Assembly (NCBI GenBank): GCA_900319975.1
Contig: ONQP01000006.1
Span: forward strand, 1-62,972
Length of the DNA stretch: 62,972 nucleotides
Direction: 5' to 3'
Source: an uncultured Bacteroidales bacterium
GTDB lineage: Bacteria; Bacteroidota; Bacteroidia; Bacteroidales; UBA932
The notes below the pieces were generated by a model, which did not search any database, was not told the origin of the DNA, and worked only from the letters and a program-made list of their open reading frames with translations. Position 1 is the first letter of the stretch. Each line of letters begins with the position of its first letter. Below are positions 1 to 62,972 of this stretch, in pieces. The position numbers were made by a program, and so were the translations under genes.

Positions 1-1
1 C

Positions 2-1222
2 AAGCAGAAATTGCTGGACGCCGGCCTGGATTGGATGGCCGGCAGTACCGGCAACCTGGGCTATGTGGACTTCAGCGGCATCGCCAACCGGATGATGGAG
101 AGCGGCAGCGCCTGCTCCGCCACCTTCACCCTGACGCTGACCGACGGCGTGGGGCAGACCGTGGAAGGAACCTTCGCGCTGGACGTGAACCCCTTCAAGG
201 CCACGGTGAATATCCCTGCCGTGAATATCTGGGCCAGGAAGATGACCGGAGTCACCGCCGTGGTGGCCGATGTGGACGCCATCCCCGCCGATGCTGTCCT
301 GGGCCTCCAGTGGAGCACGGACGGCGCCAAATGGAGTGCGGAGAAAGCATCCGTGTCCGTGAGCGGCAATACCATCCGCTTCGGCGACGTCTCCGGCCTT
401 GAGCCCGCGGTGGCCTACCGCTTCCGCGTGGTGCCCATGCACCTGACCGACCGCGCCTCCGCCACGGCGGGTTCCTTTACTACCGAAGCCGCCTTGCAAA
501 TAGGGAACAGCGGTTTTGAGGAGTATACGGAGCAGCGCAGTACGACACCCGTAGCCATTGTGAGCGACTTCAAGGTAACCTGGTGGCAGCTTTATGGCAA
601 CGCCTCCGAGGCCTGGTGGGGTGTCAACGCCTTGCGGACCATTGAGACCGACCGGATGGCCAGCGGCTATCAGGATTACAAGACCTACCCTTGCGTGGCC
701 CTGTTCAACTCCGGATCCTATTCCGGGAACAGCGTGATGCTCGCAACGGTCTATATCGGCAATTCCGTAGCGTCGGAGATCGCGCATGGCGATACCAATT
801 ATCCCGGAGAGATATTCCTGGGAACGGCCAACAACAAGAACAAAGGCTCCTGGGCCAAGACCTCGGAGGGCCACGCCTTCGCCAGCCGGCCGGCGGCCCT
901 GTCCTTCATGCACCGCTTCAACCCCAACGGGGCGGCCTATTATGCCCAGATCCAGGTGCTTGACGCCTCCGGCAACGTGATCGGGACCGGCGAGAAGAAC
1001 GACGGCACGGCTGCCGTCGACGCCTGGACAAGGGTGACCGTCCCCGTCGTTTATACCGTAACCAACAGGAAGGCCGCATCCATCCGCATCAGCATCCGTT
1101 CTTCCAAGGACGGCGGGGAAGGTGCCAGAAAACTGTCAGATATTTCCACGCTCTCGGGCAAGCACAAGATCTACTGTGGCAACGCCCTGTATGTGGACAA
1201 CGTTGAACTCCTTTACGAATAA
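2..1222 (+). CDS. Partial surface protein, C-terminal part (DUF4493/PCMD-type lipoprotein family)
   Basis: The frame is open from the window edge, so the N-terminus (presumably with a lipoprotein signal) is missing. The visible part starts with an Ig-like/fibronectin-like beta stretch, including a 'GLEPAVAYRFRVVP' segment typical of FN3 repeats. It ends with about 240 residues resembling the C-terminal carbohydrate-metabolism-like beta domains of Bacteroidota lipoproteins (around 'NALYVDNVELLYE'). A similar plan, with FN3-like repeat then a C-terminal beta domain ending in a 'LDELxLxYD'-type strand, is seen in the genes at 2475 and 5377. It is followed after 6 nt by the next lipoprotein gene, so they are probably co-transcribed. 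The exact function is unknown; a surface-exposed glycan-binding role is an inference. Confidence 0.6.
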   Translation, partial: KQKLLDAGLDWMAGSTGNLGYVDFSGIANRMMESGSACSATFTLTLTDGVGQTVEGTFALDVNPFKATVNIPAVNIWARKMTGVTAVVADVDAIPADAVLGLQWSTDGAKWSAEKASVSVSGNTIRFGDVSGLEPAVAYRFRVVPMHLTDRASATAGSFTTEAALQIGNSGFEEYTEQRSTTPVAIVSDFKVTWWQLYGNASEAWWGVNALRTIETDRMASGYQDYKTYPCVALFNSGSYSGNSVMLATVYIGNSVASEIAHGDTNYPGEIFLGTANNKNKGSWAKTSEGHAFASRPAALSFMHRFNPNGAAYYAQIQVLDASGNVIGTGEKNDGTAAVDAWTRVTVPVVYTVTNRKAASIRISIRSSKDGGEGARKLSDISTLSGKHKIYCGNALYVDNVELLYE

Positions 1223-1228
1223 TCGAAG

Positions 1229-2470
1229 ATGAAAAGAATACTCTATATCATTGCAGCGGCCGTCATGGTGGCGGCCTGCGGGACCAAGAGCCCGCTGCCC
1301 GGGGGCAACGGCCAGCTCTCCGTCACGGCGGTCCGGGAAGGCGCCTTTGCAACCAAGGCCAATGATGTGCTGGCCGATTTCGTGGTGGACATCGTCCGCC
1401 CGTCCGACGGCTGGACCCTGCACTATGACCGCTACGTCGACATTCCCCGGACCATTTCGCTGGGCAGCGGGGACTACACCCTTACCGTGGCGTCGCCTGT
1501 GTTCCGGCATGCCGCCTGGGACCTCCCCTGTTACAAGGGAAGCGCCGAGTTCACCATCCGCGTGGATGAACTCACGCCGGTGAATGTCCTGGCCGGTCTC
1601 CAGAATATGAAGGTGAGCTTTGTCCTTACCGACAATTTCAAGAACGAGCTCAGCTCCTATTCCATCGTGGTCACCAACGCCGCTTCCTGGGATGCACCGG
1701 ATGCCGGAGAGCGGAGTCTTACCTGGTCCTCCCTCACCGGTGACGTGGAGCAGAAGTCCGGTTATTTCTCCGTGGCGCCGCTCCGCGTGAAAGTGGATGG
1801 CTACCGTGCGGTGGACAACAGCGAGACCCACTCGGAGCTGCTGATTTCCGACGTGGCGGCCAAGGACCACCACATCATCACCCTGGACGCCCGCGTGACC
1901 GGCCAGATGAGCGGCATTTCCGTTATCATCGACCCCTCGGTGAACGACCGGGAGAGCACCGTGGAGGTGCCCGGCTGGGGTGAAGTGCCCGTGCCCGGCG
2001 GCGATGAGCCCGGTGACGATCCGGGCGACGACCCGCAGCCTTCGACCGTGCCTACCATGGTCTGGGAGAAGAATCCCACTTTTGCCCCGACTCCCATCAA
2101 GGAGGAAATGGATGTAGAGATCGTGATCGAGGCCCCGGAGGGCATCCGCGATTTTGTGGTGGATGTTGATTCCGACGTGCTGGGCGAAACCATTGCCGCC
2201 CTGGCGAATACCAGCTATACCTACAGCCCGGAGACGCCTTTCCGGATGGACCTCATCAACGATGCGTCGCTGATCGCGGCCCTTGACGGCATGATCCCGG
2301 TGGCCGACCAGCTGAAGGACCGGAAACACGTGGATTTCTCCCTCTCCCAGCTGGTCCCGCTGATTGCCGTGTACAACCCCACGAGCGGCTCGCGGCACAC
2401 CTTTACCCTGAAAGTTACCGACAACAAGGGCCAGAGCCTTGAGAAGGACGTCGTATTCTATGCCGAATAG
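1229..2470 (+). CDS. DUF4493-type lipoprotein
   Basis: The product is 413 aa. It has a lipoprotein signal peptide with the lipobox cysteine at about residue 17 ('AAACG'). The N-terminal ~230 residues match the DUF4493 pattern of Bacteroidota lipoproteins: 'GNGQLSVTAV', then a segment describing a chain extended by 'GDYTLTVAS', then a 'YKGSAEFTIRVDELTPVNV' region. A low-complexity linker rich in Gly, Asp and Pro (about residues 252-270) separates it from a C-terminal beta domain of ~140 residues. It lies 6 nt downstream of the previous gene and 4 nt upstream of the next. The likely location is the cell surface or outer-membrane leaflet. No enzymatic motif is visible. Confidence 0.7.
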   Translation: MKRILYIIAAAVMVAACGTKSPLPGGNGQLSVTAVREGAFATKANDVLADFVVDIVRPSDGWTLHYDRYVDIPRTISLGSGDYTLTVASPVFRHAAWDLPCYKGSAEFTIRVDELTPVNVLAGLQNMKVSFVLTDNFKNELSSYSIVVTNAASWDAPDAGERSLTWSSLTGDVEQKSGYFSVAPLRVKVDGYRAVDNSETHSELLISDVAAKDHHIITLDARVTGQMSGISVIIDPSVNDRESTVEVPGWGEVPVPGGDEPGDDPGDDPQPSTVPTMVWEKNPTFAPTPIKEEMDVEIVIEAPEGIRDFVVDVDSDVLGETIAALANTSYTYSPETPFRMDLINDASLIAALDGMIPVADQLKDRKHVDFSLSQLVPLIAVYNPTSGSRHTFTLKVTDNKGQSLEKDVVFYAE

Positions 2471-2474
2471 CAAG

Positions 2475-4628
2475 ATGAAAGCCAAGTATTGCCTTGTCGC
2501 GCTGCTCGCGCTCGTCGCCTGCTCGCGGGAAGCGGACCTGCCGGAGGGGACGGGCTATCTCTCCGTACGGCTGGCCGCCGACCTGGCGGTGACGCCGGTC
2601 GTGAAGGCCGAGGCCGGCGAGCCGGACCCCGCTTTCTCGCTGGAGATTATTCCGGCGGGGGGTGGTGAAAAGGTGACGGTTGCCGATTATCGGACGCTGT
2701 CCGCCGAGCCGTTGGTCCTGCCCCGGGGGAAATATACCGTCAAGGCCGTTTCCGGCCCGGATGTCCGGGTGAGCTGGGAAGAACCCCGCTATGAAGGGGA
2801 GACGCAGGTCACGGTCCTGCCCGACCGTCTCACGGAGGCGGTGGTCACTGCATCGCTCGCCCGTACCATGGTGACCGTTGAGTTCGACCCCGAGACGGAC
2901 CGCTATTTTTCCGACTACCGCGTTCGCGTCAGCAATGAAAGCGGGGACGTCCTGGACTTCAGCCGGGCGAACGGGAATCTCTCCAAGAAGGGATACCTCG
3001 CGGCCACGGCCCTGGAATGGGAACTGTATATGGTGAATACCCAGGGCACCGCCTATCGGGTAGGCCCTGTAACGATCGACGCCGTGGATCCGCGCCAGCA
3101 CTACCACTTCAGGTTTTCCTTTGACCGGACCCGGGCTGCGGAGGGCTCCTCGCTGCTCTGCGTCCTGGTGGATGACTCCCTGAACGAGAAATATTATCAG
3201 TTGGATCTGGATTTCTCCGGAGACGGACTGCCGTCCATAAGCGGGCAGGGTTTTGACCTGGCCGACGGCATTGCCGTGAAAAAAGGGGACAAGGAAAGCC
3301 GGAATGTCGTGGATTTCCGCGCGCCCCAGGGTATTAAATCCCTTACGCTGAGCCACGGCGACGCGAAGATGCTGGCGGCGGGGCTGCCGCAGCACGTGCA
3401 GCTGGTGGACGCTCCCGCCGCGACGGTCGCTGCCTTGAACGGACTGGGCCTTGCCGTGCCGTCGCTTCTTTATGGAGCCACGGATGCATCCGTGGACTTC
3501 GGCCCCTTCCTGGCCGGTCTTCCCATGGGGGACTATCTCCTTTCCCTGGATCTGATCGACACGCGCAACCGCTACAGCGCCGCCACGGTGGTGCTGTCCG
3601 TGACCTCGCCGGTGGACGCCGAGGCCACCACCGTGAAGCCGTGGGCAGGATTCGCCATCCTGAACGGCCGCTGGTTCACCGACGGGCGTCCTTCCGGCCT
3701 CCGCTTCCAGTGGAAAAAGGCCGGAGATGCGGCCTGGACCGATTACAGCGGGGCGGTGAACTATAACGACGCAGCCGCCACCTTCAGCGCGGAGCTCTAT
3801 GGCCTGCAGGCCGCTACCGCCTATATGTTCCGGGTAAAGACGGACAAGGAAGAGGAAACCCGGGAAGTGAACTTTACGACGGCGCCGGCCGGCACCATTC
3901 CCAATCTCAGTTTTGACGATTGGTACAAAGAAGACAAGGCCTGGTATCCGGGTGCCAATGCCGCAACCCGTGTCTGGGATTCGGCGAACGGCGGCACGGC
4001 CAGTTTCGGTACGGTCTCCACCTCTCCGGAAGAAAGCGACGTGGTGCGTGGAAAGGCCGCCCGCCTGGAAAGCTCTGCCGTCAAGGTGGTTGTCATCACC
4101 AAGTTCGCCGCCGGCAATATCTTCATCGGCGACTTCGTGAAAGTGTCCGGCGTCGGTGCGGAGCTGGATTGGGGCATACCTTTCTCCTCCCGCCCGCTGG
4201 CCCTCCACGGCTATTATAAATACCGCCCCAAGCCCATCGACTTTGCCGAGGACCCGTACAAGTCCAAGCTGGGGGAGACGGATGCCTGTTCCATCAAGAT
4301 GTACCTTTGCGACTGGAGCGCCAAATTCCGCGTGAACACTTCCAACAAGGTGTTCCTGCAGGACGACGACCCTTCCATCATCGCCATGTGTGACTTCTCT
4401 TCCGATGTGTCCACTGACGGGTATGTGGAATTCAACTTCCCGCTGCACTACCGCGACAACCGCACGCCCAGGTATGTCGTGATCGTCGGTGCGGCCTCCC
4501 GCCTCGGCGACTACTTCACCGGCGCCAAGGGTTCCACCCTCTGGCTGGATGAACTGTCCCTGGTGTACGACGCGGGACGGCTCTCGGAAGCGGAACGTGA
4601 GATTGTCGGATATCGCAACCTGCCATGA
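2475..4628 (+). CDS. DUF4493 plus PCMD-domain lipoprotein
   Basis: The product is 717 aa. I chose the ATG at 2475 because it gives a compact lipoprotein signal ('LLALVACSRE') and avoids overlap with the preceding stop; an in-frame start exists at 2439. Order of parts: DUF4493-like N-terminus, central beta region, an FN3-like repeat ending 'ATAYMFRVKT', then a C-terminal ~240-residue domain beginning 'IPNLSFDDWY' and ending 'LWLDELSLVYD'. That last part matches the putative carbohydrate metabolism domain (PCMD) and is clearly paralogous to the end of the gene at 5377. The stop overlaps the next start (ATGA), which suggests translational coupling. The role in surface glycan binding is inferred. 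Confidence 0.7.
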   Translation: MKAKYCLVALLALVACSREADLPEGTGYLSVRLAADLAVTPVVKAEAGEPDPAFSLEIIPAGGGEKVTVADYRTLSAEPLVLPRGKYTVKAVSGPDVRVSWEEPRYEGETQVTVLPDRLTEAVVTASLARTMVTVEFDPETDRYFSDYRVRVSNESGDVLDFSRANGNLSKKGYLAATALEWELYMVNTQGTAYRVGPVTIDAVDPRQHYHFRFSFDRTRAAEGSSLLCVLVDDSLNEKYYQLDLDFSGDGLPSISGQGFDLADGIAVKKGDKESRNVVDFRAPQGIKSLTLSHGDAKMLAAGLPQHVQLVDAPAATVAALNGLGLAVPSLLYGATDASVDFGPFLAGLPMGDYLLSLDLIDTRNRYSAATVVLSVTSPVDAEATTVKPWAGFAILNGRWFTDGRPSGLRFQWKKAGDAAWTDYSGAVNYNDAAATFSAELYGLQAATAYMFRVKTDKEEETREVNFTTAPAGTIPNLSFDDWYKEDKAWYPGANAATRVWDSANGGTASFGTVSTSPEESDVVRGKAARLESSAVKVVVITKFAAGNIFIGDFVKVSGVGAELDWGIPFSSRPLALHGYYKYRPKPIDFAEDPYKSKLGETDACSIKMYLCDWSAKFRVNTSNKVFLQDDDPSIIAMCDFSSDVSTDGYVEFNFPLHYRDNRTPRYVVIVGAASRLGDYFTGAKGSTLWLDELSLVYDAGRLSEAEREIVGYRNLP

Positions 4629-5377
4629 TGAAAAAGGTTTTCTTATTGCTTCTGGCCGCCAGCCTCGCCTTGCCGGGGCTGGCCCAGGAGAAGTTCAGCC
4701 GGGGCTTCGAAGGAAAGAACAAGATATTCATTCCCAAGGGCAGCCTGGGCGGTGGCCTCAGCGCCTCCTGGCGCAATTTCTCGCTGGGCGAGGACGAGGG
4801 TTATGCGGTGCTCTCCAAACTGGTCGGCGACCTGCGGGGAGGCTACCGCACCGCCTCCGTATCCCCGTCGTTCGAGTATTTCCTGGCCGACAATCTGAGT
4901 GCGGTGTTGAGGCTCGATTATTCCCGGCTGGGCGTGGACCTGGACAACGCTTCGCTCAACCTGTCGGAAGGCCTGGGCCTGAACATCGCCGGGCAATACT
5001 ATAAGCGCCAGGCGTATTCGCTTGCCGCAGGCGTCCGCTGTTATGTCCCTTTCATGGGCAGCCGGATCTTCGGCTGGTTTGTGGAGGGGTCGGTGAACGG
5101 CGGCTATGTCCAGAGCATGTTGTATGAGTTTGACGGAGAGCTGAAGCAGGGGATCTACAACGCTCATTGGAAACTGGCCCTGCGGATGGATCCCGGCATT
5201 TGTTTCTTCGTGCACGAGAACTTCGATTTCGAGGTGTCCGTGGGCCTGCTTGACTTCACCTGGAAGATGACCCGCCAGAACGAGAACCAGGTGAAAACCA
5301 GTTCCGGGAACAGTCTCGGGACGGGTTTCAACATCGACCTGCTGGCCATCCGCTTCGGCGCACATTTCTACCTGTGA
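4625..5377 (+). CDS. Outer-membrane beta-barrel protein
   Basis: The product is 250 aa with a Sec signal peptide ending near 'LPGLAQ'. The rest alternates polar and hydrophobic residues with repeated aromatic girdle positions and ends in a strand with a C-terminal aromatic/Leu ('IRFGAHFYL'), as expected for a small outer-membrane barrel. It sits inside the lipoprotein operon with overlapping start and stop codons on both sides (ATGA upstream, TGATG downstream). It may therefore anchor or export its lipoprotein neighbours; that is inference. The specific family is not recognised beyond porin-like 8-12-strand barrels. Confidence 0.65.
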   Translation: MMKKVFLLLLAASLALPGLAQEKFSRGFEGKNKIFIPKGSLGGGLSASWRNFSLGEDEGYAVLSKLVGDLRGGYRTASVSPSFEYFLADNLSAVLRLDYSRLGVDLDNASLNLSEGLGLNIAGQYYKRQAYSLAAGVRCYVPFMGSRIFGWFVEGSVNGGYVQSMLYEFDGELKQGIYNAHWKLALRMDPGICFFVHENFDFEVSVGLLDFTWKMTRQNENQVKTSSGNSLGTGFNIDLLAIRFGAHFYL

Positions 5378-6960
5378 TGAAGCATTGGTTGCTAGCCCTC
5401 TGCAGCGTGCTGACCGTCAGCTGCGCTTTTCCCAACGACCTGGATTATCCCCGGGTGGTCGGGAACATCGTGGCGCTGGACCTGGAAGACGCCAGGGAGG
5501 TGCGTATCGATCCCGGCTCGCGGGAGGTGTCCATCGTCCTGGAGGAATGGGCCGACCCGGGCCACGTGAAGGTGAAGGCGTGCGTGTTGACGGACGGGGC
5601 CACCTGCTCCGACCTCGGGGAATGGCTGGACCTCACCCGGCCCGTGAAGGTGGTGCTGCATACCTATCAGGATTATGAATGGACCCTTTCCGCCACCCAG
5701 CCCATCGAACGCTATGTCCGCTGCACGGGGCAGGTCCAGGACGCCCAGTTTAATCTGGAGACCCGGAGCGTGTATGTGTATCTGCCGGATACGCAGCCGC
5801 TCACGGCTGTGACCTTCGAAGCCATGAAACTGGAGCCGGAAGGCTCCCGCGTCACGCGTACGACCGGGTACGAGAGCGACCTTCGGAGCCTTTCGCTGGT
5901 CACCCGTGAAGTGTCTTTCCCGATGACGCTGGATTGCGTCATGGAGCGGAGTTTCTTCGTGGAGTGGGCCGGCGAAGACGTCGAGTGGCATCTCAAGGCC
6001 CTGCAGATGAAAGTGACGACGGCCGTGAGCGAGGTGGATGCCCATTGCTATTCGGCCCGCGTGCGCGGCGTCTTCGCCTCCGACGGCTCCCATGTGGCCG
6101 TTGAATACAGAAAGGCCGGCGACGCCGGATGGACGGCTGCCGAAGATGCCACCGTGGCAGGCGTAGGCATAACCGCCCGCCTGACCGGCCTGGCCCCCGG
6201 CACGGCATACGAGTGCCGGGTGCGGGACGGCGGAGAGACCTCTGCCCCCGTGTCCTTCAAGACGGGAGAACCGATACAGCCGGCCAACCTGAGCTTTGAC
6301 GCCTGGCATGCCGACGGAAAGGTGTGGAACCCCTGGCCGGAGGGCGGCGCCCGGGTGTGGGATACCGCGAACAAGGCGACGGCTTCCTTTACCGGAAGCG
6401 CCACCACGCCGGACGAGTCGTTTGTCGCGGTAGCGGGGCCCGGCAAGAAGGCCTGCCGGCTGGAGAGCAGCTTCGCCGTGGTGAAATTTGCCGCAGGCAG
6501 CGTGTTTACCGGGCAGTTCGTGAAGCTCCAGGGCCTCGGCGCGGAGCTGGCCTGGGGTATCCCGTTCACCGGGAAACCCGTGTCGCTGAAAGGCTACGCC
6601 GCCTATAAGTCAATGCCCATTACGGACACGGATGCGGCGCATGCCGATCTGATGGGGCAGCCGGACACCGGCCACGTCCTGGTCGCGCTTACCGACTGGC
6701 CGGACCAGTTCCATGTCATCAGCTCCAGCAGCACATATGTGGACTTTGACAACGATCCCGCCATTATCGCTTATGGCCGGTGCGCCTTCCCGGAGACCAC
6801 GGACGGATATGTCTCCTTCGACATCCCGCTGGAGTACCGGAACGGCCGTACGCCGGCGTATCTGGTGATCGTGGCCTCCTCCAGCGCCTTGGGCGACTAT
6901 TTCACCGGAGGGCGCGGAAGCACCCTCTGGGTGGATGAGCTGGAACTGATGTACGACTGA
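5377..6960 (+). CDS. PCMD-domain lipoprotein
   Basis: The product is 527 aa if started at the ATG at 5377; a GTG one codon earlier is possible. It has a lipoprotein signal with cysteine at about residue 17 ('VSCAFPND'). The N-terminal half is composed of beta-sandwich repeats similar to DUF5018-type domains (segments ending 'DYEWTLSATQ' and 'EDVEWHLKA'). An FN3-like repeat ('GLAPGTAYECRV') follows. The C-terminal PCMD starts 'PANLSFDAWH' and ends 'LWVDELELMYD', paralogous to the gene at 2475. It is the last gene of the operon; its stop is 7 nt from the stop of convergent tsaC. No terminator hairpin is visible in that gap. Confidence 0.68.
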   Translation: MKHWLLALCSVLTVSCAFPNDLDYPRVVGNIVALDLEDAREVRIDPGSREVSIVLEEWADPGHVKVKACVLTDGATCSDLGEWLDLTRPVKVVLHTYQDYEWTLSATQPIERYVRCTGQVQDAQFNLETRSVYVYLPDTQPLTAVTFEAMKLEPEGSRVTRTTGYESDLRSLSLVTREVSFPMTLDCVMERSFFVEWAGEDVEWHLKALQMKVTTAVSEVDAHCYSARVRGVFASDGSHVAVEYRKAGDAGWTAAEDATVAGVGITARLTGLAPGTAYECRVRDGGETSAPVSFKTGEPIQPANLSFDAWHADGKVWNPWPEGGARVWDTANKATASFTGSATTPDESFVAVAGPGKKACRLESSFAVVKFAAGSVFTGQFVKLQGLGAELAWGIPFTGKPVSLKGYAAYKSMPITDTDAAHADLMGQPDTGHVLVALTDWPDQFHVISSSSTYVDFDNDPAIIAYGRCAFPETTDGYVSFDIPLEYRNGRTPAYLVIVASSSALGDYFTGGRGSTLWVDELELMYD

Positions 6961-6967
6961 GAGGGAT

Positions 6968-7555
6968 CTACGGTCTCAAGATTTCGACCTCGCCGCCCAG
7001 ACCGAGCTTGATGATCTGGGACGAACGGCCCGTGGCGCCCGCGCCGAACGGCTTCGGCACGACGTAGTCCACGGCGCCCTTGATCTCCTCGGAGATCTCG
7101 GCGAAGGAGGCCGGCGTCGGTTCGCCGGAGATGTTGGCCGACGTGCTGACGAGCGGCCGCCGCAGGCGGTACACCAGCTCCTTGCAGAAGGCGCCGGCGG
7201 GATTGTCCTCCACGAGCGGGATGCGGATGCCCACCGAACCGTCCTCGGCCACCGCGTTGGGGGCCAGGTACTGCGCGCCGGGATAGATGATGGTCATCGG
7301 GGCGTCGTTGACCTCCACCAGGTCGATGGCGATCGAGGGGATCTCCTTGATATGCTTCGCCACCATGTCGAGGTCGCAGGCCAGCAGGACCAGCGACTTG
7401 GCCTCGGAGCGGCGCTTGATTTCGAAAACGCGCGCGACCGCCTTCTCGTTGGTCGCGTCACAGCCGATGCCCCACACGGTGTCGGTGGGGTAGAGGATCA
7501 CCCCGCCTTCGCGGAGCACCTTCACGGCTTCCTGGATGATGGGAGTACTGTCCAT
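6968..7555 (-). CDS. tsaC: L-threonylcarbamoyladenylate synthase (TsaC/Sua5 family)
   Basis: The product is 195 aa, the usual length for TsaC-only proteins. The family makes threonylcarbamoyl-AMP from Thr, bicarbonate and ATP for the t6A37 modification of ANN-decoding tRNAs. Visible motifs: 'ILYPTDTVWGIGCDA' near residue 20, the 'KRRSEAKSLVLL' KRx(S/P)xxKP-like loop near 47, and 'LVSTSANISGEPTP' near 135. It is the last gene of a minus-strand operon and begins 1 nt after the rhomboid gene stop. The YciO branch is an alternative, but the PTDTxWG and SANxSG motifs are typical of TsaC. Confidence 0.9.
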   Translation of the reverse strand: MDSTPIIQEAVKVLREGGVILYPTDTVWGIGCDATNEKAVARVFEIKRRSEAKSLVLLACDLDMVAKHIKEIPSIAIDLVEVNDAPMTIIYPGAQYLAPNAVAEDGSVGIRIPLVEDNPAGAFCKELVYRLRRPLVSTSANISGEPTPASFAEISEEIKGAVDYVVPKPFGAGATGRSSQIIKLGLGGEVEILRP

Positions 7556-7556
7556 A

Positions 7557-8264
7557 TCAGAGTCGGTTTTGGTCGAACAGAATGCCGCGCTTGCGCCACC
7601 AGAGGATCAGCAGCCAGGCGAAGAGCATGCCGCCCAGGTGGGCGAAATGCGCGATGCCGGGGGCTGCGCCGGTGATGCCGGTGAAGAGTTCGATGGCGGC
7701 GAAGATGCCCACCATCCATTTGGCGCTGAGGGAAACGGGCGGGAAGATCAGCGTGATCCGGGACTCCGGGAAGAGCATCGCGAAACCCATCAGCACGCCG
7801 TAGATGGCGCCGGATGCGCCCACGGTCGGCACGGAGAGGATCTCCTGGATGTGCGCGATGGCCTCGGCGTTGCCCAGGTTGGCGCCCGGCAGATAGGTGT
7901 GCAGCTGCAGGTACTGCACCCCCAGGTGCAGCGCCTCGGCCCCGAGGCCGCAGACGAAATAGAAGAGCAGGAACTTCTTGCTGCCGATGATCCGCTCCAA
8001 CACGATGCCGAAGATGAACAGCGTGTACATGTTGAAGAAGATGTGCGCCAGATTTCCGTGCATGAACATATGCGTGATCACCTGCCACCAGTGGAAGAGG
8101 GGCGAAGCGGGGAAATACAGGCCGAAGAGCCCGGTGGCGTAATTATGGTTGAGCAGGGACACCAGGAACACGACCACGTTGATGATGATCAGGTTCCGGG
8201 TCACGGGCGGCAGCGACGAGAGGAATCCTCCCCGGCGGCCGTTGTCGTAGTAGTAATAAGCCAT
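7557..8264 (-). CDS. Rhomboid-family intramembrane serine protease
   Basis: The product is 235 aa. I chose the ATG at 8264, 1 nt after the mutL stop; the frame is open 33 codons further, but that part would lie inside mutL and looks non-coding. The protein has about six membrane segments. Rhomboid signatures are the 'HMFMHGNLAHIFFNM' segment in TM2, the catalytic serine in 'GASGAIYG' (TM4), and a histidine in 'AHLGGMLFAW' (TM6). The short N-terminus ('AYYYYDNGRRGG') is cytoplasmic. Its neighbours mutL and tsaC are not functionally related in an obvious way. The substrate is unknown. Confidence 0.88.
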   Translation of the reverse strand: MAYYYYDNGRRGGFLSSLPPVTRNLIIINVVVFLVSLLNHNYATGLFGLYFPASPLFHWWQVITHMFMHGNLAHIFFNMYTLFIFGIVLERIIGSKKFLLFYFVCGLGAEALHLGVQYLQLHTYLPGANLGNAEAIAHIQEILSVPTVGASGAIYGVLMGFAMLFPESRITLIFPPVSLSAKWMVGIFAAIELFTGITGAAPGIAHFAHLGGMLFAWLLILWWRKRGILFDQNRL

Positions 8265-8265
8265 T

Positions 8266-10083
8266 CTAGAATTTTTTGTCGATGTCTGCCAGGGGGACGA
8301 TGCTGACGATGCGGCGCCCGCCCGGCGTAAGTTCGGCATTGTCGCTTGCAAAAAGCGTGTCAATCAGCTGCTGCGCCTCCGCCGGGGAGGCGGGCGGGTC
8401 GGCGTGCGAGGCGCCCAGGGTGGCGAATTTCTCGGCCAGACGCTGCTGCATCAGCTCCGGCAGGGCTTCGCGCTCCTCTGACAAAATGTACACAAGGTCG
8501 CTGACAAGCTGCAGGACTTTGCCCGGCTCGCAGCTGTAGCCTTCCGGCACGCCGTTCACCACCACGGTGTCCGTGCCGAACGGCGCGATGTCGAATCCGA
8601 GGCGCGCGAGGAGCGCGGCGTTGTCCTCGAAGAGGAGCCGCTGCTGCGCGCCCACCTCGACCTGCACCGGGAAGAGGGCGGTCTGCGTGACGTGCGCTTC
8701 CTGGCCCAGGGCGTGGAGCGCCTGCTCGTAGAGGATGCGCTCGCGGGCGCGGGCGATGTTGACGATCATCAGGCCGGAAGCGGCCGGGGTGAGGATGTAT
8801 TTGCCCTGGAGGACGAGCGTGCGGCCCTGCGGGAGCGTCTTCTCCTCGAAGAGCCGGCCGTAGTCCTCGTGGCGGTCGATGTATTGGCTGAAATTCCCGG
8901 TCGGGCCGGGCATGACGTTGGTATTTGCCGGGGTGCGGTCCGCTGCCGGGAATGCGCCGGCGCTGAACGGGTCGTAGGACGGGTCCGTCTCGATGGTGGG
9001 CATCTGGACGGGGCCCTTGTATTGCTCGAAGCTCTGGCCGAGCTGCGGGATCTGCACGGCGCCTTCGGTGTTGAAGTCGATGCTGGCGCCGAAACTGTTG
9101 CGCCCGAGCGTCTCCTTGACGCAGGCGTAGAGGATCTGGAAGATGACGGCGTCCTCTTCGAACTTGATCTCCGTCTTGGCCGGGTGGATGTTGACGTCCA
9201 CGCAGTGCGGGTCAGTCTCCAGGAAGATGAAGTAGGAGGGCGTGACCCCGTCGGGGATCATTTCCTCGTAGGCCTTCATTACGGCCTTGTGCAGGTAGGC
9301 GCTGCGGAAGAAGCGTCCGTTGACGAAGAAGTATTGGTTGCCCAGGGTCTTGCGGGCGGTGTCGGGGCGCCCGACGAAGCCGCGGACGCGCACCACGGAG
9401 GTGTCGGCCGACAGGTCGACGATGTCGCCGGCCACGTTGCTGCCCATCAGGTCCAGGATGCGGAATTTCAGGGATTTGGCCTTCTTCAGGACATAGATGT
9501 CCCGGCCGTTGTGGGAGAGGGTGAATGCGATGTCGGGGCGCGTGATGGCCACGCGCGTGAATTCCTCGAGGATGTGCTTGAGCTCGACGTTGTCGCTCTT
9601 GAGGAACTTGCGGCGGGCGGGGGTGTTGTAGAAGAGGTTGCGTACCGCGAAATTGGAACCCGCCGGGGCGGCCACGGTCGCGGTCTTGGTCTCGCCGAAG
9701 GCGCCGATGCGCACTTCGGTGCCCGTCTCGTCCTGCGGCCGGCGGGTGCGCAGGGTCACCTCCGCCACGGCGGCGATGCTCGCGAGGGCCTCGCCGCGGA
9801 AGCCGTAGGTGAGGATCTGCTCCAGGTCCTCGGCCGAGGCGATCTTGGAGGTGGCGTGGCGCTCGAAGCAAAGGACGGCGTCCGCGGCGCTCATGCCGCA
9901 GCCGTTGTCGATGACCTGCAGGAGCGTACGGCCGGCGTCGGTCACGACCACGTTGATCTGGGTCGCGCCCGCATCGACGGCGTTCTCCACCAGCTCCTTC
10001 ACCACGGACGCCGGCCGCTGTACGACCTCGCCCGCGGCGATCATGTTGGCAACCTGCGCCGGCAGGATCTTCAACTTGCCCAT
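8266..10083 (-). CDS. mutL: DNA mismatch repair protein MutL
   Basis: The product is 605 aa. The N-terminal GHKL ATPase is intact: 'ELVENAVDAGAT', 'DNGCGM', 'RHATSKI' and 'YGFRGEALASI' are all within the first 100 residues. A transducer domain follows, then a linker (about 340-410) and a C-terminal dimerisation domain. In the C-terminal domain the endonuclease motif DQHAx2Ex4E appears as 'NIARARERILYE' (from residue 442): the Asp, Gln and His are missing and both Glu remain. The final metal-binding CPHGRP motif appears as 'TPGGRR'. It sits 3 nt after a small membrane-protein gene in an operon with the rhomboid and tsaC genes. MutS is not in this window. Confidence 0.95.
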   Translation of the reverse strand: MGKLKILPAQVANMIAAGEVVQRPASVVKELVENAVDAGATQINVVVTDAGRTLLQVIDNGCGMSAADAVLCFERHATSKIASAEDLEQILTYGFRGEALASIAAVAEVTLRTRRPQDETGTEVRIGAFGETKTATVAAPAGSNFAVRNLFYNTPARRKFLKSDNVELKHILEEFTRVAITRPDIAFTLSHNGRDIYVLKKAKSLKFRILDLMGSNVAGDIVDLSADTSVVRVRGFVGRPDTARKTLGNQYFFVNGRFFRSAYLHKAVMKAYEEMIPDGVTPSYFIFLETDPHCVDVNIHPAKTEIKFEEDAVIFQILYACVKETLGRNSFGASIDFNTEGAVQIPQLGQSFEQYKGPVQMPTIETDPSYDPFSAGAFPAADRTPANTNVMPGPTGNFSQYIDRHEDYGRLFEEKTLPQGRTLVLQGKYILTPAASGLMIVNIARARERILYEQALHALGQEAHVTQTALFPVQVEVGAQQRLLFEDNAALLARLGFDIAPFGTDTVVVNGVPEGYSCEPGKVLQLVSDLVYILSEEREALPELMQQRLAEKFATLGASHADPPASPAEAQQLIDTLFASDNAELTPGGRRIVSIVPLADIDKKF

Positions 10084-10086
10084 CCG

Positions 10087-10383
10087 CTACAGCATCGAGT
10101 AGAACTTCGCGATGTACCAGAGCACGGCGACGACCAGCAGCAGCGTGATGATGCCGATGATCGTCTGCGTGCGCTTCATCGGGGTGCGCATCCGCGAGCC
10201 CTCGCGGAAAGCGCCCTTGATGCTGGCGCCGGGCACGTAGGTCCCTTCTTTCTTCTCTTTCTCCAGCGTGCCGTCCACGGCGCCGAAGCGGCGCTTGCGC
10301 TCCTCCTCTTCGGGGTTGTAGTAGATCGGTTTGTAATTGAAAACGCGATGTTCGTTTTCACCGAAAAAATTAAATAATCCCAT
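10087..10383 (-). CDS. Small conserved-type single-span membrane protein upstream of mutL
   Basis: The product is 98 aa. The N-terminal ~70 residues are hydrophilic and charged, with an acidic/basic cluster 'NPEEEERKRRFG' and 'EKEKKEG'. One C-terminal membrane segment follows (about residues 75-95, 'TIIGIITLLLVVAVLWYIA'). No enzyme motif is present. It is the first gene of the mutL operon. The position and layout resemble short Bacteroidota proteins often seen before mutL, but I cannot name a family. Divergent from ispF, with 35 nt between the two start codons. Confidence 0.7.
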   Translation of the reverse strand: MGLFNFFGENEHRVFNYKPIYYNPEEEERKRRFGAVDGTLEKEKKEGTYVPGASIKGAFREGSRMRTPMKRTQTIIGIITLLLVVAVLWYIAKFYSML

Positions 10384-10403
10384 AGCTTATAACCATTTTT
10401 CTT

Positions 10404-10411
10404 TATTTTTG
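10404..10411 (+). promoter_or_regulatory. -7 box of the ispF promoter
   Basis: TATTTTTG matches the Bacteroidota consensus TAnnTTTG. It ends 7 nt before the ispF ATG, so transcription probably begins at or within a few bases of the start codon. No good -33 TTTG is visible at 19-21 nt upstream. Confidence 0.5.
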
Positions 10412-10418
10412 TAGTGAT

Positions 10419-10898
10419 ATGGACTTCAGAATAGGACAAGGATACGACGTACACGCCCTCGCAGAGGGTCTTCCGATGTGGCTGGGCGGCGTCCGGATTC
10501 CTTCGGAGACGGGCTTCGTGGCCCACTCCGACGGCGACGTGGCCCTCCACGCCCTGTGCGACGCGCTCCTCGGCGCGCTCGCCATCGGCGACATCGGTCA
10601 TCTCTTCCCCGACACGGACGACCGCTGGAAGGGCGTCGACAGCAAGGAGCTGCTCGCCGCGGTGCTCGCACGCCCGGAGTTCGAAGGCTGGCAGGTCGTC
10701 AACGCCGACATCACCATCGCCCTGCAGGCTCCCAAACTCGCTCCGCACATCGCTGAGATGCGCCGCACGATCGCCGGGATCATGGGCGTCGGCGTGGACC
10801 GCGTGAGCGTCAAAGCCACCACGACGGAGCGTCTGGGCTTCGTCGGACGCAAGGAAGGATGCGAAGTCTGGGCAATTGTTCTCATAGAACGCAAATAA
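10419..10898 (+). CDS. ispF: 2-C-methyl-D-erythritol 2,4-cyclodiphosphate synthase
   Basis: The product is 159 aa, the normal size. The enzyme converts CDP-methylerythritol 2-phosphate to the cyclodiphosphate and CMP in the MEP isoprenoid pathway. Metal and substrate residues are visible: 'GYDVH' (Asp and His zinc ligands, near residue 8-12), 'SDGDVALHALCDALLGA' with the third ligand His, and 'GDIGHLFPDTD' near residue 55. The C-terminal 'KATTTERLGFVGRKEG' is the family signature. It is a monocistronic gene divergent from the mutL operon; the tRNA promoter begins 2 nt after its stop. Confidence 0.96.
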   Translation: MDFRIGQGYDVHALAEGLPMWLGGVRIPSETGFVAHSDGDVALHALCDALLGALAIGDIGHLFPDTDDRWKGVDSKELLAAVLARPEFEGWQVVNADITIALQAPKLAPHIAEMRRTIAGIMGVGVDRVSVKATTTERLGFVGRKEGCEVWAIVLIERK

Positions 10899-10900
10899 AT

Positions 10901-10931
10901 TTTGCTAATTACAAAAAGTATTGTACATTTG
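10901..10931 (+). promoter_or_regulatory. Promoter of the tRNA-Gln/tRNA-Met pair
   Basis: TTTG at 10901-10904 and TACATTTG at 10924-10931 with a 19-nt spacer form a textbook Bacteroidota sigma-ABfr promoter. The first tRNA begins about 30 nt downstream. Confidence 0.75.
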
Positions 10932-10961
10932 CAGTCCCAAAACCGCGAGGTGTTGGAATAT

Positions 10962-11032
10962 TGAGATATGGTGTAATGGTAGCACTACAGATTCTGGCTC
11001 TGTCAGTGAGGGTTCGAATCCTTCTATCTCAA
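10962..11032 (+). tRNA. tRNA-Gln (CTG anticodon)
   Basis: A full cloverleaf can be drawn: acceptor arms TGAGATA and TATCTCA, D-arm around GTGTAATGGTAGCAC, anticodon stem ACAGA/TCTGT with loop TTCTGGC (anticodon CTG), and a T-arm with loop TTCGAAT. The CCA end is not encoded. It reads CAG glutamine codons. Confidence 0.93.
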
Positions 11033-11052
11033 CAAAGCTTTAAGGCCTAGAT

Positions 11053-11126
11053 GGCGGGGTAGCTCAGCTGGTTAGAGCGTCGGATTCATAATCCGGAGGT
11101 CGTGGGATCGTGACCCACTCCCGCTA
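11053..11126 (+). tRNA. tRNA-Met (CAT anticodon)
   Basis: Acceptor arms GGCGGGG and TCCCGCT pair with G-U at both ends. The D-arm contains AGCTCAGCTGGTTAGAGC, and the anticodon stem TCGGA/TCCGG encloses the loop TTCATAA (anticodon CAT). The T-stem GTGGG/CCCAC encloses an unusual loop ATCGTGA in place of the usual TTCRANN. The overall layout fits elongator tRNA-Met; a lysidine-modified tRNA-Ile2 cannot be excluded from the anticodon alone. Confidence 0.85.
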
Positions 11127-11167
11127 CTACTCCTTAGCACCCAAAGACAAGAATCATCATATAGGAC

Positions 11168-11193
11168 CCGACGCATACTTGCGGCGGTTTTTT
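11168..11193 (+). terminator. Rho-independent terminator after the tRNA pair
   Basis: The stem CCGACGCA/TGCGGCGG (one A-G mismatch) with loop TACT is followed by six T residues. It lies 42 nt downstream of tRNA-Met, in the right orientation. Confidence 0.65.
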
Positions 11194-11564
11194 GTTATTG
11201 GGGGTTGCAGATGTAATGATATGACATTTCGGGACATGTCATCCTGAGCGCAGCGAAGGATCTATGGAACTTGTTTCTTTCCGGGTGCACAGAGGCCCTT
11301 CTTGCACCCCGGGGCGTAGAAAATAGACCAACGGGGTGCCAGGAAGCCCTTCCTGCACCCCAATCGGCGAAAAATGGGAGACTTCCGGATTCGGCCAGGC
11401 TTGACGTACTGCCCGCTGTTGCCGGAAGCACCTGTGGGATGCCGAGGTCGACGGGCAACGCGCCGGATACGGCCCGTCGCCGCGGCGAGCGGGGGAAACA
11501 CACCTCCCGGCTGCCGTCTCCAACAAAAAATGTCAATGATACCCGTTCTGTCGGTCTCCGGGAT
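11194..11564. repeat. Gene-free region with a dispersed-type repeat and two tandem hairpins
   Basis: I see no credible gene here. At 11237-11263 is the motif TGTCATCCTGAGCGCAGCGA followed by AGGATCT, a sequence type that recurs between genes in many bacteria and generates spurious 'FAALRMT' peptides. Two similar GC-rich units of about 50 nt follow. The first has arms GGGTGCA (11283-11289) and TGCACCC (11303-11309). The second has near-palindromic arms spanning 11333-11361 (GGGGTGCC ... GCACCCC). Both share the core GCCCTTCYTGCACCCC. The rest, up to the lipoprotein stop at 11565, is featureless. Confidence 0.55.
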
Positions 11565-12434
11565 TTATTCGTCTTTTATTAAGTGCGAAAAGCCTCCCGA
11601 CCAGATCAGTTTGTAGTAGTTCGCATCCGGGCGTTCGACATAGCGGATCGAGAGCAGCTTTTTTCCGGACATTTCCGTCGACTTGATGTCCTGAAGGACC
11701 TGTGCCGGAAGCGCATCGCTGCGGGGAATTTCATAAGATGTTTCCGCCCACACCATGCGCTCGGCCTGAAAGACTGTCTTCACGTCCTTGACGATGTTTC
11801 CTTCGCGGATGAAAATGCAGTCGCCGTCATCGTTGCCGGCTGCGCCGAGTAATATGGCGTCTTTGTATTTCTCGCGGACGCGCGCGATGGAAGCGCTCAT
11901 GTCGGGGTGGTCGATGGAAGGGCCATAAGGTTCCTCGCAGGAGAGCAGCGTACCGTCCTCCGAGATAAAGAGACGATATAAGGTTCTGCTAATGCGGTCA
12001 CGATCTTCGCTGATGGTCGGTGACTTGCAGAGAAACTCATACTGTTTCTGGTCCAGTCCGTCCCGGGTGATTTCCACGAGCGAGATGTATTCTGTCGCAT
12101 AGCCTCCTAAAGGCGAGTTGAGGTATGCGTAGATGACCATCCTGGGAGCCACTTTGCCGAAGTCGAATCCATTCGGATCGAGCACGTAAGACTTCTGCGT
12201 CATCAACCATTTGGCCCCGTTATAGACGGCGACATTTTCATAACCGCCTGTGTCCGTAAAATAGATCCACATGTCATATTCGGACTTCGAGACCGTCGCG
12301 TCGGGATACCTCGAATTGAAATCCGCTTCCCAGGGATGCTGGTTTGCAGAAGGGGCAGGATCGGGATTCTGGGGCTCTTTCTGGCAGGAGACAAGCGTCA
12401 AAGCCGCCAAAGCACATAAAAGAAATCGGTTCAT
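11565..12434 (-). CDS. Lipoprotein of unknown function
   Basis: The product is 289 aa. It starts with a clear lipoprotein signal peptide and lipobox ('LTLVSCQKEP', Cys at about residue 17), then a Pro/Asn-rich linker. The remainder is a mixed alpha/beta soluble domain containing 'SEYDMWIYFTDTGGYENVAVYNGAKW', which resembles PepSY/BLIP-like small repeat units; that match is weak. A Bacteroidota -7 box (TATATTTG on the minus strand) lies at 12473-12480, giving a leader of about 33 nt. It is divergent from the lipoprotein gene at 12554. No function can be named. Confidence 0.7.
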   Translation of the reverse strand: MNRFLLCALAALTLVSCQKEPQNPDPAPSANQHPWEADFNSRYPDATVSKSEYDMWIYFTDTGGYENVAVYNGAKWLMTQKSYVLDPNGFDFGKVAPRMVIYAYLNSPLGGYATEYISLVEITRDGLDQKQYEFLCKSPTISEDRDRISRTLYRLFISEDGTLLSCEEPYGPSIDHPDMSASIARVREKYKDAILLGAAGNDDGDCIFIREGNIVKDVKTVFQAERMVWAETSYEIPRSDALPAQVLQDIKSTEMSGKKLLSIRYVERPDANYYKLIWSGGFSHLIKDE

Positions 12435-12472
12435 TTTTTATTTGTTTTTCTTAGTCGGTTAAAAACTCCGAA

Positions 12473-12531
12473 CAAATATAGGAATTATTGTCCGATATCG
12501 ATAATGTTTCTGTGCAAAAATGCTATCTTTG
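12473..12531. promoter_or_regulatory. Divergent promoters between two lipoprotein genes
   Basis: On the minus strand TATATTTG (12473-12480) faces the gene starting at 12434. On the plus strand TATCTTTG (12524-12531) faces the gene starting at 12554. The boxes are 43 nt apart, so the two promoters need not overlap. Confidence 0.6.
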
Positions 12532-12553
12532 GTGCAGCTTAAATGATTCTGGA

Positions 12554-14077
12554 ATGAAAAGACTTTTTTGCTGGTCATTCTCTCTGATGATTTGTTTGGT
12601 CACATCGTGTGAGAAAGACAGGGGATTCGACACGGGTTCCGTCCCGAGCTATGTCGAGACGGAAGACTATGTGGACCTTGGTCTGGGGGGATTATTGTTC
12701 GCGACCAAAAACGTGGGGGCAAAGAATCCGGAGGATGCCGGTGGTTTCTTTGCATGGGGCGAGGTGAAACCGAAGTCGTATTATGACTGGAAAACCTACA
12801 AATGGGCCAATCCTGCTACGGAAAGGGAATACATTTATGACCAGGTCACTTTTTCCAGGTATTCTTGCCATTGGGACGGCACTCCGGACTACCCGTTCCT
12901 TCAACCTGAAGACGATGCCGCAACCGTGATCCTTGGTGAGGGATGGCGTACTCCGACGTTCGAGGAGATGATCGAATTGCTTAAATGTGAGTACAGGAGA
13001 GCTGTAAGGAACGGTGTTTTCGGCTTTGAGTATATCGGGCCTAATGGAAATTCGATATTTCTGCCGGCTTGTGGGGATATTGTAGAAGACCACCTCATCA
13101 ACGTGGAGGATGGTGCGAAGTACTGGTGCTCCGACTGTCCGACCGGGACTTCCGCGACAATCCTGGATATTAATCGGTTCGGTGCTGTATGGGGCGGCCA
13201 TGAGCTCAGGATGCTCGGATTGCCCATACGCCCCGTGAGAACGGAAAAGGCGCCAGTCGTCCGGGGGTTGATTTTCAATGTCCTTGACCGTTATATTGAG
13301 CAGGCCGGGCAGCTACTTGCCACGATAAAGCGTGAGGATTATAGTGCCGCCGATTGTCAGAATCTTGAAGATGCCTACGGACAGGCAGTTGCGGTGAGGG
13401 AGAATCCGGAGAAACAGAAGTTTATCGACGAAGCCGCCAGGAGTCTGCGGTTGGCCATCATGGATTTGAAACCGCTGCCTAAACCGAGTGATATCACGGC
13501 TGTCGATCTCGGGCTGTCCGTGCGATGGGCCTCGGCCAACATCGGTGCCCGTAACGAGGATGATTACGGTTATTACATATCCTGGGGAGAACTGACCCCC
13601 AAGCCGATAGGACATTACCGCTGGGCGGACTATCAATTGTGCAAGGAAGTGAATGAAGACGACAATGATTATAGTCTATTGACGAAATACGTTACCGACA
13701 GCCAGTGGGGCGAAGTGGATAACAAGACGCGGCTTGACCTGGAAGATGATGCGGCGCATGCTTATTTAGGCGGCGACTGGCGGACGCCTACAGTGGAAGA
13801 AGCCCGAGAACTTCTTGAGAAGTGTACTTTCGTGGAAATGTTCCGTCACGGCGAACCCGTCATGAAGGTGATCGGCCCGAACGGAAATTACATATTGTTC
13901 CCATATGCCGGATTTGCAGATTGGCAGTTTCGTGTCGAGTTCACGGTTTCTTGCTGGACATCTGATCTTGTCGCAGATTTCCCTGTCCGCGCCTGTTGTT
14001 TCAATCTGACGGGCTTCGCAGGGATCAGTTGGGAGGATCGGATAGATGGTCTGCCTGTCCGTGCTGTTTGTCCGTAG
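12554..14077 (+). CDS. Lipoprotein with two FISUMP-like domains
   Basis: The product is 507 aa from the ATG at 12554, chosen because it gives a lipobox ('CLVTSCEK') and a short leader after the -7 box. Two copies of the same domain are visible: residues ~35-235 ('VDLGLGGLLFATKNVGA', 'FFAWGE', 'GWRTPTFEE') and ~315-507 ('VDLGLSVRWASANIGA', 'YISWGE', 'DWRTPTVEE'). These match the Fibrobacter-type FISUMP/DUF1566 pattern common in Bacteroidota surface lipoproteins. A helical FIVAR-like linker of ~65 residues separates them. The next gene, an ABC permease, begins 2 nt after the stop, so the three downstream ORFs are probably one operon. Confidence 0.72.
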   Translation: MKRLFCWSFSLMICLVTSCEKDRGFDTGSVPSYVETEDYVDLGLGGLLFATKNVGAKNPEDAGGFFAWGEVKPKSYYDWKTYKWANPATEREYIYDQVTFSRYSCHWDGTPDYPFLQPEDDAATVILGEGWRTPTFEEMIELLKCEYRRAVRNGVFGFEYIGPNGNSIFLPACGDIVEDHLINVEDGAKYWCSDCPTGTSATILDINRFGAVWGGHELRMLGLPIRPVRTEKAPVVRGLIFNVLDRYIEQAGQLLATIKREDYSAADCQNLEDAYGQAVAVRENPEKQKFIDEAARSLRLAIMDLKPLPKPSDITAVDLGLSVRWASANIGARNEDDYGYYISWGELTPKPIGHYRWADYQLCKEVNEDDNDYSLLTKYVTDSQWGEVDNKTRLDLEDDAAHAYLGGDWRTPTVEEARELLEKCTFVEMFRHGEPVMKVIGPNGNYILFPYAGFADWQFRVEFTVSCWTSDLVADFPVRACCFNLTGFAGISWEDRIDGLPVRAVCP

Positions 14078-14079
14078 CG

Positions 14080-15267
14080 ATGATAACTATAAAAACGCTC
14101 ACCAGGCTCTATTTCCGCCAGCTCTTCCGGTATCGGAAGCAGGAGCTGTTCGCCATGATCGGCATGCTGATCTATGGCTGGGTAGGGGTCCTGGCCCTCA
14201 GCCAGTTCAAGGGTCGCTTCCCTTTGTGGCTTTTCTTCCTGGCCTTTCTCCTGATAGATTTCATCTTGTTCAAGTTGCTGAGCCAGAAGGACAACACGGT
14301 GATGGATGCGTTCCTCAAGACGCGCCCCGTCCCGGAACGCCGCTGGTTGATCTATGTGGTGCTTTGCCAGTGCTGGAGCCATTTCAACCTGATGATGCCC
14401 CTGATCCTGTTGCCGTTCTGTCTGGCGGTCTTCCCGACCGGGATGGCTTTCCTGGTTTTCGCCGGACTCTATCTGGTGTCCGTCGCGGGTGGTCTGCTGA
14501 ACGTCCTGATCAAGCGGAGTGGGCCGTATAAGAAGGAGAATGTGGTCCGGGTGAATGCCCGCCAGTCCCTCTGGGGAAGCCGCTTCGGATCGGGCACTTT
14601 CGGCATCCAGATCAAGGGCTTCCTGCGGAGCAAGCTGGTCCTCCCGGAGCTGGTCATGTTCTGCGTCTTCCTGTACCAGTTCTATACCCGGGGACGGAGC
14701 GAAGCGTCTACCGGCGACATCTATCTGTTCATGGCGCTTTTCAGCTCGGTGCTGTCCTTTCCGCAATACGGACTTGCAATCGAGGCCTGTTTCTTCAGCG
14801 GTATCTGGACCCGGCCCGTCCCTGTGCGCCAGATCCTGGCGGACAAATACATCTTCAGCCTGATGTGCACGGGCGTCATGTCGCTGATCTGCCTGCCGGT
14901 GGTCCTGATCGTGCACGTCCCGGTCCTGGACCTGCTGGCCGACGCCGTATTCTGCGGCGGGTTCTGTACTTTGATCGTGTTGGCGGACGCCTTCTCCTGC
15001 CGCCCGTATGATCCTTTCGCCGTGGCCTCCTTCAAGAGTGGCCGCAGCGGGCAGAGCGCGTTCCGCTTCTCCTCATTCGTGATCACCATGGCGATCATGA
15101 TCGTCTATGTGATCCTCCGGCTGGCCGCGCCGGACTCCGTGACGACGGGCATCCTGTTCGGCCTGGGCATCCTGGCCATTTGCCTCCACAGGCCCTTTTT
15201 CGCCTGGCGGGAGCGGAAGTTCCTGGCAGACAGGTATTATTACATGCAAAAATTCTCCGATCAATGA
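14080..15267 (+). CDS. ABC transporter permease, DUF5687-like
   Basis: The product is 395 aa from the ATG at 14080; an in-frame extension would overlap the preceding gene. It has about ten hydrophobic segments arranged as in ABC-2-type permeases, with an N-terminal amphipathic stretch ('TLTRLYFRQLFRYRKQ') typical of this group. It lacks recognisable substrate motifs. Its stop overlaps the start of the ATPase gene by 4 nt (ATGA), so the two surely act together. DUF5687 proteins in Bacteroidota are normally paired with an ABC ATPase; the substrate is unknown. Confidence 0.75.
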   Translation: MITIKTLTRLYFRQLFRYRKQELFAMIGMLIYGWVGVLALSQFKGRFPLWLFFLAFLLIDFILFKLLSQKDNTVMDAFLKTRPVPERRWLIYVVLCQCWSHFNLMMPLILLPFCLAVFPTGMAFLVFAGLYLVSVAGGLLNVLIKRSGPYKKENVVRVNARQSLWGSRFGSGTFGIQIKGFLRSKLVLPELVMFCVFLYQFYTRGRSEASTGDIYLFMALFSSVLSFPQYGLAIEACFFSGIWTRPVPVRQILADKYIFSLMCTGVMSLICLPVVLIVHVPVLDLLADAVFCGGFCTLIVLADAFSCRPYDPFAVASFKSGRSGQSAFRFSSFVITMAIMIVYVILRLAAPDSVTTGILFGLGILAICLHRPFFAWRERKFLADRYYYMQKFSDQ

Positions 15268-15974
15268 TAACGTTATCCCAACTCACCAAGCAATATAAGG
15301 GCGTGACCGTGCTGGACGTGCCCGAACTGACGCTCAACGAAGGCGGCATCATCGGCCTGGTCGGCAATAACGGCGCAGGCAAGACCACGATGATGAGCCT
15401 GATCCTGGACCTGATCAAGGCGACCAGCGGTCAGGTGACCATCGACGGGAAGCCGGTCAACGAAGACCCGGTCTGGAAGACCTTCACCGGCTCCTACCTG
15501 GACGCGTCCTTCCTGATCGAGTTCTATACGCCGGAGGAATTCTTCGCGTTCGTCGCCGAGGCCTATTCCATCTCCCGGGAGGAGCTCGCCCGCCGGCTCA
15601 CCCAGTACGAGACGCTGATGGACGGCGAGATCCTGGGCAAGAAGAAGGTGATCCACGACTTCTCCAACGGCAACCGCCAGAAGATCGGCATCATTGCCGC
15701 GATGCTCGTCAATCCGCGTTTCCTCGTCCTCGACGAGCCGTTCAACTACCTGGACCCGAGCTCGCAGATCGTGGTGGCCAAGCTGATCTCCCAGATGAGC
15801 CGCGAGCTGGGCACGACCGTGCTCGTGTCGAGCCATAACCTCAATTCTATCAGCGACATCTGCGACCGCATCCTGCTCCTGGAGAAGGGTAAGCTCCTGA
15901 TGGATAAAGCACACGTCCCGGGCGAGAAGGATGCAGAGCTGGAAGCCTACTTCCTCGATGCCGCGGGACGCTAG
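15264..15974 (+). CDS. ABC transporter ATP-binding protein
   Basis: The product is 236 aa from the ATG at 15264. It has Walker A 'GNNGAGKTT' (near residue 35), Walker B 'FLVLDEPF', an H-loop in 'VLVSSHNL', and the ABC signature as 'DFSNGNRQKIG', where LSGGQ is replaced by FSNGN. This variant is frequent in exporter-type ATPases of this clade. It forms a complete exporter with the permease at 14080. Being in one operon with a FISUMP lipoprotein suggests handling of an envelope component, which is inference. Confidence 0.88.
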   Translation: MITLSQLTKQYKGVTVLDVPELTLNEGGIIGLVGNNGAGKTTMMSLILDLIKATSGQVTIDGKPVNEDPVWKTFTGSYLDASFLIEFYTPEEFFAFVAEAYSISREELARRLTQYETLMDGEILGKKKVIHDFSNGNRQKIGIIAAMLVNPRFLVLDEPFNYLDPSSQIVVAKLISQMSRELGTTVLVSSHNLNSISDICDRILLLEKGKLLMDKAHVPGEKDAELEAYFLDAAGR

Positions 15975-16001
15975 CTTGATTTTAAATATTCTGGGTGTGT
16001 C

Positions 16002-16724
16002 CTAGAACGTATAACGCAGACCGATCTGGACGTTGACCTGGGACAGGTTTTCACGTTCGTCCTTGCTCAGGCTGACGGTCCTGGATTCTGAACCTACGCT
16101 GACCTTCATCCTGGAGAGGGCGCCCGTCAGGAGGTTCGCCGTCGCCCCGATGGACAGATGGTCGGTCACGTAGAAGTCTGCGCCGATTTCCGCCAGCCGT
16201 CCGATGGTGGCGCCGGAGAGTTGGGCCGAAGAGATCCGGGTCATGATCTGGTTGTATCCCAGACAGCCCAGACCGATGGCTCCGTAGTAGGAGACCTTCA
16301 GGCTCTTGCTGAAACCGCGGCCGGAGACCAGGGGCCCGAGGAACCAGATGTCGATCTGGTCGGCCATTTTACCCGTCATCTGGTGGCCGTCCATGTCAAA
16401 CGTAGCGTTCTCCAGCTGTTTGCCCGAATGGAGATTGTTGAACTTGATGCCGATGCCCCAGCTGGAATCCAGGAAGTAGGTGGCGTCCAGGCCGAAAGAG
16501 AAGCCTTTCAACAGCCCTTTGTAATACGCTCTCTCTTCGCCGCCGAGCGTGGAGGGGAGCTGTCCGAGACGGAATCCCATGCCGGCTTGTACGGCTATGC
16601 GGAACGAAGGATAGGTCACCTCGACATACGGTTCGGGTTCGGGAACGTACGAGACGACCTCCTGGGCGTTCAGGGTAAGCAGTGCTCCCAGGGTCAGGAG
16701 GGAGGAAATAAGGATTTTTTTCAT
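16002..16724 (-). CDS. Outer-membrane beta-barrel protein (OMP_b-brl type)
   Basis: The product is 240 aa. It has a signal peptide ending near 'LLTLNAQ', then alternating strands with glycine-rich turns ('VQAGMGFRLG', 'GAIGLGCLGYN', 'LSIGATANLL') and the C-terminal strand 'VQIGLRYTF', which ends in Phe as outer-membrane proteins do. It lies 21 nt downstream of the gene at 16746 on the same strand, so the pair may be co-transcribed. The function is unknown. Confidence 0.75.
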   Translation of the reverse strand: MKKILISSLLTLGALLTLNAQEVVSYVPEPEPYVEVTYPSFRIAVQAGMGFRLGQLPSTLGGEERAYYKGLLKGFSFGLDATYFLDSSWGIGIKFNNLHSGKQLENATFDMDGHQMTGKMADQIDIWFLGPLVSGRGFSKSLKVSYYGAIGLGCLGYNQIMTRISSAQLSGATIGRLAEIGADFYVTDHLSIGATANLLTGALSRMKVSVGSESRTVSLSKDERENLSQVNVQIGLRYTF

Positions 16725-16745
16725 GTTTTGTTTATTTAGAGAAGA

Positions 16746-18644
16746 TTAATTGGTGTCATAGCGGAATGCGCGGTAGGAATGCGGCGGGAGCGTGACGGTG
16801 ACGCGCGGATCCGGGGCGCGGCGCGGACCGAAGCCGCCGAAACCGCCGAAGCCGGCGGGCGCCTGCGGCACGGACGCCTCCAGCGTCTCGCCGTTCTCCA
16901 GGTCGGTGAAGGCCTTTAGGCCGGTGCCGATCAGGTTGATTTCCACGGGTGTGTCGTTGAAGTTCTCGACGATCGCGGTCTGGTTGTCATACAGGAAGAG
17001 GCTGACCTTGGCCGGGCCTTCGAGGCGCAGACCGAAGTCGGCGCCCGCGATGCGGCGCAGCTCGTTGAGCACGGGCGCCGGCAGGTCGTAGAGGTTGCCG
17101 AAGTCGTCCGGGATGGCGACGACGTAGAGGTTGCCGTTGGAATATTTCGCGCGGTGCAGGAAGGGGTAGCCCGACACGCCGCCGCTGAGCGGCCGGCCGG
17201 CGCTGATCACCTCCCAGCTGTCGTTGGTCAGGTACTGGATCTGCGGGATCAGGATGTCCCGCTCGGTGCGGCCGTAGCGGCCGAAATCGTTGACCAGGGC
17301 CTTGAGGCCGGTGCAGCGCAGCTCGCAGATGTCGGCGATCTTGTCGGGGATGGCCTCCAGCAGGCCGGAGGTGATGACCACGTCGCCGCCCTTGCGCAGC
17401 TGGCGCTTCATCTTCCCGACGATGTCGGGATCGGCGGCCGCCTGCCGGGTCAGCAGCACGACCTTGCGGTCCTCGGGGAATTCGGGATACATGTCCATCG
17501 GCAGGCCCACCATGCCCAGGTAGTTCTGCAGGAAGTCGTCGCCGACGGAATGGTAGGGCTTGTAGGCCCAGATGCCCACGGGCGTGCCGAGCTTGCCGAC
17601 GAGCTCGTCCGCCTGGCGGAGGACGACGTCGGCGATGCGCGCCATCGTGGTCGGGGTCACGGTCTCCTTGCCCTTCTGGTAGGGAGCCGTCATCTCGTCA
17701 TAATTCCAGCTGGTGCCCGTGCCCTGCCAGGGGGCGCGGAACATCGGGTTGAGGCGGACCTCCAGCAGCTGGTTGTAGGCGAAGAGCATCACGTCGCGCG
17801 CCTGGGCGATGGCCGTAAGGTGCAGCTGCTCCGCATAGCGGTCCATGCTCATGAAGATGCCGCCGGCATCCACCCAGCCGCCGCCGTTGCGGCCGCCGGA
17901 CAGGTGCTCGAAGTAGCGCATAATGTTGTAGCCCAGATAGTTCTGGAGGTGCTGGGCGCTGGACGGGTCGCGCGTCTCCGTGCCGGTCCATACGCCGTCG
18001 AAGATCTTGGGACCGTCCTCCAGGCTGAATCCCAGGCCCTGGAAATGGTCGTACCAGTTGGGGTATTTGATGATGACCTTGACCTTGGGGTTGACGGCCT
18101 TGGCCGGGTCGACGACCAGCGTCTTGCCGGCCTCCTTGAGGAGCTCCAGGCGGTATTCGGTCCAGCTGCGGTCGCCCTTGGCCTCGATCTCCACGTCCTT
18201 CTTGCTGCTGGTGAAGAAGAAGTCGTCGAGGATGAATTCGTCGAAATGCTTCGCCGTGTGCTCGGCGATGCGGCGCACCATCTCGCGGTCCTTCGGGTCC
18301 GAATAGCTGAAGGTTTCGAAGTCGTTGGCTTCGTTGATGGTGTAGGTGATGCCGCCGGCCACCTCGATGCCGCGCTTGCGGAAGAAGGCCTTGGCCTGCT
18401 CGAGTGTCTCGTCGTCCACGATCAGCAGGTCGCGGTGCGTCTCCAGATAGATCTTGTCCACGTCCAGCTGGTCGGAGATGATCTTCCAGGTGGACTCCAG
18501 CCAGGCGGGGTCCTTCATCTTCTGGACCTCGTAGGCACGGACATAAACGGATACTTTGAAATGCTTGTGCGCGGCTTGCGTGGGGATAGCCATCAGCAGG
18601 GGCAGCAGGATTGCCACGGCGCGCAGGAAGAAAGCTTTTCTCAT
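16746..18644 (-). CDS. Secreted TIM-barrel glycoside hydrolase-like protein
   Basis: The product is 632 aa with a Sec signal peptide ('LLMAIPTQAA'). The first ~350 residues look like a (beta/alpha)8 barrel: 'DKIYLETHRDLLIVDDE', 'GIEVAGGITYTI', 'FDEFILDDFFFTSS' (two adjacent Asp, a plausible active site near residue 147), 'VKVIIKYPNW', and 'VWTGTETRDP' with a candidate acidic pair near residue 225. A glutamine-amidotransferase-like/trimerisation-type alpha/beta segment then gives way to a beta-sandwich. A Gly/Phe-rich stretch ('GFGGFGGFG') lies near the C-terminus. I cannot assign a CAZy family. A minus-strand -7-like box TACCTTCG lies about 30 nt upstream, inside an inverted repeat. Confidence 0.6.
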   Translation of the reverse strand: MRKAFFLRAVAILLPLLMAIPTQAAHKHFKVSVYVRAYEVQKMKDPAWLESTWKIISDQLDVDKIYLETHRDLLIVDDETLEQAKAFFRKRGIEVAGGITYTINEANDFETFSYSDPKDREMVRRIAEHTAKHFDEFILDDFFFTSSKKDVEIEAKGDRSWTEYRLELLKEAGKTLVVDPAKAVNPKVKVIIKYPNWYDHFQGLGFSLEDGPKIFDGVWTGTETRDPSSAQHLQNYLGYNIMRYFEHLSGGRNGGGWVDAGGIFMSMDRYAEQLHLTAIAQARDVMLFAYNQLLEVRLNPMFRAPWQGTGTSWNYDEMTAPYQKGKETVTPTTMARIADVVLRQADELVGKLGTPVGIWAYKPYHSVGDDFLQNYLGMVGLPMDMYPEFPEDRKVVLLTRQAAADPDIVGKMKRQLRKGGDVVITSGLLEAIPDKIADICELRCTGLKALVNDFGRYGRTERDILIPQIQYLTNDSWEVISAGRPLSGGVSGYPFLHRAKYSNGNLYVVAIPDDFGNLYDLPAPVLNELRRIAGADFGLRLEGPAKVSLFLYDNQTAIVENFNDTPVEINLIGTGLKAFTDLENGETLEASVPQAPAGFGGFGGFGPRRAPDPRVTVTLPPHSYRAFRYDTN

Positions 18645-18674
18645 CGGATACGGTGGTTAAAGTCTATAACATAG

Positions 18675-18711
18675 CGAAGGTACGCAATTTTTTTAGAATT
18701 GCGTACCTTCT
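18675..18711. promoter_or_regulatory. Perfect 14-bp inverted repeat overlapping a -7 box
   Basis: GAAGGTACGCAATT (18676-18689) and its exact reverse complement (18697-18710) flank a 7-nt T-rich loop. The left arm includes the minus-strand box TACCTTCG (18675-18682) for the gene starting at 18644. It lies between two minus-strand genes, 30 nt after the receptor stop. It could act as a terminator of the receptor transcript, an operator, or both. Confidence 0.5.
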
Positions 18712-18740
18712 CGCAGGATATATGGAAGTACGTTTAGGTC

Positions 18741-21128
18741 CTATTTCATACGGTCTCTTGCATCCTTGCCGGCGCCCGTACCCTTGTACTTGCTGGCGGC
18801 GGTGTTGAAGCGGTAGCGGAGGGAGACCCCGACCCGCTGCGTGTCAAAGCGGTTGCTCTGGAGGATGTGGTAGCTGCCGGTGTTGCTGTCGATGTCGTAG
18901 TGGGCCAGGTTTGCGAGGTTGCTGCCGGTGATGCGGAGCACCAGGGAACCGTCGCGCAGGAGCGTCTTCTGGATGGCCGCGTTGACGTCGAGGTAGTGGT
19001 TGGCGAGGAAGATGTTCTGGGAGTAACCCTTGGAGTGGTATTCTGCGCCGAGCTCGATCTGCCAGCCCTTCGGCAGGGTGAGGGTGTTGTTGAGCTGCAC
19101 GAAGAAGAACGGCTTGTCGTTGAAGGAGAGCGAGCGCACGACCTTGTTGTCAGCGTCCTTGACGTCGATGTTGAGCCAGCCCTGCTGGATGCCGCCGACG
19201 AAGTTCAGGTTCCAGATGCCGATGGTCGGCGTGGCGACCACGTAGGCGGACAGCTGGCGGTACGGCTTGTCCAGGTTGTGCGGTTTCAGGAGGATGGCGC
19301 CTTCGTCGTCGTAGATGTTGGCCCAGGTGATGATGGGATCGTTCGTCCGGTCGTAGTTCAGCACGAAGGTGAAGAAGTTCCAGACCGTGGTCGAAGCCAG
19401 GGAGTGGGTGGTCTGCGGCTGGAGGGCGGCGTTGCCGCTCTGCAGGGTGTAGCGGTTGTTGTAGCGGATCGCGTTGGAGAGCGCCGAGTAGTTCGGGCGG
19501 GTGGTGCGGACGCTGTAGCTCAACATCTGCTGGACCTTGCCGAAGACACCGGCGAAGGAGACGGACGGGAAGAAGTTGTCATACTTGCGGGTGAAGCTGT
19601 TCTTGCCCAGGAGGTCGTCGTAGGCGTAGTTGACGTGCTCGTAGCGCAGGCCTGCGCTCAGCTGGCCGATCTGGCCGAGGACGAAGCCGTAGTTGACGAA
19701 GGCGGCGAGGTTGTCTTCCCGCACCTTGGCGGAAGAGGCCGGAATGTTGGCGCCCGACAGGGTGTAGTTGTCTTTACCGCGGGTGAAGGTCTCTTCGGTG
19801 CCCACCTGCAGCATGCCGCGCCAGATGGGATAGGAGAGCACGAGCTTGGCCGCATAGAGGTTGAGGTCGGAAGCGGACTCCGTGTTCACCGTCGCGCCTT
19901 CGATGTCGCTGGTCTCGAGGGCCGTGTTGATCTTGTTGTCGGTGACTTTGTAGTAGTCCAGGTTCAGGTCGATGCCGAGCTTGCCTACGTTGCCATTGTA
20001 GTATGCGTTTCCACCGAGGGTGTAGGGGGTGCGGCTGCCGAGGGCGCCGGTGTTCTCCGTGCGGAGATGGTCGAGCAGGGTGCCGTTGACGAACATGTCG
20101 CCTTCCATCCAGGTGTATTCTTTATAGGAAAGGCTCCGGTTGTAGTCCACCTTGAAGCCGGCGAAGTGGTTGTCGGCGATCTGCCAGTTGACACCGCCGT
20201 TGGCGCCGGCCGTCTTGTTGCCGAAGTAGCCGTCCAGGTCTTCTTCCTGACGATAGTTGGCCTTGCCGAGCGTCTCCTGCGTCAGGGTGCTGGTCTGGGT
20301 CTGGGTCGAGGAGGAGTAATTGGCACCGGCGAAGATGTCCACGCCGCCCGTGCGGTAGTTGACGTTGAGGTTGGCGCTCGGATCGTTGAAGTCCTTTCTC
20401 TGGAGCGACTGCTGGTCGGAGAGGGCCACGTCGAAGCCGAAGCCTTCGCCCTGGCGGCGGATGGTGCGGATGCGCACCACGGCACGCACGCTGGCGTCAT
20501 ACTGGGCGCCCGGGTTGTTGATGACCTCGACGCTCTGGATCTCGTGGCTCTGCAGGCGGTCCAGTTCGGATGCGTCTGTCATGCGGCGTCCGTTGATGTA
20601 TACGCGCGGGGCGCCTTTGCCCACGACCTCGATGCCGTCGCGGTTCTTGATCAGGCCGGGAACCTTGCCGAGGACGTCTCGGGCGGTGCCTGCGTTCTCC
20701 AGGACGGAGCCGCGGACGCTGGTGGCGAGGCCCTCGCCCGTGAGGCGGGTCTTGGGCATCACGGCGGAGATGCTCGCTTCGCCGAGCATTTCGGCGTCTT
20801 CGTTGAGGGTAATGGCGGGGAGATCCATCACCGGTCCGGCGAGTTTGATTTCTTTCTTGACGTCGCGGTAGCCGACGAGGGAGACGGTGAGGGTATAGTT
20901 GCCTTCGGCGGCGCGCAGTTCGAAGCGTCCGTTCAAGTCGGCGGTGTTTCCGGTGACGATGGTGCCGTCAGCGGCAGAGAGAAATACGGTAGCGAAGCCG
21001 GCAGGCTCGCCGGAAGCGTCTACGATGGAGCCACGAAGAAGGGTTTCTCCCTGGCGGGCGGCGAAGGCTCCGGTGCTAAAAGTCAGCGTGCAGAGCATCA
21101 GGAGCGCGATTTTGATCAGTCTTTTCAT
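18741..21128 (-). CDS. TonB-type outer-membrane receptor (outer membrane beta-barrel family, OMP_b-brl_3)
   Basis: The product is 795 aa. It has a signal peptide ('STGAFAA'), then an N-terminal carboxypeptidase-regulatory-like domain (residues ~28-110: 'GSIVDASGEPAGFATVFL', 'LTVSLVGYRDVKKEI'). A plug follows ('PRVYINGRRMTDASELDRLQ', 'VEVINNPGAQYDASV'), then a long barrel ending in 'GVSLRYRFN' and a short charged tail. Lack of a TonB box at the extreme N-terminus and no neighbouring SusD gene place it in the non-SusC group of barrel receptors. A full promoter (CAAAGGTA plus CAAA on this strand, 19-nt spacer) precedes it. Confidence 0.85.
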   Translation of the reverse strand: MKRLIKIALLMLCTLTFSTGAFAARQGETLLRGSIVDASGEPAGFATVFLSAADGTIVTGNTADLNGRFELRAAEGNYTLTVSLVGYRDVKKEIKLAGPVMDLPAITLNEDAEMLGEASISAVMPKTRLTGEGLATSVRGSVLENAGTARDVLGKVPGLIKNRDGIEVVGKGAPRVYINGRRMTDASELDRLQSHEIQSVEVINNPGAQYDASVRAVVRIRTIRRQGEGFGFDVALSDQQSLQRKDFNDPSANLNVNYRTGGVDIFAGANYSSSTQTQTSTLTQETLGKANYRQEEDLDGYFGNKTAGANGGVNWQIADNHFAGFKVDYNRSLSYKEYTWMEGDMFVNGTLLDHLRTENTGALGSRTPYTLGGNAYYNGNVGKLGIDLNLDYYKVTDNKINTALETSDIEGATVNTESASDLNLYAAKLVLSYPIWRGMLQVGTEETFTRGKDNYTLSGANIPASSAKVREDNLAAFVNYGFVLGQIGQLSAGLRYEHVNYAYDDLLGKNSFTRKYDNFFPSVSFAGVFGKVQQMLSYSVRTTRPNYSALSNAIRYNNRYTLQSGNAALQPQTTHSLASTTVWNFFTFVLNYDRTNDPIITWANIYDDEGAILLKPHNLDKPYRQLSAYVVATPTIGIWNLNFVGGIQQGWLNIDVKDADNKVVRSLSFNDKPFFFVQLNNTLTLPKGWQIELGAEYHSKGYSQNIFLANHYLDVNAAIQKTLLRDGSLVLRITGSNLANLAHYDIDSNTGSYHILQSNRFDTQRVGVSLRYRFNTAASKYKGTGAGKDARDRMK

Positions 21129-21163
21129 TGTGTTTCTGCGTGTAATAGTATATTAGTACACCG

Positions 21164-21194
21164 CAAAGGTAATCACATTTTTCATATCTCCAAA
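21164..21194 (-). promoter_or_regulatory. Promoter of the outer-membrane receptor gene
   Basis: Read on the minus strand: TTTG (21191-21194), 19-nt spacer, TACCTTTG (21164-21171). The receptor start codon is about 36 nt downstream of the -7 box. Confidence 0.75.
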
Positions 21195-21294
21195 ACTTTT
21201 TTCACTTTTTTCAACAGTTTGTTCGCGCGTCCTATATATTATTACGCGGGCATCTGCACGATCGGCTCCGGCCGGAGCTGGAATACTGCTTTTT

Positions 21295-21421
21295 GCCGGC
21301 AAGGCAGAACAGCCCCCTGCAAACGTCGCTTCGCTCCCCCTCCCACTTCCTGCGGAAGCGGGCCCCTCCCTCTAAGCCGAGGGTGGCATGGTTTGCTGGG
21401 GGCTATTCTGCCCTTGCCGGC
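21295..21421. repeat. 127-bp element with ~30-bp terminal inverted repeats (MITE-like or structured RNA)
   Basis: The left arm (21295-21324, starting GCCGGCAAGGCAGAA and ending CCTGCAAAC) is matched by the reverse complement of 21391-21421 with one gap and two mismatches. The interior is GC-rich and has a smaller hairpin CGCTTC/GAAGCG. No ORF is plausible. The remainder of the 450-bp intergenic region contains the receptor promoter on the left and the DUF47 promoter on the right. Confidence 0.6.
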
Positions 21422-21526
21422 GGGAAAATTCTACAAACCTGTTTTGGGATGCGGCTTTCTGCGCGTGTGAGGGCCTTTTTGCGATTTTAAAAACTCTACA
21501 ATAACACTGCAAAACTTGTAGAGTAC

Positions 21527-21558
21527 TTGTTTTTCTGCTCCTTTAATTACTACCTTTG
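21527..21558 (+). promoter_or_regulatory. Promoter of the DUF47/phosphate operon
   Basis: TTG at 21527-21529, 21-nt spacer, then TACCTTTG at 21551-21558. The DUF47 start codon is 22 nt downstream of the box. No PHO-box-type repeat is obvious. Confidence 0.6.
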
Positions 21559-21580
21559 ACCAGATAACCACGATAACCGG

Positions 21581-22243
21581 ATGAAACTGTTTGAACTGTT
21601 TTCTACAAAGAAGTCTTCCCGCTTCGTCGAGTCCGTTGACAAACTCCTCAACGATGTGGATACTGCCTTGATAATCTTCAAGGATGGTATCCGTTGCTAC
21701 CTCTACAATGATACGGAAGGCTTTGCCGAGAACCTCTCTACAATGGCCAGGCTCGAAGGGGAAGCCGGCGCCTTGCGGCGCGAGATCGAGAACATCCTCT
21801 ATTCCCGGGGCACGCTGATCCGGTACCGGGGAGACATCATGCGCCTGCTCGAGCGTTTCGACCATATCTTCACGATCCTGTCCAACGACCTGATCCAGTT
21901 CGAGATCGAAGCGCCGAACGTGCCGCAGGAGCTGAAGAAAGAATTCATGAAACTCACGGAGCTCGCGACGACGGCGGTGGAAACCACCATCCCGGGCACC
22001 AAAGCCTATTTCACGGACCCGGACAAGGTCTCCGAATCGTCCCACCGGGTCTATTTCTATGAAAAGGAGGCCGTCAAGCTTGCACAGTCCATCAAGCGTA
22101 CCGTCTTCCACGACATGCAGCACCTGAAACTGAGCGAAAAATTCCATCTCCGGTATTTCGCCCTGCATATCGAGGACCTCTCCACCGCCGCGGTCAAGGT
22201 GGCGGAGCAACTTTCGGTCATGGCCATCAAACGCAGCCTGTAA
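21581..22243 (+). CDS. DUF47 family (PhoU-like) protein
   Basis: The product is 220 aa, all-helical, with the family start 'FELFSTKKSSRFVESVDKL'. DUF47 proteins are PhoU-like helical bundles that normally sit next to PiT low-affinity phosphate permeases and modulate them. The following gene, 3 nt downstream, is not an ordinary PiT but a PiT-derived membrane domain joined to an HTH (see next feature), so this protein may regulate a sensor rather than a transporter. Acidic and basic residues suitable for metal or phosphate binding occur throughout (e.g. 'RYRGDIMRLLERFDHIF'). Confidence 0.88.
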   Translation: MKLFELFSTKKSSRFVESVDKLLNDVDTALIIFKDGIRCYLYNDTEGFAENLSTMARLEGEAGALRREIENILYSRGTLIRYRGDIMRLLERFDHIFTILSNDLIQFEIEAPNVPQELKKEFMKLTELATTAVETTIPGTKAYFTDPDKVSESSHRVYFYEKEAVKLAQSIKRTVFHDMQHLKLSEKFHLRYFALHIEDLSTAAVKVAEQLSVMAIKRSL

Positions 22244-22246
22244 GCC

Positions 22247-23896
22247 ATGGCATTCCGGATCCTGTTCCTCTCCCTCGTCACCCTTCTGGCGGTCTGGCCG
22301 GTGATCCGGTTCGAACTGCCGGCGGTGATAGGGCCGGTCTGGGCATCCGGTGCGAGCGAGCGGTGGTCCGTCAAGATCCTCCTCCCGCTGCTTTTCGTCG
22401 GCGCGCTGGTGTGCGCCGCCTGGGGTCTCCCGGTGGAGTCCGGCATCCTGCCGGCTTTTTCTTCTTCCGATCTCCCTTCGCTTTTCGTCATCGTCCTGTC
22501 GACGGCCGTCGCCGTCTCGGTCGCTTCCCTGATCAGCCCCTCCACCGCAGTCCCGTTCGCGTTCCTGGGCTCCGTCGCCGGTTTCCGCCTCGTGACGGAA
22601 GGAGAGCTGGACTGGATACAGACCGCGCGGACCGCAGCCTCCTGGGCCGTCGCCCCGCTGCTTTGCGGCCTGCTGGCCGCGGGCCTCGTGGCGCTGACGG
22701 TCCGTCGTCCGGGCAACCGCCCGGTCCAGCTGATCGTCTCTGACCAGCGGCTCCTGCTGGGGTGCACCCTGGCCGCATTCCTGCTGGCCGGGGCTGCGGC
22801 GTGGAACCTGGGTTCCATCGTCGCTTTCTTCCCGGTGTCCGCCTTGGGCGCCGGGCCGGTGTCCGCCGCCGTGGCGGCCGTCCCCGCCCTGCTGCTTTTC
22901 CTGCTGGTCCGTCCGGAGTTCTCCGCCAAGGCCTGGCATGTCGCGGACCAGGACCTTGATTTCACGTCCGGCCCCGTCTTCGCCATCCTGGCGGCGATGG
23001 GCCTGACCTATCTGGTCTTTTCCCTGCCGGTCCTCTCGCGGATCGGCCTGACGGCCACGCCGCTCCCCGCGCCGGTCTTGCTCCTGGCGGCGCTCGTGGG
23101 CGTGAGCCTGGCCCGCCGCAAGGCCCTGGTGGAAGGGGAGAAGGTGCTCAAATGCGCCCTGTCGGCCGTCGTCTGCCCGATTCTCGGACTGCTCGTCTGC
23201 TACTGCCTGTCGATGATCCTGAACGTCTCGCCGGAGGATGCCGGCCGGACGGGCTGGAACGCCCGGATCACCCCGACCCTGATCGTCCTCGGCATCATCG
23301 TCATCGCGGCGGTCCTTTCCCTGTATTTCCGGGCGCAGCGGCGCCGGGACCTCCAGACGGAGATCCTGCTTTCCCGCGAGCAGCAGATATACAATGCGCA
23401 GAAGACCCTCTCGGCGCTGGAAGTGAAGGCCGAGATGAATGAGCGCGACCTGCTCAACAAGCTGGAAATCAAGCGCAAGGAGCTGGTCGACTTCGCCGTG
23501 GGCGTCAGCGAGCAGAAAGAATATATGGAGAGCGTGTACGAGCGCCTCTCCCAGGTGCGGAGCCTGACGGATCCCGCGGAGAAGGACGCGGCTACCGACG
23601 AGCTCCTGAGCTCCCTGCGGGAGCGGATGTATTTCTCCCGCGAGATGAACGATTTCTACGCGCAGTCGGAAATCCTGCACAAGGACTTCAACATGCGCCT
23701 GAAAGAATCCTTCCCGAACCTGACCGAGAGCGAGCGCAAGCTGGCGATCCTCCTGCGTCAGGGGTTCTCTTCCAAATATATCGCGACGCTGATGAACATC
23801 ACGCCCAAGAGCGCCGAGATCAGCCGCTACCGTCTCCGGATCAAACTGGGACTCAAGCGTTCCGACAACCTCGTACAGTTCATCAAGTCCATCTGA
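22247..23896 (+). CDS. PiT permease-like membrane protein fused to a coiled coil and LuxR-type HTH
   Basis: The product is 549 aa. Residues 1-~360 are hydrophobic with two internally related halves that align by eye with the PiT (PF01384) repeats. In half 1, 'PAVIGPVWASGASERWSVK' resembles the PiT segment after GANDVAN, and 'SPSTAVPFAFLGSVAGF' (97-113) then 'LDWIQTARTAASWAVAPLL' resemble the PiT STTH...GxxxG region and the W...SWxxxPL segment. Half 2 repeats this more weakly ('TATPLPAPVLLLAALVGVSL', 269-288). The phosphate-site GANDxAN motif is absent in both. Residues ~362-450 form a charged coiled coil, and 488-549 a LuxR-type HTH ('NLTESERKLAILLRQGFSSK', 'NITPKSAEISRYRLRIKLGL'). It is probably a membrane-tethered transcription regulator that senses phosphate or DUF47 status. 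I know of no described protein with this architecture. Confidence 0.75.
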   Translation: MAFRILFLSLVTLLAVWPVIRFELPAVIGPVWASGASERWSVKILLPLLFVGALVCAAWGLPVESGILPAFSSSDLPSLFVIVLSTAVAVSVASLISPSTAVPFAFLGSVAGFRLVTEGELDWIQTARTAASWAVAPLLCGLLAAGLVALTVRRPGNRPVQLIVSDQRLLLGCTLAAFLLAGAAAWNLGSIVAFFPVSALGAGPVSAAVAAVPALLLFLLVRPEFSAKAWHVADQDLDFTSGPVFAILAAMGLTYLVFSLPVLSRIGLTATPLPAPVLLLAALVGVSLARRKALVEGEKVLKCALSAVVCPILGLLVCYCLSMILNVSPEDAGRTGWNARITPTLIVLGIIVIAAVLSLYFRAQRRRDLQTEILLSREQQIYNAQKTLSALEVKAEMNERDLLNKLEIKRKELVDFAVGVSEQKEYMESVYERLSQVRSLTDPAEKDAATDELLSSLRERMYFSREMNDFYAQSEILHKDFNMRLKESFPNLTESERKLAILLRQGFSSKYIATLMNITPKSAEISRYRLRIKLGLKRSDNLVQFIKSI

Positions 23897-23931
23897 AACA
23901 CCAAATACCAAATACCTAATTTTAAAGCACT

Positions 23932-25293
23932 ATGCGTAAGCCCATTTGCATGATTGCAATCCTGCTGACGACCCTGTCAGCGGCATTTGCCCAGGAGCCC
24001 GTCAAGTACAACCAGTACGGTGTGGCGGTGTCTTCCGACCGTTTGGACGTGGAGGCCCAGGACGGCATCCTCGTCTTAGCTTCCCCGAATTCGGGTTATA
24101 AACTCTGGTTCGACATCCGTGTCCAGGCCGACGCCGCCGCTTTCTTCGGCGCCCCGGACTACGCCGACCGGATCGGCGACGGCATCAGCATCCGCCGAGC
24201 CCGTTTCGCCGTGAAGGGCCAGCTCGACGAGAACTGGTACGGCGAGTTCGACATGGACCTCGCCAACGGTCTGGTAGAACTCAAGGACGCCATCGTGCGT
24301 TATACCGGTCTGCCCAACTGGGAGATCCAGGTCGGTAACTTCAAGGAGAACTTCTCCATCCAGCGCAACACGACCTCCCGCTACCTCCAGTTCATGGAGC
24401 GCCCGATGGTCTGCTCCGCCCTCACCCCTTCCCGCCACTTCGGTCTCAACGCCAAGTACGCCAAGGACTGGTTCTGGGGCAGCGCCGGTATCTTCGGACC
24501 CGAAATCGCCGGCGCCGAAGAGTGGCAGTACATCGCCGACAACAACAAGGACTTCGGCTACAACTCCGGCATGTCCCTCACCGGCAAGGTCGTTTTCCGT
24601 CCCCTCTACAAGATGAACGACGCCAGCCTGCACATCGGCGCCGCCGCTTCCTACCGCACCCCGAAGGCCAGCGCCGAGAAATACGGCTTCTATCGCGCCA
24701 GCGCCCGCAACTCCACCAGCATCAACCGCAAGAAGTATCTGGACACCAACGACCTCCCCGACTATGACCACAATCTCGTGTGGACCGTCGAACTGGCCGG
24801 CCACTACAAGGGCCTGCGCTATGAGGCCGCCTATGTCCAGGACAACGTGTCCTTCAAGGCCGACGCTGCGGATCCGTCCCCCAAGATGTTCAACGGCTGG
24901 TACGCACAGGCCGGTTACCTCCTGTTCGGCGGCACCCAGCGCTACGATGCCAACGGCGGCAAGTACACCAAGATCAAGCCCGGCCGCAAGTGGGGAGACA
25001 TCGAGCTCTGCGCCCGTTATGAGTACTGCAACCTGAACAGCGGCAATGTGTTCGGCGGCACCGCCGAGGCATACACGCTGGGCATCAACTACTGGGTCAC
25101 CAACAACGTGAAGATGCAGCTGAACTATCAGTTCAACAACAATGACCGCTACGCCAACGGCAAGAACAAGCTCTTCGTCGGCCTGGACGAGACCGGCGCT
25201 CCCACCAAGGACTTCGCCAAGGTGGTCACTGAAAAGGGCAAGGCCGGCGTCGACTATCATATGGTCGCTGTCCGTTTTGAAATTGACTTCTAA
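23932..25293 (+). CDS. Phosphate-selective porin O/P family outer-membrane protein
   Basis: The product is 453 aa with a signal peptide ending 'LSAAFAQ'. It has the OprO/OprP (PF07396) layout: 'GYKLWFDIRVQADAAAFF', 'GISIRRARFAVKGQLDENWYGEFDMD' and 'NWEIQVGNFKENFSIQRNTTS', then about 16 strands and a terminal 'VAVRFEIDF'. The family forms trimeric outer-membrane channels for phosphate or polyphosphate. It lies 35 nt after the PiT-HTH gene. The phosphate preference in this organism is inferred from family and neighbourhood; some Bacteroidota members are expressed under other anions. Confidence 0.85.
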   Translation: MRKPICMIAILLTTLSAAFAQEPVKYNQYGVAVSSDRLDVEAQDGILVLASPNSGYKLWFDIRVQADAAAFFGAPDYADRIGDGISIRRARFAVKGQLDENWYGEFDMDLANGLVELKDAIVRYTGLPNWEIQVGNFKENFSIQRNTTSRYLQFMERPMVCSALTPSRHFGLNAKYAKDWFWGSAGIFGPEIAGAEEWQYIADNNKDFGYNSGMSLTGKVVFRPLYKMNDASLHIGAAASYRTPKASAEKYGFYRASARNSTSINRKKYLDTNDLPDYDHNLVWTVELAGHYKGLRYEAAYVQDNVSFKADAADPSPKMFNGWYAQAGYLLFGGTQRYDANGGKYTKIKPGRKWGDIELCARYEYCNLNSGNVFGGTAEAYTLGINYWVTNNVKMQLNYQFNNNDRYANGKNKLFVGLDETGAPTKDFAKVVTEKGKAGVDYHMVAVRFEIDF

Positions 25294-25307
25294 TATCTGA
25301 AAGCATT

Positions 25308-26114
25308 ATGAAACAGCTCATTATAGCATCCTTAGCCGTCCTGATGGCCTTTACTGCCTGTGTGAAGGACGACGTGTATCCGTATACTTCCTTCTCCGGG
25401 ATGGAGAACACCATCGCGTACAATGAGAATGACGACGTGACCGTCTCCGTCAAGGCGTCGGCCCTGACGAAGATCAACGAGATCAACCTGATCTATTCCG
25501 TGGACCATTCCGCCCCCAAGGCGGTTGCCATGACGCTGGACGGCAAGAAGTACAAGGGCGTCATCCCCGCGCAGGCCATGGACGCCGTCGTGGAATACTA
25601 CGTGGAGGCCAAAACGGACGGCGCCGTGTCCAAGTCGGCCGTCGCCACCTATACCGTGGGCGTGATTCCCATCGACTTCACCCCGCTGAAGCTGAACGAG
25701 CTCAACGGAAACGAGAAGTTCATCGAGATCGTCAACACGGGTTCCAAGGACATCGACATGCGTGGTGTCTACATCCAGAAGGATGGCAACACCAAGTGGA
25801 CCGCCGCCGAGGGCATCACCCTCAAGGCCGGCAAGTTCCTCCTGCTCTACAGCTCGGACGTGACCGCCACGGGCGGCGCGCATGAAGGTTATGCCCCCGA
25901 ACTCGTTTTCGACGGCGGCCTGTCCGCCAAGAAGGCCGTGCGCGTGCAGCTGTTCGACCCCCGCGGCAACAGCCTGGACGACTTCAACCTGACCACCCTG
26001 CTCAAGAGCCAGGCCCCCGCTTCCTACGGCGTCAACGACAACGGCGGCTGGTATTACCAGGATGCGACTCCGGGTGCCAAGAACATCAACGGCACCGACG
26101 TAGTCTTTGAATAG
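25308..26114 (+). CDS. Lipoprotein with lamin-tail domain (LTD)
   Basis: The product is 268 aa. The lipobox 'AFTACVKDD' gives Cys at about residue 18. Residues ~40-120 resemble an Ig-like domain ('VSVKASALTKINEINLIYSV'). Residues ~130-245 are a lamin-tail-like beta-sandwich ('LKLNELNGNEKFIEIVNTGSKDIDMRGVYI'). It sits 14 nt downstream of the porin gene on the same strand, so it may be a surface partner of the porin, perhaps holding a phosphoester-containing substrate near the pore; that is speculation. Confidence 0.75.
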   Translation: MKQLIIASLAVLMAFTACVKDDVYPYTSFSGMENTIAYNENDDVTVSVKASALTKINEINLIYSVDHSAPKAVAMTLDGKKYKGVIPAQAMDAVVEYYVEAKTDGAVSKSAVATYTVGVIPIDFTPLKLNELNGNEKFIEIVNTGSKDIDMRGVYIQKDGNTKWTAAEGITLKAGKFLLLYSSDVTATGGAHEGYAPELVFDGGLSAKKAVRVQLFDPRGNSLDDFNLTTLLKSQAPASYGVNDNGGWYYQDATPGAKNINGTDVVFE

Positions 26115-26151
26115 AACCTTTATTAAAACATTTTTTTAGTTAGTATTATTT

Positions 26152-26790
26152 ATGGCAGAACTTAAAATCGGCGAGATTTCCAAACCTCGCTTCGAATTCC
26201 GCAGCTTCGGTCAGTGCTTCTGCGAAGCGCACAAGCGGATGGCCCGCCTTTCCGTTCCCGTCCCTGAGAAGGTCTGGGAGCGCAGCAGCGACGAGATCTA
26301 CATCATTTCCGCGAAAAACGACATCAACAACACCAAGATCCGCGACGGCAAGATGGACATCAAGACGTATGTCCAGACGGTCGACGGCCTGGAGCAGTGG
26401 AACCCGCTCATGAAGGGCGAATTCCCGATCTCCCGCGAGGTGCTCGAGAAGGAAGTCTTCCCGGCCTTCATGGTGGAGATGCCCAAGCTGGACAAGGACA
26501 CCTATACCTTCGAAGAGTTCATCGCGATGGTGAAGGCCAACCCGTACCTCGCCGCGGTGCGCGTCCACAAGCAGCGCTTCGGCTACATGGTGAACAACAC
26601 CATCTGCGAGGTGGGCAACGTGCTCATCAACGGTGCGAAAGTCGTCACCATCAACTCCGAATCCACGGAGATCGAAGACATCAAGAAGACCATCGCTGAC
26701 TGCGGTCTCGAGGGTGTGGAGAACATCAACTATCTCCAGGCCATCAAGCGCGTGATCGGCATGAGCGACAAACCCCTTGCAAACGAATAA
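26152..26790 (+). CDS. CYTH-like (triphosphate tunnel) protein, divergent
   Basis: The product is 212 aa. The pattern 'TKIRDGKMDIKTYVQTVDGLEQWNPLMKGEFPI' and 'RFGYMVNNTICEVGNVLINGAKVVTI' match the beta-strand order of CYTH/TTM proteins. However, the hallmark ExExK near the N-terminus is not present; the equivalent region reads 'PRFEFRSFGQ'. The family includes adenylate cyclase class 2, thiamine-triphosphatase, polyphosphatase and other triphosphate hydrolases that bind the substrate inside a beta-barrel. It is 37 nt from the lipoprotein gene and 4 nt from a second, canonical CYTH gene. This copy may be non-catalytic or use a different nucleotide. Confidence 0.7.
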   Translation: MAELKIGEISKPRFEFRSFGQCFCEAHKRMARLSVPVPEKVWERSSDEIYIISAKNDINNTKIRDGKMDIKTYVQTVDGLEQWNPLMKGEFPISREVLEKEVFPAFMVEMPKLDKDTYTFEEFIAMVKANPYLAAVRVHKQRFGYMVNNTICEVGNVLINGAKVVTINSESTEIEDIKKTIADCGLEGVENINYLQAIKRVIGMSDKPLANE

Positions 26791-26794
26791 TGCC

Positions 26795-27271
26795 ATGGCA
26801 CAGGAAATTGAAAAGAAATTTTTGGTGAAGGGCGACTTCAAGGCCGAGGTCTGCAAGGCCACCCGCATCACCCAGGGCTATCTCTGCAGCGTGCCGGAGC
26901 GCACCGTGCGCGTCCGCGTGAAAGGTGAAAAAGGATTCATCACCGTCAAGGGCATCGGCAACGCCTCCGGCGCCGCCCGCTTCGAGTGGGAGAAGGAAAT
27001 CCCCGTGGACGAGGTGAAGTCCCTGCTCGAGCTCGCCGAACCCGGCGTGATCGACAAGACCCGCTATCTGGTGAAGAACACCGACGGCAAGCACACTTGG
27101 GAAGTGGACGAGTTCTACGGAGACAACGACGGCCTCACCGTCGCCGAGATCGAGCTCACCGACGAGAACGAACCTTTCGACAAGCCCGCGTGGCTCGGCG
27201 AGGAGGTGACCGGCGACCCCAAGTACTTCAATTCCATGCTCATGAAGAACCCTTACAAGAACTGGAAGTAA
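26795..27271 (+). CDS. CYTH-domain triphosphatase (triphosphate tunnel metalloenzyme)
   Basis: The product is 158 aa from the ATG at 26795; an earlier in-frame start lies within the previous gene. The N-terminal motif 'EIEKKFLV' is the ExExK signature that binds metal and phosphate. 'RVRVKGEKGFITVKG', 'FEWEKEIP', 'KTRYLV' and 'WEVDEFYGDNDGLTVAEIEL' supply the usual tunnel Arg, Lys and Glu residues. The family hydrolyses inorganic triphosphate, thiamine triphosphate or nucleotides. Its location in a phosphate cluster favours inorganic tri- or polyphosphate, an inference. It precedes the SLC13 gene by 4 nt. Confidence 0.9.
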   Translation: MAQEIEKKFLVKGDFKAEVCKATRITQGYLCSVPERTVRVRVKGEKGFITVKGIGNASGAARFEWEKEIPVDEVKSLLELAEPGVIDKTRYLVKNTDGKHTWEVDEFYGDNDGLTVAEIELTDENEPFDKPAWLGEEVTGDPKYFNSMLMKNPYKNWK

Positions 27272-27275
27272 TCTT

Positions 27276-28880
27276 ATGACGACAGAGACCAAGACAAAGG
27301 CGGCGTTCGATCCGCTGGACATGGGCAATTATAAGGTTGAGAAACTGCCCAAGATGCAGAAATCGAAGTTCGAGATATGGATGGCCCGGCTGGGCGGTCC
27401 ATTGGCGATCGTCGCCTTTGTCTGGATCTGTTGGTTCTGCCACGTCGGCTTCATCGACAACCTGGACACGGGCCTGCTCGCCTCCACGGCGCAGAAGCGG
27501 CTCGACGCCCTGGGCCTGGCCGGGTTCATCCGGGCCAACTACGCGATGCTGGCCATCTTCGTGGCGAGCCTCATCCTGTGGATGACGGAAGCCATTCCCA
27601 ATTACCTGACTTCCCTCGTCCTCATCCTGCTGACGGTCCTGTTCAACGTGACCACGCAGAAGGAAGCGCTGGCCCAGCTGGGCCACCCTGTGATGTGGCT
27701 CAACATCCTGAGCTTCGTGCTCGCTTCGATGCTCGTGAAGACCCAGTTCGCCAAACGGCTCGCCCTTGCCTTCGTGATCAAGTTCGGCAAGAGCGCCAAA
27801 GGCGTGCTCTGGAGTTTCCTGGTGATCAACCTGGTGCTGTCGGCCTTCATCTCCGCGACGACGGTGAAGGCTACGATCATGCTCCCGATCTTCATGGTCA
27901 TCTGCGCCATCTACGGCGCATCCGGCGGCCACCGCAACAACTTCGGCCGCAACCTCGTCATCCAGAACCTGTTCCAGGTCAACATCGGCGCGAACGCCTT
28001 CTATACAGGCTCCGGCGCGCACCTGCTGGCCATTTCCCTCATCGCCGGATTCGTGGGCTCCTGCGACTTCGGCTACAAGGAGTGGCTGGTGGCCGTCGGC
28101 CCGATGTCGCTGATCATCCTGGTGGTGGGCCTGCTCCTGGGCATGTTCGTGTTCTTCCCGATGAAGAAGGAAGAGCAGGTGCCCCAGATCGAGGGCGGCA
28201 TCGAGCGCCTGAAGGGCGAGCTCGCTGCGATGGGCAAGATGTCCGCCGAGGAATGGAAGGCCGTGGCCATCTTCCTGGTGGTCCTCTTCCTGTGGGTCAC
28301 CAAAGGCACCTTCCACAACATTGACGAGACGATCGTCGCCCTGATCGGCGCCGTCCTGGCCCTGATTCCGGGCATCGGCGTCGTGAAATGGAACGACGTC
28401 GACATTCCCTGGCACCTGATGCTCTTCTCCGCCGGCGCCTATGTGCTCGGCAGCGGCCTCAATGCCACGGACCTCCCCAATACGATGGTCAACGCGGCCT
28501 TCGATTCGCTGGGCATCACCGCCAACACCCCGTTCTGGGTGCTGTATGTCATCCTCACCTTCCTGATGATGTACTCCGGTCTGGTGTTCCAGTCCAAGAC
28601 CATCCGGACGATGGTGTTCGTCCCCATCGCCCTGGGCGTGGAGAAGCGTTTCGGCTTCCCGCCCATGAGCCTCGCCCTTCCGGTGGCGATGCTCATCGAG
28701 CACTGCTACGTGCTCCCGTTCAACAGCAAGCCCGCCGCGCTGCTGTACAACACGAACCAATACAGCCAGACCGATGCCTTCAAGTACGGCATCACGATGA
28801 TGACTTTCTCCTGGCTGCTCATCCTGGTCTTCGGCGAGACCCTGCTCAAGTGGCTGCATATCACGCCGGGACTGTTTTAA
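27276..28880 (+). CDS. SLC13 (DASS) anion:Na+ symporter-like transporter
   Basis: The product is 534 aa with about 11-12 membrane segments. SLC13 family features are visible: 'LILWMTEAIPNYLTSLVLIL' in the first half, a hairpin-like 'VMWLNILSFVLAS', and a 'WHLMLFSAGAYVLGSGL' segment in the second half. The two sodium-site SNT motifs appear changed: ATT in 'SATTVKATIMLPI' and SKT in 'SKTIRTMVFVPI'. Substrates of the family include sulfate, phosphate and dicarboxylates. Neighbours point to an anion related to phosphate metabolism, but the substrate is unproven. It is in one transcription unit with CYTH genes and mgtC-like gene. Confidence 0.82.
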   Translation: MTTETKTKAAFDPLDMGNYKVEKLPKMQKSKFEIWMARLGGPLAIVAFVWICWFCHVGFIDNLDTGLLASTAQKRLDALGLAGFIRANYAMLAIFVASLILWMTEAIPNYLTSLVLILLTVLFNVTTQKEALAQLGHPVMWLNILSFVLASMLVKTQFAKRLALAFVIKFGKSAKGVLWSFLVINLVLSAFISATTVKATIMLPIFMVICAIYGASGGHRNNFGRNLVIQNLFQVNIGANAFYTGSGAHLLAISLIAGFVGSCDFGYKEWLVAVGPMSLIILVVGLLLGMFVFFPMKKEEQVPQIEGGIERLKGELAAMGKMSAEEWKAVAIFLVVLFLWVTKGTFHNIDETIVALIGAVLALIPGIGVVKWNDVDIPWHLMLFSAGAYVLGSGLNATDLPNTMVNAAFDSLGITANTPFWVLYVILTFLMMYSGLVFQSKTIRTMVFVPIALGVEKRFGFPPMSLALPVAMLIEHCYVLPFNSKPAALLYNTNQYSQTDAFKYGITMMTFSWLLILVFGETLLKWLHITPGLF

Positions 28881-28881
28881 A

Positions 28882-29517
28882 ATGATTGACGCTATGGAAT
28901 TTGATTGGGATTTGATACTCCGCCTGTTCATGGGCGGAATGATGGGCGGACTGATAGGCCTGGAGCGCGAGTTCCGCGCGAAGGAGGCCGGTCTCCGCAC
29001 GCATTTCATCGTGGCGCTGGGCAGCGCCCTGTTCATGATGATCTCGCAGTTCGCGTTCAACGGCCGTTTCGACGCCGCCCGCGTGGCCGCGCAGGTCGTA
29101 TCCGGTATCGGTTTCATCGGTGCCGGCGTCATCATCTTCCAGAAGAACGTGGTCCGCGGCGTCACGACCGCGGCCGGCCTGTGGGTGGCCGCCGCCATCG
29201 GCCTCGCCTGCGGCGCCGGGATGTACTGGCTGGCCGGAGCGGCCACGCTGATGACCGTCGTCTGCCTGGAAATGATGCACCTGGTGCACCGCTGCATCGC
29301 CGAAAAGGTGGTGGAGGTCACCCTCTCCTCCGACGGGGAGACCGATCCGCTCGCGGTGCTGGAAAAGGTGAAGGCATTGAACATGCGGGCGGAATCCTAT
29401 TCCTTCTCCGGCGGCAAGATCCACCTGTCGCTGCGGATGCGCCGGAAGGACAGCCTGGAGGCACTCCGGAACCTCGTCAACAAGCTGGAAGGCCTCCGGA
29501 TTGAAGACCTGAACTAA
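28882..29517 (+). CDS. MgtC/SapB family membrane protein
   Basis: The product is 211 aa, beginning 1 nt after the SLC13 stop. The N-terminal 130 residues contain four to five membrane segments with the family motif 'GGLIGLEREFRAKEAGLRTH', and further 'IGFIGAGVIIFQKN' and 'TTAAGLWVAAAIGLACG'. A cytoplasmic ACT-like C-terminus follows. MgtC proteins are linked to growth in low Mg2+ and to phosphate and ATP homeostasis (in Salmonella MgtC affects phosphate uptake). The presence here next to phosphate genes fits that link. Confidence 0.88.
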   Translation: MIDAMEFDWDLILRLFMGGMMGGLIGLEREFRAKEAGLRTHFIVALGSALFMMISQFAFNGRFDAARVAAQVVSGIGFIGAGVIIFQKNVVRGVTTAAGLWVAAAIGLACGAGMYWLAGAATLMTVVCLEMMHLVHRCIAEKVVEVTLSSDGETDPLAVLEKVKALNMRAESYSFSGGKIHLSLRMRRKDSLEALRNLVNKLEGLRIEDLN

Positions 29518-29551
29518 CCAAGACTCGCTACACAGACACTAAAACCAAATT

Positions 29552-31759
29552 ATGACCACACTTTTCTACCTTGTTCCCGCCGCCTCGGTGGTGGCGCTCC
29601 TGTTCGCCTGGCTCTTCTTCCGCCAGATGAAGCGGGAGAGTGAAGGGACCCCGACGATGAAGGAAATCGCCCAGTACGTCCGCGAGGGCGCCATGGCGTA
29701 TCTGAAACAGCAATATAAAGTCGTCATCATCGTCTTCGCGGTGCTGGCGTGCCTCTTCGCCGTCCTGGCCTATGGCTTCGGCGTCCAGAATCCCTGGGTG
29801 CCGTTCGCCTTCCTGACGGGCGGCTTCTTCTCCGGCCTCGCCGGTTTCGTGGGGATGCGGACGGCCACGTACGCGTCGGCCCGGACGGCCAACGCGACGA
29901 TGCGTTCGCTGAACGGCGGCCTGCAGATCGCATTCCGCAGCGGCGCCGTGATGGGCCTGACGGTCGTCGGCCTGGGCCTGCTGGACATCTCTATCTGGTG
30001 GATCGTCCTGCGCGCATTCGTGCACGGGGCCTCCGACGCCCAGACGCTGGTGGTCATCACCACGACGATGCTCACCTTCGGGATGGGTGCTTCCACCCAG
30101 GCGCTGTTCGCCCGCGTGGGCGGCGGCATCTACACGAAGGCCGCCGACGTGGGTGCCGACATCGTGGGCAAGGTCGAGCAGGACATCCCCGAAGACGATC
30201 CGCGCAATCCCGCGACCATCGCGGACAACGTGGGAGACAACGTAGGTGACGTCGCGGGCATGGGCGCGGACCTGTACGAGTCCTACTGCGGCTCCATCCT
30301 GGCGACGATGGCGCTGGGCGCCTCGGCGTTCTTCCATGCCGGGACCGATGTCCAGATCCGGGCGATCATGGCCCCGATGCTGATCGCCGCCATCGGCGTG
30401 GTGCTGTCGATCATCGGCATCTTCGCCGTCCGGACGAAGGAGGGCGCTTCGCTGAAGGACCTCCTGAAGTCCCTCAGCGTGGGCACGAACCTCGCCGCCG
30501 TCCTCATCGGCCTGCTGACCTTCGGCGTGTTCTATCTGCTGGGCTTCAAGGCGGAGAACGGCCTCCCGGAATGGTGGCGGCTGTCCCTGTCGGTGATCTC
30601 CGGCCTGCTTGCCGGCGTGGTCATCGGCAAGGTAACGGAATACTTCACTTCCCATTCCTATAAGCCGACGCAGAAGCTGGCGGAGAGCTCCCAGACCGGC
30701 CCCGCGACCGTCATCATCAACGGCGTGGGCCTCGGTATGATCTCCACGGCGGTGCCGGTGGTGACCATCGCGGCCGCCATCCTGCTCGCCTTCGGCTTCG
30801 CGACGGGCTTCCAGTTCACCACGGAGTCGCTGTCCCTCGGCCTGTATGGCATTTCCATCGCCGCGGTGGGCATGCTGTCCACCCTGGGCATCACCCTGGC
30901 GACCGACGCATACGGTCCCATCGCGGACAACGCCGGCGGCAATGCGCAGATGTCCGAGCTGGACCCGTCCGTGCGTGAGAAGACCGACATCCTGGATTCC
31001 CTGGGCAATACGACGGCCGCGACGGGCAAGGGCTTCGCCATCGGCTCCGCCGCCCTGACCGCCCTGGCCCTGCTGGCTTCCTATATCGAAGAGATCAAGA
31101 TCGGCCTCGGACACATCGGCAAGACCGCCCTGACGGTCGGCGACCGGGTGGTCGAGACCGTCTCCGCCACGATCACGGACATCGTGGAATACTATGACAT
31201 TACCCTGATGAACCCGCGGGTGCTCGTGGGCGTGTTCGTCGGCGCGATGATGGCCTTCCTGTTCTGCGGTCTCACGATGAACGCCGTGGGCCGCGCGGCC
31301 GAGAAGATGGTCGTCGAGGTCCGCCGGCAGTTCCGCGAGATCGCGGGGATCCTGGAGGGCAAACAGCGGCCGGACTACACCTCCTGCGTGCGCATCTCCA
31401 CCAAGGCGGCCCAGCACGAGATGATTTTCCCTTCTGTCCTTGCCATCGTGGTGCCGATGCTGGTGGGCGTGCTGCTCGGCCCGGCCGGCGTGATCGGCCT
31501 GCTGGCCGGCGGCCTGGGCGCAGGCTTCGTCCTGGCCATCTTCCTGGCCAATTCAGGCGGCGCCTGGGACAACGCCAAGAAGTATGTGGAAGAGGGCCAC
31601 TTCGGCGGCAAGAATTCGGCGTCCCATCACGCCACCGTCGTGGGTGACACCGTGGGCGATCCCTTCAAGGATACCTCCGGCCCTTCGCTGAATATCCTGA
31701 TCAAGCTGATGTCGATGGTCTCCATCGTCATGGCCGGCCTGACCGTGATGCTGCACTAG
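29552..31759 (+). CDS. hppA: Membrane pyrophosphatase (pyrophosphate-energised Na+/H+ pump)
   Basis: The product is 735 aa, about 16 membrane segments. The signature pyrophosphate-binding loops are present: '[20 protein letters not shown]', then '[24 protein letters not shown]', and a C-terminal '[14 protein letters not shown]' with '[20 protein letters not shown]'. The segment '[18 protein letters not shown]' has Ala where K+-independent enzymes have Lys, so this is the K+-dependent type. The enzyme couples PPi hydrolysis to cation transport across the cytoplasmic membrane. Na+ and/or H+ specificity cannot be fixed by eye. It is 34 nt downstream of the mgtC-like gene. It conserves energy from PPi released in biosynthesis. 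Confidence 0.96.
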
Positions 31760-31771
31760 GATAATCGGGGC

Positions 31772-32830
31772 TTACAGAGCCAGGCGCAAGCCGAAAGGCT
31801 CCACGCGCGGCATGCCATCGGGAGAATAACAGGCCTCCCGGGACCAGACGGTACAGCAGGATGCCGGAGAGTAGATGCTGCCACCCTTGGCGATATGGGC
31901 GGTGGGCTGATACAGCAAGTCCTCTTGATAGACCCGATCCTCCGGATCCAGGTCCTCGGGCTTGGCCTGGATCTCTCCGGCCAGGTCGGACACCCATTCG
32001 GCCACGCTTCCGCTCATGTCGTAGAACCCCCATGCATTCGGTTTGAAACTCCGGGCAGACCGGTTGATCGTCCGGGTCTCCTGGTTGAAACGGGTGGAGG
32101 CGGCATCCGGAGAGCCTTTGTACCATCCCAGTTCGTCCAGATTGTTTCCTCCGCTATACGGGGTGTCGCTGCCGGCGCGGGCGGCATACTCCCATTCCGC
32201 TTCCGTCGGGAAACGGAATGGCTTGCCCGTGAGCTGGCGGAGCACCGGGAGGAACTGCTCCTCCCATTCCTGACAGGAGGCCGTGTAAGGGAAATCCTTG
32301 GCTGCATCCGTATTTTCACCAAGCACCGCGAGGATAAGCGACTTGGTTACCTCGACTTCGGCCAGCTGGAAATCTTCGACCGTCACTTCCCGGGCGGGGT
32401 TCAGCGCATAGCCTTCCTTGCCCATCGTGAAAGTCCCTCCCTTGACCGGAATCATCTTCAAATACGCCGAGCGGAACGTATATACGTCGTCCGGCATCAC
32501 ATGGATGGTGATGCTGGCGGAAAGCTTCTGATAGGGATACGGGTTGGAGACCACCACCTGCGTCTCTCCGAGCCCGGTCGCCTTGACCTGGCCGTTGGCG
32601 TCGACGGTAGCGATACGCTTGTCCTGGCTGACCCATGCGTTGGGATAGTCCTTGGGACAGTCGGTGACAGTCACCGTGAACGCATCACCCACGTGCATAT
32701 ACAGGTCCGTATCCGACAGGATGAAATGGTGGATCACGGGCGGGGTAGGATTATTTTCCAGTCTCCCACAGGCAGTCATCAGCGTGAGGGCCGCGAGGAC
32801 CCAGAAGAAAGGGCGTTTAAGTGTAGTCAT
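31772..32830 (-). CDS. Lipoprotein with Big_2 domain and SUMF1 (formylglycine-generating-like) domain
   Basis: The product is 352 aa with lipobox 'LTLMTACGRL'. Residues ~35-115 are a Big_2/BACON-type Ig repeat ('KRIATVDANGQVKATGLGET'). Residues ~120-352 show the FGE-sulfatase fold: 'KGGTFTMGKEG', 'EVTVEDFQLAEVEVTK', 'PFRFPTEAEWEYAARAG', 'PNAWGFYDMSGSVAEWVSD', 'AKGGSIYSPAS' and the ending 'FGLRLAL'. Surface SUMF1 lipoproteins in Bacteroidota usually serve as binding or adhesion modules rather than enzymes, and whether the active cysteine pair is present is unclear. It is convergent with hppA. Confidence 0.8.
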   Translation of the reverse strand: MTTLKRPFFWVLAALTLMTACGRLENNPTPPVIHHFILSDTDLYMHVGDAFTVTVTDCPKDYPNAWVSQDKRIATVDANGQVKATGLGETQVVVSNPYPYQKLSASITIHVMPDDVYTFRSAYLKMIPVKGGTFTMGKEGYALNPAREVTVEDFQLAEVEVTKSLILAVLGENTDAAKDFPYTASCQEWEEQFLPVLRQLTGKPFRFPTEAEWEYAARAGSDTPYSGGNNLDELGWYKGSPDAASTRFNQETRTINRSARSFKPNAWGFYDMSGSVAEWVSDLAGEIQAKPEDLDPEDRVYQEDLLYQPTAHIAKGGSIYSPASCCTVWSREACYSPDGMPRVEPFGLRLAL

Positions 32831-32900
32831 AAACCGTTAATCTGATAATAAAAAACCGCAGGACGCCTTCAAAAATTATGCCTTTTGCCCCCGCCCTGCA

Positions 32901-34949
32901 CTAGTTGATCAAGTAGATTTTCTCCAGGCCGTTGTAGCTACACTTGACCGTCGCGCGGCCCGCGACGATCGGGCTGACTTCGATCCGGACGGCCGGGTCG
33001 GAGGCCTTGACCTCAAGTTTGGAATCGTCCCTGACCGGGCCGTAGACCTGGTAGCGGATCTGGTCGGTGAGACCGTTGGCGTTGGAGCAGCGGATCGGGG
33101 TGGCGGGCACGGCGAGCGCCAGCCCGTCCACGCTGATCTGCACGGTCGGGACCGTCGGGCGGCTGCAAGCCTCGCCGGCCTTGGCGAAGCCGATGCCGTG
33201 GAGGTCGAACAGGCCGATGGGGCGCTGCGGCACGTTGGGCCGGAAGCCGCCGAAGCGGGCGAAAGGATTCTCGGGCTGCTTCACCTCCGGGCCCTCGGCC
33301 ACGAGGTAGATGGCGTGCTTGCCGCTCAGGCCCTCGACGGCCGGGACGGCCACGCTGAAGGTCGTCATCTCGCGGGCCGCGTCCTCCGGCACGTCGATGA
33401 CCGCGATCTCGCGGCCTTTCCAGGTGTCATTGGCATACGGGCCGTCGAGCATCACGCGGATGCGGAAGGCGCCGCGCCCGCCGGGCGTGAGGCAGAGGCT
33501 GAGCGTGGCGCCGTCGCCCGGGCGCACGCCCTCGAAGGCCTTGATGCCCTTGGCGTCCTGCGCCAGGCCGCCGAAGCCGAAGTACTTGAAGCCGACGATG
33601 CCACCGTTGGTGATGCCGGCGAGGTCCATGCTGTTGTCCCACACGTCGTGGTTGTCCTGCATCCAGTTCTGGTCGGTCATATAGCAGGCATAGCCCGCGG
33701 AATAGTAGGCGTAGGGCGGCAGTCCGAAGATCTGGAAGCCCTCGCTCGTGACTTCGGCGCCCGTGTAGACGTTGCCGTCGGCCGCGGCGGCCACCCATTT
33801 CCCGTCCTTGGCATAAGGGTCGTAGCCCGTGATGCGGAGCGTGCCGCCGTCCGCGACCTTCTTCTTGTCCCATTCGATCTTGACGGGCGCCACCATCGGC
33901 TGGCGGGCGTTGCCGAAGCCACGCGGCGGGCGGTGGTAGAAGACATACCACTGGCCGTTGATCTCCTGTAGGGAGCCGTGGGTGTTGTGGGCGGCGTTGG
34001 CGGTCATCAGGTGCTCGCCGTTCTCGTCGGGCACCACGCCGCGCGAGTCCACGAGCACGCCGCCGGAGCGCCACGGGCCGAGCGGCGAGTCGCCGTAGGC
34101 GTAGCGCAGGGCGGAGTTGGTGGACTCCAGGCCGTAGTCCGGGCCGCTGTAGCCGGAGAAGACCATCACGTATTTGTTGCCGACCTGGCGGATGCTGGAA
34201 GCCTCGAAGAAGTTGAACTCACCGGGGTTCTGGTCCTTGTAGAGCGACGGATACTGCGTGCCCTCCGGGTCGCGCACCTCGCCGTAGCGGGCGCTGGCGG
34301 GGATGAAATAGTCGTGCAGCTCCGTGCCGGGGCGCATCGAATACATCGTCTCCGGGTCGAGCTCGATGGCGGTCGAGTGCTGGAAGCCGTAGAACGCATA
34401 GGCGCGGAACCCGCGCGCAAAGTCGGGATCTTTCTTGTTGGTCACCGGCTCGATGAAGACCGAAGGGTCGAAGTCGATGATCGAGCCGGGCAGGCAGCCG
34501 CGGCCGTCCGGCGTGGCGTTGACCGGGAAGAACGGCCCGTCGGGCCGGTCCCCGGCGCAGACCATCGCCACGCGTCCGCGCCCGCGGGAATGCGGGTACA
34601 GATAGTAGGTCTTCTTGCCCGTGGCCTTGTCCCTGACCTCCACGAGGTCGGGGGCGTACATCGTGTCCCACTGGCCGTCCACGAACCAGGTGAAGATCGG
34701 CCCTTCGTCGCGCCACTGGCTCAGGTCTTCGACCGGGGCCGACCACATCCGGATGTCGCTGCCGCAATAGGCGGTGTAGGTGATGTCGTGCGAGCCGATG
34801 ATGTAGGCGCGGTACTTGCCGGGCTGGTCCGGATCTTCGAAGACACGGGGTTCGCCGTCGGGGAGATGCTCCCACAGGGGGAGGTAGGGATTCTGGGCGG
34901 AAGCCAGGCTGCAGAGCAGCAGCAGGGCGGGCAGAAGGATTCTTTTCAT
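32901..34949 (-). CDS. Secreted GH43-family glycosidase with C-terminal carbohydrate-binding module
   Basis: The product is 682 aa from the ATG at 34949, which gives a clean signal peptide ('LLCSLASAQN'); the frame is open 82 codons upstream but that part is out of gene context. The first ~380 residues fit a five-bladed GH43 propeller: 'EPRVFEDPDQPGKYRAYI' (general base region), 'PDLVEVRDKATGKKTYYLYP', 'IDFDPSVFIEP' (central Asp), 'FFEASSIRQVGNKYVMVFSG' (general acid Glu) and 'NTHGSLQEINGQWYVFYHRP'. A CBM6-like ~140-residue region follows ('VGFKYFGFGGLAQDAKG'). Typical activities are arabinofuranosidase or xylosidase. The GH51 fusion at 36801 is a nearby functional partner. Confidence 0.87.
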   Translation of the reverse strand: MKRILLPALLLLCSLASAQNPYLPLWEHLPDGEPRVFEDPDQPGKYRAYIIGSHDITYTAYCGSDIRMWSAPVEDLSQWRDEGPIFTWFVDGQWDTMYAPDLVEVRDKATGKKTYYLYPHSRGRGRVAMVCAGDRPDGPFFPVNATPDGRGCLPGSIIDFDPSVFIEPVTNKKDPDFARGFRAYAFYGFQHSTAIELDPETMYSMRPGTELHDYFIPASARYGEVRDPEGTQYPSLYKDQNPGEFNFFEASSIRQVGNKYVMVFSGYSGPDYGLESTNSALRYAYGDSPLGPWRSGGVLVDSRGVVPDENGEHLMTANAAHNTHGSLQEINGQWYVFYHRPPRGFGNARQPMVAPVKIEWDKKKVADGGTLRITGYDPYAKDGKWVAAAADGNVYTGAEVTSEGFQIFGLPPYAYYSAGYACYMTDQNWMQDNHDVWDNSMDLAGITNGGIVGFKYFGFGGLAQDAKGIKAFEGVRPGDGATLSLCLTPGGRGAFRIRVMLDGPYANDTWKGREIAVIDVPEDAAREMTTFSVAVPAVEGLSGKHAIYLVAEGPEVKQPENPFARFGGFRPNVPQRPIGLFDLHGIGFAKAGEACSRPTVPTVQISVDGLALAVPATPIRCSNANGLTDQIRYQVYGPVRDDSKLEVKASDPAVRIEVSPIVAGRATVKCSYNGLEKIYLIN

Positions 34950-34987
34950 ACGGATATACAGTGTTGGATTGGTTTCTTTGGAGCACA

Positions 34988-35014
34988 TAAAGATACGGAT
35001 TTTTCGTATCTTCG
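34988..35014. promoter_or_regulatory. Overlapping divergent promoters (GH43 gene and DUF2207 gene)
   Basis: The minus-strand box TATCTTTA (34988-34995) and plus-strand box TATCTTCG (35007-35014) are 11 nt apart. Because each -7 box lies in the spacer region of the other promoter, the polymerase cannot occupy both at once. The boxes create the visible palindrome AAGATACG...CGTATCTT. Confidence 0.6.
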
Positions 35015-35040
35015 CATCACAAGCCAAGATTGATCTGTCG

Positions 35041-36774
35041 ATGAAGAAACTGATAACCTCCCTGCTGATCCTCTTTCTGGGTCTCTCCGCAGCGTTTGCG
35101 CAGCAGATCCGCGACATCAACGAAATCGTCGTCCTGCACCGGGACGGCAGCGCCCGCGTAGTCCAGGTCTGGGACGTGACCACGGCCGACGGCACCGAAT
35201 TCTACCTGCCTTTCGACCATCTCGGCCCGATGAACATCAAGGACCTGCAGGTGAGCGAGAACGGTACGCCGTTCGTCGCGGAAGGCGACGGCTGGGACAC
35301 CGACCGCTCCCGCGAGCAGAAGCGCGGCCGCTGCGGCATCGTCCGCAAGCGCGACGGCGTGGAGCTGTGCTGGGGATTCGGCGACTACGGCGACCACGTC
35401 TGGACGGTCAGCTATACCATCGAGGGGCTGGTGATGCAGATGGGCGAATACGCCGGCCTGTATTTCTCCTTCGTGAACCCCCAGATGATGGCTTCGCCCC
35501 AGCACGTCAAGGTCCTGCTGGTCAACGAAACCGGCGGCCCGGAATGGACGCCGGACAACGTCTCCGTATTCGGTTTCGGCAGCGACAGCGAGATCTTCTG
35601 CGAGTCGGGCGCGGTCCGCGCCGAATCGCTCGGCGCCTTCGGCTACAACGACCGGATGACGGTGCTGGTGCGTTTCGCCGACGGTCTGTTCGAGCCGGCG
35701 GTCATCTATGACGAACCTTTCGAGAAGGTCCAGAAGAGGGCCTTCCGGGGCAGCGACTACAAGGAAAAGATAGCGGCCGCCGACGTGATCTGGCTGATCC
35801 TCGGTGCCCTGGTCATCCTCTTGTTCACGCCCGTCGGCTGGGTCCTCATCGGCCTGGGCATCCTGATCTACAGGGGCATAGTCTTCCATCTGCTGGGATA
35901 CAAATACAGGACGAACATCTTCGGCAAGAGCCGGATCAAGGGCTGGTATCGCGACATCCCGCTCAAGGGCAGCCTCCCGGCGGCCTATTTCACCCTGGTG
36001 CGGGGCAGCAAGATACAGACGGGCAAGTACGCCAACAACCTGATCGGCGCCTATTTCCTCCGCTGGGTCCTGAAGGGCTACGTGGAGGTGATCCCCGAGC
36101 AGGGGCATCCGGAGCGGGTGAACCTCTCGTTCCCGCAGCAGAAAGCCTTCGACGAAGCGCTCGAGAGCGACCTGTATGAGATGGTCCGCGAGGCCAGCGG
36201 CACCAACCGCATCCTGGAGGCGGGCGAGCTGGACCGGTGGGCCAAGCGTTCGTTCCGCAAGGTTTCCGGGATTCCGGACCGGGCCCGGTCGCTGGGACTC
36301 CAGTGGTTCTCCAACCGCAATTATACGGTCTCCGACAAGCGTTTCAATGCGGAAGGCCAGGAAAAGGCGCGCCAGCTGATCGAATTCAAGAATTTCCTCG
36401 AGGACTTCACGCTGAGTTCGCAGCGCGGGGCCATTGAAGTGACGCTGTGGGAGGACTATCTCGTGTTCGCCGCCCTGTTCGGCATCGCCGACAAGGTGGC
36501 CCGGCAGTTCGAGAAGCTCTATCCTTCCGAATACAAAGCTTTCGCCCAGACCGCCCGGCTGCACTCCGGCGTCACGCTCCACAGCCTGATGTCCGTCACC
36601 AACAGCATCTCCTCCGCGGCAATGCGCAGCGCGATGTCCGCGAAGGCGGCCCATTCGGTGTCTTCCTCTTCTTCTTCCGGCGGCTCCTATCGGAGCAGCG
36701 GGGGAGGCGGGCATTTCTCGCACGGCGGCGGTGGCCATTCCTTCGGCAGCTCCCGGGGCGGCGGCACCCGATAA
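35041..36774 (+). CDS. DUF2207-type membrane protein
   Basis: The product is 577 aa from the ATG at 35041, giving a signal peptide ('LGLSAAFAQ') and a leader of 26 nt after the box. N-terminal ~220 residues form a beta-rich periplasmic domain ('EIVVLHRDGSARVVQVWDVT'). Two adjacent membrane segments at ~245-285 follow ('IWLILGALVILLFTPVGWVL'), then a cytoplasmic ~270-residue domain. The extreme C-terminus is a Ser/Gly/His-rich low-complexity tail ('GGGGHFSHGGGGHSFG'), which is typical of DUF2207 and TPM-like proteins. Function is unknown. It is 26 nt before the esterase-GH51 fusion, so likely the same transcript. Confidence 0.8.
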   Translation: MKKLITSLLILFLGLSAAFAQQIRDINEIVVLHRDGSARVVQVWDVTTADGTEFYLPFDHLGPMNIKDLQVSENGTPFVAEGDGWDTDRSREQKRGRCGIVRKRDGVELCWGFGDYGDHVWTVSYTIEGLVMQMGEYAGLYFSFVNPQMMASPQHVKVLLVNETGGPEWTPDNVSVFGFGSDSEIFCESGAVRAESLGAFGYNDRMTVLVRFADGLFEPAVIYDEPFEKVQKRAFRGSDYKEKIAAADVIWLILGALVILLFTPVGWVLIGLGILIYRGIVFHLLGYKYRTNIFGKSRIKGWYRDIPLKGSLPAAYFTLVRGSKIQTGKYANNLIGAYFLRWVLKGYVEVIPEQGHPERVNLSFPQQKAFDEALESDLYEMVREASGTNRILEAGELDRWAKRSFRKVSGIPDRARSLGLQWFSNRNYTVSDKRFNAEGQEKARQLIEFKNFLEDFTLSSQRGAIEVTLWEDYLVFAALFGIADKVARQFEKLYPSEYKAFAQTARLHSGVTLHSLMSVTNSISSAAMRSAMSAKAAHSVSSSSSSGGSYRSSGGGGHFSHGGGGHSFGSSRGGGTR

Positions 36775-36800
36775 TGTTTCCCTGACAATCCAATCCAATC

Positions 36801-39800
36801 ATGAGAAAGACAATAACCACGGTGCTTGTGGCGGCCTGCGTCTGCCTGACGGCAAAGGCGCAGACGCCCGACCCCAATTTCTTCATCTACCTGTGTTTCG
36901 GTCAGTCCAACATGGAGGCGGGCGCACGCCCGGCCGAGCAGGACAAGGATTTCAACGATCCCCGCTTCCAGTTCATGGCGGCCGTGGACATGCCGCGCTT
37001 TGAGCGCGAGCGGAACCACTGGTACACGGCCGTTCCGCCCATCTGCCGGCAGACCAACAACATGGGCCCGGTCGATTTCTTCGGCCGCAAGATGATCGAG
37101 GTGCTGCCCGAGCAGTACCGCGTGGGCGTGATCAACGTCTCCGTGGCGGGCGCGAAGCTCGAACTCTGGGACAAGGACGCCTGCGAGGAGTATCTCGCGA
37201 TGGAGTCCGCCGACCCTTCGCGCGGCTGGCTCGTGGACATGGCGAAAGAATATGGGATGAATCCCTACCAGCGCCTGCTGGAGACGGCCCGCGAGGCGCA
37301 GAAATACGGCGTGATCAAGGGCATGCTCCTGCATCAGGGCGAGTCCAACCCGGACGACGCTGCCTGGCCGGGTCGCGTGAAGAAGATCCACGACGACCTG
37401 TGCGCGGAGCTGGGCCTGGACCCGGCGGAGATCCCGCTGCTGGCCGGTGAACTGAAATATGCCGAGCAGGACGGCGTGTGCGCCGCCTTCAACGAGGTGG
37501 TCCTGCCGCACCTGCCGGAGGTGATGCCCAACGCCTACGTCATCTCCGCACTCGGCTGCGAGAGCACGGGCGACCAGTTCCATTTCAACACCGAGGGCAT
37601 GCGCCTGATGGGCTGCCGCATGGCGGAGAAGATGCTCGAGCTGCAGGGCTTCACGCAGCCCGCGCGCCGCACCCTGATCCTGGAGCCGGAGGAGCTGGGC
37701 ATCCGCATCAGCCCGACCCTGTCCGGCATCTTCTTCGAGGACATCAACCAGAGCGTGGACGGCGGCATCTGTGCGCAGCTGATCCAGAACAACTCTTTCC
37801 AGGCATACAACGTCCCGGACGGTCCGGAGAATGAATTCTCCCAGAGCGACACCGTCTTCTTCGGCTGGACGGTCATCCGCAGGGAAGGCGCCCTGGGCAG
37901 CGCCCGCGCCGTGGCGGACAAGCCGCTCGTGAAGAAGCTGAAGCGCTGGTACGACTTCGATCCCAACGACCAGTATGACGACGAGCTGCGCTACAAGCAG
38001 TATAGCGTCCGCTTCGACATCGAGGAGCCGGGCGCGGGCTTCGGCATCGCGGCCAACGGCTACGGCATCGCCGAATACCGGCGCGGCCCGGGCCAGATCT
38101 ATTCCGACAACACGCAGACGGCCTCCATTCCCGCGAAGGAGGGCGTGAGCTACGACCTGGGCCTGTACCTGCAGGGCAAGAAATACAAGGGCACGGTCTC
38201 CGTGTACCTGGAGGATGCCGCGGGCAACCGGAATTCCAACGTCGTCACCATCTCCAGGCTCGGCAAGAAGTGGAAGCAGTACACCGGCACGCTGACCGCG
38301 GAGCGCTCCGTCGACAGCCGCCTCGCCATCGTGGCCGATAAGAAGGGCACCTTCTGGCTGGACTTCGTCACCCTCGTGCCGGAGGCCTCCGAACTCTGGA
38401 AGGGCGGTCAGTACGGCCCCTTCCGCAAGGATCTGCTGGAGGCGCTGGAAGCCCTCCATCCGACCTTCATGCGCTTCCCGGGCGGCTGCGCCTCCGAGGG
38501 CCCGAACTACTTCGGACAGGTGTTCTGGAAGAACAGCATCGGTCCGCGCGAGGAGCGCCTCGGCTTCCGCAACCACTGGGGCTACTGGACCTCGCAGCAC
38601 ATCGGATTCTATGAGTACCTGCTGATGGCGGAAGGCCTCGGCGCCACGCCGCTGCCGGTGCTCAACAACGGCGTCACCTGCCAGTTCGCGGGCCACAAAT
38701 ACATCGCTCCGCTCGACACGCAGGCCGACCGCGACCGCTTCTATAGCATCTTCGTCAAGGACGCGCTCGACTTCATCGAGTTCTGCAACGGCGACGTCAC
38801 CACCGAGTGGGGCGCCCGCCGCGCGGCGCTGGGCCACCCGGCCCCGTTCCACCTGAAGTATCTGGGCATCGGCAACGAGAACCAGGGTCCCGAGTTCTGG
38901 GAGCGCTTCGACATCATGTACAAGGCCGTCAAGGAGAAATATCCCGAGATCGTCATCGTCACGACGGCCGGTGCCGCCGACGCGGGCCGGGAGTTCAACG
39001 CCAACATGGCCATCATCGACGAGAAATACCCCGACACCATCGTGGACGAGCACTATTATAAGGGTGACGACTGGTTCTTCGGCAACCGCGACCGCTACAA
39101 CCCCGGCAAGGAGCGCGGCAACGAAGGCCATACCTACGACCGCAGCAAGCCTACGCGCGTGTTCGTCGGCGAGTTCGCCAACAACCGCGCCAACAACGCC
39201 TATTCCTCCGCCCTCGCGGAGGCGGCCTACTGGACCGGCCTGGAGCGCAACTCCGACATGGTCGTGATGGCGGCCTACGCCCCGCTCTTCTGCAAGAAGG
39301 GCTTCAACAAGTGGGACTCCAACCTCATCTGGTTCGACAACCGCGGCATGTGGCGTTCCTGCAACTACTATTATCAGCAGCTCTTCTCCGTGGCGGGCGA
39401 CCACGCCTTCGCCACGTCGGAAGTGCTGGACGGCGGGACGCCGGACGACAAGGTCTTCACCTCGCCGACCATCGACACGCAGACGGGCGAGATCTTCATC
39501 AAGTTCGTCAACGCCGAGGCGGTGGACAAGCTGGTCACGGTCGCGACCGGCAGCGTGACGGCCTATGAGGCAACGCTCGAGTTCGTCTCCTCGCACGACA
39601 CGTCCGTCAAGAACCAGGGCAGCCAGAACTACTATTCCAGCCACCCGGACTACGCCGCGCCGGCCGCCGGCCCGCGTGCGGGCGAGCGCCCCGGCCTGGT
39701 CGGGATGGCGTTCCGCTTCGGCCGCCGCGTCAAGTACACCGAGCCGGTGGTGCCGCACACCAAGTCGCTCGGCACCGTACGGCAGAGCTTCGAATTCACG

Positions 39801-39848
39801 ATGCCGGAGAATTCTATCGGCATCCTGCGGCTGAAACCGGCGAAATAA
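36801..39848 (+). CDS. Fused carbohydrate acetylesterase (SGNH) and GH51 alpha-L-arabinofuranosidase
   Basis: The product is 1015 aa with a signal peptide ('CVCLTAKAQT'). Residues ~25-290 are a sialate-O-acetylesterase/CE6-like SGNH esterase: 'FGQSNMEAG' holds the nucleophile Ser (block I), 'GVINVSVAGAKLELW' block II, 'MLLHQGESNPDD' block III, and a catalytic Asp-His in 'DQFHFNTEGMRLMG'. Residues ~298-1015 are GH51: 'GIFFEDINQSVDGGICAQLI', the acid/base Glu693 in 'LGIGNENQGPEFW' and nucleophile Glu791 in 'VFVGEFANN'. It would remove O-acetyl groups and arabinose side-chains from arabinoxylan or pectin. It is secreted into the periplasm or outer surface. Confidence 0.9.
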   Translation: MRKTITTVLVAACVCLTAKAQTPDPNFFIYLCFGQSNMEAGARPAEQDKDFNDPRFQFMAAVDMPRFERERNHWYTAVPPICRQTNNMGPVDFFGRKMIEVLPEQYRVGVINVSVAGAKLELWDKDACEEYLAMESADPSRGWLVDMAKEYGMNPYQRLLETAREAQKYGVIKGMLLHQGESNPDDAAWPGRVKKIHDDLCAELGLDPAEIPLLAGELKYAEQDGVCAAFNEVVLPHLPEVMPNAYVISALGCESTGDQFHFNTEGMRLMGCRMAEKMLELQGFTQPARRTLILEPEELGIRISPTLSGIFFEDINQSVDGGICAQLIQNNSFQAYNVPDGPENEFSQSDTVFFGWTVIRREGALGSARAVADKPLVKKLKRWYDFDPNDQYDDELRYKQYSVRFDIEEPGAGFGIAANGYGIAEYRRGPGQIYSDNTQTASIPAKEGVSYDLGLYLQGKKYKGTVSVYLEDAAGNRNSNVVTISRLGKKWKQYTGTLTAERSVDSRLAIVADKKGTFWLDFVTLVPEASELWKGGQYGPFRKDLLEALEALHPTFMRFPGGCASEGPNYFGQVFWKNSIGPREERLGFRNHWGYWTSQHIGFYEYLLMAEGLGATPLPVLNNGVTCQFAGHKYIAPLDTQADRDRFYSIFVKDALDFIEFCNGDVTTEWGARRAALGHPAPFHLKYLGIGNENQGPEFWERFDIMYKAVKEKYPEIVIVTTAGAADAGREFNANMAIIDEKYPDTIVDEHYYKGDDWFFGNRDRYNPGKERGNEGHTYDRSKPTRVFVGEFANNRANNAYSSALAEAAYWTGLERNSDMVVMAAYAPLFCKKGFNKWDSNLIWFDNRGMWRSCNYYYQQLFSVAGDHAFATSEVLDGGTPDDKVFTSPTIDTQTGEIFIKFVNAEAVDKLVTVATGSVTAYEATLEFVSSHDTSVKNQGSQNYYSSHPDYAAPAAGPRAGERPGLVGMAFRFGRRVKYTEPVVPHTKSLGTVRQSFEFTMPENSIGILRLKPAK

Positions 39849-39852
39849 TTTT

Positions 39853-39860
39853 TATCTTTG
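39853..39860 (+). promoter_or_regulatory. -7 box of the L,D-transpeptidase gene
   Basis: TATCTTTG lies 8 nt before the ATG at 39869 and begins only 5 nt after the stop of the GH51 fusion. The leader would be 3 nt or less. Confidence 0.55.
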
Positions 39861-39868
39861 CCCCCGTT

Positions 39869-40390
39869 ATGAAGAAATTCCTCCTCTTTGTGCTGGCCTT
39901 GCTCCCGGTCCTGAACGCCGGAGCCCAGAGCCGTTTCGCGAAATATCTCGACCAGGCGGAGAACGCTCCGTTCGTGGTCGTGGACAAGCAAGCCCTCAAG
40001 CTCACCCTCGTCGACCCGCAGGGAGAGCCCATCAAGGAATACGGCATCTCCGTCGCCGTCAACTACGGGCCCAAGAAGGTCCGCGGCGACCACAAGACCC
40101 CGGAGGGGACCTTCAAGATCAACCAGCTGCTCAACGCCAAGGGCCTCTCGCACGACTTCAAGGATGGCAAGGGACCCATTCCCGACGCCTATGGCCCGTG
40201 GTTCCTGCGCCTGGACGTGCCGGGCTTCCGGGACATCGGCATCCACGGCACGCCCTTCCCCGAGTCCATCGGGACGCGGGCCACGGAAGGCTGCGTGCGG
40301 ATGCGCAACGAAGACATCCTGGACCTGAAGGCCCGGGTCAAGGTCGGCACGGTGGTCATCATCCTGCCGGACGCGGTTGAAAAAAGTTAA
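39869..40390 (+). CDS. L,D-transpeptidase (YkuD domain)
   Basis: The product is 173 aa with a signal peptide ('VLNAGAQS'). The YkuD core is present: 'FVVVDKQALKLTLVDPQG', 'TPEGTFKINQL', 'DIGIHGTPFPESIG' and the catalytic Cys142 in 'RATEGCVRMRNEDI'. The usual [S/T]HGC is TEGC here, so the second His of the consensus is Glu; the distal His in 'GIHGT' is retained. The reaction forms 3-3 cross-links in peptidoglycan or attaches proteins to it. Followed by a ~95-bp intergenic region carrying a candidate ECF promoter. Confidence 0.88.
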   Translation: MKKFLLFVLALLPVLNAGAQSRFAKYLDQAENAPFVVVDKQALKLTLVDPQGEPIKEYGISVAVNYGPKKVRGDHKTPEGTFKINQLLNAKGLSHDFKDGKGPIPDAYGPWFLRLDVPGFRDIGIHGTPFPESIGTRATEGCVRMRNEDILDLKARVKVGTVVIILPDAVEKS

Positions 40391-40398
40391 AAATTTGC

Positions 40399-40468
40399 GT
40401 TAACATTTTCTGGACTTGTCCGTCATATTATCGGAACCGGGTTGAGGCGCGCCGCCCACGGTTCCGAT
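40399..40468 (+). promoter_or_regulatory. Candidate ECF-sigma promoter and 5' stem-loop before the DUF4252/sigma operon
   Basis: GTTAACATTTT (40399-40409) resembles an ECF -35 AAC element, and CGTCATA (40421-40427) an ECF -10, with 16 nt between AAC and CGTC. Immediately downstream, ATCGGAACCG (40430-40439) pairs perfectly with CGGTTCCGAT (40459-40468). No TAnnTTTG box is visible, in contrast to neighbouring genes. Autoregulation by the sigma factor at 40997 is the natural prediction. Confidence 0.45.
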
Positions 40469-40485
40469 ATATGTTTTAAAAACCA

Positions 40486-41004
40486 ATGAAAACAATGAAA
40501 AAGTTACTTGCATTGCTCCTCTTGATCATGCTGCCGCTGGCAGCATTCGCAGGGAGACCTGCCAAGCGGAGCAACAACGTCCGCCTCTCCTCGCTCATCA
40601 CCGAGTGCCGTCAGTACGAAGGCGCCGAAGTAGTCAACCTGGGCTGGATGGGCACGGCCCTGATCAAGGGCATCATCCGGGTCTCCGCCGACAACGATCC
40701 CGAGGCCCGTGCGGCCTTGAAGCTGCTCTCCGGCGTGAAGCGCTTCGGCGTCCTGGAGTTCAGCGACTGCTCCCAGGCGGCGCGCGAAAGGATCACTGAC
40801 AGGATCGACCGGTTTCTCGACAGGTCGGAAATTCTGATGGAGGTCAAGCAGGACGATACGCGCCTGAGCATCTATGGCCTGCTGGACGACGCAGCCGGGA
40901 CCGTGCGGGATATCGTTCTGTATGACGCGGAGAGCAGCGTGCTCATGTTTGTGAAAGGGACCGTCTCGATGGAAGCGGTCGGGACGCTGATGGCCGATGA
41001 CTAG
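40486..41004 (+). CDS. DUF4252 protein
   Basis: The product is 172 aa with a signal peptide ('LPLAAFAGRP'). The remainder contains the DUF4252 pattern of a helix followed by strands around 'VLEFSDCSQAARERITDRI' and a middle 'ILMEVKQDDTRLSIYG'. DUF4252 proteins of Bacteroidota usually sit with ECF sigma factors. Its end overlaps the sigma gene by 8 nt (ATGACTAG). The second DUF4252 gene of the cassette is at 41859. Role unknown; a secreted effector or sensor input for the sigma pathway is plausible. Confidence 0.78.
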   Translation: MKTMKKLLALLLLIMLPLAAFAGRPAKRSNNVRLSSLITECRQYEGAEVVNLGWMGTALIKGIIRVSADNDPEARAALKLLSGVKRFGVLEFSDCSQAARERITDRIDRFLDRSEILMEVKQDDTRLSIYGLLDDAAGTVRDIVLYDAESSVLMFVKGTVSMEAVGTLMADD

Positions 41005-41479
41005 CGAACGCTTCCAGGCAGAGTACCTGCCCCTGTCCGGGACTTTCTACCAGGTGGCCCACTACATCCTCGAGGATGCGGCCGAGGCGGAAGACGCCGT
41101 ACAGGAACTGTTCCTCAAGCTCTGGGCGGACCGGGACGACCTGGACGCCGTCCACAACCCCAAGGGCTATGGGCTCCGGGTGCTCCGCAACCTTTGTCTC
41201 GACCGGGTCCGCCGCCGGAGCAAGCTGTCGCTCCCGTCCGAGCTTCCCGAGCAGGAATGGCCGGGCCGGCAGGACGAGGCGGTCGACGACAAGGAGAAAC
41301 TCGCCAAGGTGCTCGACGCCATCAAGTCCCTGCCTGACAGGCAGCGCACCGTGCTCACGCTCCGGACCCTGGACGGCCTCTCCTACGAGGAGATCACCGA
41401 ACGGACCGGCATTGGAAACCTTACGTTACGCGTCCTGCTTTCGCAGGCACGCCGAAAAATAAAGACTGCAATCATATGA
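40997..41479 (+). CDS. ECF-type RNA polymerase sigma factor
   Basis: The product is 160 aa. Region 2 is 'AEDAVQELFLKLWADRDDL' with the following 'NPKGYGLRVLRNLCLDRVRR'. Region 4 has 'LPDRQRTVLTLRTLDGLSYE' and 'GIGNLTLRVLLSQARRKIK'. There is no C-terminal extension. It overlaps the DUF4252 gene upstream (8 nt) and the anti-sigma-like gene downstream (4 nt). Confidence 0.93.
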   Translation: MTSERFQAEYLPLSGTFYQVAHYILEDAAEAEDAVQELFLKLWADRDDLDAVHNPKGYGLRVLRNLCLDRVRRRSKLSLPSELPEQEWPGRQDEAVDDKEKLAKVLDAIKSLPDRQRTVLTLRTLDGLSYEEITERTGIGNLTLRVLLSQARRKIKTAII

Positions 41480-41862
41480 AGACCCTCGAAGAAATAGAAA
41501 GACTCAGCCTCGAAGAGCTGGAACAGGAAGCCACCCGCGCCGCCGCGCCCGTCCCCGACGGGCTGCAGGAACGCCTCCGGCAGACGCTCGCCGCCCGCGA
41601 ACTCGCGGACGCGGCCCGGCCCCGCCCGACCCGCTGGATCCCGTATGCTTCGCTTGCCGTGGCCGCAGCGGCCGCCGCGATCATCGCCCTGCCGCAGCAC
41701 GGCCCGAAGGACACCTTCGACGACCCGCGCCTGGCATATGCCGAAGTCGAGAAGGTCTTCCGGACCATCTCCGACAAGATGAACGAAGGCGTGGCGCTCG
41801 TCCGCGAAGCGGAAGCCTCCGCCGAAATCCCCCAGAACATCCTTAACAAGACACAGAAATGA
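41476..41862 (+). CDS. Anti-sigma-factor-like single-span membrane protein
   Basis: The product is 128 aa. A short N-terminal cytoplasmic part ('KTLEEIERLSLEELEQEATR') and a single hydrophobic segment at ~56-72 ('IPYASLAVAAAAAAIIALP') precede a periplasmic C-terminus. The organisation, size and location directly after an ECF sigma gene (ATGA overlap) indicate an anti-sigma factor, although the usual zinc-binding ASD motif (HxxxCxxC) is absent. It overlaps the second DUF4252 gene by 4 nt. Confidence 0.7.
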   Translation: MKTLEEIERLSLEELEQEATRAAAPVPDGLQERLRQTLAARELADAARPRPTRWIPYASLAVAAAAAAIIALPQHGPKDTFDDPRLAYAEVEKVFRTISDKMNEGVALVREAEASAEIPQNILNKTQK

Positions 41863-42350
41863 AACGCATATTAATCTTCACAGCGATCGTGCTGTTCCTC
41901 TGCCCCCTCGCATGCCTCGCCCAGAACGGCAAGTCTATCTACCAGAAATACTCCGACGCCGAGAATGTCTCCGCCGTCTACATCTCGCCCGCGATGTTCC
42001 GCCTGATCGGCAAGATCCCCGAGCTGGAGATCAACGACAGCGACGTCAACCTCGCTCCCGTGATCCGCTCCCTGACCGGAATGTACATCCTGAACAGCGA
42101 GAACCAGGCCATCAACGCCAATCTCAGCAGCGATGTGGACCGCTTCATCCGTGGCGGCCGTTACGAAATGCTGATGGAAGTCAAGGACAGCGGCGAGACC
42201 GTCCGGATGTACACGGTCGGTGACAAGAAGACCATCGAAAGTTTCGTGATGCTTGCCGTCGACGGCAACGAGGTGACCTTCATCTGCCTCGACGGCCAGA
42301 TGCCCCGCGACGAGACCGAGAAACTGATCGTCGAAGCGACGAAGAATTGA
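41859..42350 (+). CDS. DUF4252 protein, second copy
   Basis: The product is 163 aa with signal peptide ('CPLACLAQNG'). Sequence pattern 'VSAVYISPAMFRLIGKIPE' and 'RFIRGGRYEMLMEVKDSGETVRMY' matches DUF4252 and shows limited similarity to the copy at 40486. All four genes overlap or abut, giving a DUF4252-sigma-anti-sigma-DUF4252 cassette. No catalytic residues are evident. Confidence 0.82.
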   Translation: MKRILIFTAIVLFLCPLACLAQNGKSIYQKYSDAENVSAVYISPAMFRLIGKIPELEINDSDVNLAPVIRSLTGMYILNSENQAINANLSSDVDRFIRGGRYEMLMEVKDSGETVRMYTVGDKKTIESFVMLAVDGNEVTFICLDGQMPRDETEKLIVEATKN

Positions 42351-42359
42351 TCAAATGCT

Positions 42360-42367
42360 TATATTTG
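42360..42367 (+). promoter_or_regulatory. -7 box of the NlpC/P60 gene
   Basis: TATATTTG ends 5 nt before the ATG at 42373, predicting a leaderless transcript. It begins 10 nt after the DUF4252 stop. Confidence 0.5.
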
Positions 42368-42372
42368 TCCGT

Positions 42373-43329
42373 ATGAAACGGACACTCCTTCTCCTGGCGG
42401 CGTTGGTACTTTCCGTACCCGCCGCCTTTTCGCAATCCTGGGACGGCCCGCAGTGGGCGGTCGTCAATTCTTCGTCCTGTTTCCTGCGGCTCAAGCCGGA
42501 CTATGAGTCGGGCAACGAGAGCCAGGCGCTGATGGGCACGGTCCTGCGCGTCAAGGGCGCGGAGCGCTACTGGCGGCAGGTGGACGCCCCCGACTACAAG
42601 GACGTCTGGACGACGGAGCACAACATCGCGCTGATGGACGAGGCGGGCAAGGACGCCTGGATCGCCGCTCCCAAATACATCTGCACGGCCGAATACACGC
42701 ACCTCTTCGCGGAGCCGTCCGCCGTGGCGGACCGCGTGTGCGACTTCACCCTGGGCGACCTCGTCCGGCAGGGCGCGCAGTCGCGCCGCGGCTGGGTGCA
42801 GGTGTACCTGCCCTCCGGCCGGGCCTGCTGGGCGCGCGCCTACGATGTCCAGGACCTGGACGGATGGATGCAGAGCCGCGTCGCCACGCGCGAAAGCCTG
42901 ATCGCGACCGCGCGCCGTTTCCTTGGCACGCCCTATATGTGGGGCGGGGCGAGCGTCAAGCATTTCGACTGCAGCGGTTTCACGCAGTTCGTCTACCGCC
43001 AGTGCGGGATCGTGCTGCCGCGCAACGCCCGCGAGCAGATCCACACCGGCGAGGAGATCCCCTATGACTTTGACCTGATGCAGCCCGGCGACCTGCTCTT
43101 CTACGGCACGCCCGCGACGGCGCGCAAGCCGATGGTGGTGGCGCACGTGGCGATGTACTACGGCGACCGCAAGATCATCCACTCCTCGCAGGTGGTGCGC
43201 ATCAGTTCCCTGACCCCGGACGGCGAAGACTACTACGAGCGCGAGCTGCTCGGCGTGCGCCGCATCCTGGGCCACGTGGATGACGGCTCCGGCATCCGGA
43301 GCGTCCAGGCCCGCCCCTGGTATTATTGA
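42373..43329 (+). CDS. NlpC/P60 family cell-wall peptidase with SH3-like domain
   Basis: The product is 318 aa from the ATG at 42373, which gives a signal peptide ('VPAAFSQS'). Residues ~25-165 form two SH3-like bacterial wall-binding repeats ('AVVNSSSCFLRLKPDYES', 'YICTAEYTHLFAEPSAVADR'). The C-terminal NlpC/P60 domain has catalytic Cys200 in 'HFDCSGFTQFVYRQ', His in 'VVAHVAMYYGDRKIIHSS', and the loop 'LMQPGDLLFYGT'. It cleaves gamma-D-Glu-meso-DAP bonds in peptidoglycan stem peptides and acts in the periplasm. Confidence 0.9.
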   Translation: MKRTLLLLAALVLSVPAAFSQSWDGPQWAVVNSSSCFLRLKPDYESGNESQALMGTVLRVKGAERYWRQVDAPDYKDVWTTEHNIALMDEAGKDAWIAAPKYICTAEYTHLFAEPSAVADRVCDFTLGDLVRQGAQSRRGWVQVYLPSGRACWARAYDVQDLDGWMQSRVATRESLIATARRFLGTPYMWGGASVKHFDCSGFTQFVYRQCGIVLPRNAREQIHTGEEIPYDFDLMQPGDLLFYGTPATARKPMVVAHVAMYYGDRKIIHSSQVVRISSLTPDGEDYYERELLGVRRILGHVDDGSGIRSVQARPWYY

Positions 43330-43347
43330 TCCGAAGACCTACGGTCT

Positions 43348-45054
43348 ATGAAAACAAGATTCCTGCTTCTGCTGGCTTTTGCCGCGGCGCTCCTTTCCGG
43401 CTGCGACAAGGCCAAGGATACCCCCTCCGGGTATTTCTATCTGCCCGTCATCGAGACGACGGACATCCACGGACACATCATCGAAAAGGAGAACGGCGTC
43501 GTCCACTACCGGATGGCGTTCATCGCCGACAAGGTCCGGGACATCCGGGGCCGGGGCGCGGCGTACCGCAAGGACCGGCTCCTGCTCCTGGACGGCGGAG
43601 ACATCTACCAGGGTGCGTCCATCTCCAATCTGCTGGGCGGCCAGCCCGTAACCGCCGCCCTGGACATGATGGAATACGACGCCGTCGCGCTCGGCAACCA
43701 CGAGTTCGACTGGGGGATCGAGCACACGGTGGATGCGGACGCCACGATGCCGGACTACGAATGGGGCGGCGCCCGGCAGGTCAACGAAGTCCCCGTCGTC
43801 TGCGCCAACCTTTATCAGGATGGCAGCAGGGCGACTTTCACGAAAGATTATGTCATCGTGGAGAAGACCGCCGTGAACGCGCAGGGCGAATCCGTCCGCG
43901 TCCGGATCGGCGTCATCGGTTTCGCCGAGGATTATGCCGGCAGCATCATGACCTCCGCCTTCACGGGCCGCGGTTTCTCCATCCGGGAAGACTACGCGAT
44001 CGCCGACGCCCTCGCGAAAGAGCTGGAGGCGTCGGGGCAATGCGACGCCACGGTCCTCCTGGTCCACGGCGCCGCCGACCGTTCGGCGGAGCGGCTGGGC
44101 GGGGACAGCGCCATCGACCTGGTGCTGGGCGGCCACAGCCACGAGACGCTGTCGGGCTGGAACGGCTCCGGCACGCCCTACCTCCAGGGCGGGCGCTATT
44201 GCGAGCACTATTCCAACGCCGATTTCAAGTTCTCCGTAGACCGGAAGACGGGCAGGCCTGTCCTTGCCGGCGTGATCAGTCCGATCAATTTCGCCGTCCG
44301 GGACGCCCTGGACCAGCACGTCTCCGAAGGGCAGAACGCGGAAGACCTGGATGAAGATGTCCTCGCGCTCTCCGACGAAGCCATCGCCGCCTGCGACCGG
44401 CAGGGCGGCGACGTGATCGGCTACATCGGTTTCGGCGCCACGACGTATTATATCAAGGGGAGCGGCGACCGCGCCACGCCCATGTCCAACTGGATGTGCG
44501 ACATCCTCCGCCGGATCGGGGACGCCGACGTCGCATTCGTGAACGGCGGCGGTGTGCGGACGTCCTTCCCGCTCGGCAACCAGTCCAGGCGGGACATCAC
44601 CGTGGCGGACATCTACGAGATGTTCCCCTTCAACAACCTGACCTATGTCTACGAGATTTCGTACGCGGAGCTGCTCCGGCTGTTCACGTATTCCCTGACC
44701 AACGGCGGCAGGAGCCTGTTCACGTTCATGTCAGGCATCGACTGCGGCTACCGCGACTATTCCGTCGTCTCGCTGACGAAGGACGGCACCGTGATCTATC
44801 AGGACGGCCGCTGGACGGACGGCTGGGCGACGCGCACCCTGCGGCTCTCCGTGAGCGAGTACCTGGCCACGACGTCGCGGGTCGACAACTACACCGGGAT
44901 GGAGAATCCGCTGCTGCAATGGAACGGGACGCCGCGCCTGCTCTCCAACAACCTGGTGGACAACGAAAACGCCGTCCTGGTGCTCAGGAAAGAGGCAGCC
45001 GCCTCCGGAGGCCGTCTGTACATCGACGCCTCGCCGCATTATATCCTGCAATAA
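43348..45054 (+). CDS. Lipoprotein 5'-nucleotidase/2',3'-cyclic phosphodiesterase (UshA family)
   Basis: The product is 568 aa from the ATG at 43348 and starts with a lipobox ('ALLSGCDKAK'). The N-terminal metallophosphatase domain carries 'TTDIHGHI', 'DGGDIYQG', 'ALGNHEFDWG', 'LLVHGAADRS' and 'LVLGGHSHE', the full dimetal site. The C-terminal 5'-nucleotidase domain contains 'VAFVNGGGVRTSFPLG' and 'MFPFNNLTYVYEIS'. The enzyme releases phosphate from nucleotides outside the cytoplasm. Its location 12 kb from the phosphate cluster supports phosphate scavenging. Confidence 0.9.
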   Translation: MKTRFLLLLAFAAALLSGCDKAKDTPSGYFYLPVIETTDIHGHIIEKENGVVHYRMAFIADKVRDIRGRGAAYRKDRLLLLDGGDIYQGASISNLLGGQPVTAALDMMEYDAVALGNHEFDWGIEHTVDADATMPDYEWGGARQVNEVPVVCANLYQDGSRATFTKDYVIVEKTAVNAQGESVRVRIGVIGFAEDYAGSIMTSAFTGRGFSIREDYAIADALAKELEASGQCDATVLLVHGAADRSAERLGGDSAIDLVLGGHSHETLSGWNGSGTPYLQGGRYCEHYSNADFKFSVDRKTGRPVLAGVISPINFAVRDALDQHVSEGQNAEDLDEDVLALSDEAIAACDRQGGDVIGYIGFGATTYYIKGSGDRATPMSNWMCDILRRIGDADVAFVNGGGVRTSFPLGNQSRRDITVADIYEMFPFNNLTYVYEISYAELLRLFTYSLTNGGRSLFTFMSGIDCGYRDYSVVSLTKDGTVIYQDGRWTDGWATRTLRLSVSEYLATTSRVDNYTGMENPLLQWNGTPRLLSNNLVDNENAVLVLRKEAAASGGRLYIDASPHYILQ

Positions 45055-45065
45055 TTCCCGGGGGA

Positions 45066-45752
45066 TCAGTTCCGGATCTCGACGCCGCCGAAGCCGACGT
45101 TGCCGATGAGGACGATGGCGGGCTCGCCGCAATCGGTCTTCGTGTAACGCTTGTCCGTGACGCCGCCGAAGCCGTTGCTCAGGGCGGTCTTGACGGCCAG
45201 GCCTTCCGGCACGATGATGACCACGCCGCTGAAGCCGACGCTCAGGTCGATGACCGCCTCGCCGGTGATCTCGGCGCCGCGCAGGTCCAGCGTCAGGCCG
45301 CCGAAGGACACCTGCACGTCGGCGCCCTCGAACTTCTCGCCCGCAAAGGACAGGTGCTGCTTGCCGAAAGCCGACTCGATGCGGCGGATATCCTTGCCGT
45401 CGCGGGAGATGGTCTTATATTCTTGGACCTTGGGGTCGCAGAAATTCTTGAAGAACAGGATCCTGATGCCGAAACCGACGACCAGCAGCGCCAGGGCGTA
45501 CTGCCACATCGTGTTCCAGCCGATGACCCCGCGGTCTGCCAGCAGGAGCAGGACGCCGATGCCGATGCCGATGCACGGGCCGACGATCTCCTTGCCGCGG
45601 AGGAGGGCGGCCAGGCAGGGCAGGATGATGAACAGGGTCCACCACCCTCTGGTGGAGAAGTCGAAGCCGGGAACGCCTGCGAGATTCAGGATCCAGATCA
45701 CGCCGATGATGATCAGCAGCAGGCCCAGGATGGTTTTGAAGGAATGTTTCAT
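45066..45752 (-). CDS. LiaF-like membrane protein (cell-wall-stress type)
   Basis: The product is 228 aa. Four hydrophobic segments occur in the first 105 residues ('ILGLLLIIIGVIWILNLAG', 'LLLLADRGVIGWNTM'). The C-terminal ~110 residues are the DUF2154/LiaF-C beta-helix ('AFGKQHLSFAGEKFEGADVQ', 'DLSVGFSGVVIIVPEGL'). The protein is convergent with the UshA-type gene and divergent from the CE15 gene, with a shared promoter region at 45775-45801. Confidence 0.85.
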   Translation of the reverse strand: MKHSFKTILGLLLIIIGVIWILNLAGVPGFDFSTRGWWTLFIILPCLAALLRGKEIVGPCIGIGIGVLLLLADRGVIGWNTMWQYALALLVVGFGIRILFFKNFCDPKVQEYKTISRDGKDIRRIESAFGKQHLSFAGEKFEGADVQVSFGGLTLDLRGAEITGEAVIDLSVGFSGVVIIVPEGLAVKTALSNGFGGVTDKRYTKTDCGEPAIVLIGNVGFGGVEIRN

Positions 45753-45774
45753 GGTATTAAAATTTCAGGGTATA

Positions 45775-45801
45775 CAAAGATAGGCTTTTTTCGTATCTTT
45801 A
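45775..45801. promoter_or_regulatory. Overlapping divergent promoters (LiaF-like gene and CE15 gene)
   Basis: The minus-strand box TATCTTTG (45775-45782) and plus-strand box TATCTTTA (45794-45801) are 11 nt apart, the same spacing as at 34988-35014. Each box lies inside the other promoter's footprint. Confidence 0.65.
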
Positions 45802-45821
45802 TTGTCCCAAATAATAACACG

Positions 45822-47333
45822 ATGAAAAAAGTTCTCCTTTTGCTCGCCGGCTGTCTGTTCTGCGCCGCTTCTTTCGCGCAGGAGCCGGTGACCTTCACCG
45901 CCGAGCAGGACCACCAGAACATGCTCGACCAGCTCGGGATCAAATCCATCCGCCGCGGTTTCGACGCGGACGAGAAGAGCCCCTATGCCGCCAATTATGA
46001 CGAAAGCAAGGCCAATCCCTTCCCCGTGCTCCCGGAGATCCTCCGGACCAACGCCGGCAAGAAGGTGACCACCGCGAAGCAGTGGTGGGACGTCCGCCGG
46101 CCGGAGATCGTCGAGGGCTTCGAGAGCGAGGTCTATGGCCGCGTGCCGGCCAATGTCCCCGGCGTGACCTGGACGGTCGAGGCCGAGGAGATCGAGTTCG
46201 TCGGCCGCATCCGGGCCAAGGCCAAGCAGCTCCGGGGCCACGTCGACAATTCCGCCTGCCCCGCGATCAACGTAGACATCAAGATGGTCGTCGTGACGCC
46301 GGCTGACGCCACCGGTCCGGTGCCGGTGCTGATGATGTTCGGCGCCGTCAACCTGCCCAACCCTGTCAAGCCCGGCGGAGACGACATGGCCGTCATCAAC
46401 AAGGCGCTGCGCCGGCTCCTGGAGAACGATCCGGAGACGGCCGAGCTGATGAAGAAATATCCCGCCTGGCAGCCTTTCGAGCCCGCCAACCCGTTCGCGA
46501 TGTTCATGCGCCCGGCCCAGCAGGCTCCCGGCCAGGATCCGCCGTCCAACCAGCAGCTGCTCGCCGCCGGCTGGGGCTATGCGATGATCGACCCGGCCAG
46601 CATCCAGGCCGACAACGGCGCCGGCCTGACCCGCGGCATCATCGGCCTGACCAACCACGGCCAGCCGCGCAAGCCGGACGACTGGGGCGCCCTGCGCGCC
46701 TGGGCCTGGGGCGCCGCCCGCGGCCTCGACTATCTGGAGACGGATCCCGACGTCGACGCGAAGCACGTCGGCATCGAGGGCGTGTCCCGCTACGGCAAGG
46801 CCGCGCTCGTGACGCTCGCCTTCGAGGAGCGTTTCGCGGTGGGCCTCATCGGCTCCTCCGGCAAGGGTGGCGCCACCCTGCACCGCCGCATCTTCGGCGA
46901 GGGCCTGGAGAATCTTTCCAATGCCGGCGAATACCACTGGATGGCCGGCAACTACATCAAGTACTGCGCCGTCGAGTCGAAGACTGGCGCCTGGAACGCC
47001 GGCATGCTGCCGGTCGATTCCCACGAGCTCATCGCGCTCTGCGCGCCGCGTCTCGTGTTCATCAGCTACGGCATCCCGGAGAAGGGCGACGACCTGTGGC
47101 TGGACCAGTACGGCAGCTGGCAGGCCACCGTGGCCGCCGGCGAGGTGTTCAAGCTGCTCGGCGCGAAGGATCTCGGCCGCTCCAACGACTACCGCAAGGA
47201 GCCGATGCCGGCCGTGCTCGAGGGCCTGCTCGACGGCGAACTGGCCTGGCGCCAGCACGACGGCGGACACACGGACGCCCCGAATATGAAATACTTCATT
47301 GAATGGGCATCACGTAAAATTCGGGAAAAATAG
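45822..47333 (+). CDS. CE15-family glucuronoyl esterase
   Basis: The product is 503 aa from the ATG at 45822; the open frame runs 442 codons further upstream through the antisense of LiaF and the nucleotidase gene and is rejected. A signal peptide ends at 'AASFAQEP'. The alpha/beta-hydrolase fold has the nucleophile Ser322 in 'GVSRYGK' (family consensus GCSRxGK, with Cys replaced by Val), a further motif 'VDSHELIALCAPRLVF', and catalytic His483 in 'HDGGHTDAPN'. The enzyme cleaves ester bonds between lignin alcohols and glucuronoxylan. It shares hemicellulose function with the GH43 and GH51 genes, although it lies 6 kb away. Confidence 0.85.
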   Translation: MKKVLLLLAGCLFCAASFAQEPVTFTAEQDHQNMLDQLGIKSIRRGFDADEKSPYAANYDESKANPFPVLPEILRTNAGKKVTTAKQWWDVRRPEIVEGFESEVYGRVPANVPGVTWTVEAEEIEFVGRIRAKAKQLRGHVDNSACPAINVDIKMVVVTPADATGPVPVLMMFGAVNLPNPVKPGGDDMAVINKALRRLLENDPETAELMKKYPAWQPFEPANPFAMFMRPAQQAPGQDPPSNQQLLAAGWGYAMIDPASIQADNGAGLTRGIIGLTNHGQPRKPDDWGALRAWAWGAARGLDYLETDPDVDAKHVGIEGVSRYGKAALVTLAFEERFAVGLIGSSGKGGATLHRRIFGEGLENLSNAGEYHWMAGNYIKYCAVESKTGAWNAGMLPVDSHELIALCAPRLVFISYGIPEKGDDLWLDQYGSWQATVAAGEVFKLLGAKDLGRSNDYRKEPMPAVLEGLLDGELAWRQHDGGHTDAPNMKYFIEWASRKIREK

Positions 47334-47334
47334 C

Positions 47335-47342
47335 TATCTTTG
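47335..47342 (+). promoter_or_regulatory. -7 box of the small protein/PBP4 unit
   Basis: TATCTTTG begins 2 nt after the CE15 stop and is followed by a leader of about 15 nt before the ATG at 47364. Confidence 0.6.
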
Positions 47343-47363
47343 CGGCAATAAAATTTGAAAGAC

Positions 47364-47645
47364 ATGAATCTTAGAGACATCAAAAAGGACATCGAGTATG
47401 TGCTGAGCGCCTTTGTCGAGGATTGCTCCGTCGTCGCCTGCGTCAATCCCAAGATCACCGACGCCAATGTCAGCGAGCTGATGGAAGAGGCCATCGACCT
47501 CTACAACGAACTCCGCGACAAGGTCAACGCCAAGGTCGAGGGTTCCAAGAAGGCCTACTACAACGACCTTCGCAAGGAGGTCCTCACCAAGACGGACGCT
47601 CTCTACTCGAAACTCAGCACCGCCGTGAAGGAAGCGGTCAAATAA
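47364..47645 (+). CDS. Small helical conserved-type protein
   Basis: The product is 93 aa from the ATG at 47364 (a TTG at 47355 is also in frame). It is highly charged and predicted all-helical, with 'RDIKKDIEYVLSAFVEDC' at the start and 'YYNDLRKEVLTKTDALYSKL' near the end. It has no signal peptide or membrane span, so is cytoplasmic. The stop overlaps the PBP4 start (TAATG). Comparable short proteins occur in many Bacteroidota, but I cannot give a function. Confidence 0.72.
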   Translation: MNLRDIKKDIEYVLSAFVEDCSVVACVNPKITDANVSELMEEAIDLYNELRDKVNAKVEGSKKAYYNDLRKEVLTKTDALYSKLSTAVKEAVK

Positions 47646-49171
47646 TGAGAATCACCTTCCCCCTGATATCAGTCGCGCTTCTGCTAACAACATGGAGCGC
47701 GACTGCTGGTATTCCCCGTACCCAGGCGCAGAAGGCCGTCGAGGCCGTCTGCGCGCGGGAGCCGCTGCGCGCCGGCCTGGCCGGGGTGCTGGCGGTCCGC
47801 GCGGACGGGGACACGCTCGTCGCCGTCAACGTCCGGCAGAAGATGGTCCCGGCCTCCAACGTCAAGCTGCTGACCACGGGCCTGGCCCTGCACCGGCTCG
47901 GGGCGGACTTCCGTTTCGAGACGCGCATCGCGTATGCGGGCACGGTCGCGGATGGCGTGCTCAAGGGGGACGTCTACATCCTCGGCGGAGGCGACCCCAC
48001 GACCGGGTCGCGCTCCGACTGCGCGGAGGGGGTCGGCAAGACTTTCGCCACCTGGGCGAAATTCCTGGCCGACGCCGGCATCAAGACCGTTGAAGGACGC
48101 ATCCTGGGCGATCCCCGCGTCTTCAGCACCCCTACGCCGCAGAACCTCGGCTGGACCTTCGACGACCTGGGCACCTACTATGGCGCCGGTCCGACGGGCC
48201 TCAATTTCTTCGAGAACGCCCAGAATTTCTACATTACGCCCGGAGCAGCCGGCGCCGCGCCCAACTACCGGGTGCAGTATCCCGAGACCCCCTGGATGCG
48301 CGTGGAGAACCACGCCGTCACCGGTCCCGCCCGGTCGGCCAATTCGCTCTACTACGTCAATTCGACGCTCGCGCCGTATGGCGAGCTCGCCGGGTCTTTC
48401 CCGGTGGACCGCCGCGGCTACACGCTGGAGTGCTCCAACGCCTTCGGCGCCTACACCTGCGCCTGGTATTTCCGCAACTACCTGCAGAAGAACGGCATCG
48501 CCGTCCTGGGTGGCTGGGGCGACATCACGCCGCAGGGCGAGGTCCGCACGGACCTGACGCCCGGCACGCTGCGTACGCCCGCCGCCGTGACGGATTCGCT
48601 CAAGGTGCTGGGCGTCAGCTATTCCCCGCGTCTGGCGGACATCGTACGCGACACCAACGCCGAGAGCGACAATTTCTATGCGGAGACGCTCCTGCGGGCC
48701 ATCGCCCTGCGCAGCGGCCTGACCGTCGGGCAGGAAGACTGCGAGAAGGCGGCGGAGGCCGGCCTGCGCGCCCTGGGGCTGCGCACCGACGGCGCCTGCC
48801 ACCAGGTGGACGGCAGCGGCCTGTCCCGCAAGAACTACGTCTCCCCGGCCTTCTTCGTCCGCTTCCTGCGGAAAATGATGACCCTGCCCGTCTGGGACGC
48901 CTTCTTCGCCTCGCTGCCGGTCCCCGGTACCAAGGGCACGCTGGAGGACCGCTTCCCGAAGGCGACGCAGGAGTTCCGCGACCGGATCCATATGAAGACC
49001 GGTTCGATGAACGGCGTGCGCTGCTTCAGCGGCTATATCCTGGCCGCGGACGGCGATCCTGCACACACCATCGTCTTCTCCGTCCTCGTCAACAACTGCC
49101 CGGAACGCTCCTTCCTGATGGTTCCGCCCCTCGACGCCATCATCGAGGCGATCGCAGCTGAAAACGAGTAG
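47645..49171 (+). CDS. dacB: D-alanyl-D-alanine carboxypeptidase/endopeptidase (PBP4 family)
   Basis: The product is 508 aa from the ATG at 47645, with signal peptide ending near 'SATAG'. The S13 peptidase motifs are present: 'PASNVKLLTTG' (SxxK), 'AESDNFYAETLL' (SxN) and 'HMKTGSMNGVR' (KTG). A large insert between SxxK and SxN, as in DacB, includes 'LKGDVYILGGGDPTT' and 'TYYGAGPTGLNF'. It trims peptidoglycan peptides in the periplasm. Confidence 0.93.
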   Translation: MRITFPLISVALLLTTWSATAGIPRTQAQKAVEAVCAREPLRAGLAGVLAVRADGDTLVAVNVRQKMVPASNVKLLTTGLALHRLGADFRFETRIAYAGTVADGVLKGDVYILGGGDPTTGSRSDCAEGVGKTFATWAKFLADAGIKTVEGRILGDPRVFSTPTPQNLGWTFDDLGTYYGAGPTGLNFFENAQNFYITPGAAGAAPNYRVQYPETPWMRVENHAVTGPARSANSLYYVNSTLAPYGELAGSFPVDRRGYTLECSNAFGAYTCAWYFRNYLQKNGIAVLGGWGDITPQGEVRTDLTPGTLRTPAAVTDSLKVLGVSYSPRLADIVRDTNAESDNFYAETLLRAIALRSGLTVGQEDCEKAAEAGLRALGLRTDGACHQVDGSGLSRKNYVSPAFFVRFLRKMMTLPVWDAFFASLPVPGTKGTLEDRFPKATQEFRDRIHMKTGSMNGVRCFSGYILAADGDPAHTIVFSVLVNNCPERSFLMVPPLDAIIEAIAAENE

Positions 49172-49180
49172 ATTTTTTAT

Positions 49181-49188
49181 TATCTTTG
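49181..49188 (+). promoter_or_regulatory. -7 box of the PpiC-like/SurA/OstA operon
   Basis: TATCTTTG ends 6 nt before the ATG at 49195, predicting a leaderless transcript for the first gene of the chaperone operon. Confidence 0.6.
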
Positions 49189-49194
49189 CATATT

Positions 49195-50055
49195 ATGCGC
49201 AAACTCTTCATATTGATCCTGCTGCCCGCCCTCCTGGGCTCCTGCAACGCGATTTCCTCGCTGGTGCACGACGACCAGGTGGTGGCCAAGGTCGGCAAGA
49301 ACAAGCTCTACAAGTCGGAGCTGGAGCGCTTCATCCCCAACATGATCCCTGCCGAGGACAGCGTACGCCTGGCCGAGCAGTACATCAACACCTGGGCGAT
49401 GGACCTGCTCTATCTCGACGTGGCGGAGCGGGAGCTGTCCAAGGGCGAGCTCGACGTGACCGCCGACCTGGAGGACTTTCGCCGTTCGCTGCTGAAGTAC
49501 CGCTATGAGCAGCGCTACATCAACGACCGGCTCGACACGCTGGTCACCGACGATCAGATCCGGCGCTACTACGAGGAGCACGAAGCCGAATTCGCGCTCA
49601 AGCGTCCGGTGCTCAAGGTCCGTTTCGTGGACGTGATGAAGGATTCTCCCAACAAGGACGCCATCCTCAGGATGATGACCTCGCGGGAATACGACGACCT
49701 GCAGCGGGCGGACACGCTCGCGCGGTCCACGGCCCTGCGCTATTTCGACAGTTCGGACACCTGGATGGACGCGAACGAGGTGGCTTCTTCGTTCGGCCTG
49801 GACTACCAGCAGATGCTTTCCTACCTCAAGGGCGACCTGATCAAGTATGAGCCGGAAGACCGCGGCGACGTGATGGTCGCATATGTCTGCGACATCCGCC
49901 GCACGGGGACGGCCCCCTTCGAGTATTGCGCCGGGCGGATCCGGGATATCCTGATCAGCGCGAGAAAACACGACCTGATGAACAGTTTGGAACGGGACTT
50001 GCTTGAGAACGCGCTCGAAAGCAAACAATTTGTGATTTACCAGAATGAAGAATAA
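49195..50055 (+). CDS. SurA/PpiC-like periplasmic lipoprotein chaperone
   Basis: The product is 286 aa from the ATG at 49195 (a TTG three codons upstream is in frame). Lipobox 'LLGSCNAISS'. The N-terminal helices 'KNKLYKSELERFIPNM' and 'YINTWAMDLLYLDVAEREL' resemble the SurA chaperone domain, and 'DQIRRYYEEHEAEFAL' the chaperone linker. A normal parvulin core is not obvious. The gene overlaps surA by 11 nt. It probably assists outer-membrane protein folding. Confidence 0.75.
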   Translation: MRKLFILILLPALLGSCNAISSLVHDDQVVAKVGKNKLYKSELERFIPNMIPAEDSVRLAEQYINTWAMDLLYLDVAERELSKGELDVTADLEDFRRSLLKYRYEQRYINDRLDTLVTDDQIRRYYEEHEAEFALKRPVLKVRFVDVMKDSPNKDAILRMMTSREYDDLQRADTLARSTALRYFDSSDTWMDANEVASSFGLDYQQMLSYLKGDLIKYEPEDRGDVMVAYVCDIRRTGTAPFEYCAGRIRDILISARKHDLMNSLERDLLENALESKQFVIYQNEE

Positions 50056-51421
50056 GATGCTGAAAATGGCGGCCACGGCCGTCCTGATGGCCGTGATGGC
50101 CCTGCCTTCGTCCGCCCAGAAATACCGCGGCGTCGTCGACAAATCCGTCGCCCTCGTGGGCGGCGAGATGATCAGTCTCTCCGATGTGGAGGCCGAGGCC
50201 CAGGCGCTGCGCGCCCAGGGCCTGCCCGCCGACCGCTGCCAGATCCTCGAGAGCATGATGCAGGCCAAGCTGTTCGTGGCCCAGGCGCGCGTGGACTCCC
50301 TGACGCTGAACCAGGACAATGCCAACGCCCAGCTGGAGCAGTATGTCGCCCAGCTGCTGACCCGCGCCGGCGGCCAGGACCAGCTGGAGGAATACCTCGG
50401 CAAGCCGCTCTACAAGCTCCGTCAGGAGTGGCGCCAGCAGATCGAGGAGCAGACCCTCGCGCAGCAGGAGCAGCGGGAGATCGCCACCCGGATTCCCGAA
50501 CTGACCCCTTACGACGTCAAGCAATATCTCGACACGGCTTCGACGGCTTCGCTGCCGATCGTGCCGATCAAATACCAGATGAGCCAGATCTGCGTCTATC
50601 CCGACCGGGAGGCCGCGGCGATCGCCGTCAAGGAGCGCCTGCTCTCCATCCGGGAGCGCATCCTCAACGGTGAGCGTTTCGCCACGCTGGCCCGCCTCTA
50701 TTCCGAAGACCCGGGCAGCGCCCGCAAGGGCGGCGAGCTGGGCATGGCCTCCAAGTCCATCTTCTGGCCCGCCTTCTCGGATGCGGCGATGGCCCTCCGG
50801 CCCGGCAACATCTCCCAGATCGTGGAGACCCCGGACGGCTTCCATATCATCGAGGTCCTGCAGAAGCAGGGAGACATGTTCAACGCCCGCCACATCCTGA
50901 TCAAGCCCAGCTACACGTCCGCCGACCAGGAGAAGGCGTTCCACCGGCTGGACAGCATCCGGACGGCGATCCTGGACAGCACGATCACCTTCGAGACGGC
51001 GGCCCGCTTCTTCTCGGAGGACCCTGCCACCCGCACCAACGGCGGCCAGATGGCCGACCCGGAGACCGGCTCCGCCTATTTCGAGATCGACCAGCTCAAG
51101 CCGCAGGACTATGCGGCCGTCAAGGGCCTGAAGGTCGGCGAGGTGTCCGAGCCGATCGAGTCGCTCGACAACGAAGGCCGTAACGGCAACCTGGTCTACA
51201 AGATCGTCCGCCTGGACCGGATCATCCCGGCGCACCCGGCTTCGTTCGAGACGGACTACACCGAATTGCTGGGCCTGGTCCAGAACGAGAAGATCACGGA
51301 AGCCATCGACGACTTCCTGGACGAAAAGATCAAGAGCAGCTATATCGTCATAGATCCCCTGTTCGGGGACTGTGAGTTCTCCCGCAAAGGATGGTCCACC
51401 CGAGTCAGAAAAGACGATTGA
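50045..51421 (+). CDS. surA: Periplasmic peptidyl-prolyl isomerase/chaperone SurA
   Basis: The product is 458 aa with signal peptide ('ALPSSAQK'). The N-terminal chaperone domain ('LVGGEMISLSDVEAEAQAL') is followed by two parvulin domains: 'GERFATLARLYSEDPGSARK' with 'GGELGM' and 'NGGQMADP' with the following 'ETGSAYFEIDQL'. It escorts outer-membrane proteins to the assembly machinery. The OstA-like gene begins 31 nt before the surA stop, so the operon is translationally coupled. Confidence 0.92.
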   Translation: MKNKMLKMAATAVLMAVMALPSSAQKYRGVVDKSVALVGGEMISLSDVEAEAQALRAQGLPADRCQILESMMQAKLFVAQARVDSLTLNQDNANAQLEQYVAQLLTRAGGQDQLEEYLGKPLYKLRQEWRQQIEEQTLAQQEQREIATRIPELTPYDVKQYLDTASTASLPIVPIKYQMSQICVYPDREAAAIAVKERLLSIRERILNGERFATLARLYSEDPGSARKGGELGMASKSIFWPAFSDAAMALRPGNISQIVETPDGFHIIEVLQKQGDMFNARHILIKPSYTSADQEKAFHRLDSIRTAILDSTITFETAARFFSEDPATRTNGGQMADPETGSAYFEIDQLKPQDYAAVKGLKVGEVSEPIESLDNEGRNGNLVYKIVRLDRIIPAHPASFETDYTELLGLVQNEKITEAIDDFLDEKIKSSYIVIDPLFGDCEFSRKGWSTRVRKDD

Positions 51422-53979
51422 TCCTCTTCGCGGCCTTCCTGCTCGCCGCGCTGCCCCTGTCTGCCCAAAGCAGTTCCGGGCAGACGGATTCTTTGGTACG
51501 TTTGCTCAACGCCCGCTATCTGGAGCAGGTGGAGACGGGCGGCCGGATGGCGCGCAGGGCCGTCGAACCGACTTTCCTGCATAACGGCACCTACCTGTCC
51601 TGCGATTCGGCCCTCTGGCACGTAGACGACAAGATCATCAACTGTTTCGGCCACGTCCGGCTCACCCAGGGCGAGTCGGTGCTGACCAGCGAGAAGCTGG
51701 ACTATCTCATCGACGAGAGCCTCGCCCAGTTCCGCGGGGCGGTGGTCGAGCTGCGCAACCGGCAGGAGAACGTCCTGCGCACGCGCATCCTGGATTACAA
51801 CACGAAGGACAGCCTCGCCATTTTCCGTGGCGGCGCCGCGATGATGAGCTCCGACGGGCAGATCATCGAGAGTGACGAAGGGACCTACGCCAACGCGCAG
51901 GGCCTTTTCACTTTCTCCGGCAACGTCAATATGTTCACGGACTCCGTCTTCGTGCGCACGAGCCTGCTCGATTATGAATCCAAGACCGAACGGGCGGATT
52001 TCCGCGCGCCCATCGATTTCTGGAAGGAGGAGAACATGCTCTCGGCCGGCAAGGGCTGGTACGAGCGCCGCGAGGACACCTTCTTCTTCCAGGAAGCCGT
52101 CCACGGCCTCGGCGAGACGGCGGAGTCGTGGAGTGACACGCTTTTCTATTTCCGGCGTCCCAACGACGTCCTGATGCTGGGCAGCGTCCAGATCCAGGAC
52201 CAGAGCCGCAAGGTGGCGGCGATGGGCGACCGCTTGCAATATGTCGATTCGCTGGCGCGCGTGACGCTGGAGGAGCGCGCTTCCGCGGCCCTGTGGGACG
52301 ACGGACGCGAGCAGCCCGACACGACCTACCTGGGCGCGCAGCGCTTCATCTACTGGACGGTTCCGCGCTGCGACGTGGACGAGCAGGAAGTCAAGCTGGC
52401 CGAGAAACGGCGGGAAGAAATGCTGGGCGACCCGGTCTCGGAATACCGCCGCAGGGCGTCGAAGGAGGCCGCGGAGGCCCGCGAAGCGGCCTTGCGCGAC
52501 GATCCGATGGCCCAGGCGCAGCGGCAGGGCCAGATGGCGCGGCGCAACGCGGCCGCCGGACGGAAGCCCGGAGAGCCCGGACAGCCCGCGCCCGGTGCCG
52601 CTCCGGCAGCCCAGCCTGCGCCTGCCGCAGACTCGCTGGCCGCCTCCGACAGCCTCGTGCTGTCCGACAGTCTTGCCCTGGCAGCCGATACGCTGCAGAC
52701 CGTGGCCGACACCCTGCCGCCGCCCAAGGATACGACCAAGATCGGTTTCCTCCTTTCCCGCGGCGACGTCCGCATTTTCCGCAAGGACATGCAGGTCCGT
52801 TGCGACTCCCTGCGTTACAGCGACCTCGATTCCATCGCCCGGCTCTACAAGGATCCGGTCGTGTGGAACGAAGAGCGGCGCCAGTACAACTCCGACAGCC
52901 TCTTCGTCCTGATCCGCAACGACAGGATGGAGCGGGCCAACCTCCTGTCCAACGCTTTCATCCATACGGAAGAGCCGGGCGGCTATTTCGACCAGATCAA
53001 GAGCACGGACGTGATCGCGTATTTCAGTGATTCCACCTCGCTGCGCCGCTTCGACGCGCTGGGCGGGGTCACGGCCCTGATCTATCTGGAGGAGAACGAA
53101 ACCATCGCCACCGTCAACCGGACGGAGAGCAAGATGATGATGGCGACCTTCGACGGCGAGGGTAACATCGAGCATGTCTACAATTTCGATTCGCCCAAGA
53201 GCGACGCCTATCCGGTGGTCCAGCTCCCGGCCGCCGACCACAAGCTGCGCGGCTTCAACTGGCAGCCCGAGCGGCGTCCCAAGGATAAGTTCGACGTGAC
53301 GTCGATGGTGGTCCGGGATTCCGAGCGGGAGGCCTATGAGGCGCACCCGAAGACGACGTTCAAACAGACGGACATCTATTTCCCGGGACATATGGCCGAG
53401 CTCTATGCCGGGCTGGAAGCGGCCCGGACCAGGCGCAACCGGCCGGAGCCCGAAGCGGGGCCGCTTTCGGACGGCCCCGTGGCCGCGGATACGCTTCAGA
53501 CCGTGACAGACAGCCTTTCCTTCCGGCGCGATTCGCTGTCGGTGGTGCGGGACAGCATCCGGACGTTCCTGCCGGACAGCCTGCGGGGCAGCCTGCCGGA
53601 TTCGCTCCGGACCGGGGCCGGCGAAGTGACCGAACCCGGCGACACGACGACCTACATGTCCGACCGCGAACTCAGGCGCGCCCTGCGCATCGCGCGCCGC
53701 GACGCCCGCTGGGCGGAGCTGGACGCGCGCGACGCCGCCAAGGCGAAGGCCAAGGAGGAGCGCAAGGCGGCCCGCCAGGCGCGCCGCGCCGCGCGTGCCG
53801 CGGCTCACGCCAGGAGACAGAAAGATATTGATGCGGCCAAGCTGCAGAAATACATAGAACGCTATCAAAAACAGAAAGAGCGCCATGAAGCAAGAAAACA
53901 AAAACCTGTCCCTTCCGGAGAACGCGCACCGGCCCCTGAAGCCGGGGGAGAGCTACCAACCCCTCCTGAAGGCGAATGA
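51391..53979 (+). CDS. OstA-like (LptA/LptD N-terminal-like) protein
   Basis: The product is 862 aa with signal peptide ('AALPLSAQS'). Residues ~35-230 match the OstA/LptA beta-jellyroll ('TLHNGT'-like 'EPTFLHNGTYLSCDSALW', 'CFGHVRLTQGESVLTSEKLD', 'GLFTFSGNVNMFTDSVFV'), which in Gram-negatives carries LPS across the periplasm. Further OstA-like repeats appear at ~470-600. Low-complexity Ala/Pro and Asp/Ser/Leu stretches lie near ~380-430 and ~700-760. The C-terminus is a very basic Lys/Arg-rich helix. It overlaps the following OPT gene by 95 nt in another frame. Confidence 0.82.
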   Translation: MVHPSQKRRLILFAAFLLAALPLSAQSSSGQTDSLVRLLNARYLEQVETGGRMARRAVEPTFLHNGTYLSCDSALWHVDDKIINCFGHVRLTQGESVLTSEKLDYLIDESLAQFRGAVVELRNRQENVLRTRILDYNTKDSLAIFRGGAAMMSSDGQIIESDEGTYANAQGLFTFSGNVNMFTDSVFVRTSLLDYESKTERADFRAPIDFWKEENMLSAGKGWYERREDTFFFQEAVHGLGETAESWSDTLFYFRRPNDVLMLGSVQIQDQSRKVAAMGDRLQYVDSLARVTLEERASAALWDDGREQPDTTYLGAQRFIYWTVPRCDVDEQEVKLAEKRREEMLGDPVSEYRRRASKEAAEAREAALRDDPMAQAQRQGQMARRNAAAGRKPGEPGQPAPGAAPAAQPAPAADSLAASDSLVLSDSLALAADTLQTVADTLPPPKDTTKIGFLLSRGDVRIFRKDMQVRCDSLRYSDLDSIARLYKDPVVWNEERRQYNSDSLFVLIRNDRMERANLLSNAFIHTEEPGGYFDQIKSTDVIAYFSDSTSLRRFDALGGVTALIYLEENETIATVNRTESKMMMATFDGEGNIEHVYNFDSPKSDAYPVVQLPAADHKLRGFNWQPERRPKDKFDVTSMVVRDSEREAYEAHPKTTFKQTDIYFPGHMAELYAGLEAARTRRNRPEPEAGPLSDGPVAADTLQTVTDSLSFRRDSLSVVRDSIRTFLPDSLRGSLPDSLRTGAGEVTEPGDTTTYMSDRELRRALRIARRDARWAELDARDAAKAKAKEERKAARQARRAARAAAHARRQKDIDAAKLQKYIERYQKQKERHEARKQKPVPSGERAPAPEAGGELPTPPEGE

Positions 53980-55882
53980 GAAGCCGCTGGAGGTCACGCC
54001 TTATAGCGTGACCGTTGGCCTGTTGATGACCATCCTCTTTTCCGCCGCCGCGGCCTACCTCGGGCTGAAGGTCGGCCAGGTCTTCGAGGCAGCCATCCCG
54101 ATCGCCATCATCGCCGTGGGTCTGACCGGCGCCCTGAAGAAAGTGGGCGGCCTGGGACAGAACGTCATCATCCAGAGCATCGGAGCCTGCTCCGGCGTGG
54201 TGGTGGCGGGCGCCATCTTCACCCTCCCGGCCATCTACATCCTCGGCCTGGACGTCAACTTCTGGCAGATGTTCCTGAGCTCGATGCTCGGCGGTTTCCT
54301 CGGCATCCTGTTCCTCATCCCGTTCCGCAAGTACTTCGTGCAGGAGATGCACGGCAAATATCCTTTCCCCGAAGCGACGGCCACTACGCAGGTGCTCGTC
54401 AGCGGCGAGGGCGGCGGCAAGAGCGCCCGCACCCTGCTGGCCGCCGGCCTGATCGGCGGTCTGTACGACTTCGTGGTCGCCACCTTCGGCGCCTGGGCCG
54501 AGACGCTCAGCACCACGGTGATGCACTGGGGCCAGGTGGTTTCCGACAAGGCCAAGGTGGTGCTCAAGCTCAACACCGGCGCCGCCGTGCTCGGCCTGGG
54601 CTACATCGTCGGCCTCAAGTACTCCTTCATCATCTGCTGCGGCTCCTTCCTCGTGTGGCTCGTCATCATCCCGCTGATGAACCTCATCTGGGGCGGCAAC
54701 GTCATCGACCTGATGGGTACGGGCATTTCCCAGACCATCGCCGAGATGTCCCCGGACCAGATTTTCCGTGAATACGCCCGCCACATCGGCATCGGCGGCA
54801 TCGCCACGGCCGGCATCATCGGCATCATCCGGAGCGCCGGTGTGATCAAGAGCGCGGTGGGCCTCGCCACCAGCGAGTTCAAGCGCAAGGGCGGCGCCGC
54901 GGCCGGGCAGGCCGAGCGCACGCAGCAGGATCTCCCGATGAAGACGGTCGTCTGGGGCATCGCCATCGCCCTGCTCGCCGTGTTCGCCTTCTTCGCCTTC
55001 GGCGGCATGGTCCACACGGTCTGGCAGGCCCTCGTCGGCCTCGTGATCGTGGCGGTGATCGCCTTCCTCTTCACGACGGTGGCCGCCAATGCCATCGCCA
55101 TCGTGGGCACGAACCCGGTGAGCGGCATGACCATCATGACGCTGATCATCACCGCCCTCGTGCTCGTGGCCGTGGGCCTGAAGGGCAATGCGGGCATGGT
55201 GGCCGCGATGGTCATCGGCGGCGTGGTCTGCACGGCGCTGAGCACCGCCGGCGGCCTGATCACCGACTTCAAGATCGGCTACTGGGTCGGCACGACGCCG
55301 AAGAAGCAGGAAGCCTGGAAATTCGTCGGCATCGCCGTGGCGGCCGCGACCGTGGGCGGCGTGATGCTGATCCTCAACAAGACCTACGGCTTCACGGGCG
55401 ACGGCGCCCTGGTGGCCCCGCAGGCCAACGCGATGGCGGCCGTGATCCAGCCGATGATGAGCGGCGGCAGCGCCCCCTGGCTTCTCTATGGCATCGGCGC
55501 GCTGATCGCCATCCTGCTGACCGTCTTCAAGGTGCCGGCCCTCGCTTTCTGCCTGGGCATGTTCATCCCGATCGACCTCAACCTTCCGCTGCTGCTCGGC
55601 GGCGCCATCTCCTGGTTCGTCAGCACCCGCAGCAAGGACGCGGCCGTCAACACGGCGCGTCAGGAGAAGGGCACGCTCATCGCCAGTGGCTTCATCGCCG
55701 GCGGTGCGCTGATGGGTGTGGTCTCGGCCATCCTCAAGTTCGCGAAGGTGGACTGGTTCCTGACGGACTGGAACACCGTCGGCGCAGGCCGCGCAGCATC
55801 CGGCGCGGAGGCCATCGCCATCGTGCCGTTGATCGGTATCTGCGTCTATATGATCGTGTCCTCGATGCGGAAACAGGACTAG
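53885..55882 (+). CDS. OPT-family oligopeptide transporter
   Basis: The product is 665 aa with about 15 membrane segments. It shows the OPT motifs 'LTPYSV'-like 'EVTPYSVTVGLLMTILFSAA', 'YLGLKVGQVFEAAIPIAI' and 'HGKYPFPEATATTQVLVSGE'. The N-terminal cytoplasmic segment 'LPENAHRPLKPGESYQPLL' is also typical, which supports the start at 53885 despite the 95-nt overlap with the previous gene. Function: proton-driven uptake of peptides or metal-peptide complexes. It is convergent with the AraC-type regulator (4-bp overlap of stops). Confidence 0.9.
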   Translation: MKQENKNLSLPENAHRPLKPGESYQPLLKANEKPLEVTPYSVTVGLLMTILFSAAAAYLGLKVGQVFEAAIPIAIIAVGLTGALKKVGGLGQNVIIQSIGACSGVVVAGAIFTLPAIYILGLDVNFWQMFLSSMLGGFLGILFLIPFRKYFVQEMHGKYPFPEATATTQVLVSGEGGGKSARTLLAAGLIGGLYDFVVATFGAWAETLSTTVMHWGQVVSDKAKVVLKLNTGAAVLGLGYIVGLKYSFIICCGSFLVWLVIIPLMNLIWGGNVIDLMGTGISQTIAEMSPDQIFREYARHIGIGGIATAGIIGIIRSAGVIKSAVGLATSEFKRKGGAAAGQAERTQQDLPMKTVVWGIAIALLAVFAFFAFGGMVHTVWQALVGLVIVAVIAFLFTTVAANAIAIVGTNPVSGMTIMTLIITALVLVAVGLKGNAGMVAAMVIGGVVCTALSTAGGLITDFKIGYWVGTTPKKQEAWKFVGIAVAAATVGGVMLILNKTYGFTGDGALVAPQANAMAAVIQPMMSGGSAPWLLYGIGALIAILLTVFKVPALAFCLGMFIPIDLNLPLLLGGAISWFVSTRSKDAAVNTARQEKGTLIASGFIAGGALMGVVSAILKFAKVDWFLTDWNTVGAGRAASGAEAIAIVPLIGICVYMIVSSMRKQD

Positions 55883-57573
55883 TTTCCTTTCCTGTCTCCC
55901 AGCTTGCCGGCCAGCCACTCTCCAGGTGTCTGGCCGGTCAGCGTTTTGAAGTTGCGGAAGAAGGAGGCCTCGCTCGCGAAGCCGGATTCTTCCACGACAT
56001 CAGACACTTTCCGGTCGGGGTTGTCCAACAGCCACCGCTGCACATAGCGGACGCGGTAGCGGTTCACGAAGTCGTTGAACGTGCCGCCGTGGAGGTTGTT
56101 GATGCAGGAAGAAATGTAGGTGACGTTGGTGCCCAGGCGCTGCGCCACGTCCAGGATCTTGAGGTTCTGCTGGCGGAAGAGTTCTTCGTCCTCCATCAGC
56201 GCGACGACCTTGTCGATCAGCTCCTGGGCGGCCTTGTCCGGGGCGGACTCCTGCGGGGCGGCCGGCTTCCGCCTGCGGCGCAGCAGCGCGCCGGCCAGCA
56301 GCCCGAGGACACCGGCGCCCAGCAGGGCCAGCAGGACGGTCTGCCAGGCGGACGTCCGTGCCACGGGGGCCATGTCTTCCGGCGTGAGGAGGAAAGCGGC
56401 CTTGATCGGCATGAAATTCATCTCCGCGCTCGCCGGGCCGCCGCCGGCCAGGAAGAAACGTCCGTCGGAGAGCAGCGCGGCAGGCAGCAGGCCTGCGTCG
56501 ATCGGATCCGTCTTGAAGAACGTCACGGCGGCCGTGCCGCCCTTCAGGGCCGCTTCGTATTCGATGCGGATGAAAAAGGAACAGGGCAGGCTGGGCAGAT
56601 AGAGCCAGGCCTGCCGGGCGGCACGGTTCACGTAGAAGCAGTAGCTGGTCCGGAAAGAGTCGCGCTGGAGCTCCTCTACGGTCGGGATGGGATAATCGGT
56701 CTCCAGCAGGGTGAGACGCTCGTTGCGCAGCAGGGCGATGCGGACTTCCGCGCTGTCGCGCCGGACGGGGATGAGATAGGAATAGTCACCGGTCGCCAGG
56801 TCTCCGATGGCGTACAGCTCCGGCGAGAAGAATCCGCCCGGAAGGGGCAGGGGGCTGTATTCCTCGAAGAGCGGATCCCGGAAAGCGTCTCCGCGGAGAC
56901 GGTCCGTCAGCAGGTCGCAGGGATCGCCATGGGGGTCGTGGGTGGCGAAGATGATGGCGTTGTCCGGTGCCGTCGGGAAAATATAGGGTTGCGTGCGCTG
57001 GACCGAAGATTCCTTGAATTCGTCGAAGATGCCGCCCGGCGTATAGAGCCCGATCGCATCGTCAGCATACCAGTTGCCGCTTACTGCCACGGTCCCGTTC
57101 GGAAGCTCCACCGCGTTGGGACAGGCGCGCTTGCAGTCCAGGATGGGGAGCGACTCGAAGCGGTGCTCGGAGGGAATGTAGCGCTCGACGCCCCAGCTCT
57201 GGCCGATGCCGAAGTCTTCGCCGCAGCCGCCGCCGACCAGGATGTCGCCGGAGGCGAGCCGGGTGCCGAAGCCGGCGGCATGGTTGTAGAACATCGGGAC
57301 CAGATGCCATTGGCCCATCGAGAAATATTCGGCGGTCTTGGTGGGTGTGAAGCCCGTCGTGTATCCGCCGAAGGCGACCAGTTCTCCGTTCACTTCGCAG
57401 ATGCTGTGCATCGAACGCGGGATGTTGAGGTCCGGCAGGCGCTCGACCCGCATCTTCTTGACCGGCGTGCCGGTCGCCAGGATGTCTTTTTCAGGATCGG
57501 AAGACTGCGGAATGGCCTGCGTGCAGGGCGCGAGCAGCAGGGCGGAGAGCAGGCAGGGCAAGAGGTATCTCAT
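55879..57573 (-). CDS. Membrane-bound AraC-type regulator with periplasmic propeller-like sensor
   Basis: The product is 564 aa. It has a signal peptide ('LLLAPCTQAI'). Residues ~38-400 form a repetitive beta domain with kelch-like blades ('LVAFGGYTTGFTPTKTAEY', 'ILVGGGCGEDFGIGQSWGVE', 'TVAVSGNWYADDAIGLY', 'GRFFLAGGGP'). One membrane segment follows at ~410-430, then a cytoplasmic AraC HTH at ~470-555 ('LKILDVAQRLGTNVTYISSC', 'VSDVVEESGFASEASFFRNF'). The plan is that of a one-component transmembrane regulator. The sensor is paralogous to the C-terminal 370 residues of the lipoprotein at 59146. Four copies of a short repeat lie immediately upstream of its start. Confidence 0.85.
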   Translation of the reverse strand: MRYLLPCLLSALLLAPCTQAIPQSSDPEKDILATGTPVKKMRVERLPDLNIPRSMHSICEVNGELVAFGGYTTGFTPTKTAEYFSMGQWHLVPMFYNHAAGFGTRLASGDILVGGGCGEDFGIGQSWGVERYIPSEHRFESLPILDCKRACPNAVELPNGTVAVSGNWYADDAIGLYTPGGIFDEFKESSVQRTQPYIFPTAPDNAIIFATHDPHGDPCDLLTDRLRGDAFRDPLFEEYSPLPLPGGFFSPELYAIGDLATGDYSYLIPVRRDSAEVRIALLRNERLTLLETDYPIPTVEELQRDSFRTSYCFYVNRAARQAWLYLPSLPCSFFIRIEYEAALKGGTAAVTFFKTDPIDAGLLPAALLSDGRFFLAGGGPASAEMNFMPIKAAFLLTPEDMAPVARTSAWQTVLLALLGAGVLGLLAGALLRRRRKPAAPQESAPDKAAQELIDKVVALMEDEELFRQQNLKILDVAQRLGTNVTYISSCINNLHGGTFNDFVNRYRVRYVQRWLLDNPDRKVSDVVEESGFASEASFFRNFKTLTGQTPGEWLAGKLGDRKGN

Positions 57574-57577
57574 CGTG

Positions 57578-57651
57578 TCTCAAATGGTTAGAAATCTCAA
57601 AATTAGAAATACTTCTCTCAAAAATCGGAATTTACTCTCAAAATTACAAAT
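57578..57651. repeat. Four tandem copies of TCTCAAAATTAGAAAT-type repeat (candidate operator)
   Basis: Copies begin at 57578, 57595, 57616 and 57636 (spacings 17, 21 and 20 nt). Copy 2 is TCTCAAAATTAGAAAT; copy 4 is TCTCAAAATTACAAAT; copies 1 and 3 carry small insertions. The array lies 4-78 nt upstream of the AraC-type regulator start, in an AT-rich island between GC-rich genes. Near-helical phasing fits multiple binding sites for an AraC-like protein. Confidence 0.6.
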
Positions 57652-57816
57652 CTACAAGAATTTTTCTTTTCGATGGCGAGGGGCGTTGTATGCATCTGAG
57701 GGCCAATTCTTTCGGTTTTTGTTGATTTTGACAGTCGGTTTCTATGATTTGACTTTGTCCTGCCCTGCGGAAATGCGAACTTTGATTCCAGCATAACCCA
57801 TAGACCACCTTGAAAC

Positions 57817-57957
57817 ATGAAACGATTCTCCTTTAATCCTGACGCCGTCGGCCGCCACCATCCCCGTGGCGGCCGCGCAAGGCGCAGCACGTTCCGGCCA
57901 GCGGCCTCCGTGCGCGTTGCACTTCAATCCGACACAACCACTACAAATGTCCTATAA
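57817..57957 (+). other. Candidate leader ORF with internal perfect hairpin
   Basis: ATG at 57817 opens 46 codons ending in TAA at 57955-57957; the peptide is Arg-rich (begins MKRFSFNPDAVG) and its end overlaps the start of the small peptide gene at 57947. Inside is an exact inverted repeat GGCCGCCAC (57850-57858)/GTGGCGGCC (57866-57874) with a 7-nt loop. It may be an untranslated leader with a regulatory stem-loop, or a translated leader peptide. The rest of 57652-57816 has no gene; a TATGATTTG-like -7 candidate at about 57743-57751 is weak. Confidence 0.35.
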
Positions 57958-58108
57958 TCCTATGCAAGAGCGTCTTCTTTCCTACATGTCTCCCCGGCAG
58001 GCCTATGAGAAGCCTTCCGTCGAAGTGATTGAAATGGTCCCTGAGTCCATCATTGCCGCCTCCGGCGATGCGCCGGACATGGCACCCGGTTGGGAGTGGA
58101 ATTTTTAA
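57947..58108 (+). CDS. Small peptide of 53 aa (unknown; possible secreted or processed peptide)
   Basis: The peptide begins MSYNPMQERLLSYMSPRQAY, then 'EKPSVEVIEMVPESIIAASG', and ends 'DAPDMAPGWEWNF'. The pattern of a short leader followed by 'KPxVEVIEx' and a C-terminal tail rich in Asp, Pro, Gly and Trp after 'AASG' recalls short unannotated Bacteroidota genes that precede lipoprotein operons, but I cannot name a family. It lies 22 nt upstream of a fimbrillin-like lipoprotein gene on the same strand. It has no signal peptide in the ordinary sense; 'AASG' could be a cleavage site (inference). Confidence 0.55.
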   Translation: MSYNPMQERLLSYMSPRQAYEKPSVEVIEMVPESIIAASGDAPDMAPGWEWNF

Positions 58109-58130
58109 CGAACCAAATGAAGTTTGAACC

Positions 58131-59129
58131 ATGAGAAAAGCAGTATTTTCCATTGTCCCGACGGCCATTGCCATCCTCGCTTTCAGTGCCTGCGACAAGC
58201 AGCAGCTCCCGGTCAGCCGGGAAGGGACCCCGTTGACGATCAGCGCCACGGTCGGCGCGCAGACCAAGACCGCCTATTCCTATGATTCTGAATCCGGGGT
58301 GATGGACGTCACCTGGCGGGAAGAGGAGTCCATCTCCGTCATCTCGTTCGATGAATCCGGCATCACGGCCATCGACAACTTCACTTCCACCGGAGAGGAA
58401 GGCCGCGACAAGGCCGACTTCACCGGCACGTGGACCGGCAATCCCGGCGACCGGGTGATCTGCCTTTATCCGGCCCTTTCCACCTCGGCGGGAAGCAAGC
58501 TGTTCGGCACCGTCTCCGAGGGAGACGCTTCCATCTCGCTGAACTCCCTGACGAGTTCCGTGGGGAAGATCGTCAAGGACACCCCGTCCAGCCTGGCGGG
58601 CGCCGACGTGATGGTGGGCGACGTCGTGATTTCCGAAAGCACGGCGTCCGTGGACCTGGTCCGCCAGATCTGCGTGTTCCGGCTCACGGTGACCTGCTCG
58701 ACAACTGCGTGGTATGACGACTATTACGAGCGGGTCAGTACCGTCAAGATTTCCGTGGACAACGGCGGCACCCCGGCCGTCATCGCGACCGCCGGCGCGC
58801 TCGGCGTGACGACGGACACCTATACCGGATCGTTCGTCGCTACCTCCTACGGGACCATAAAATTCACGCTCAACGACTTCTACAGCAGTGACCTGAACAC
58901 CAGCGGCGGCCCGAAAACGCAGGTGTTCTATGCGCCGATCTTCTCCGAAGGAGACCTGGAGGAAGGATATACGCTCCGTTTCCATTATGGCGGACGTTCC
59001 AGGGAAGGTTGGGGCGCTTCGTGGGAAAGTGTCGAGACGTTCGGCGGCGGATGCGTGCAGAACAAGTCCGTCACCGAGAAGAGAACCCTCGAAAAGGGTA
59101 AGATATATGGCTTTACAATGACTATCTGA
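58131..59129 (+). CDS. Fimbrillin-like lipoprotein
   Basis: The product is 332 aa with lipobox 'LAFSACDKQQ'. The N-terminal region 'LTISATVGAQTKTAYSYDSE' and 'GVMDVTWREEESISVISFD' is the conserved fimbrillin/FimA-Mfa-like start. A middle 'FTGTWTGNPGDRVICLYPA' and the end 'RTLEKGKIYGFTMTI' follow, the latter being a plausible donor or acceptor strand. It lies between the small peptide gene and the Big_2-propeller lipoprotein and likely forms part of the same surface system. Confidence 0.75.
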   Translation: MRKAVFSIVPTAIAILAFSACDKQQLPVSREGTPLTISATVGAQTKTAYSYDSESGVMDVTWREEESISVISFDESGITAIDNFTSTGEEGRDKADFTGTWTGNPGDRVICLYPALSTSAGSKLFGTVSEGDASISLNSLTSSVGKIVKDTPSSLAGADVMVGDVVISESTASVDLVRQICVFRLTVTCSTTAWYDDYYERVSTVKISVDNGGTPAVIATAGALGVTTDTYTGSFVATSYGTIKFTLNDFYSSDLNTSGGPKTQVFYAPIFSEGDLEEGYTLRFHYGGRSREGWGASWESVETFGGGCVQNKSVTEKRTLEKGKIYGFTMTI

Positions 59130-59145
59130 TCATACAGTTACAGCA

Positions 59146-60870
59146 ATGAACCGATTAAACAATACTATACTTTCTGCTGCAGCCCTGGGCCTGCTGGCCC
59201 TGCTTGCCGCATCCTGTATCAAAACGATTCCTGTCTCCAGCCTTTCTGTTTCCCAGACGTCCCTGACGCTGGTCGAAGGCGAAGAGGCACACCTGACGGT
59301 GACGGTCACGCCGGCCGACGCTACCGATCCCAGCGTCGTCTGGCGCAGCTCCGACCCGGCCGTGGCGACCGTGAACGACGGCCTTGTGCACGCCGTCGCA
59401 CCCGGCACCGCAACGATCACCGTGTCGACGCCGGATGGTCAGCAAACAGCGTCCTGCGCCGTCACGGTGAACCGTCAGGCCGTTCCGGTCGCCTCCGTGA
59501 GCCTGGACAAGCCCTCGCTGGAGATGCTGGTCGGCGACGAAGAGACGCTGACCGCTACCATATCCCCGGCCGATGCGGACATCAAGACCGTCAGCTGGAG
59601 CAGCGACAACACCGCGGTGGCTACCGTCTCTGACGGCAAGGTGAAGGCCGTGGGCGCCGGCAACGCGACGATTACCGTCACGACGACCGACGGCGGCAAG
59701 ACCGCGACCTGCGCGGTGACCGTGACCGAGCCGGCGCCGGAGACGGTCCCGTTCGTGCGGATGGAGTCGGAGCGGCTGGCGGACATGTTGACCCCCCGGG
59801 CCGACTTCGTCCTGTACCCGATGGCAAACGGAGAAATCCTTGCCGCGGGCGGCCATACGACCGGATTCTCTCCTACCAGCAGCGCGGAATACTACAAGGA
59901 CGGCGCCTGGGTGGCGCTGGACGGCATGACGGCACGCCATGACATGCCGTTCTCGGTCGCCCTCCCTGACGGGCGGCTCCTGATCGGCGGCGGTTGCTCT
60001 TCCGGCAGCGGCATCGGCCAGTCCGCAAGCGTGGACGCCTATGATCCCGCCTCCCATGCCTTCTCCGCTTTCTCCTCCCTGTCTACGGCCCGCACGCTTT
60101 CCCGTGCCGTCGCCATCGGGGATGTGGTCATCGCGTCCGGCAACTGGTATTCCAGCGACGGCATCGAGATGTGGTCTGCGGAAGCCGACAAGTTCTCCTA
60201 CGTAAAACAGACTTCCCAGCCGCGCCACAATCCGTATATGCTCCGCTCTTCGGCGGACAATGCGATCATCTTCGGCGCGACCGACAACTATGGCGACAAA
60301 CTGCCGGAAACCATCGTTGACCGCTACCAGGGCGATGACTTCGTGCCTGCGCTGTTCGAGACCTGGAAACCGCTGGTCATCGGCAGCAACTGGCGTGCGA
60401 AGGATTGCTTCATCGGCGACGAGGCGACCGGCGACTACAGCTACCTGATCATGGTGAACGACAGGGAATCTGACAACAGGAACAGAGGCGGTGTTCCCGC
60501 CCTCGTGAAGGGGGAGGAGTTCTCCCTGCTGCCTGTCGACTATGAGATCCCTGCGGCCTGCGAGTTCGGCGATATCTACTTCTCCGGTCCCGTCGTAGTG
60601 GACAGGAGCAAGAAGACCGGCTATGCCCTCGGCTACAACGGCGACGAATCGAACGCGGTCTATTTCATCCTGAAGATCGAGTATGCCGACGCGCTCAACG
60701 GCGGCAAGGCGAAACTCACGATGTACTATTCCGACGTGCTGGAACCGTTCGGCGGACTCTACCAGGGTGGCATCGCCCTGATGAGCGACGGGCGTCTGAT
60801 GGCGGCCGGCGGCATCTCGAACAGCAACTATTCTCCGTATAGCACGGTGTACGCCTTCAAACCTTTCTAA
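59146..60870 (+). CDS. Lipoprotein with two Big_2 domains and a propeller-like domain
   Basis: The product is 574 aa with lipobox 'LLAASCIKT'. Residues ~28-108 and ~113-194 are Big_2 Ig-like repeats ('[20 protein letters not shown]', '[20 protein letters not shown]'). Residues ~200-574 are homologous over the whole length to the sensor of the AraC-type regulator: '[15 protein letters not shown]', '[21 protein letters not shown]', '[10 protein letters not shown]', '[12 protein letters not shown]' and '[10 protein letters not shown]' have near-identical counterparts. The Big_2 repeats probably lift the propeller from the outer membrane. A strong terminator follows 30 nt after the stop. Confidence 0.82.
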
Positions 60871-60900
60871 TACATGCCCGGCTGCGGCCGGATATGACGG

Positions 60901-60941
60901 ACAGGGCGACGGATGTTTTCCGTCGCCCTGTCTCGTTTTTT
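60901..60941 (+). terminator. Rho-independent terminator after the propeller lipoprotein
   Basis: ACAGGGCGACGGA (60901-60913) and TCCGTCGCCCTGT (60919-60931) form a perfect 13-bp stem with loop TGTTT, followed by CTCG and a T tract. Confidence 0.85.
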
Positions 60942-60944
60942 TCT

Positions 60945-60952
60945 TATCTTTG
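60945..60952 (+). promoter_or_regulatory. -7 box of pepT
   Basis: TATCTTTG ends 6 nt before the pepT ATG (60959) and starts just after the terminator, so the pepT transcript is predicted to be leaderless. Confidence 0.6.
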
Positions 60953-60958
60953 TCGTCT

Positions 60959-62134
<1,176 letters not shown>

Positions 62135-62159
62135 TTTTTTCATTTTTTTTCGGAAAAGG

Positions 62160-62190
62160 TTTGCAAGTTTAAAAAAAGTGTGTACCTTTG
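62160..62190 (+). promoter_or_regulatory. rRNA promoter before 23S
   Basis: TTTG (62160-62163), a 19-nt spacer and TACCTTTG (62183-62190) form a perfect sigma-ABfr promoter, 25 nt after the pepT stop. It is the only promoter-like signal before the 23S gene. Confidence 0.8.
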
Positions 62191-62411
62191 CCGTCCCTTT
62201 CGATGAGGGAAACTTCAATGAAGGGATTTGAGAGATCATTGACAATACTGAGAGAGATAACGAGGTAAAGAAGTTAAAAAGAGATTATAGTCTGTATAAG
62301 AGTAACAAATTCGAGTTTTTTCGAGTTGCGAAATAGGGACTGCAATTTCATAAGGCAAAACGAGTAAATAAATTTGAGACGTAAATGTCGCAAATGATTC
62401 ACTTATAAGTA
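62191..62411 (+). other. 23S rRNA leader region without 16S
   Basis: About 220 nt separate the promoter from the 23S 5' end. The sequence is AT-rich, with 'GATCATTGACAATACTGAGA' recalling the boxA-bearing spacers that precede Bacteroidota rRNAs. There is no 16S rRNA, tRNA-Ile or tRNA-Ala. Short complementary segments flanking the 23S 5' end would be needed for RNase III processing; their partner lies outside the window. Confidence 0.5.

Positions 62412-62972
<561 letters not shown>

Follow-up and report, generated by a model that had tools for sequence, protein, structure and literature searches.

A PiT-type permease domain fused to a LuxR-type helix-turn-helix in Bacteroidales: a transporter that seems to have become a membrane-bound gene switch

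A 549-residue protein encoded in the window (the whole stretch of 62,972 nucleotides of DNA, from a gut bacterium of the Bacteroidales, that was analysed) joins a degenerate PiT-like membrane domain to a LuxR-type helix-turn-helix (HTH) in a single chain. With the substrate site missing from the permease half and the HTH strictly conserved, the protein looks like a nutrient transporter converted into a membrane-bound gene switch. We lean slightly towards the reading that the protein is a membrane-tethered one-component autoregulator, with a worn-out PiT/CysP-type anion permease as its sensor half. No account of such a fusion was found in a literature search of open-licence papers.

Results

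The relevant features of the window are listed below; all lie on the + strand.

21493–21524, +, candidate operator (tandem match unique in own assembly; similar motif upstream in relatives)
21581–22243, +, DUF47/PhoU_div partner gene, 220 aa (PF01865, E 1.4e-6, above cut-off)
22247–23896, +, PiT–LuxR protein, 549 aa (open ORF with ATG start)
22247–23266, +, its degenerate PiT-like membrane domain and linker, residues 1–340 (PHO4, hhalign, Foldseek, hydrophobic peaks)
23267–23332, +, its extra TM helix, residues 341–362, followed by AQRRRD (AF2 helix, hydropathy)
23327–23698, +, its predicted coiled coil, residues 361–484 (AF2 helices 341–438 and 443–488)
23699–23893, +, its LuxR/GerE HTH, residues 485–549 (PF00196, fold match to DosR 1zlj)
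23932–25293, +, OprP/OprO-type porin, 453 aa (PF07396, Porin_O_P, E 3.4e-44; conserved neighbour)
25308–26114, +, lamin-tail-domain (LTD) protein, 268 aa (PF00932, E 6.8e-13)
26152–26790, +, 212-aa protein, highly conserved operon gene (none above Pfam/NCBIfam cut-off)
26777–27271, +, CYTH-domain protein (PF01928, E 1.4e-13)
27276–28880, +, SLC13/DASS-type anion symporter (PF00939, E 3.4e-53; TIGR00785, 197.1 bits, cut-off 198.6)

The preliminary description had read the protein as a PiT-like membrane part, a coiled coil and a LuxR-type HTH, and the domain searches and models agreed with this order. Against Pfam, PF01384 (PHO4) matched with E 2.4e-5 and 23.9 bits, under the cut-off of 33.7; the similarity consisted of two stretches and was strongest at residues 48–152. 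PF00196 (GerE) matched residues 491–544 with E 1.3e-4 and 21.9 bits (cut-off 23.5). Among three other degenerate members scanned, L029 stood above both curated cut-offs (PHO4 44.1 bits, GerE 36.3 bits), and L023 and L108 were above that for GerE; the PHO4 score of L023 was below the cut-off (30.7 bits), and L108 gave no PHO4 match at E ≤ 0.1. When the window's family was aligned by hhalign with a profile of preserved PiT–LuxR relatives, E was 5e-84 and the probability 100.

The AlphaFold2 (AF2) model (pLDDT 82.5, pTM 0.63) consisted of a helical membrane domain, the extra TM helix, a long helix pair predicted to form the coiled coil, and the HTH. With Foldseek at E ≤ 0.001, the PiT structure TmPiT (6l85) alone was picked, by both chains (E 1.6e-5 and 1.9e-5). 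The TM-score by target was modest for the window protein (0.47–0.53), compared with 0.65–0.67 for a preserved relative. For the HTH, the C-terminal domain of DosR (1zlj) was matched with a TM-score by target of 0.72–0.76, probability 1.00 and E 0.32–0.35. Judged by sequence and model, the membrane half is descended from PiT (PF01384) permeases; since the window protein itself scores under the curated Pfam cut-offs, the evidence for this descent comes from its relatives, from the profile comparison and from the fold. The C-terminus is expected to be cytoplasmic by the positive-inside rule applied to AQRRRD. TM segments and a DNA-binding domain are thus present in one chain that has neither kinase nor receiver, which is what defines a transmembrane transcription regulator (TTR).

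Among 400 genomes of the genus, 109 matched the family profile at E ≤ 1e-20. Near-full-length matches were found at 80 places in 79 of the genomes, own included (E ≤ 5.2e-110; hand count); two of these begin at profile positions 70 and 99, and one has an internal TAG. Three further genomes (G377, G103, G070) span the profile at E 1e-72 to 1e-75, and the remaining matches are mostly tail-only regulators or shorter forms. The window protein is 28–57% identical to the 17 other full-length members of the first alignment. Frameshift, chimera or chance fusion was ruled out by these 80 places, which match the profile nearly end to end. The source is a MAG assembly, where two separate genes could be misread as one; however, dozens of genomes, and independent named records as well, show the same intact fusion, and we give such an artefact practically no weight.

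Among 393 genomes of the order, 107 matched at E ≤ 1e-24, and 21 of the matches were nearly full-length (13 families and 14 genera by hand tally). Of the 21, G622 is a degenerate member of the window's own family, and G473 and G772 have an in-frame stop. A strong PHO4 domain was present in all seven fusions scanned from other families (E 6.9e-40 to 3.3e-64). In a phylum sample of 296 genomes, 10 besides the own genome matched the preserved profile at E ≤ 1e-50, through the PiT part alone and with no HTH. Within the genus, order and phylum samples, which are mostly MAGs, the fusion is hence confined to the window's order, Bacteroidales. At the same locus, shortened fusions of 415 and 439 aa were also seen (L039 631–1878, L040 7623–8942), with a smaller membrane half and the tail kept. 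At L155 (6039–7274), a fused-type PiT beside DUF47 ends shortly past the extra TM helix and has no HTH, possibly through secondary loss of the tail.

The own assembly (2.19 Mb) is 88% complete. No second PF01384 match at E ≤ 0.001 was found in it besides the window gene; across 200 genus genomes, 53 have a PF01384 match above the cut-off. The PstB model gave 33 matches in the own genome, none over its cut-off, an absence that is weak at this completeness. Another PiT, of 746–769 aa, lies beside PhoB above the NCBIfam cut-off at two genus loci (L069 4029–8851, L076 4714–9046).

As described earlier from the ORF coordinates, and in agreement with Pfam, the fusion gene lies 3 nt behind DUF47, the place usual for PiT, and ahead of the OprP/O-type porin, whose ORF begins 35 nt past it. 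The DUF47 protein is the sole DUF47 match in the own genome. The expected homologues of the same architecture beside DUF47 were found: each of the 19 order loci examined (L137–L154, L156) has DUF47 5' of the fusion gene, and 17 of the 18 with continuing sequence have the porin 3' of it (the exception is L154; L140 ends there). The genes that usually come next are those for LTD, the 212-aa protein, CYTH and SLC13. Genus loci likewise have DUF47 and porin on either side wherever the contig extends, followed by the later genes; an LTD match was absent in genus loci L030, L071 and L074. The operon DUF47, PiT–LuxR, porin, LTD, 212-aa protein, CYTH and SLC13 is conserved across the order. The 212-aa protein, which has no curated family, is its most evenly conserved product (93–99% identity among genus loci, 71–84% across order loci). 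In some families the LTD-type protein has 812–824 aa (L138 10033–12507, L139 2386–4824), compared with 268 aa in the window. An MgtC/SapB-like membrane protein (28882–29517; NCBIfam E 2.2e-50, under cut-off) is encoded right behind the SLC13 gene.

The GANDxAN phosphate-site motif, noted as missing in the preliminary description, was absent from all 19 aligned degenerate loci: signature 1 was lost in 19/19 and signature 2 was reduced to Asn187. In the 17 preserved fused loci, repeat 1 has GxND in 15 and the Asp in 16, whereas repeat 2 reads GANN in all 17, so that the second signature Asp is replaced by Asn; Gln replaces the His of the canonical PiT PVSTTH in 17/17. Plain-PiT relatives also have GANN (10/10), with a variable repeat 1 (GAND in 4/10). 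Outside the window's family, signature 1 was lost in L153 (GAQG) and altered in L142 (GSKD). L153 was nevertheless counted as preserved (PHO4 E 6.9e-40). G773 (L156) was also counted, on the strength of its full-length ORF, although its profile match is partial. The preserved set leaves out L139, whose fusion gene carries an in-frame stop, and G772, G764 and G484 (no wider region), and the degenerate rows leave out the short L013/L039 and L014/L040, L028 (cut) and L071–L074.

Mean identity over the 171 pairs of degenerate loci was 0.27 for the membrane part, 0.781 for the HTH and 0.629 for DUF47; over the 136 pairs of preserved loci the values were 0.595, 0.598 and 0.701, respectively. The median ratio of membrane to DUF47 identity was 0.41 for the degenerate and 0.87 for the preserved loci. 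In human PiT2, the residues D28, E55, S113, H502, D506, E575 and S593 are described as critical for transport (PMC3126765), and the positions aligned to D28, E55, H502 and D506 are changed in the window lineage. In a tree of DUF47, 16 degenerate rows (15 of the 19, and L040) formed one group (SH-aLRT 99), and the branching order among preserved, plain and degenerate groups was left unsettled. The term "dead permease" used earlier fits the window lineage, where the substrate signature is lost; other families keep a well-preserved PiT half. As the fusion occurs there with a preserved PiT half, sequence comparison indicates that a permease–regulator stage probably preceded the dead permease.

Upstream of DUF47, CTCTACAATAACACTGCA at 21494–21511 repeats imperfectly, in direct orientation, every 11 bp; a copy in inverted orientation, TTGTAGAGT, is present at 21516–21524. 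Downstream of these, TACCTTTG at 21551–21558 resembles the Bacteroidetes –7 promoter consensus. When the 2.19-Mb own assembly was searched for CTCTACAAWAACTCTACA with up to 3 mismatches, the candidate operator was the sole match (2 mismatches). In the 300 bp before DUF47, C[AT]CTACA occurred on the coding strand in 20/20 genus loci (which include the window, L040, L071, L073 and L074) and in 13 of 18 others (the 17 preserved loci and L137), the Markov-shuffled means being 0.93 and 0.76; it was absent from these 300 bp in the other 5 of the 18 fused loci outside the genus. On the reverse strand of the same 300 bp it was present in 4 genus loci and 2 others. Counted in 300-b bins, CTCTACA appeared 36 times in 19 upstream bins of genus loci, against 0.066 per bin elsewhere, and 11 times in 17 upstream bins of other fused loci, against 0.018. 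The first 300 b of DUF47 held 24 copies in 19 genus loci compared with 3 in 18 others; these may reflect coding. Two further copies in the window lie inside the DUF47 coding start (21701 and 21736).

Site spacing in the 18 other loci fitted 10.8 bp (15 pairs, mean cosine 0.84; 0/2000 jittered sets as good), a period picked for testing after the spacings had been seen. Phasing was weaker in the genus loci, where the best period was 11.4 and where, at 10.8, 101, 116 and 9 of 2000 jittered sets did as well for the three patterns tried. A scan of 200 genus genomes for tandem sites with up to 2 mismatches gave 46 sites, 31 of which stand 736–860 bp before the fusion on the same strand (hand count). 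Exact tandem sites numbered 22; 20 stand at this distance from the fusion gene, and each of the remaining two is on a different contig from the fusion gene, which in these genomes lies close to the edge of its own contig. The reversed-pattern control gave 53 sites (hand count); as the total of 46 does not exceed this, the support comes from position and exactness, not from number. Before nine plain-PiT operons, no forward C[AT]CTACA was found, and one reverse copy was; these loci are phylogenetically distant, so the absence has other possible causes. CTCTACA-type repeats thus precede most fused operons but not the nine plain ones.

Farther upstream, a long imperfect hairpin was predicted by RNA folding at 21285–21435 (–80.2 kcal/mol, z –6.5 vs shuffles). 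A 96% copy was seen in L081 alone among the fetched loci. An Rfam scan of 20900–24300 gave no match at E ≤ 0.1, and a repeat search of 21130–21600 reported no inverted repeat, despite this predicted hairpin.

The plain-PiT loci were examined for gene order and neighbours. Eight of ten are ordered 212-aa gene, CYTH, SLC13, DUF47, PiT, porin (L195 has an extra gene before DUF47); L197 covers SLC13 onward to the contig end, and L192 consists of DUF47 and PiT only. Pfam identified an LTD gene in L191. Divergent PhnD-like and histidine kinase genes accompany 8/10 of these loci, with an NtrC-type regulator in seven (L194 is cut there); the exceptions are L192, which has none, and L197, which ends in SLC13. 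PF12974 was found in all three PhnD-like proteins scanned. The fetched regions of 20 order loci (L137–L156, among which L155 is without the tail) and of 21 genus loci (L022 and L072 being one locus) showed no PhnD-like gene, nor did the window; the upstream reach of these regions varies, some extending less than 1 kb from DUF47, and two-component systems may lie farther off or elsewhere in the genome. Other regulators lie near two fused loci (an OmpR-type pair at L148, an NtrC-like regulator at the edge of L034). The presence of a PhnD-like system beside plain PiT, with none seen at fused loci, suggests a regulator swap at the sequence level, in which the LuxR tail replaced the neighbouring PhnD-like/kinase/NtrC system. 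The contrasts between fused and plain, and between degenerate and preserved loci, follow lineages and so represent few events.

Discussion

We propose that the coiled coil would pair two cytoplasmic HTHs beneath the membrane, and that the paired HTHs would bind CTCTACA repeats about one helical turn apart, thereby controlling one operon only, in cis, from the membrane. The tail is a candidate reader of CTCTACA, and another protein may read it instead. The role in transcription that had been put forward for the protein is suggested by the conservation of the HTH and by a motif that tracks the tail. As the signature is gone, the signal more likely comes from a partner protein than from a ligand bound in the PiT core; the input would be protein contact, with the co-transcribed DUF47 partner as the first candidate and the SLC13 transporter at work as the alternative. 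In evolution, a plain permease under a neighbouring two-component system would have gained the LuxR tail in Bacteroidales, with the two-component system gone from beside the operon; in the window's family, permease function would then have been lost and the switch kept. This two-step account, in which the permease took over the job of the PhnD-like/kinase/NtrC system, and the carrier then died and left a partner-signalled switch that reads CTCTACA, we hold tentatively, at somewhat under an even chance.

The reader of the repeats could be another regulator such as PhoB, with the membrane half a mere anchor. The poor sequence conservation of the membrane half would fit this, as would the layout of the repeats, a 7+4 bp direct repeat similar to that of the E. 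coli Pho box. The own genome, however, holds a single tandem site, and besides its absence in forward orientation from all nine plain-PiT upstream regions, C[AT]CTACA was found in 0/6 promoters (four of the 746–769-aa PiT, two of PhoB) and in 1/8 canonical PiT/DUF47 promoters. A weakness of these promoter counts is that the genomes behind the six (G124, G077, G181, G013) gave no fusion match and that three of those behind the eight carry the fusion (G218, G023, G071). We consider this reading unlikely, though by no means negligible. It is far less probable that the window protein combines regulation with anion transport to this day: it keeps ten hydrophobic peaks, one of them the extra TM helix, but the signature residues are lost, mean identity of the membrane half is 27%, and the 415- and 439-aa forms exist at the same locus. 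The preliminary description had proposed a transceptor, a dead permease that senses phosphate or the DUF47 partner. DUF47 and OprP/O-type neighbours are in line with an altered PiT core that still binds phosphate and signals to the HTH, and the transporter domain of Ks-Amt5 is described as binding without translocating (PMC5764959). With signature 1 lost in all 19 degenerate loci, signature 2 down to Asn and four positions reported as critical in PiT2 (PMC3126765) changed, the substrate site is gone; the preserved subfamily, with GANN for GAND in 17/17, already lacks the second signature Asp, as does CysP. Phosphate sensing by this domain is therefore unsupported, and we regard it as improbable; sensing through DUF47 may still occur.

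What the ancestral permease carried is a question compatible with the preferred reading of a membrane-tethered autoregulator. Sulfate (CysP-like) or another oxyanion is a plausible substrate, if short of the likelier answer; the site would then have been lost in the window lineage along with sulfate assimilation. Preserved PiT parts scored best against the CysP NCBIfam model (E 5e-20 for L138, 5e-24 for L155), while the plain 358-aa PiT of the genus prefers PitA. CysP is reported to have G and N at the two signature Asp positions, and Asn at the second to be linked to sulfate, not phosphate (PMC5840216); CysP is also described as substituting for the E. coli sulfate importer (PMC11535334). The SLC13 gene of the operon is of DASS type. 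PF01507 (CysD/CysH) was found in 6/6 preserved-form genomes, 0/14 degenerate-form genus genomes and 14/14 controls, and Na/Pi cotransporters (PF02690) in 18 of the same 20 chosen genomes. The CysP scores are, however, far under the cut-off of 400 bits (71.7 for L138, 84.7 for L155), and the plain 358-aa PiT matches CysP too (62.9 bits); the window protein gave no match to the CysP model at E ≤ 1. The PF01507 contrast sets one lineage against others in 20 chosen genomes and perhaps reflects one event. Moreover, no cys gene was seen in the operon, the signature 1 Asp is still present in 16/17 preserved loci, and the DUF47, OprP/O and PhnD-like neighbours suggest phosphorus.

If the proposal is true, a transporter has been fused directly to a DNA-binding domain, and the full path can be followed in living genomes, from a plain permease with a two-component system, through the permease–regulator fusion, to a pseudo-permease regulator. 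Comparison of the preserved and dead forms makes the transporter-to-sensor question testable. The finding also supplies a predicted operator for an anion-uptake operon, so far uncharacterised, that recurs across Bacteroidota.

Comparison with known systems

The protein shares with PiT permeases (PF01384; TmPiT 6l85, human SLC20, B. subtilis CysP) the fold, the two-repeat ancestry and the DUF47 neighbour, but the window lineage lost the signatures, and an extra TM helix, a coiled coil and a LuxR HTH are added. Like the TTRs of a published survey, in which Bacteroidia are described as rich in such proteins, it is a one-component, membrane-tethered DNA-binding protein; it differs in having a whole permease domain as sensor, and in the main text of the survey LuxR/GerE is not mentioned and "transporter" occurs once, in the reference list (PMC10269533). 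The ammonium sensor kinase Ks-Amt5, described as binding ammonium without translocation and signalling via its fused kinase, is similar in having a transporter domain recruited as sensor and fused to an output; there the output is a histidine kinase, and here it is a DNA-binding domain directly (PMC5764959). In Bacteroidales propeller/Y_Y_Y and TPR regulators, the TM–coil–LuxR tail is homologous, which marks it as a portable output unit, and here a PiT domain is the input part instead. PitR is a DUF47 protein. PitR/PhoU accessory regulators resemble the present partner in being small proteins encoded with a PiT transporter, but their signal is described as running to the PhoPR two-component system (PMC13170248).
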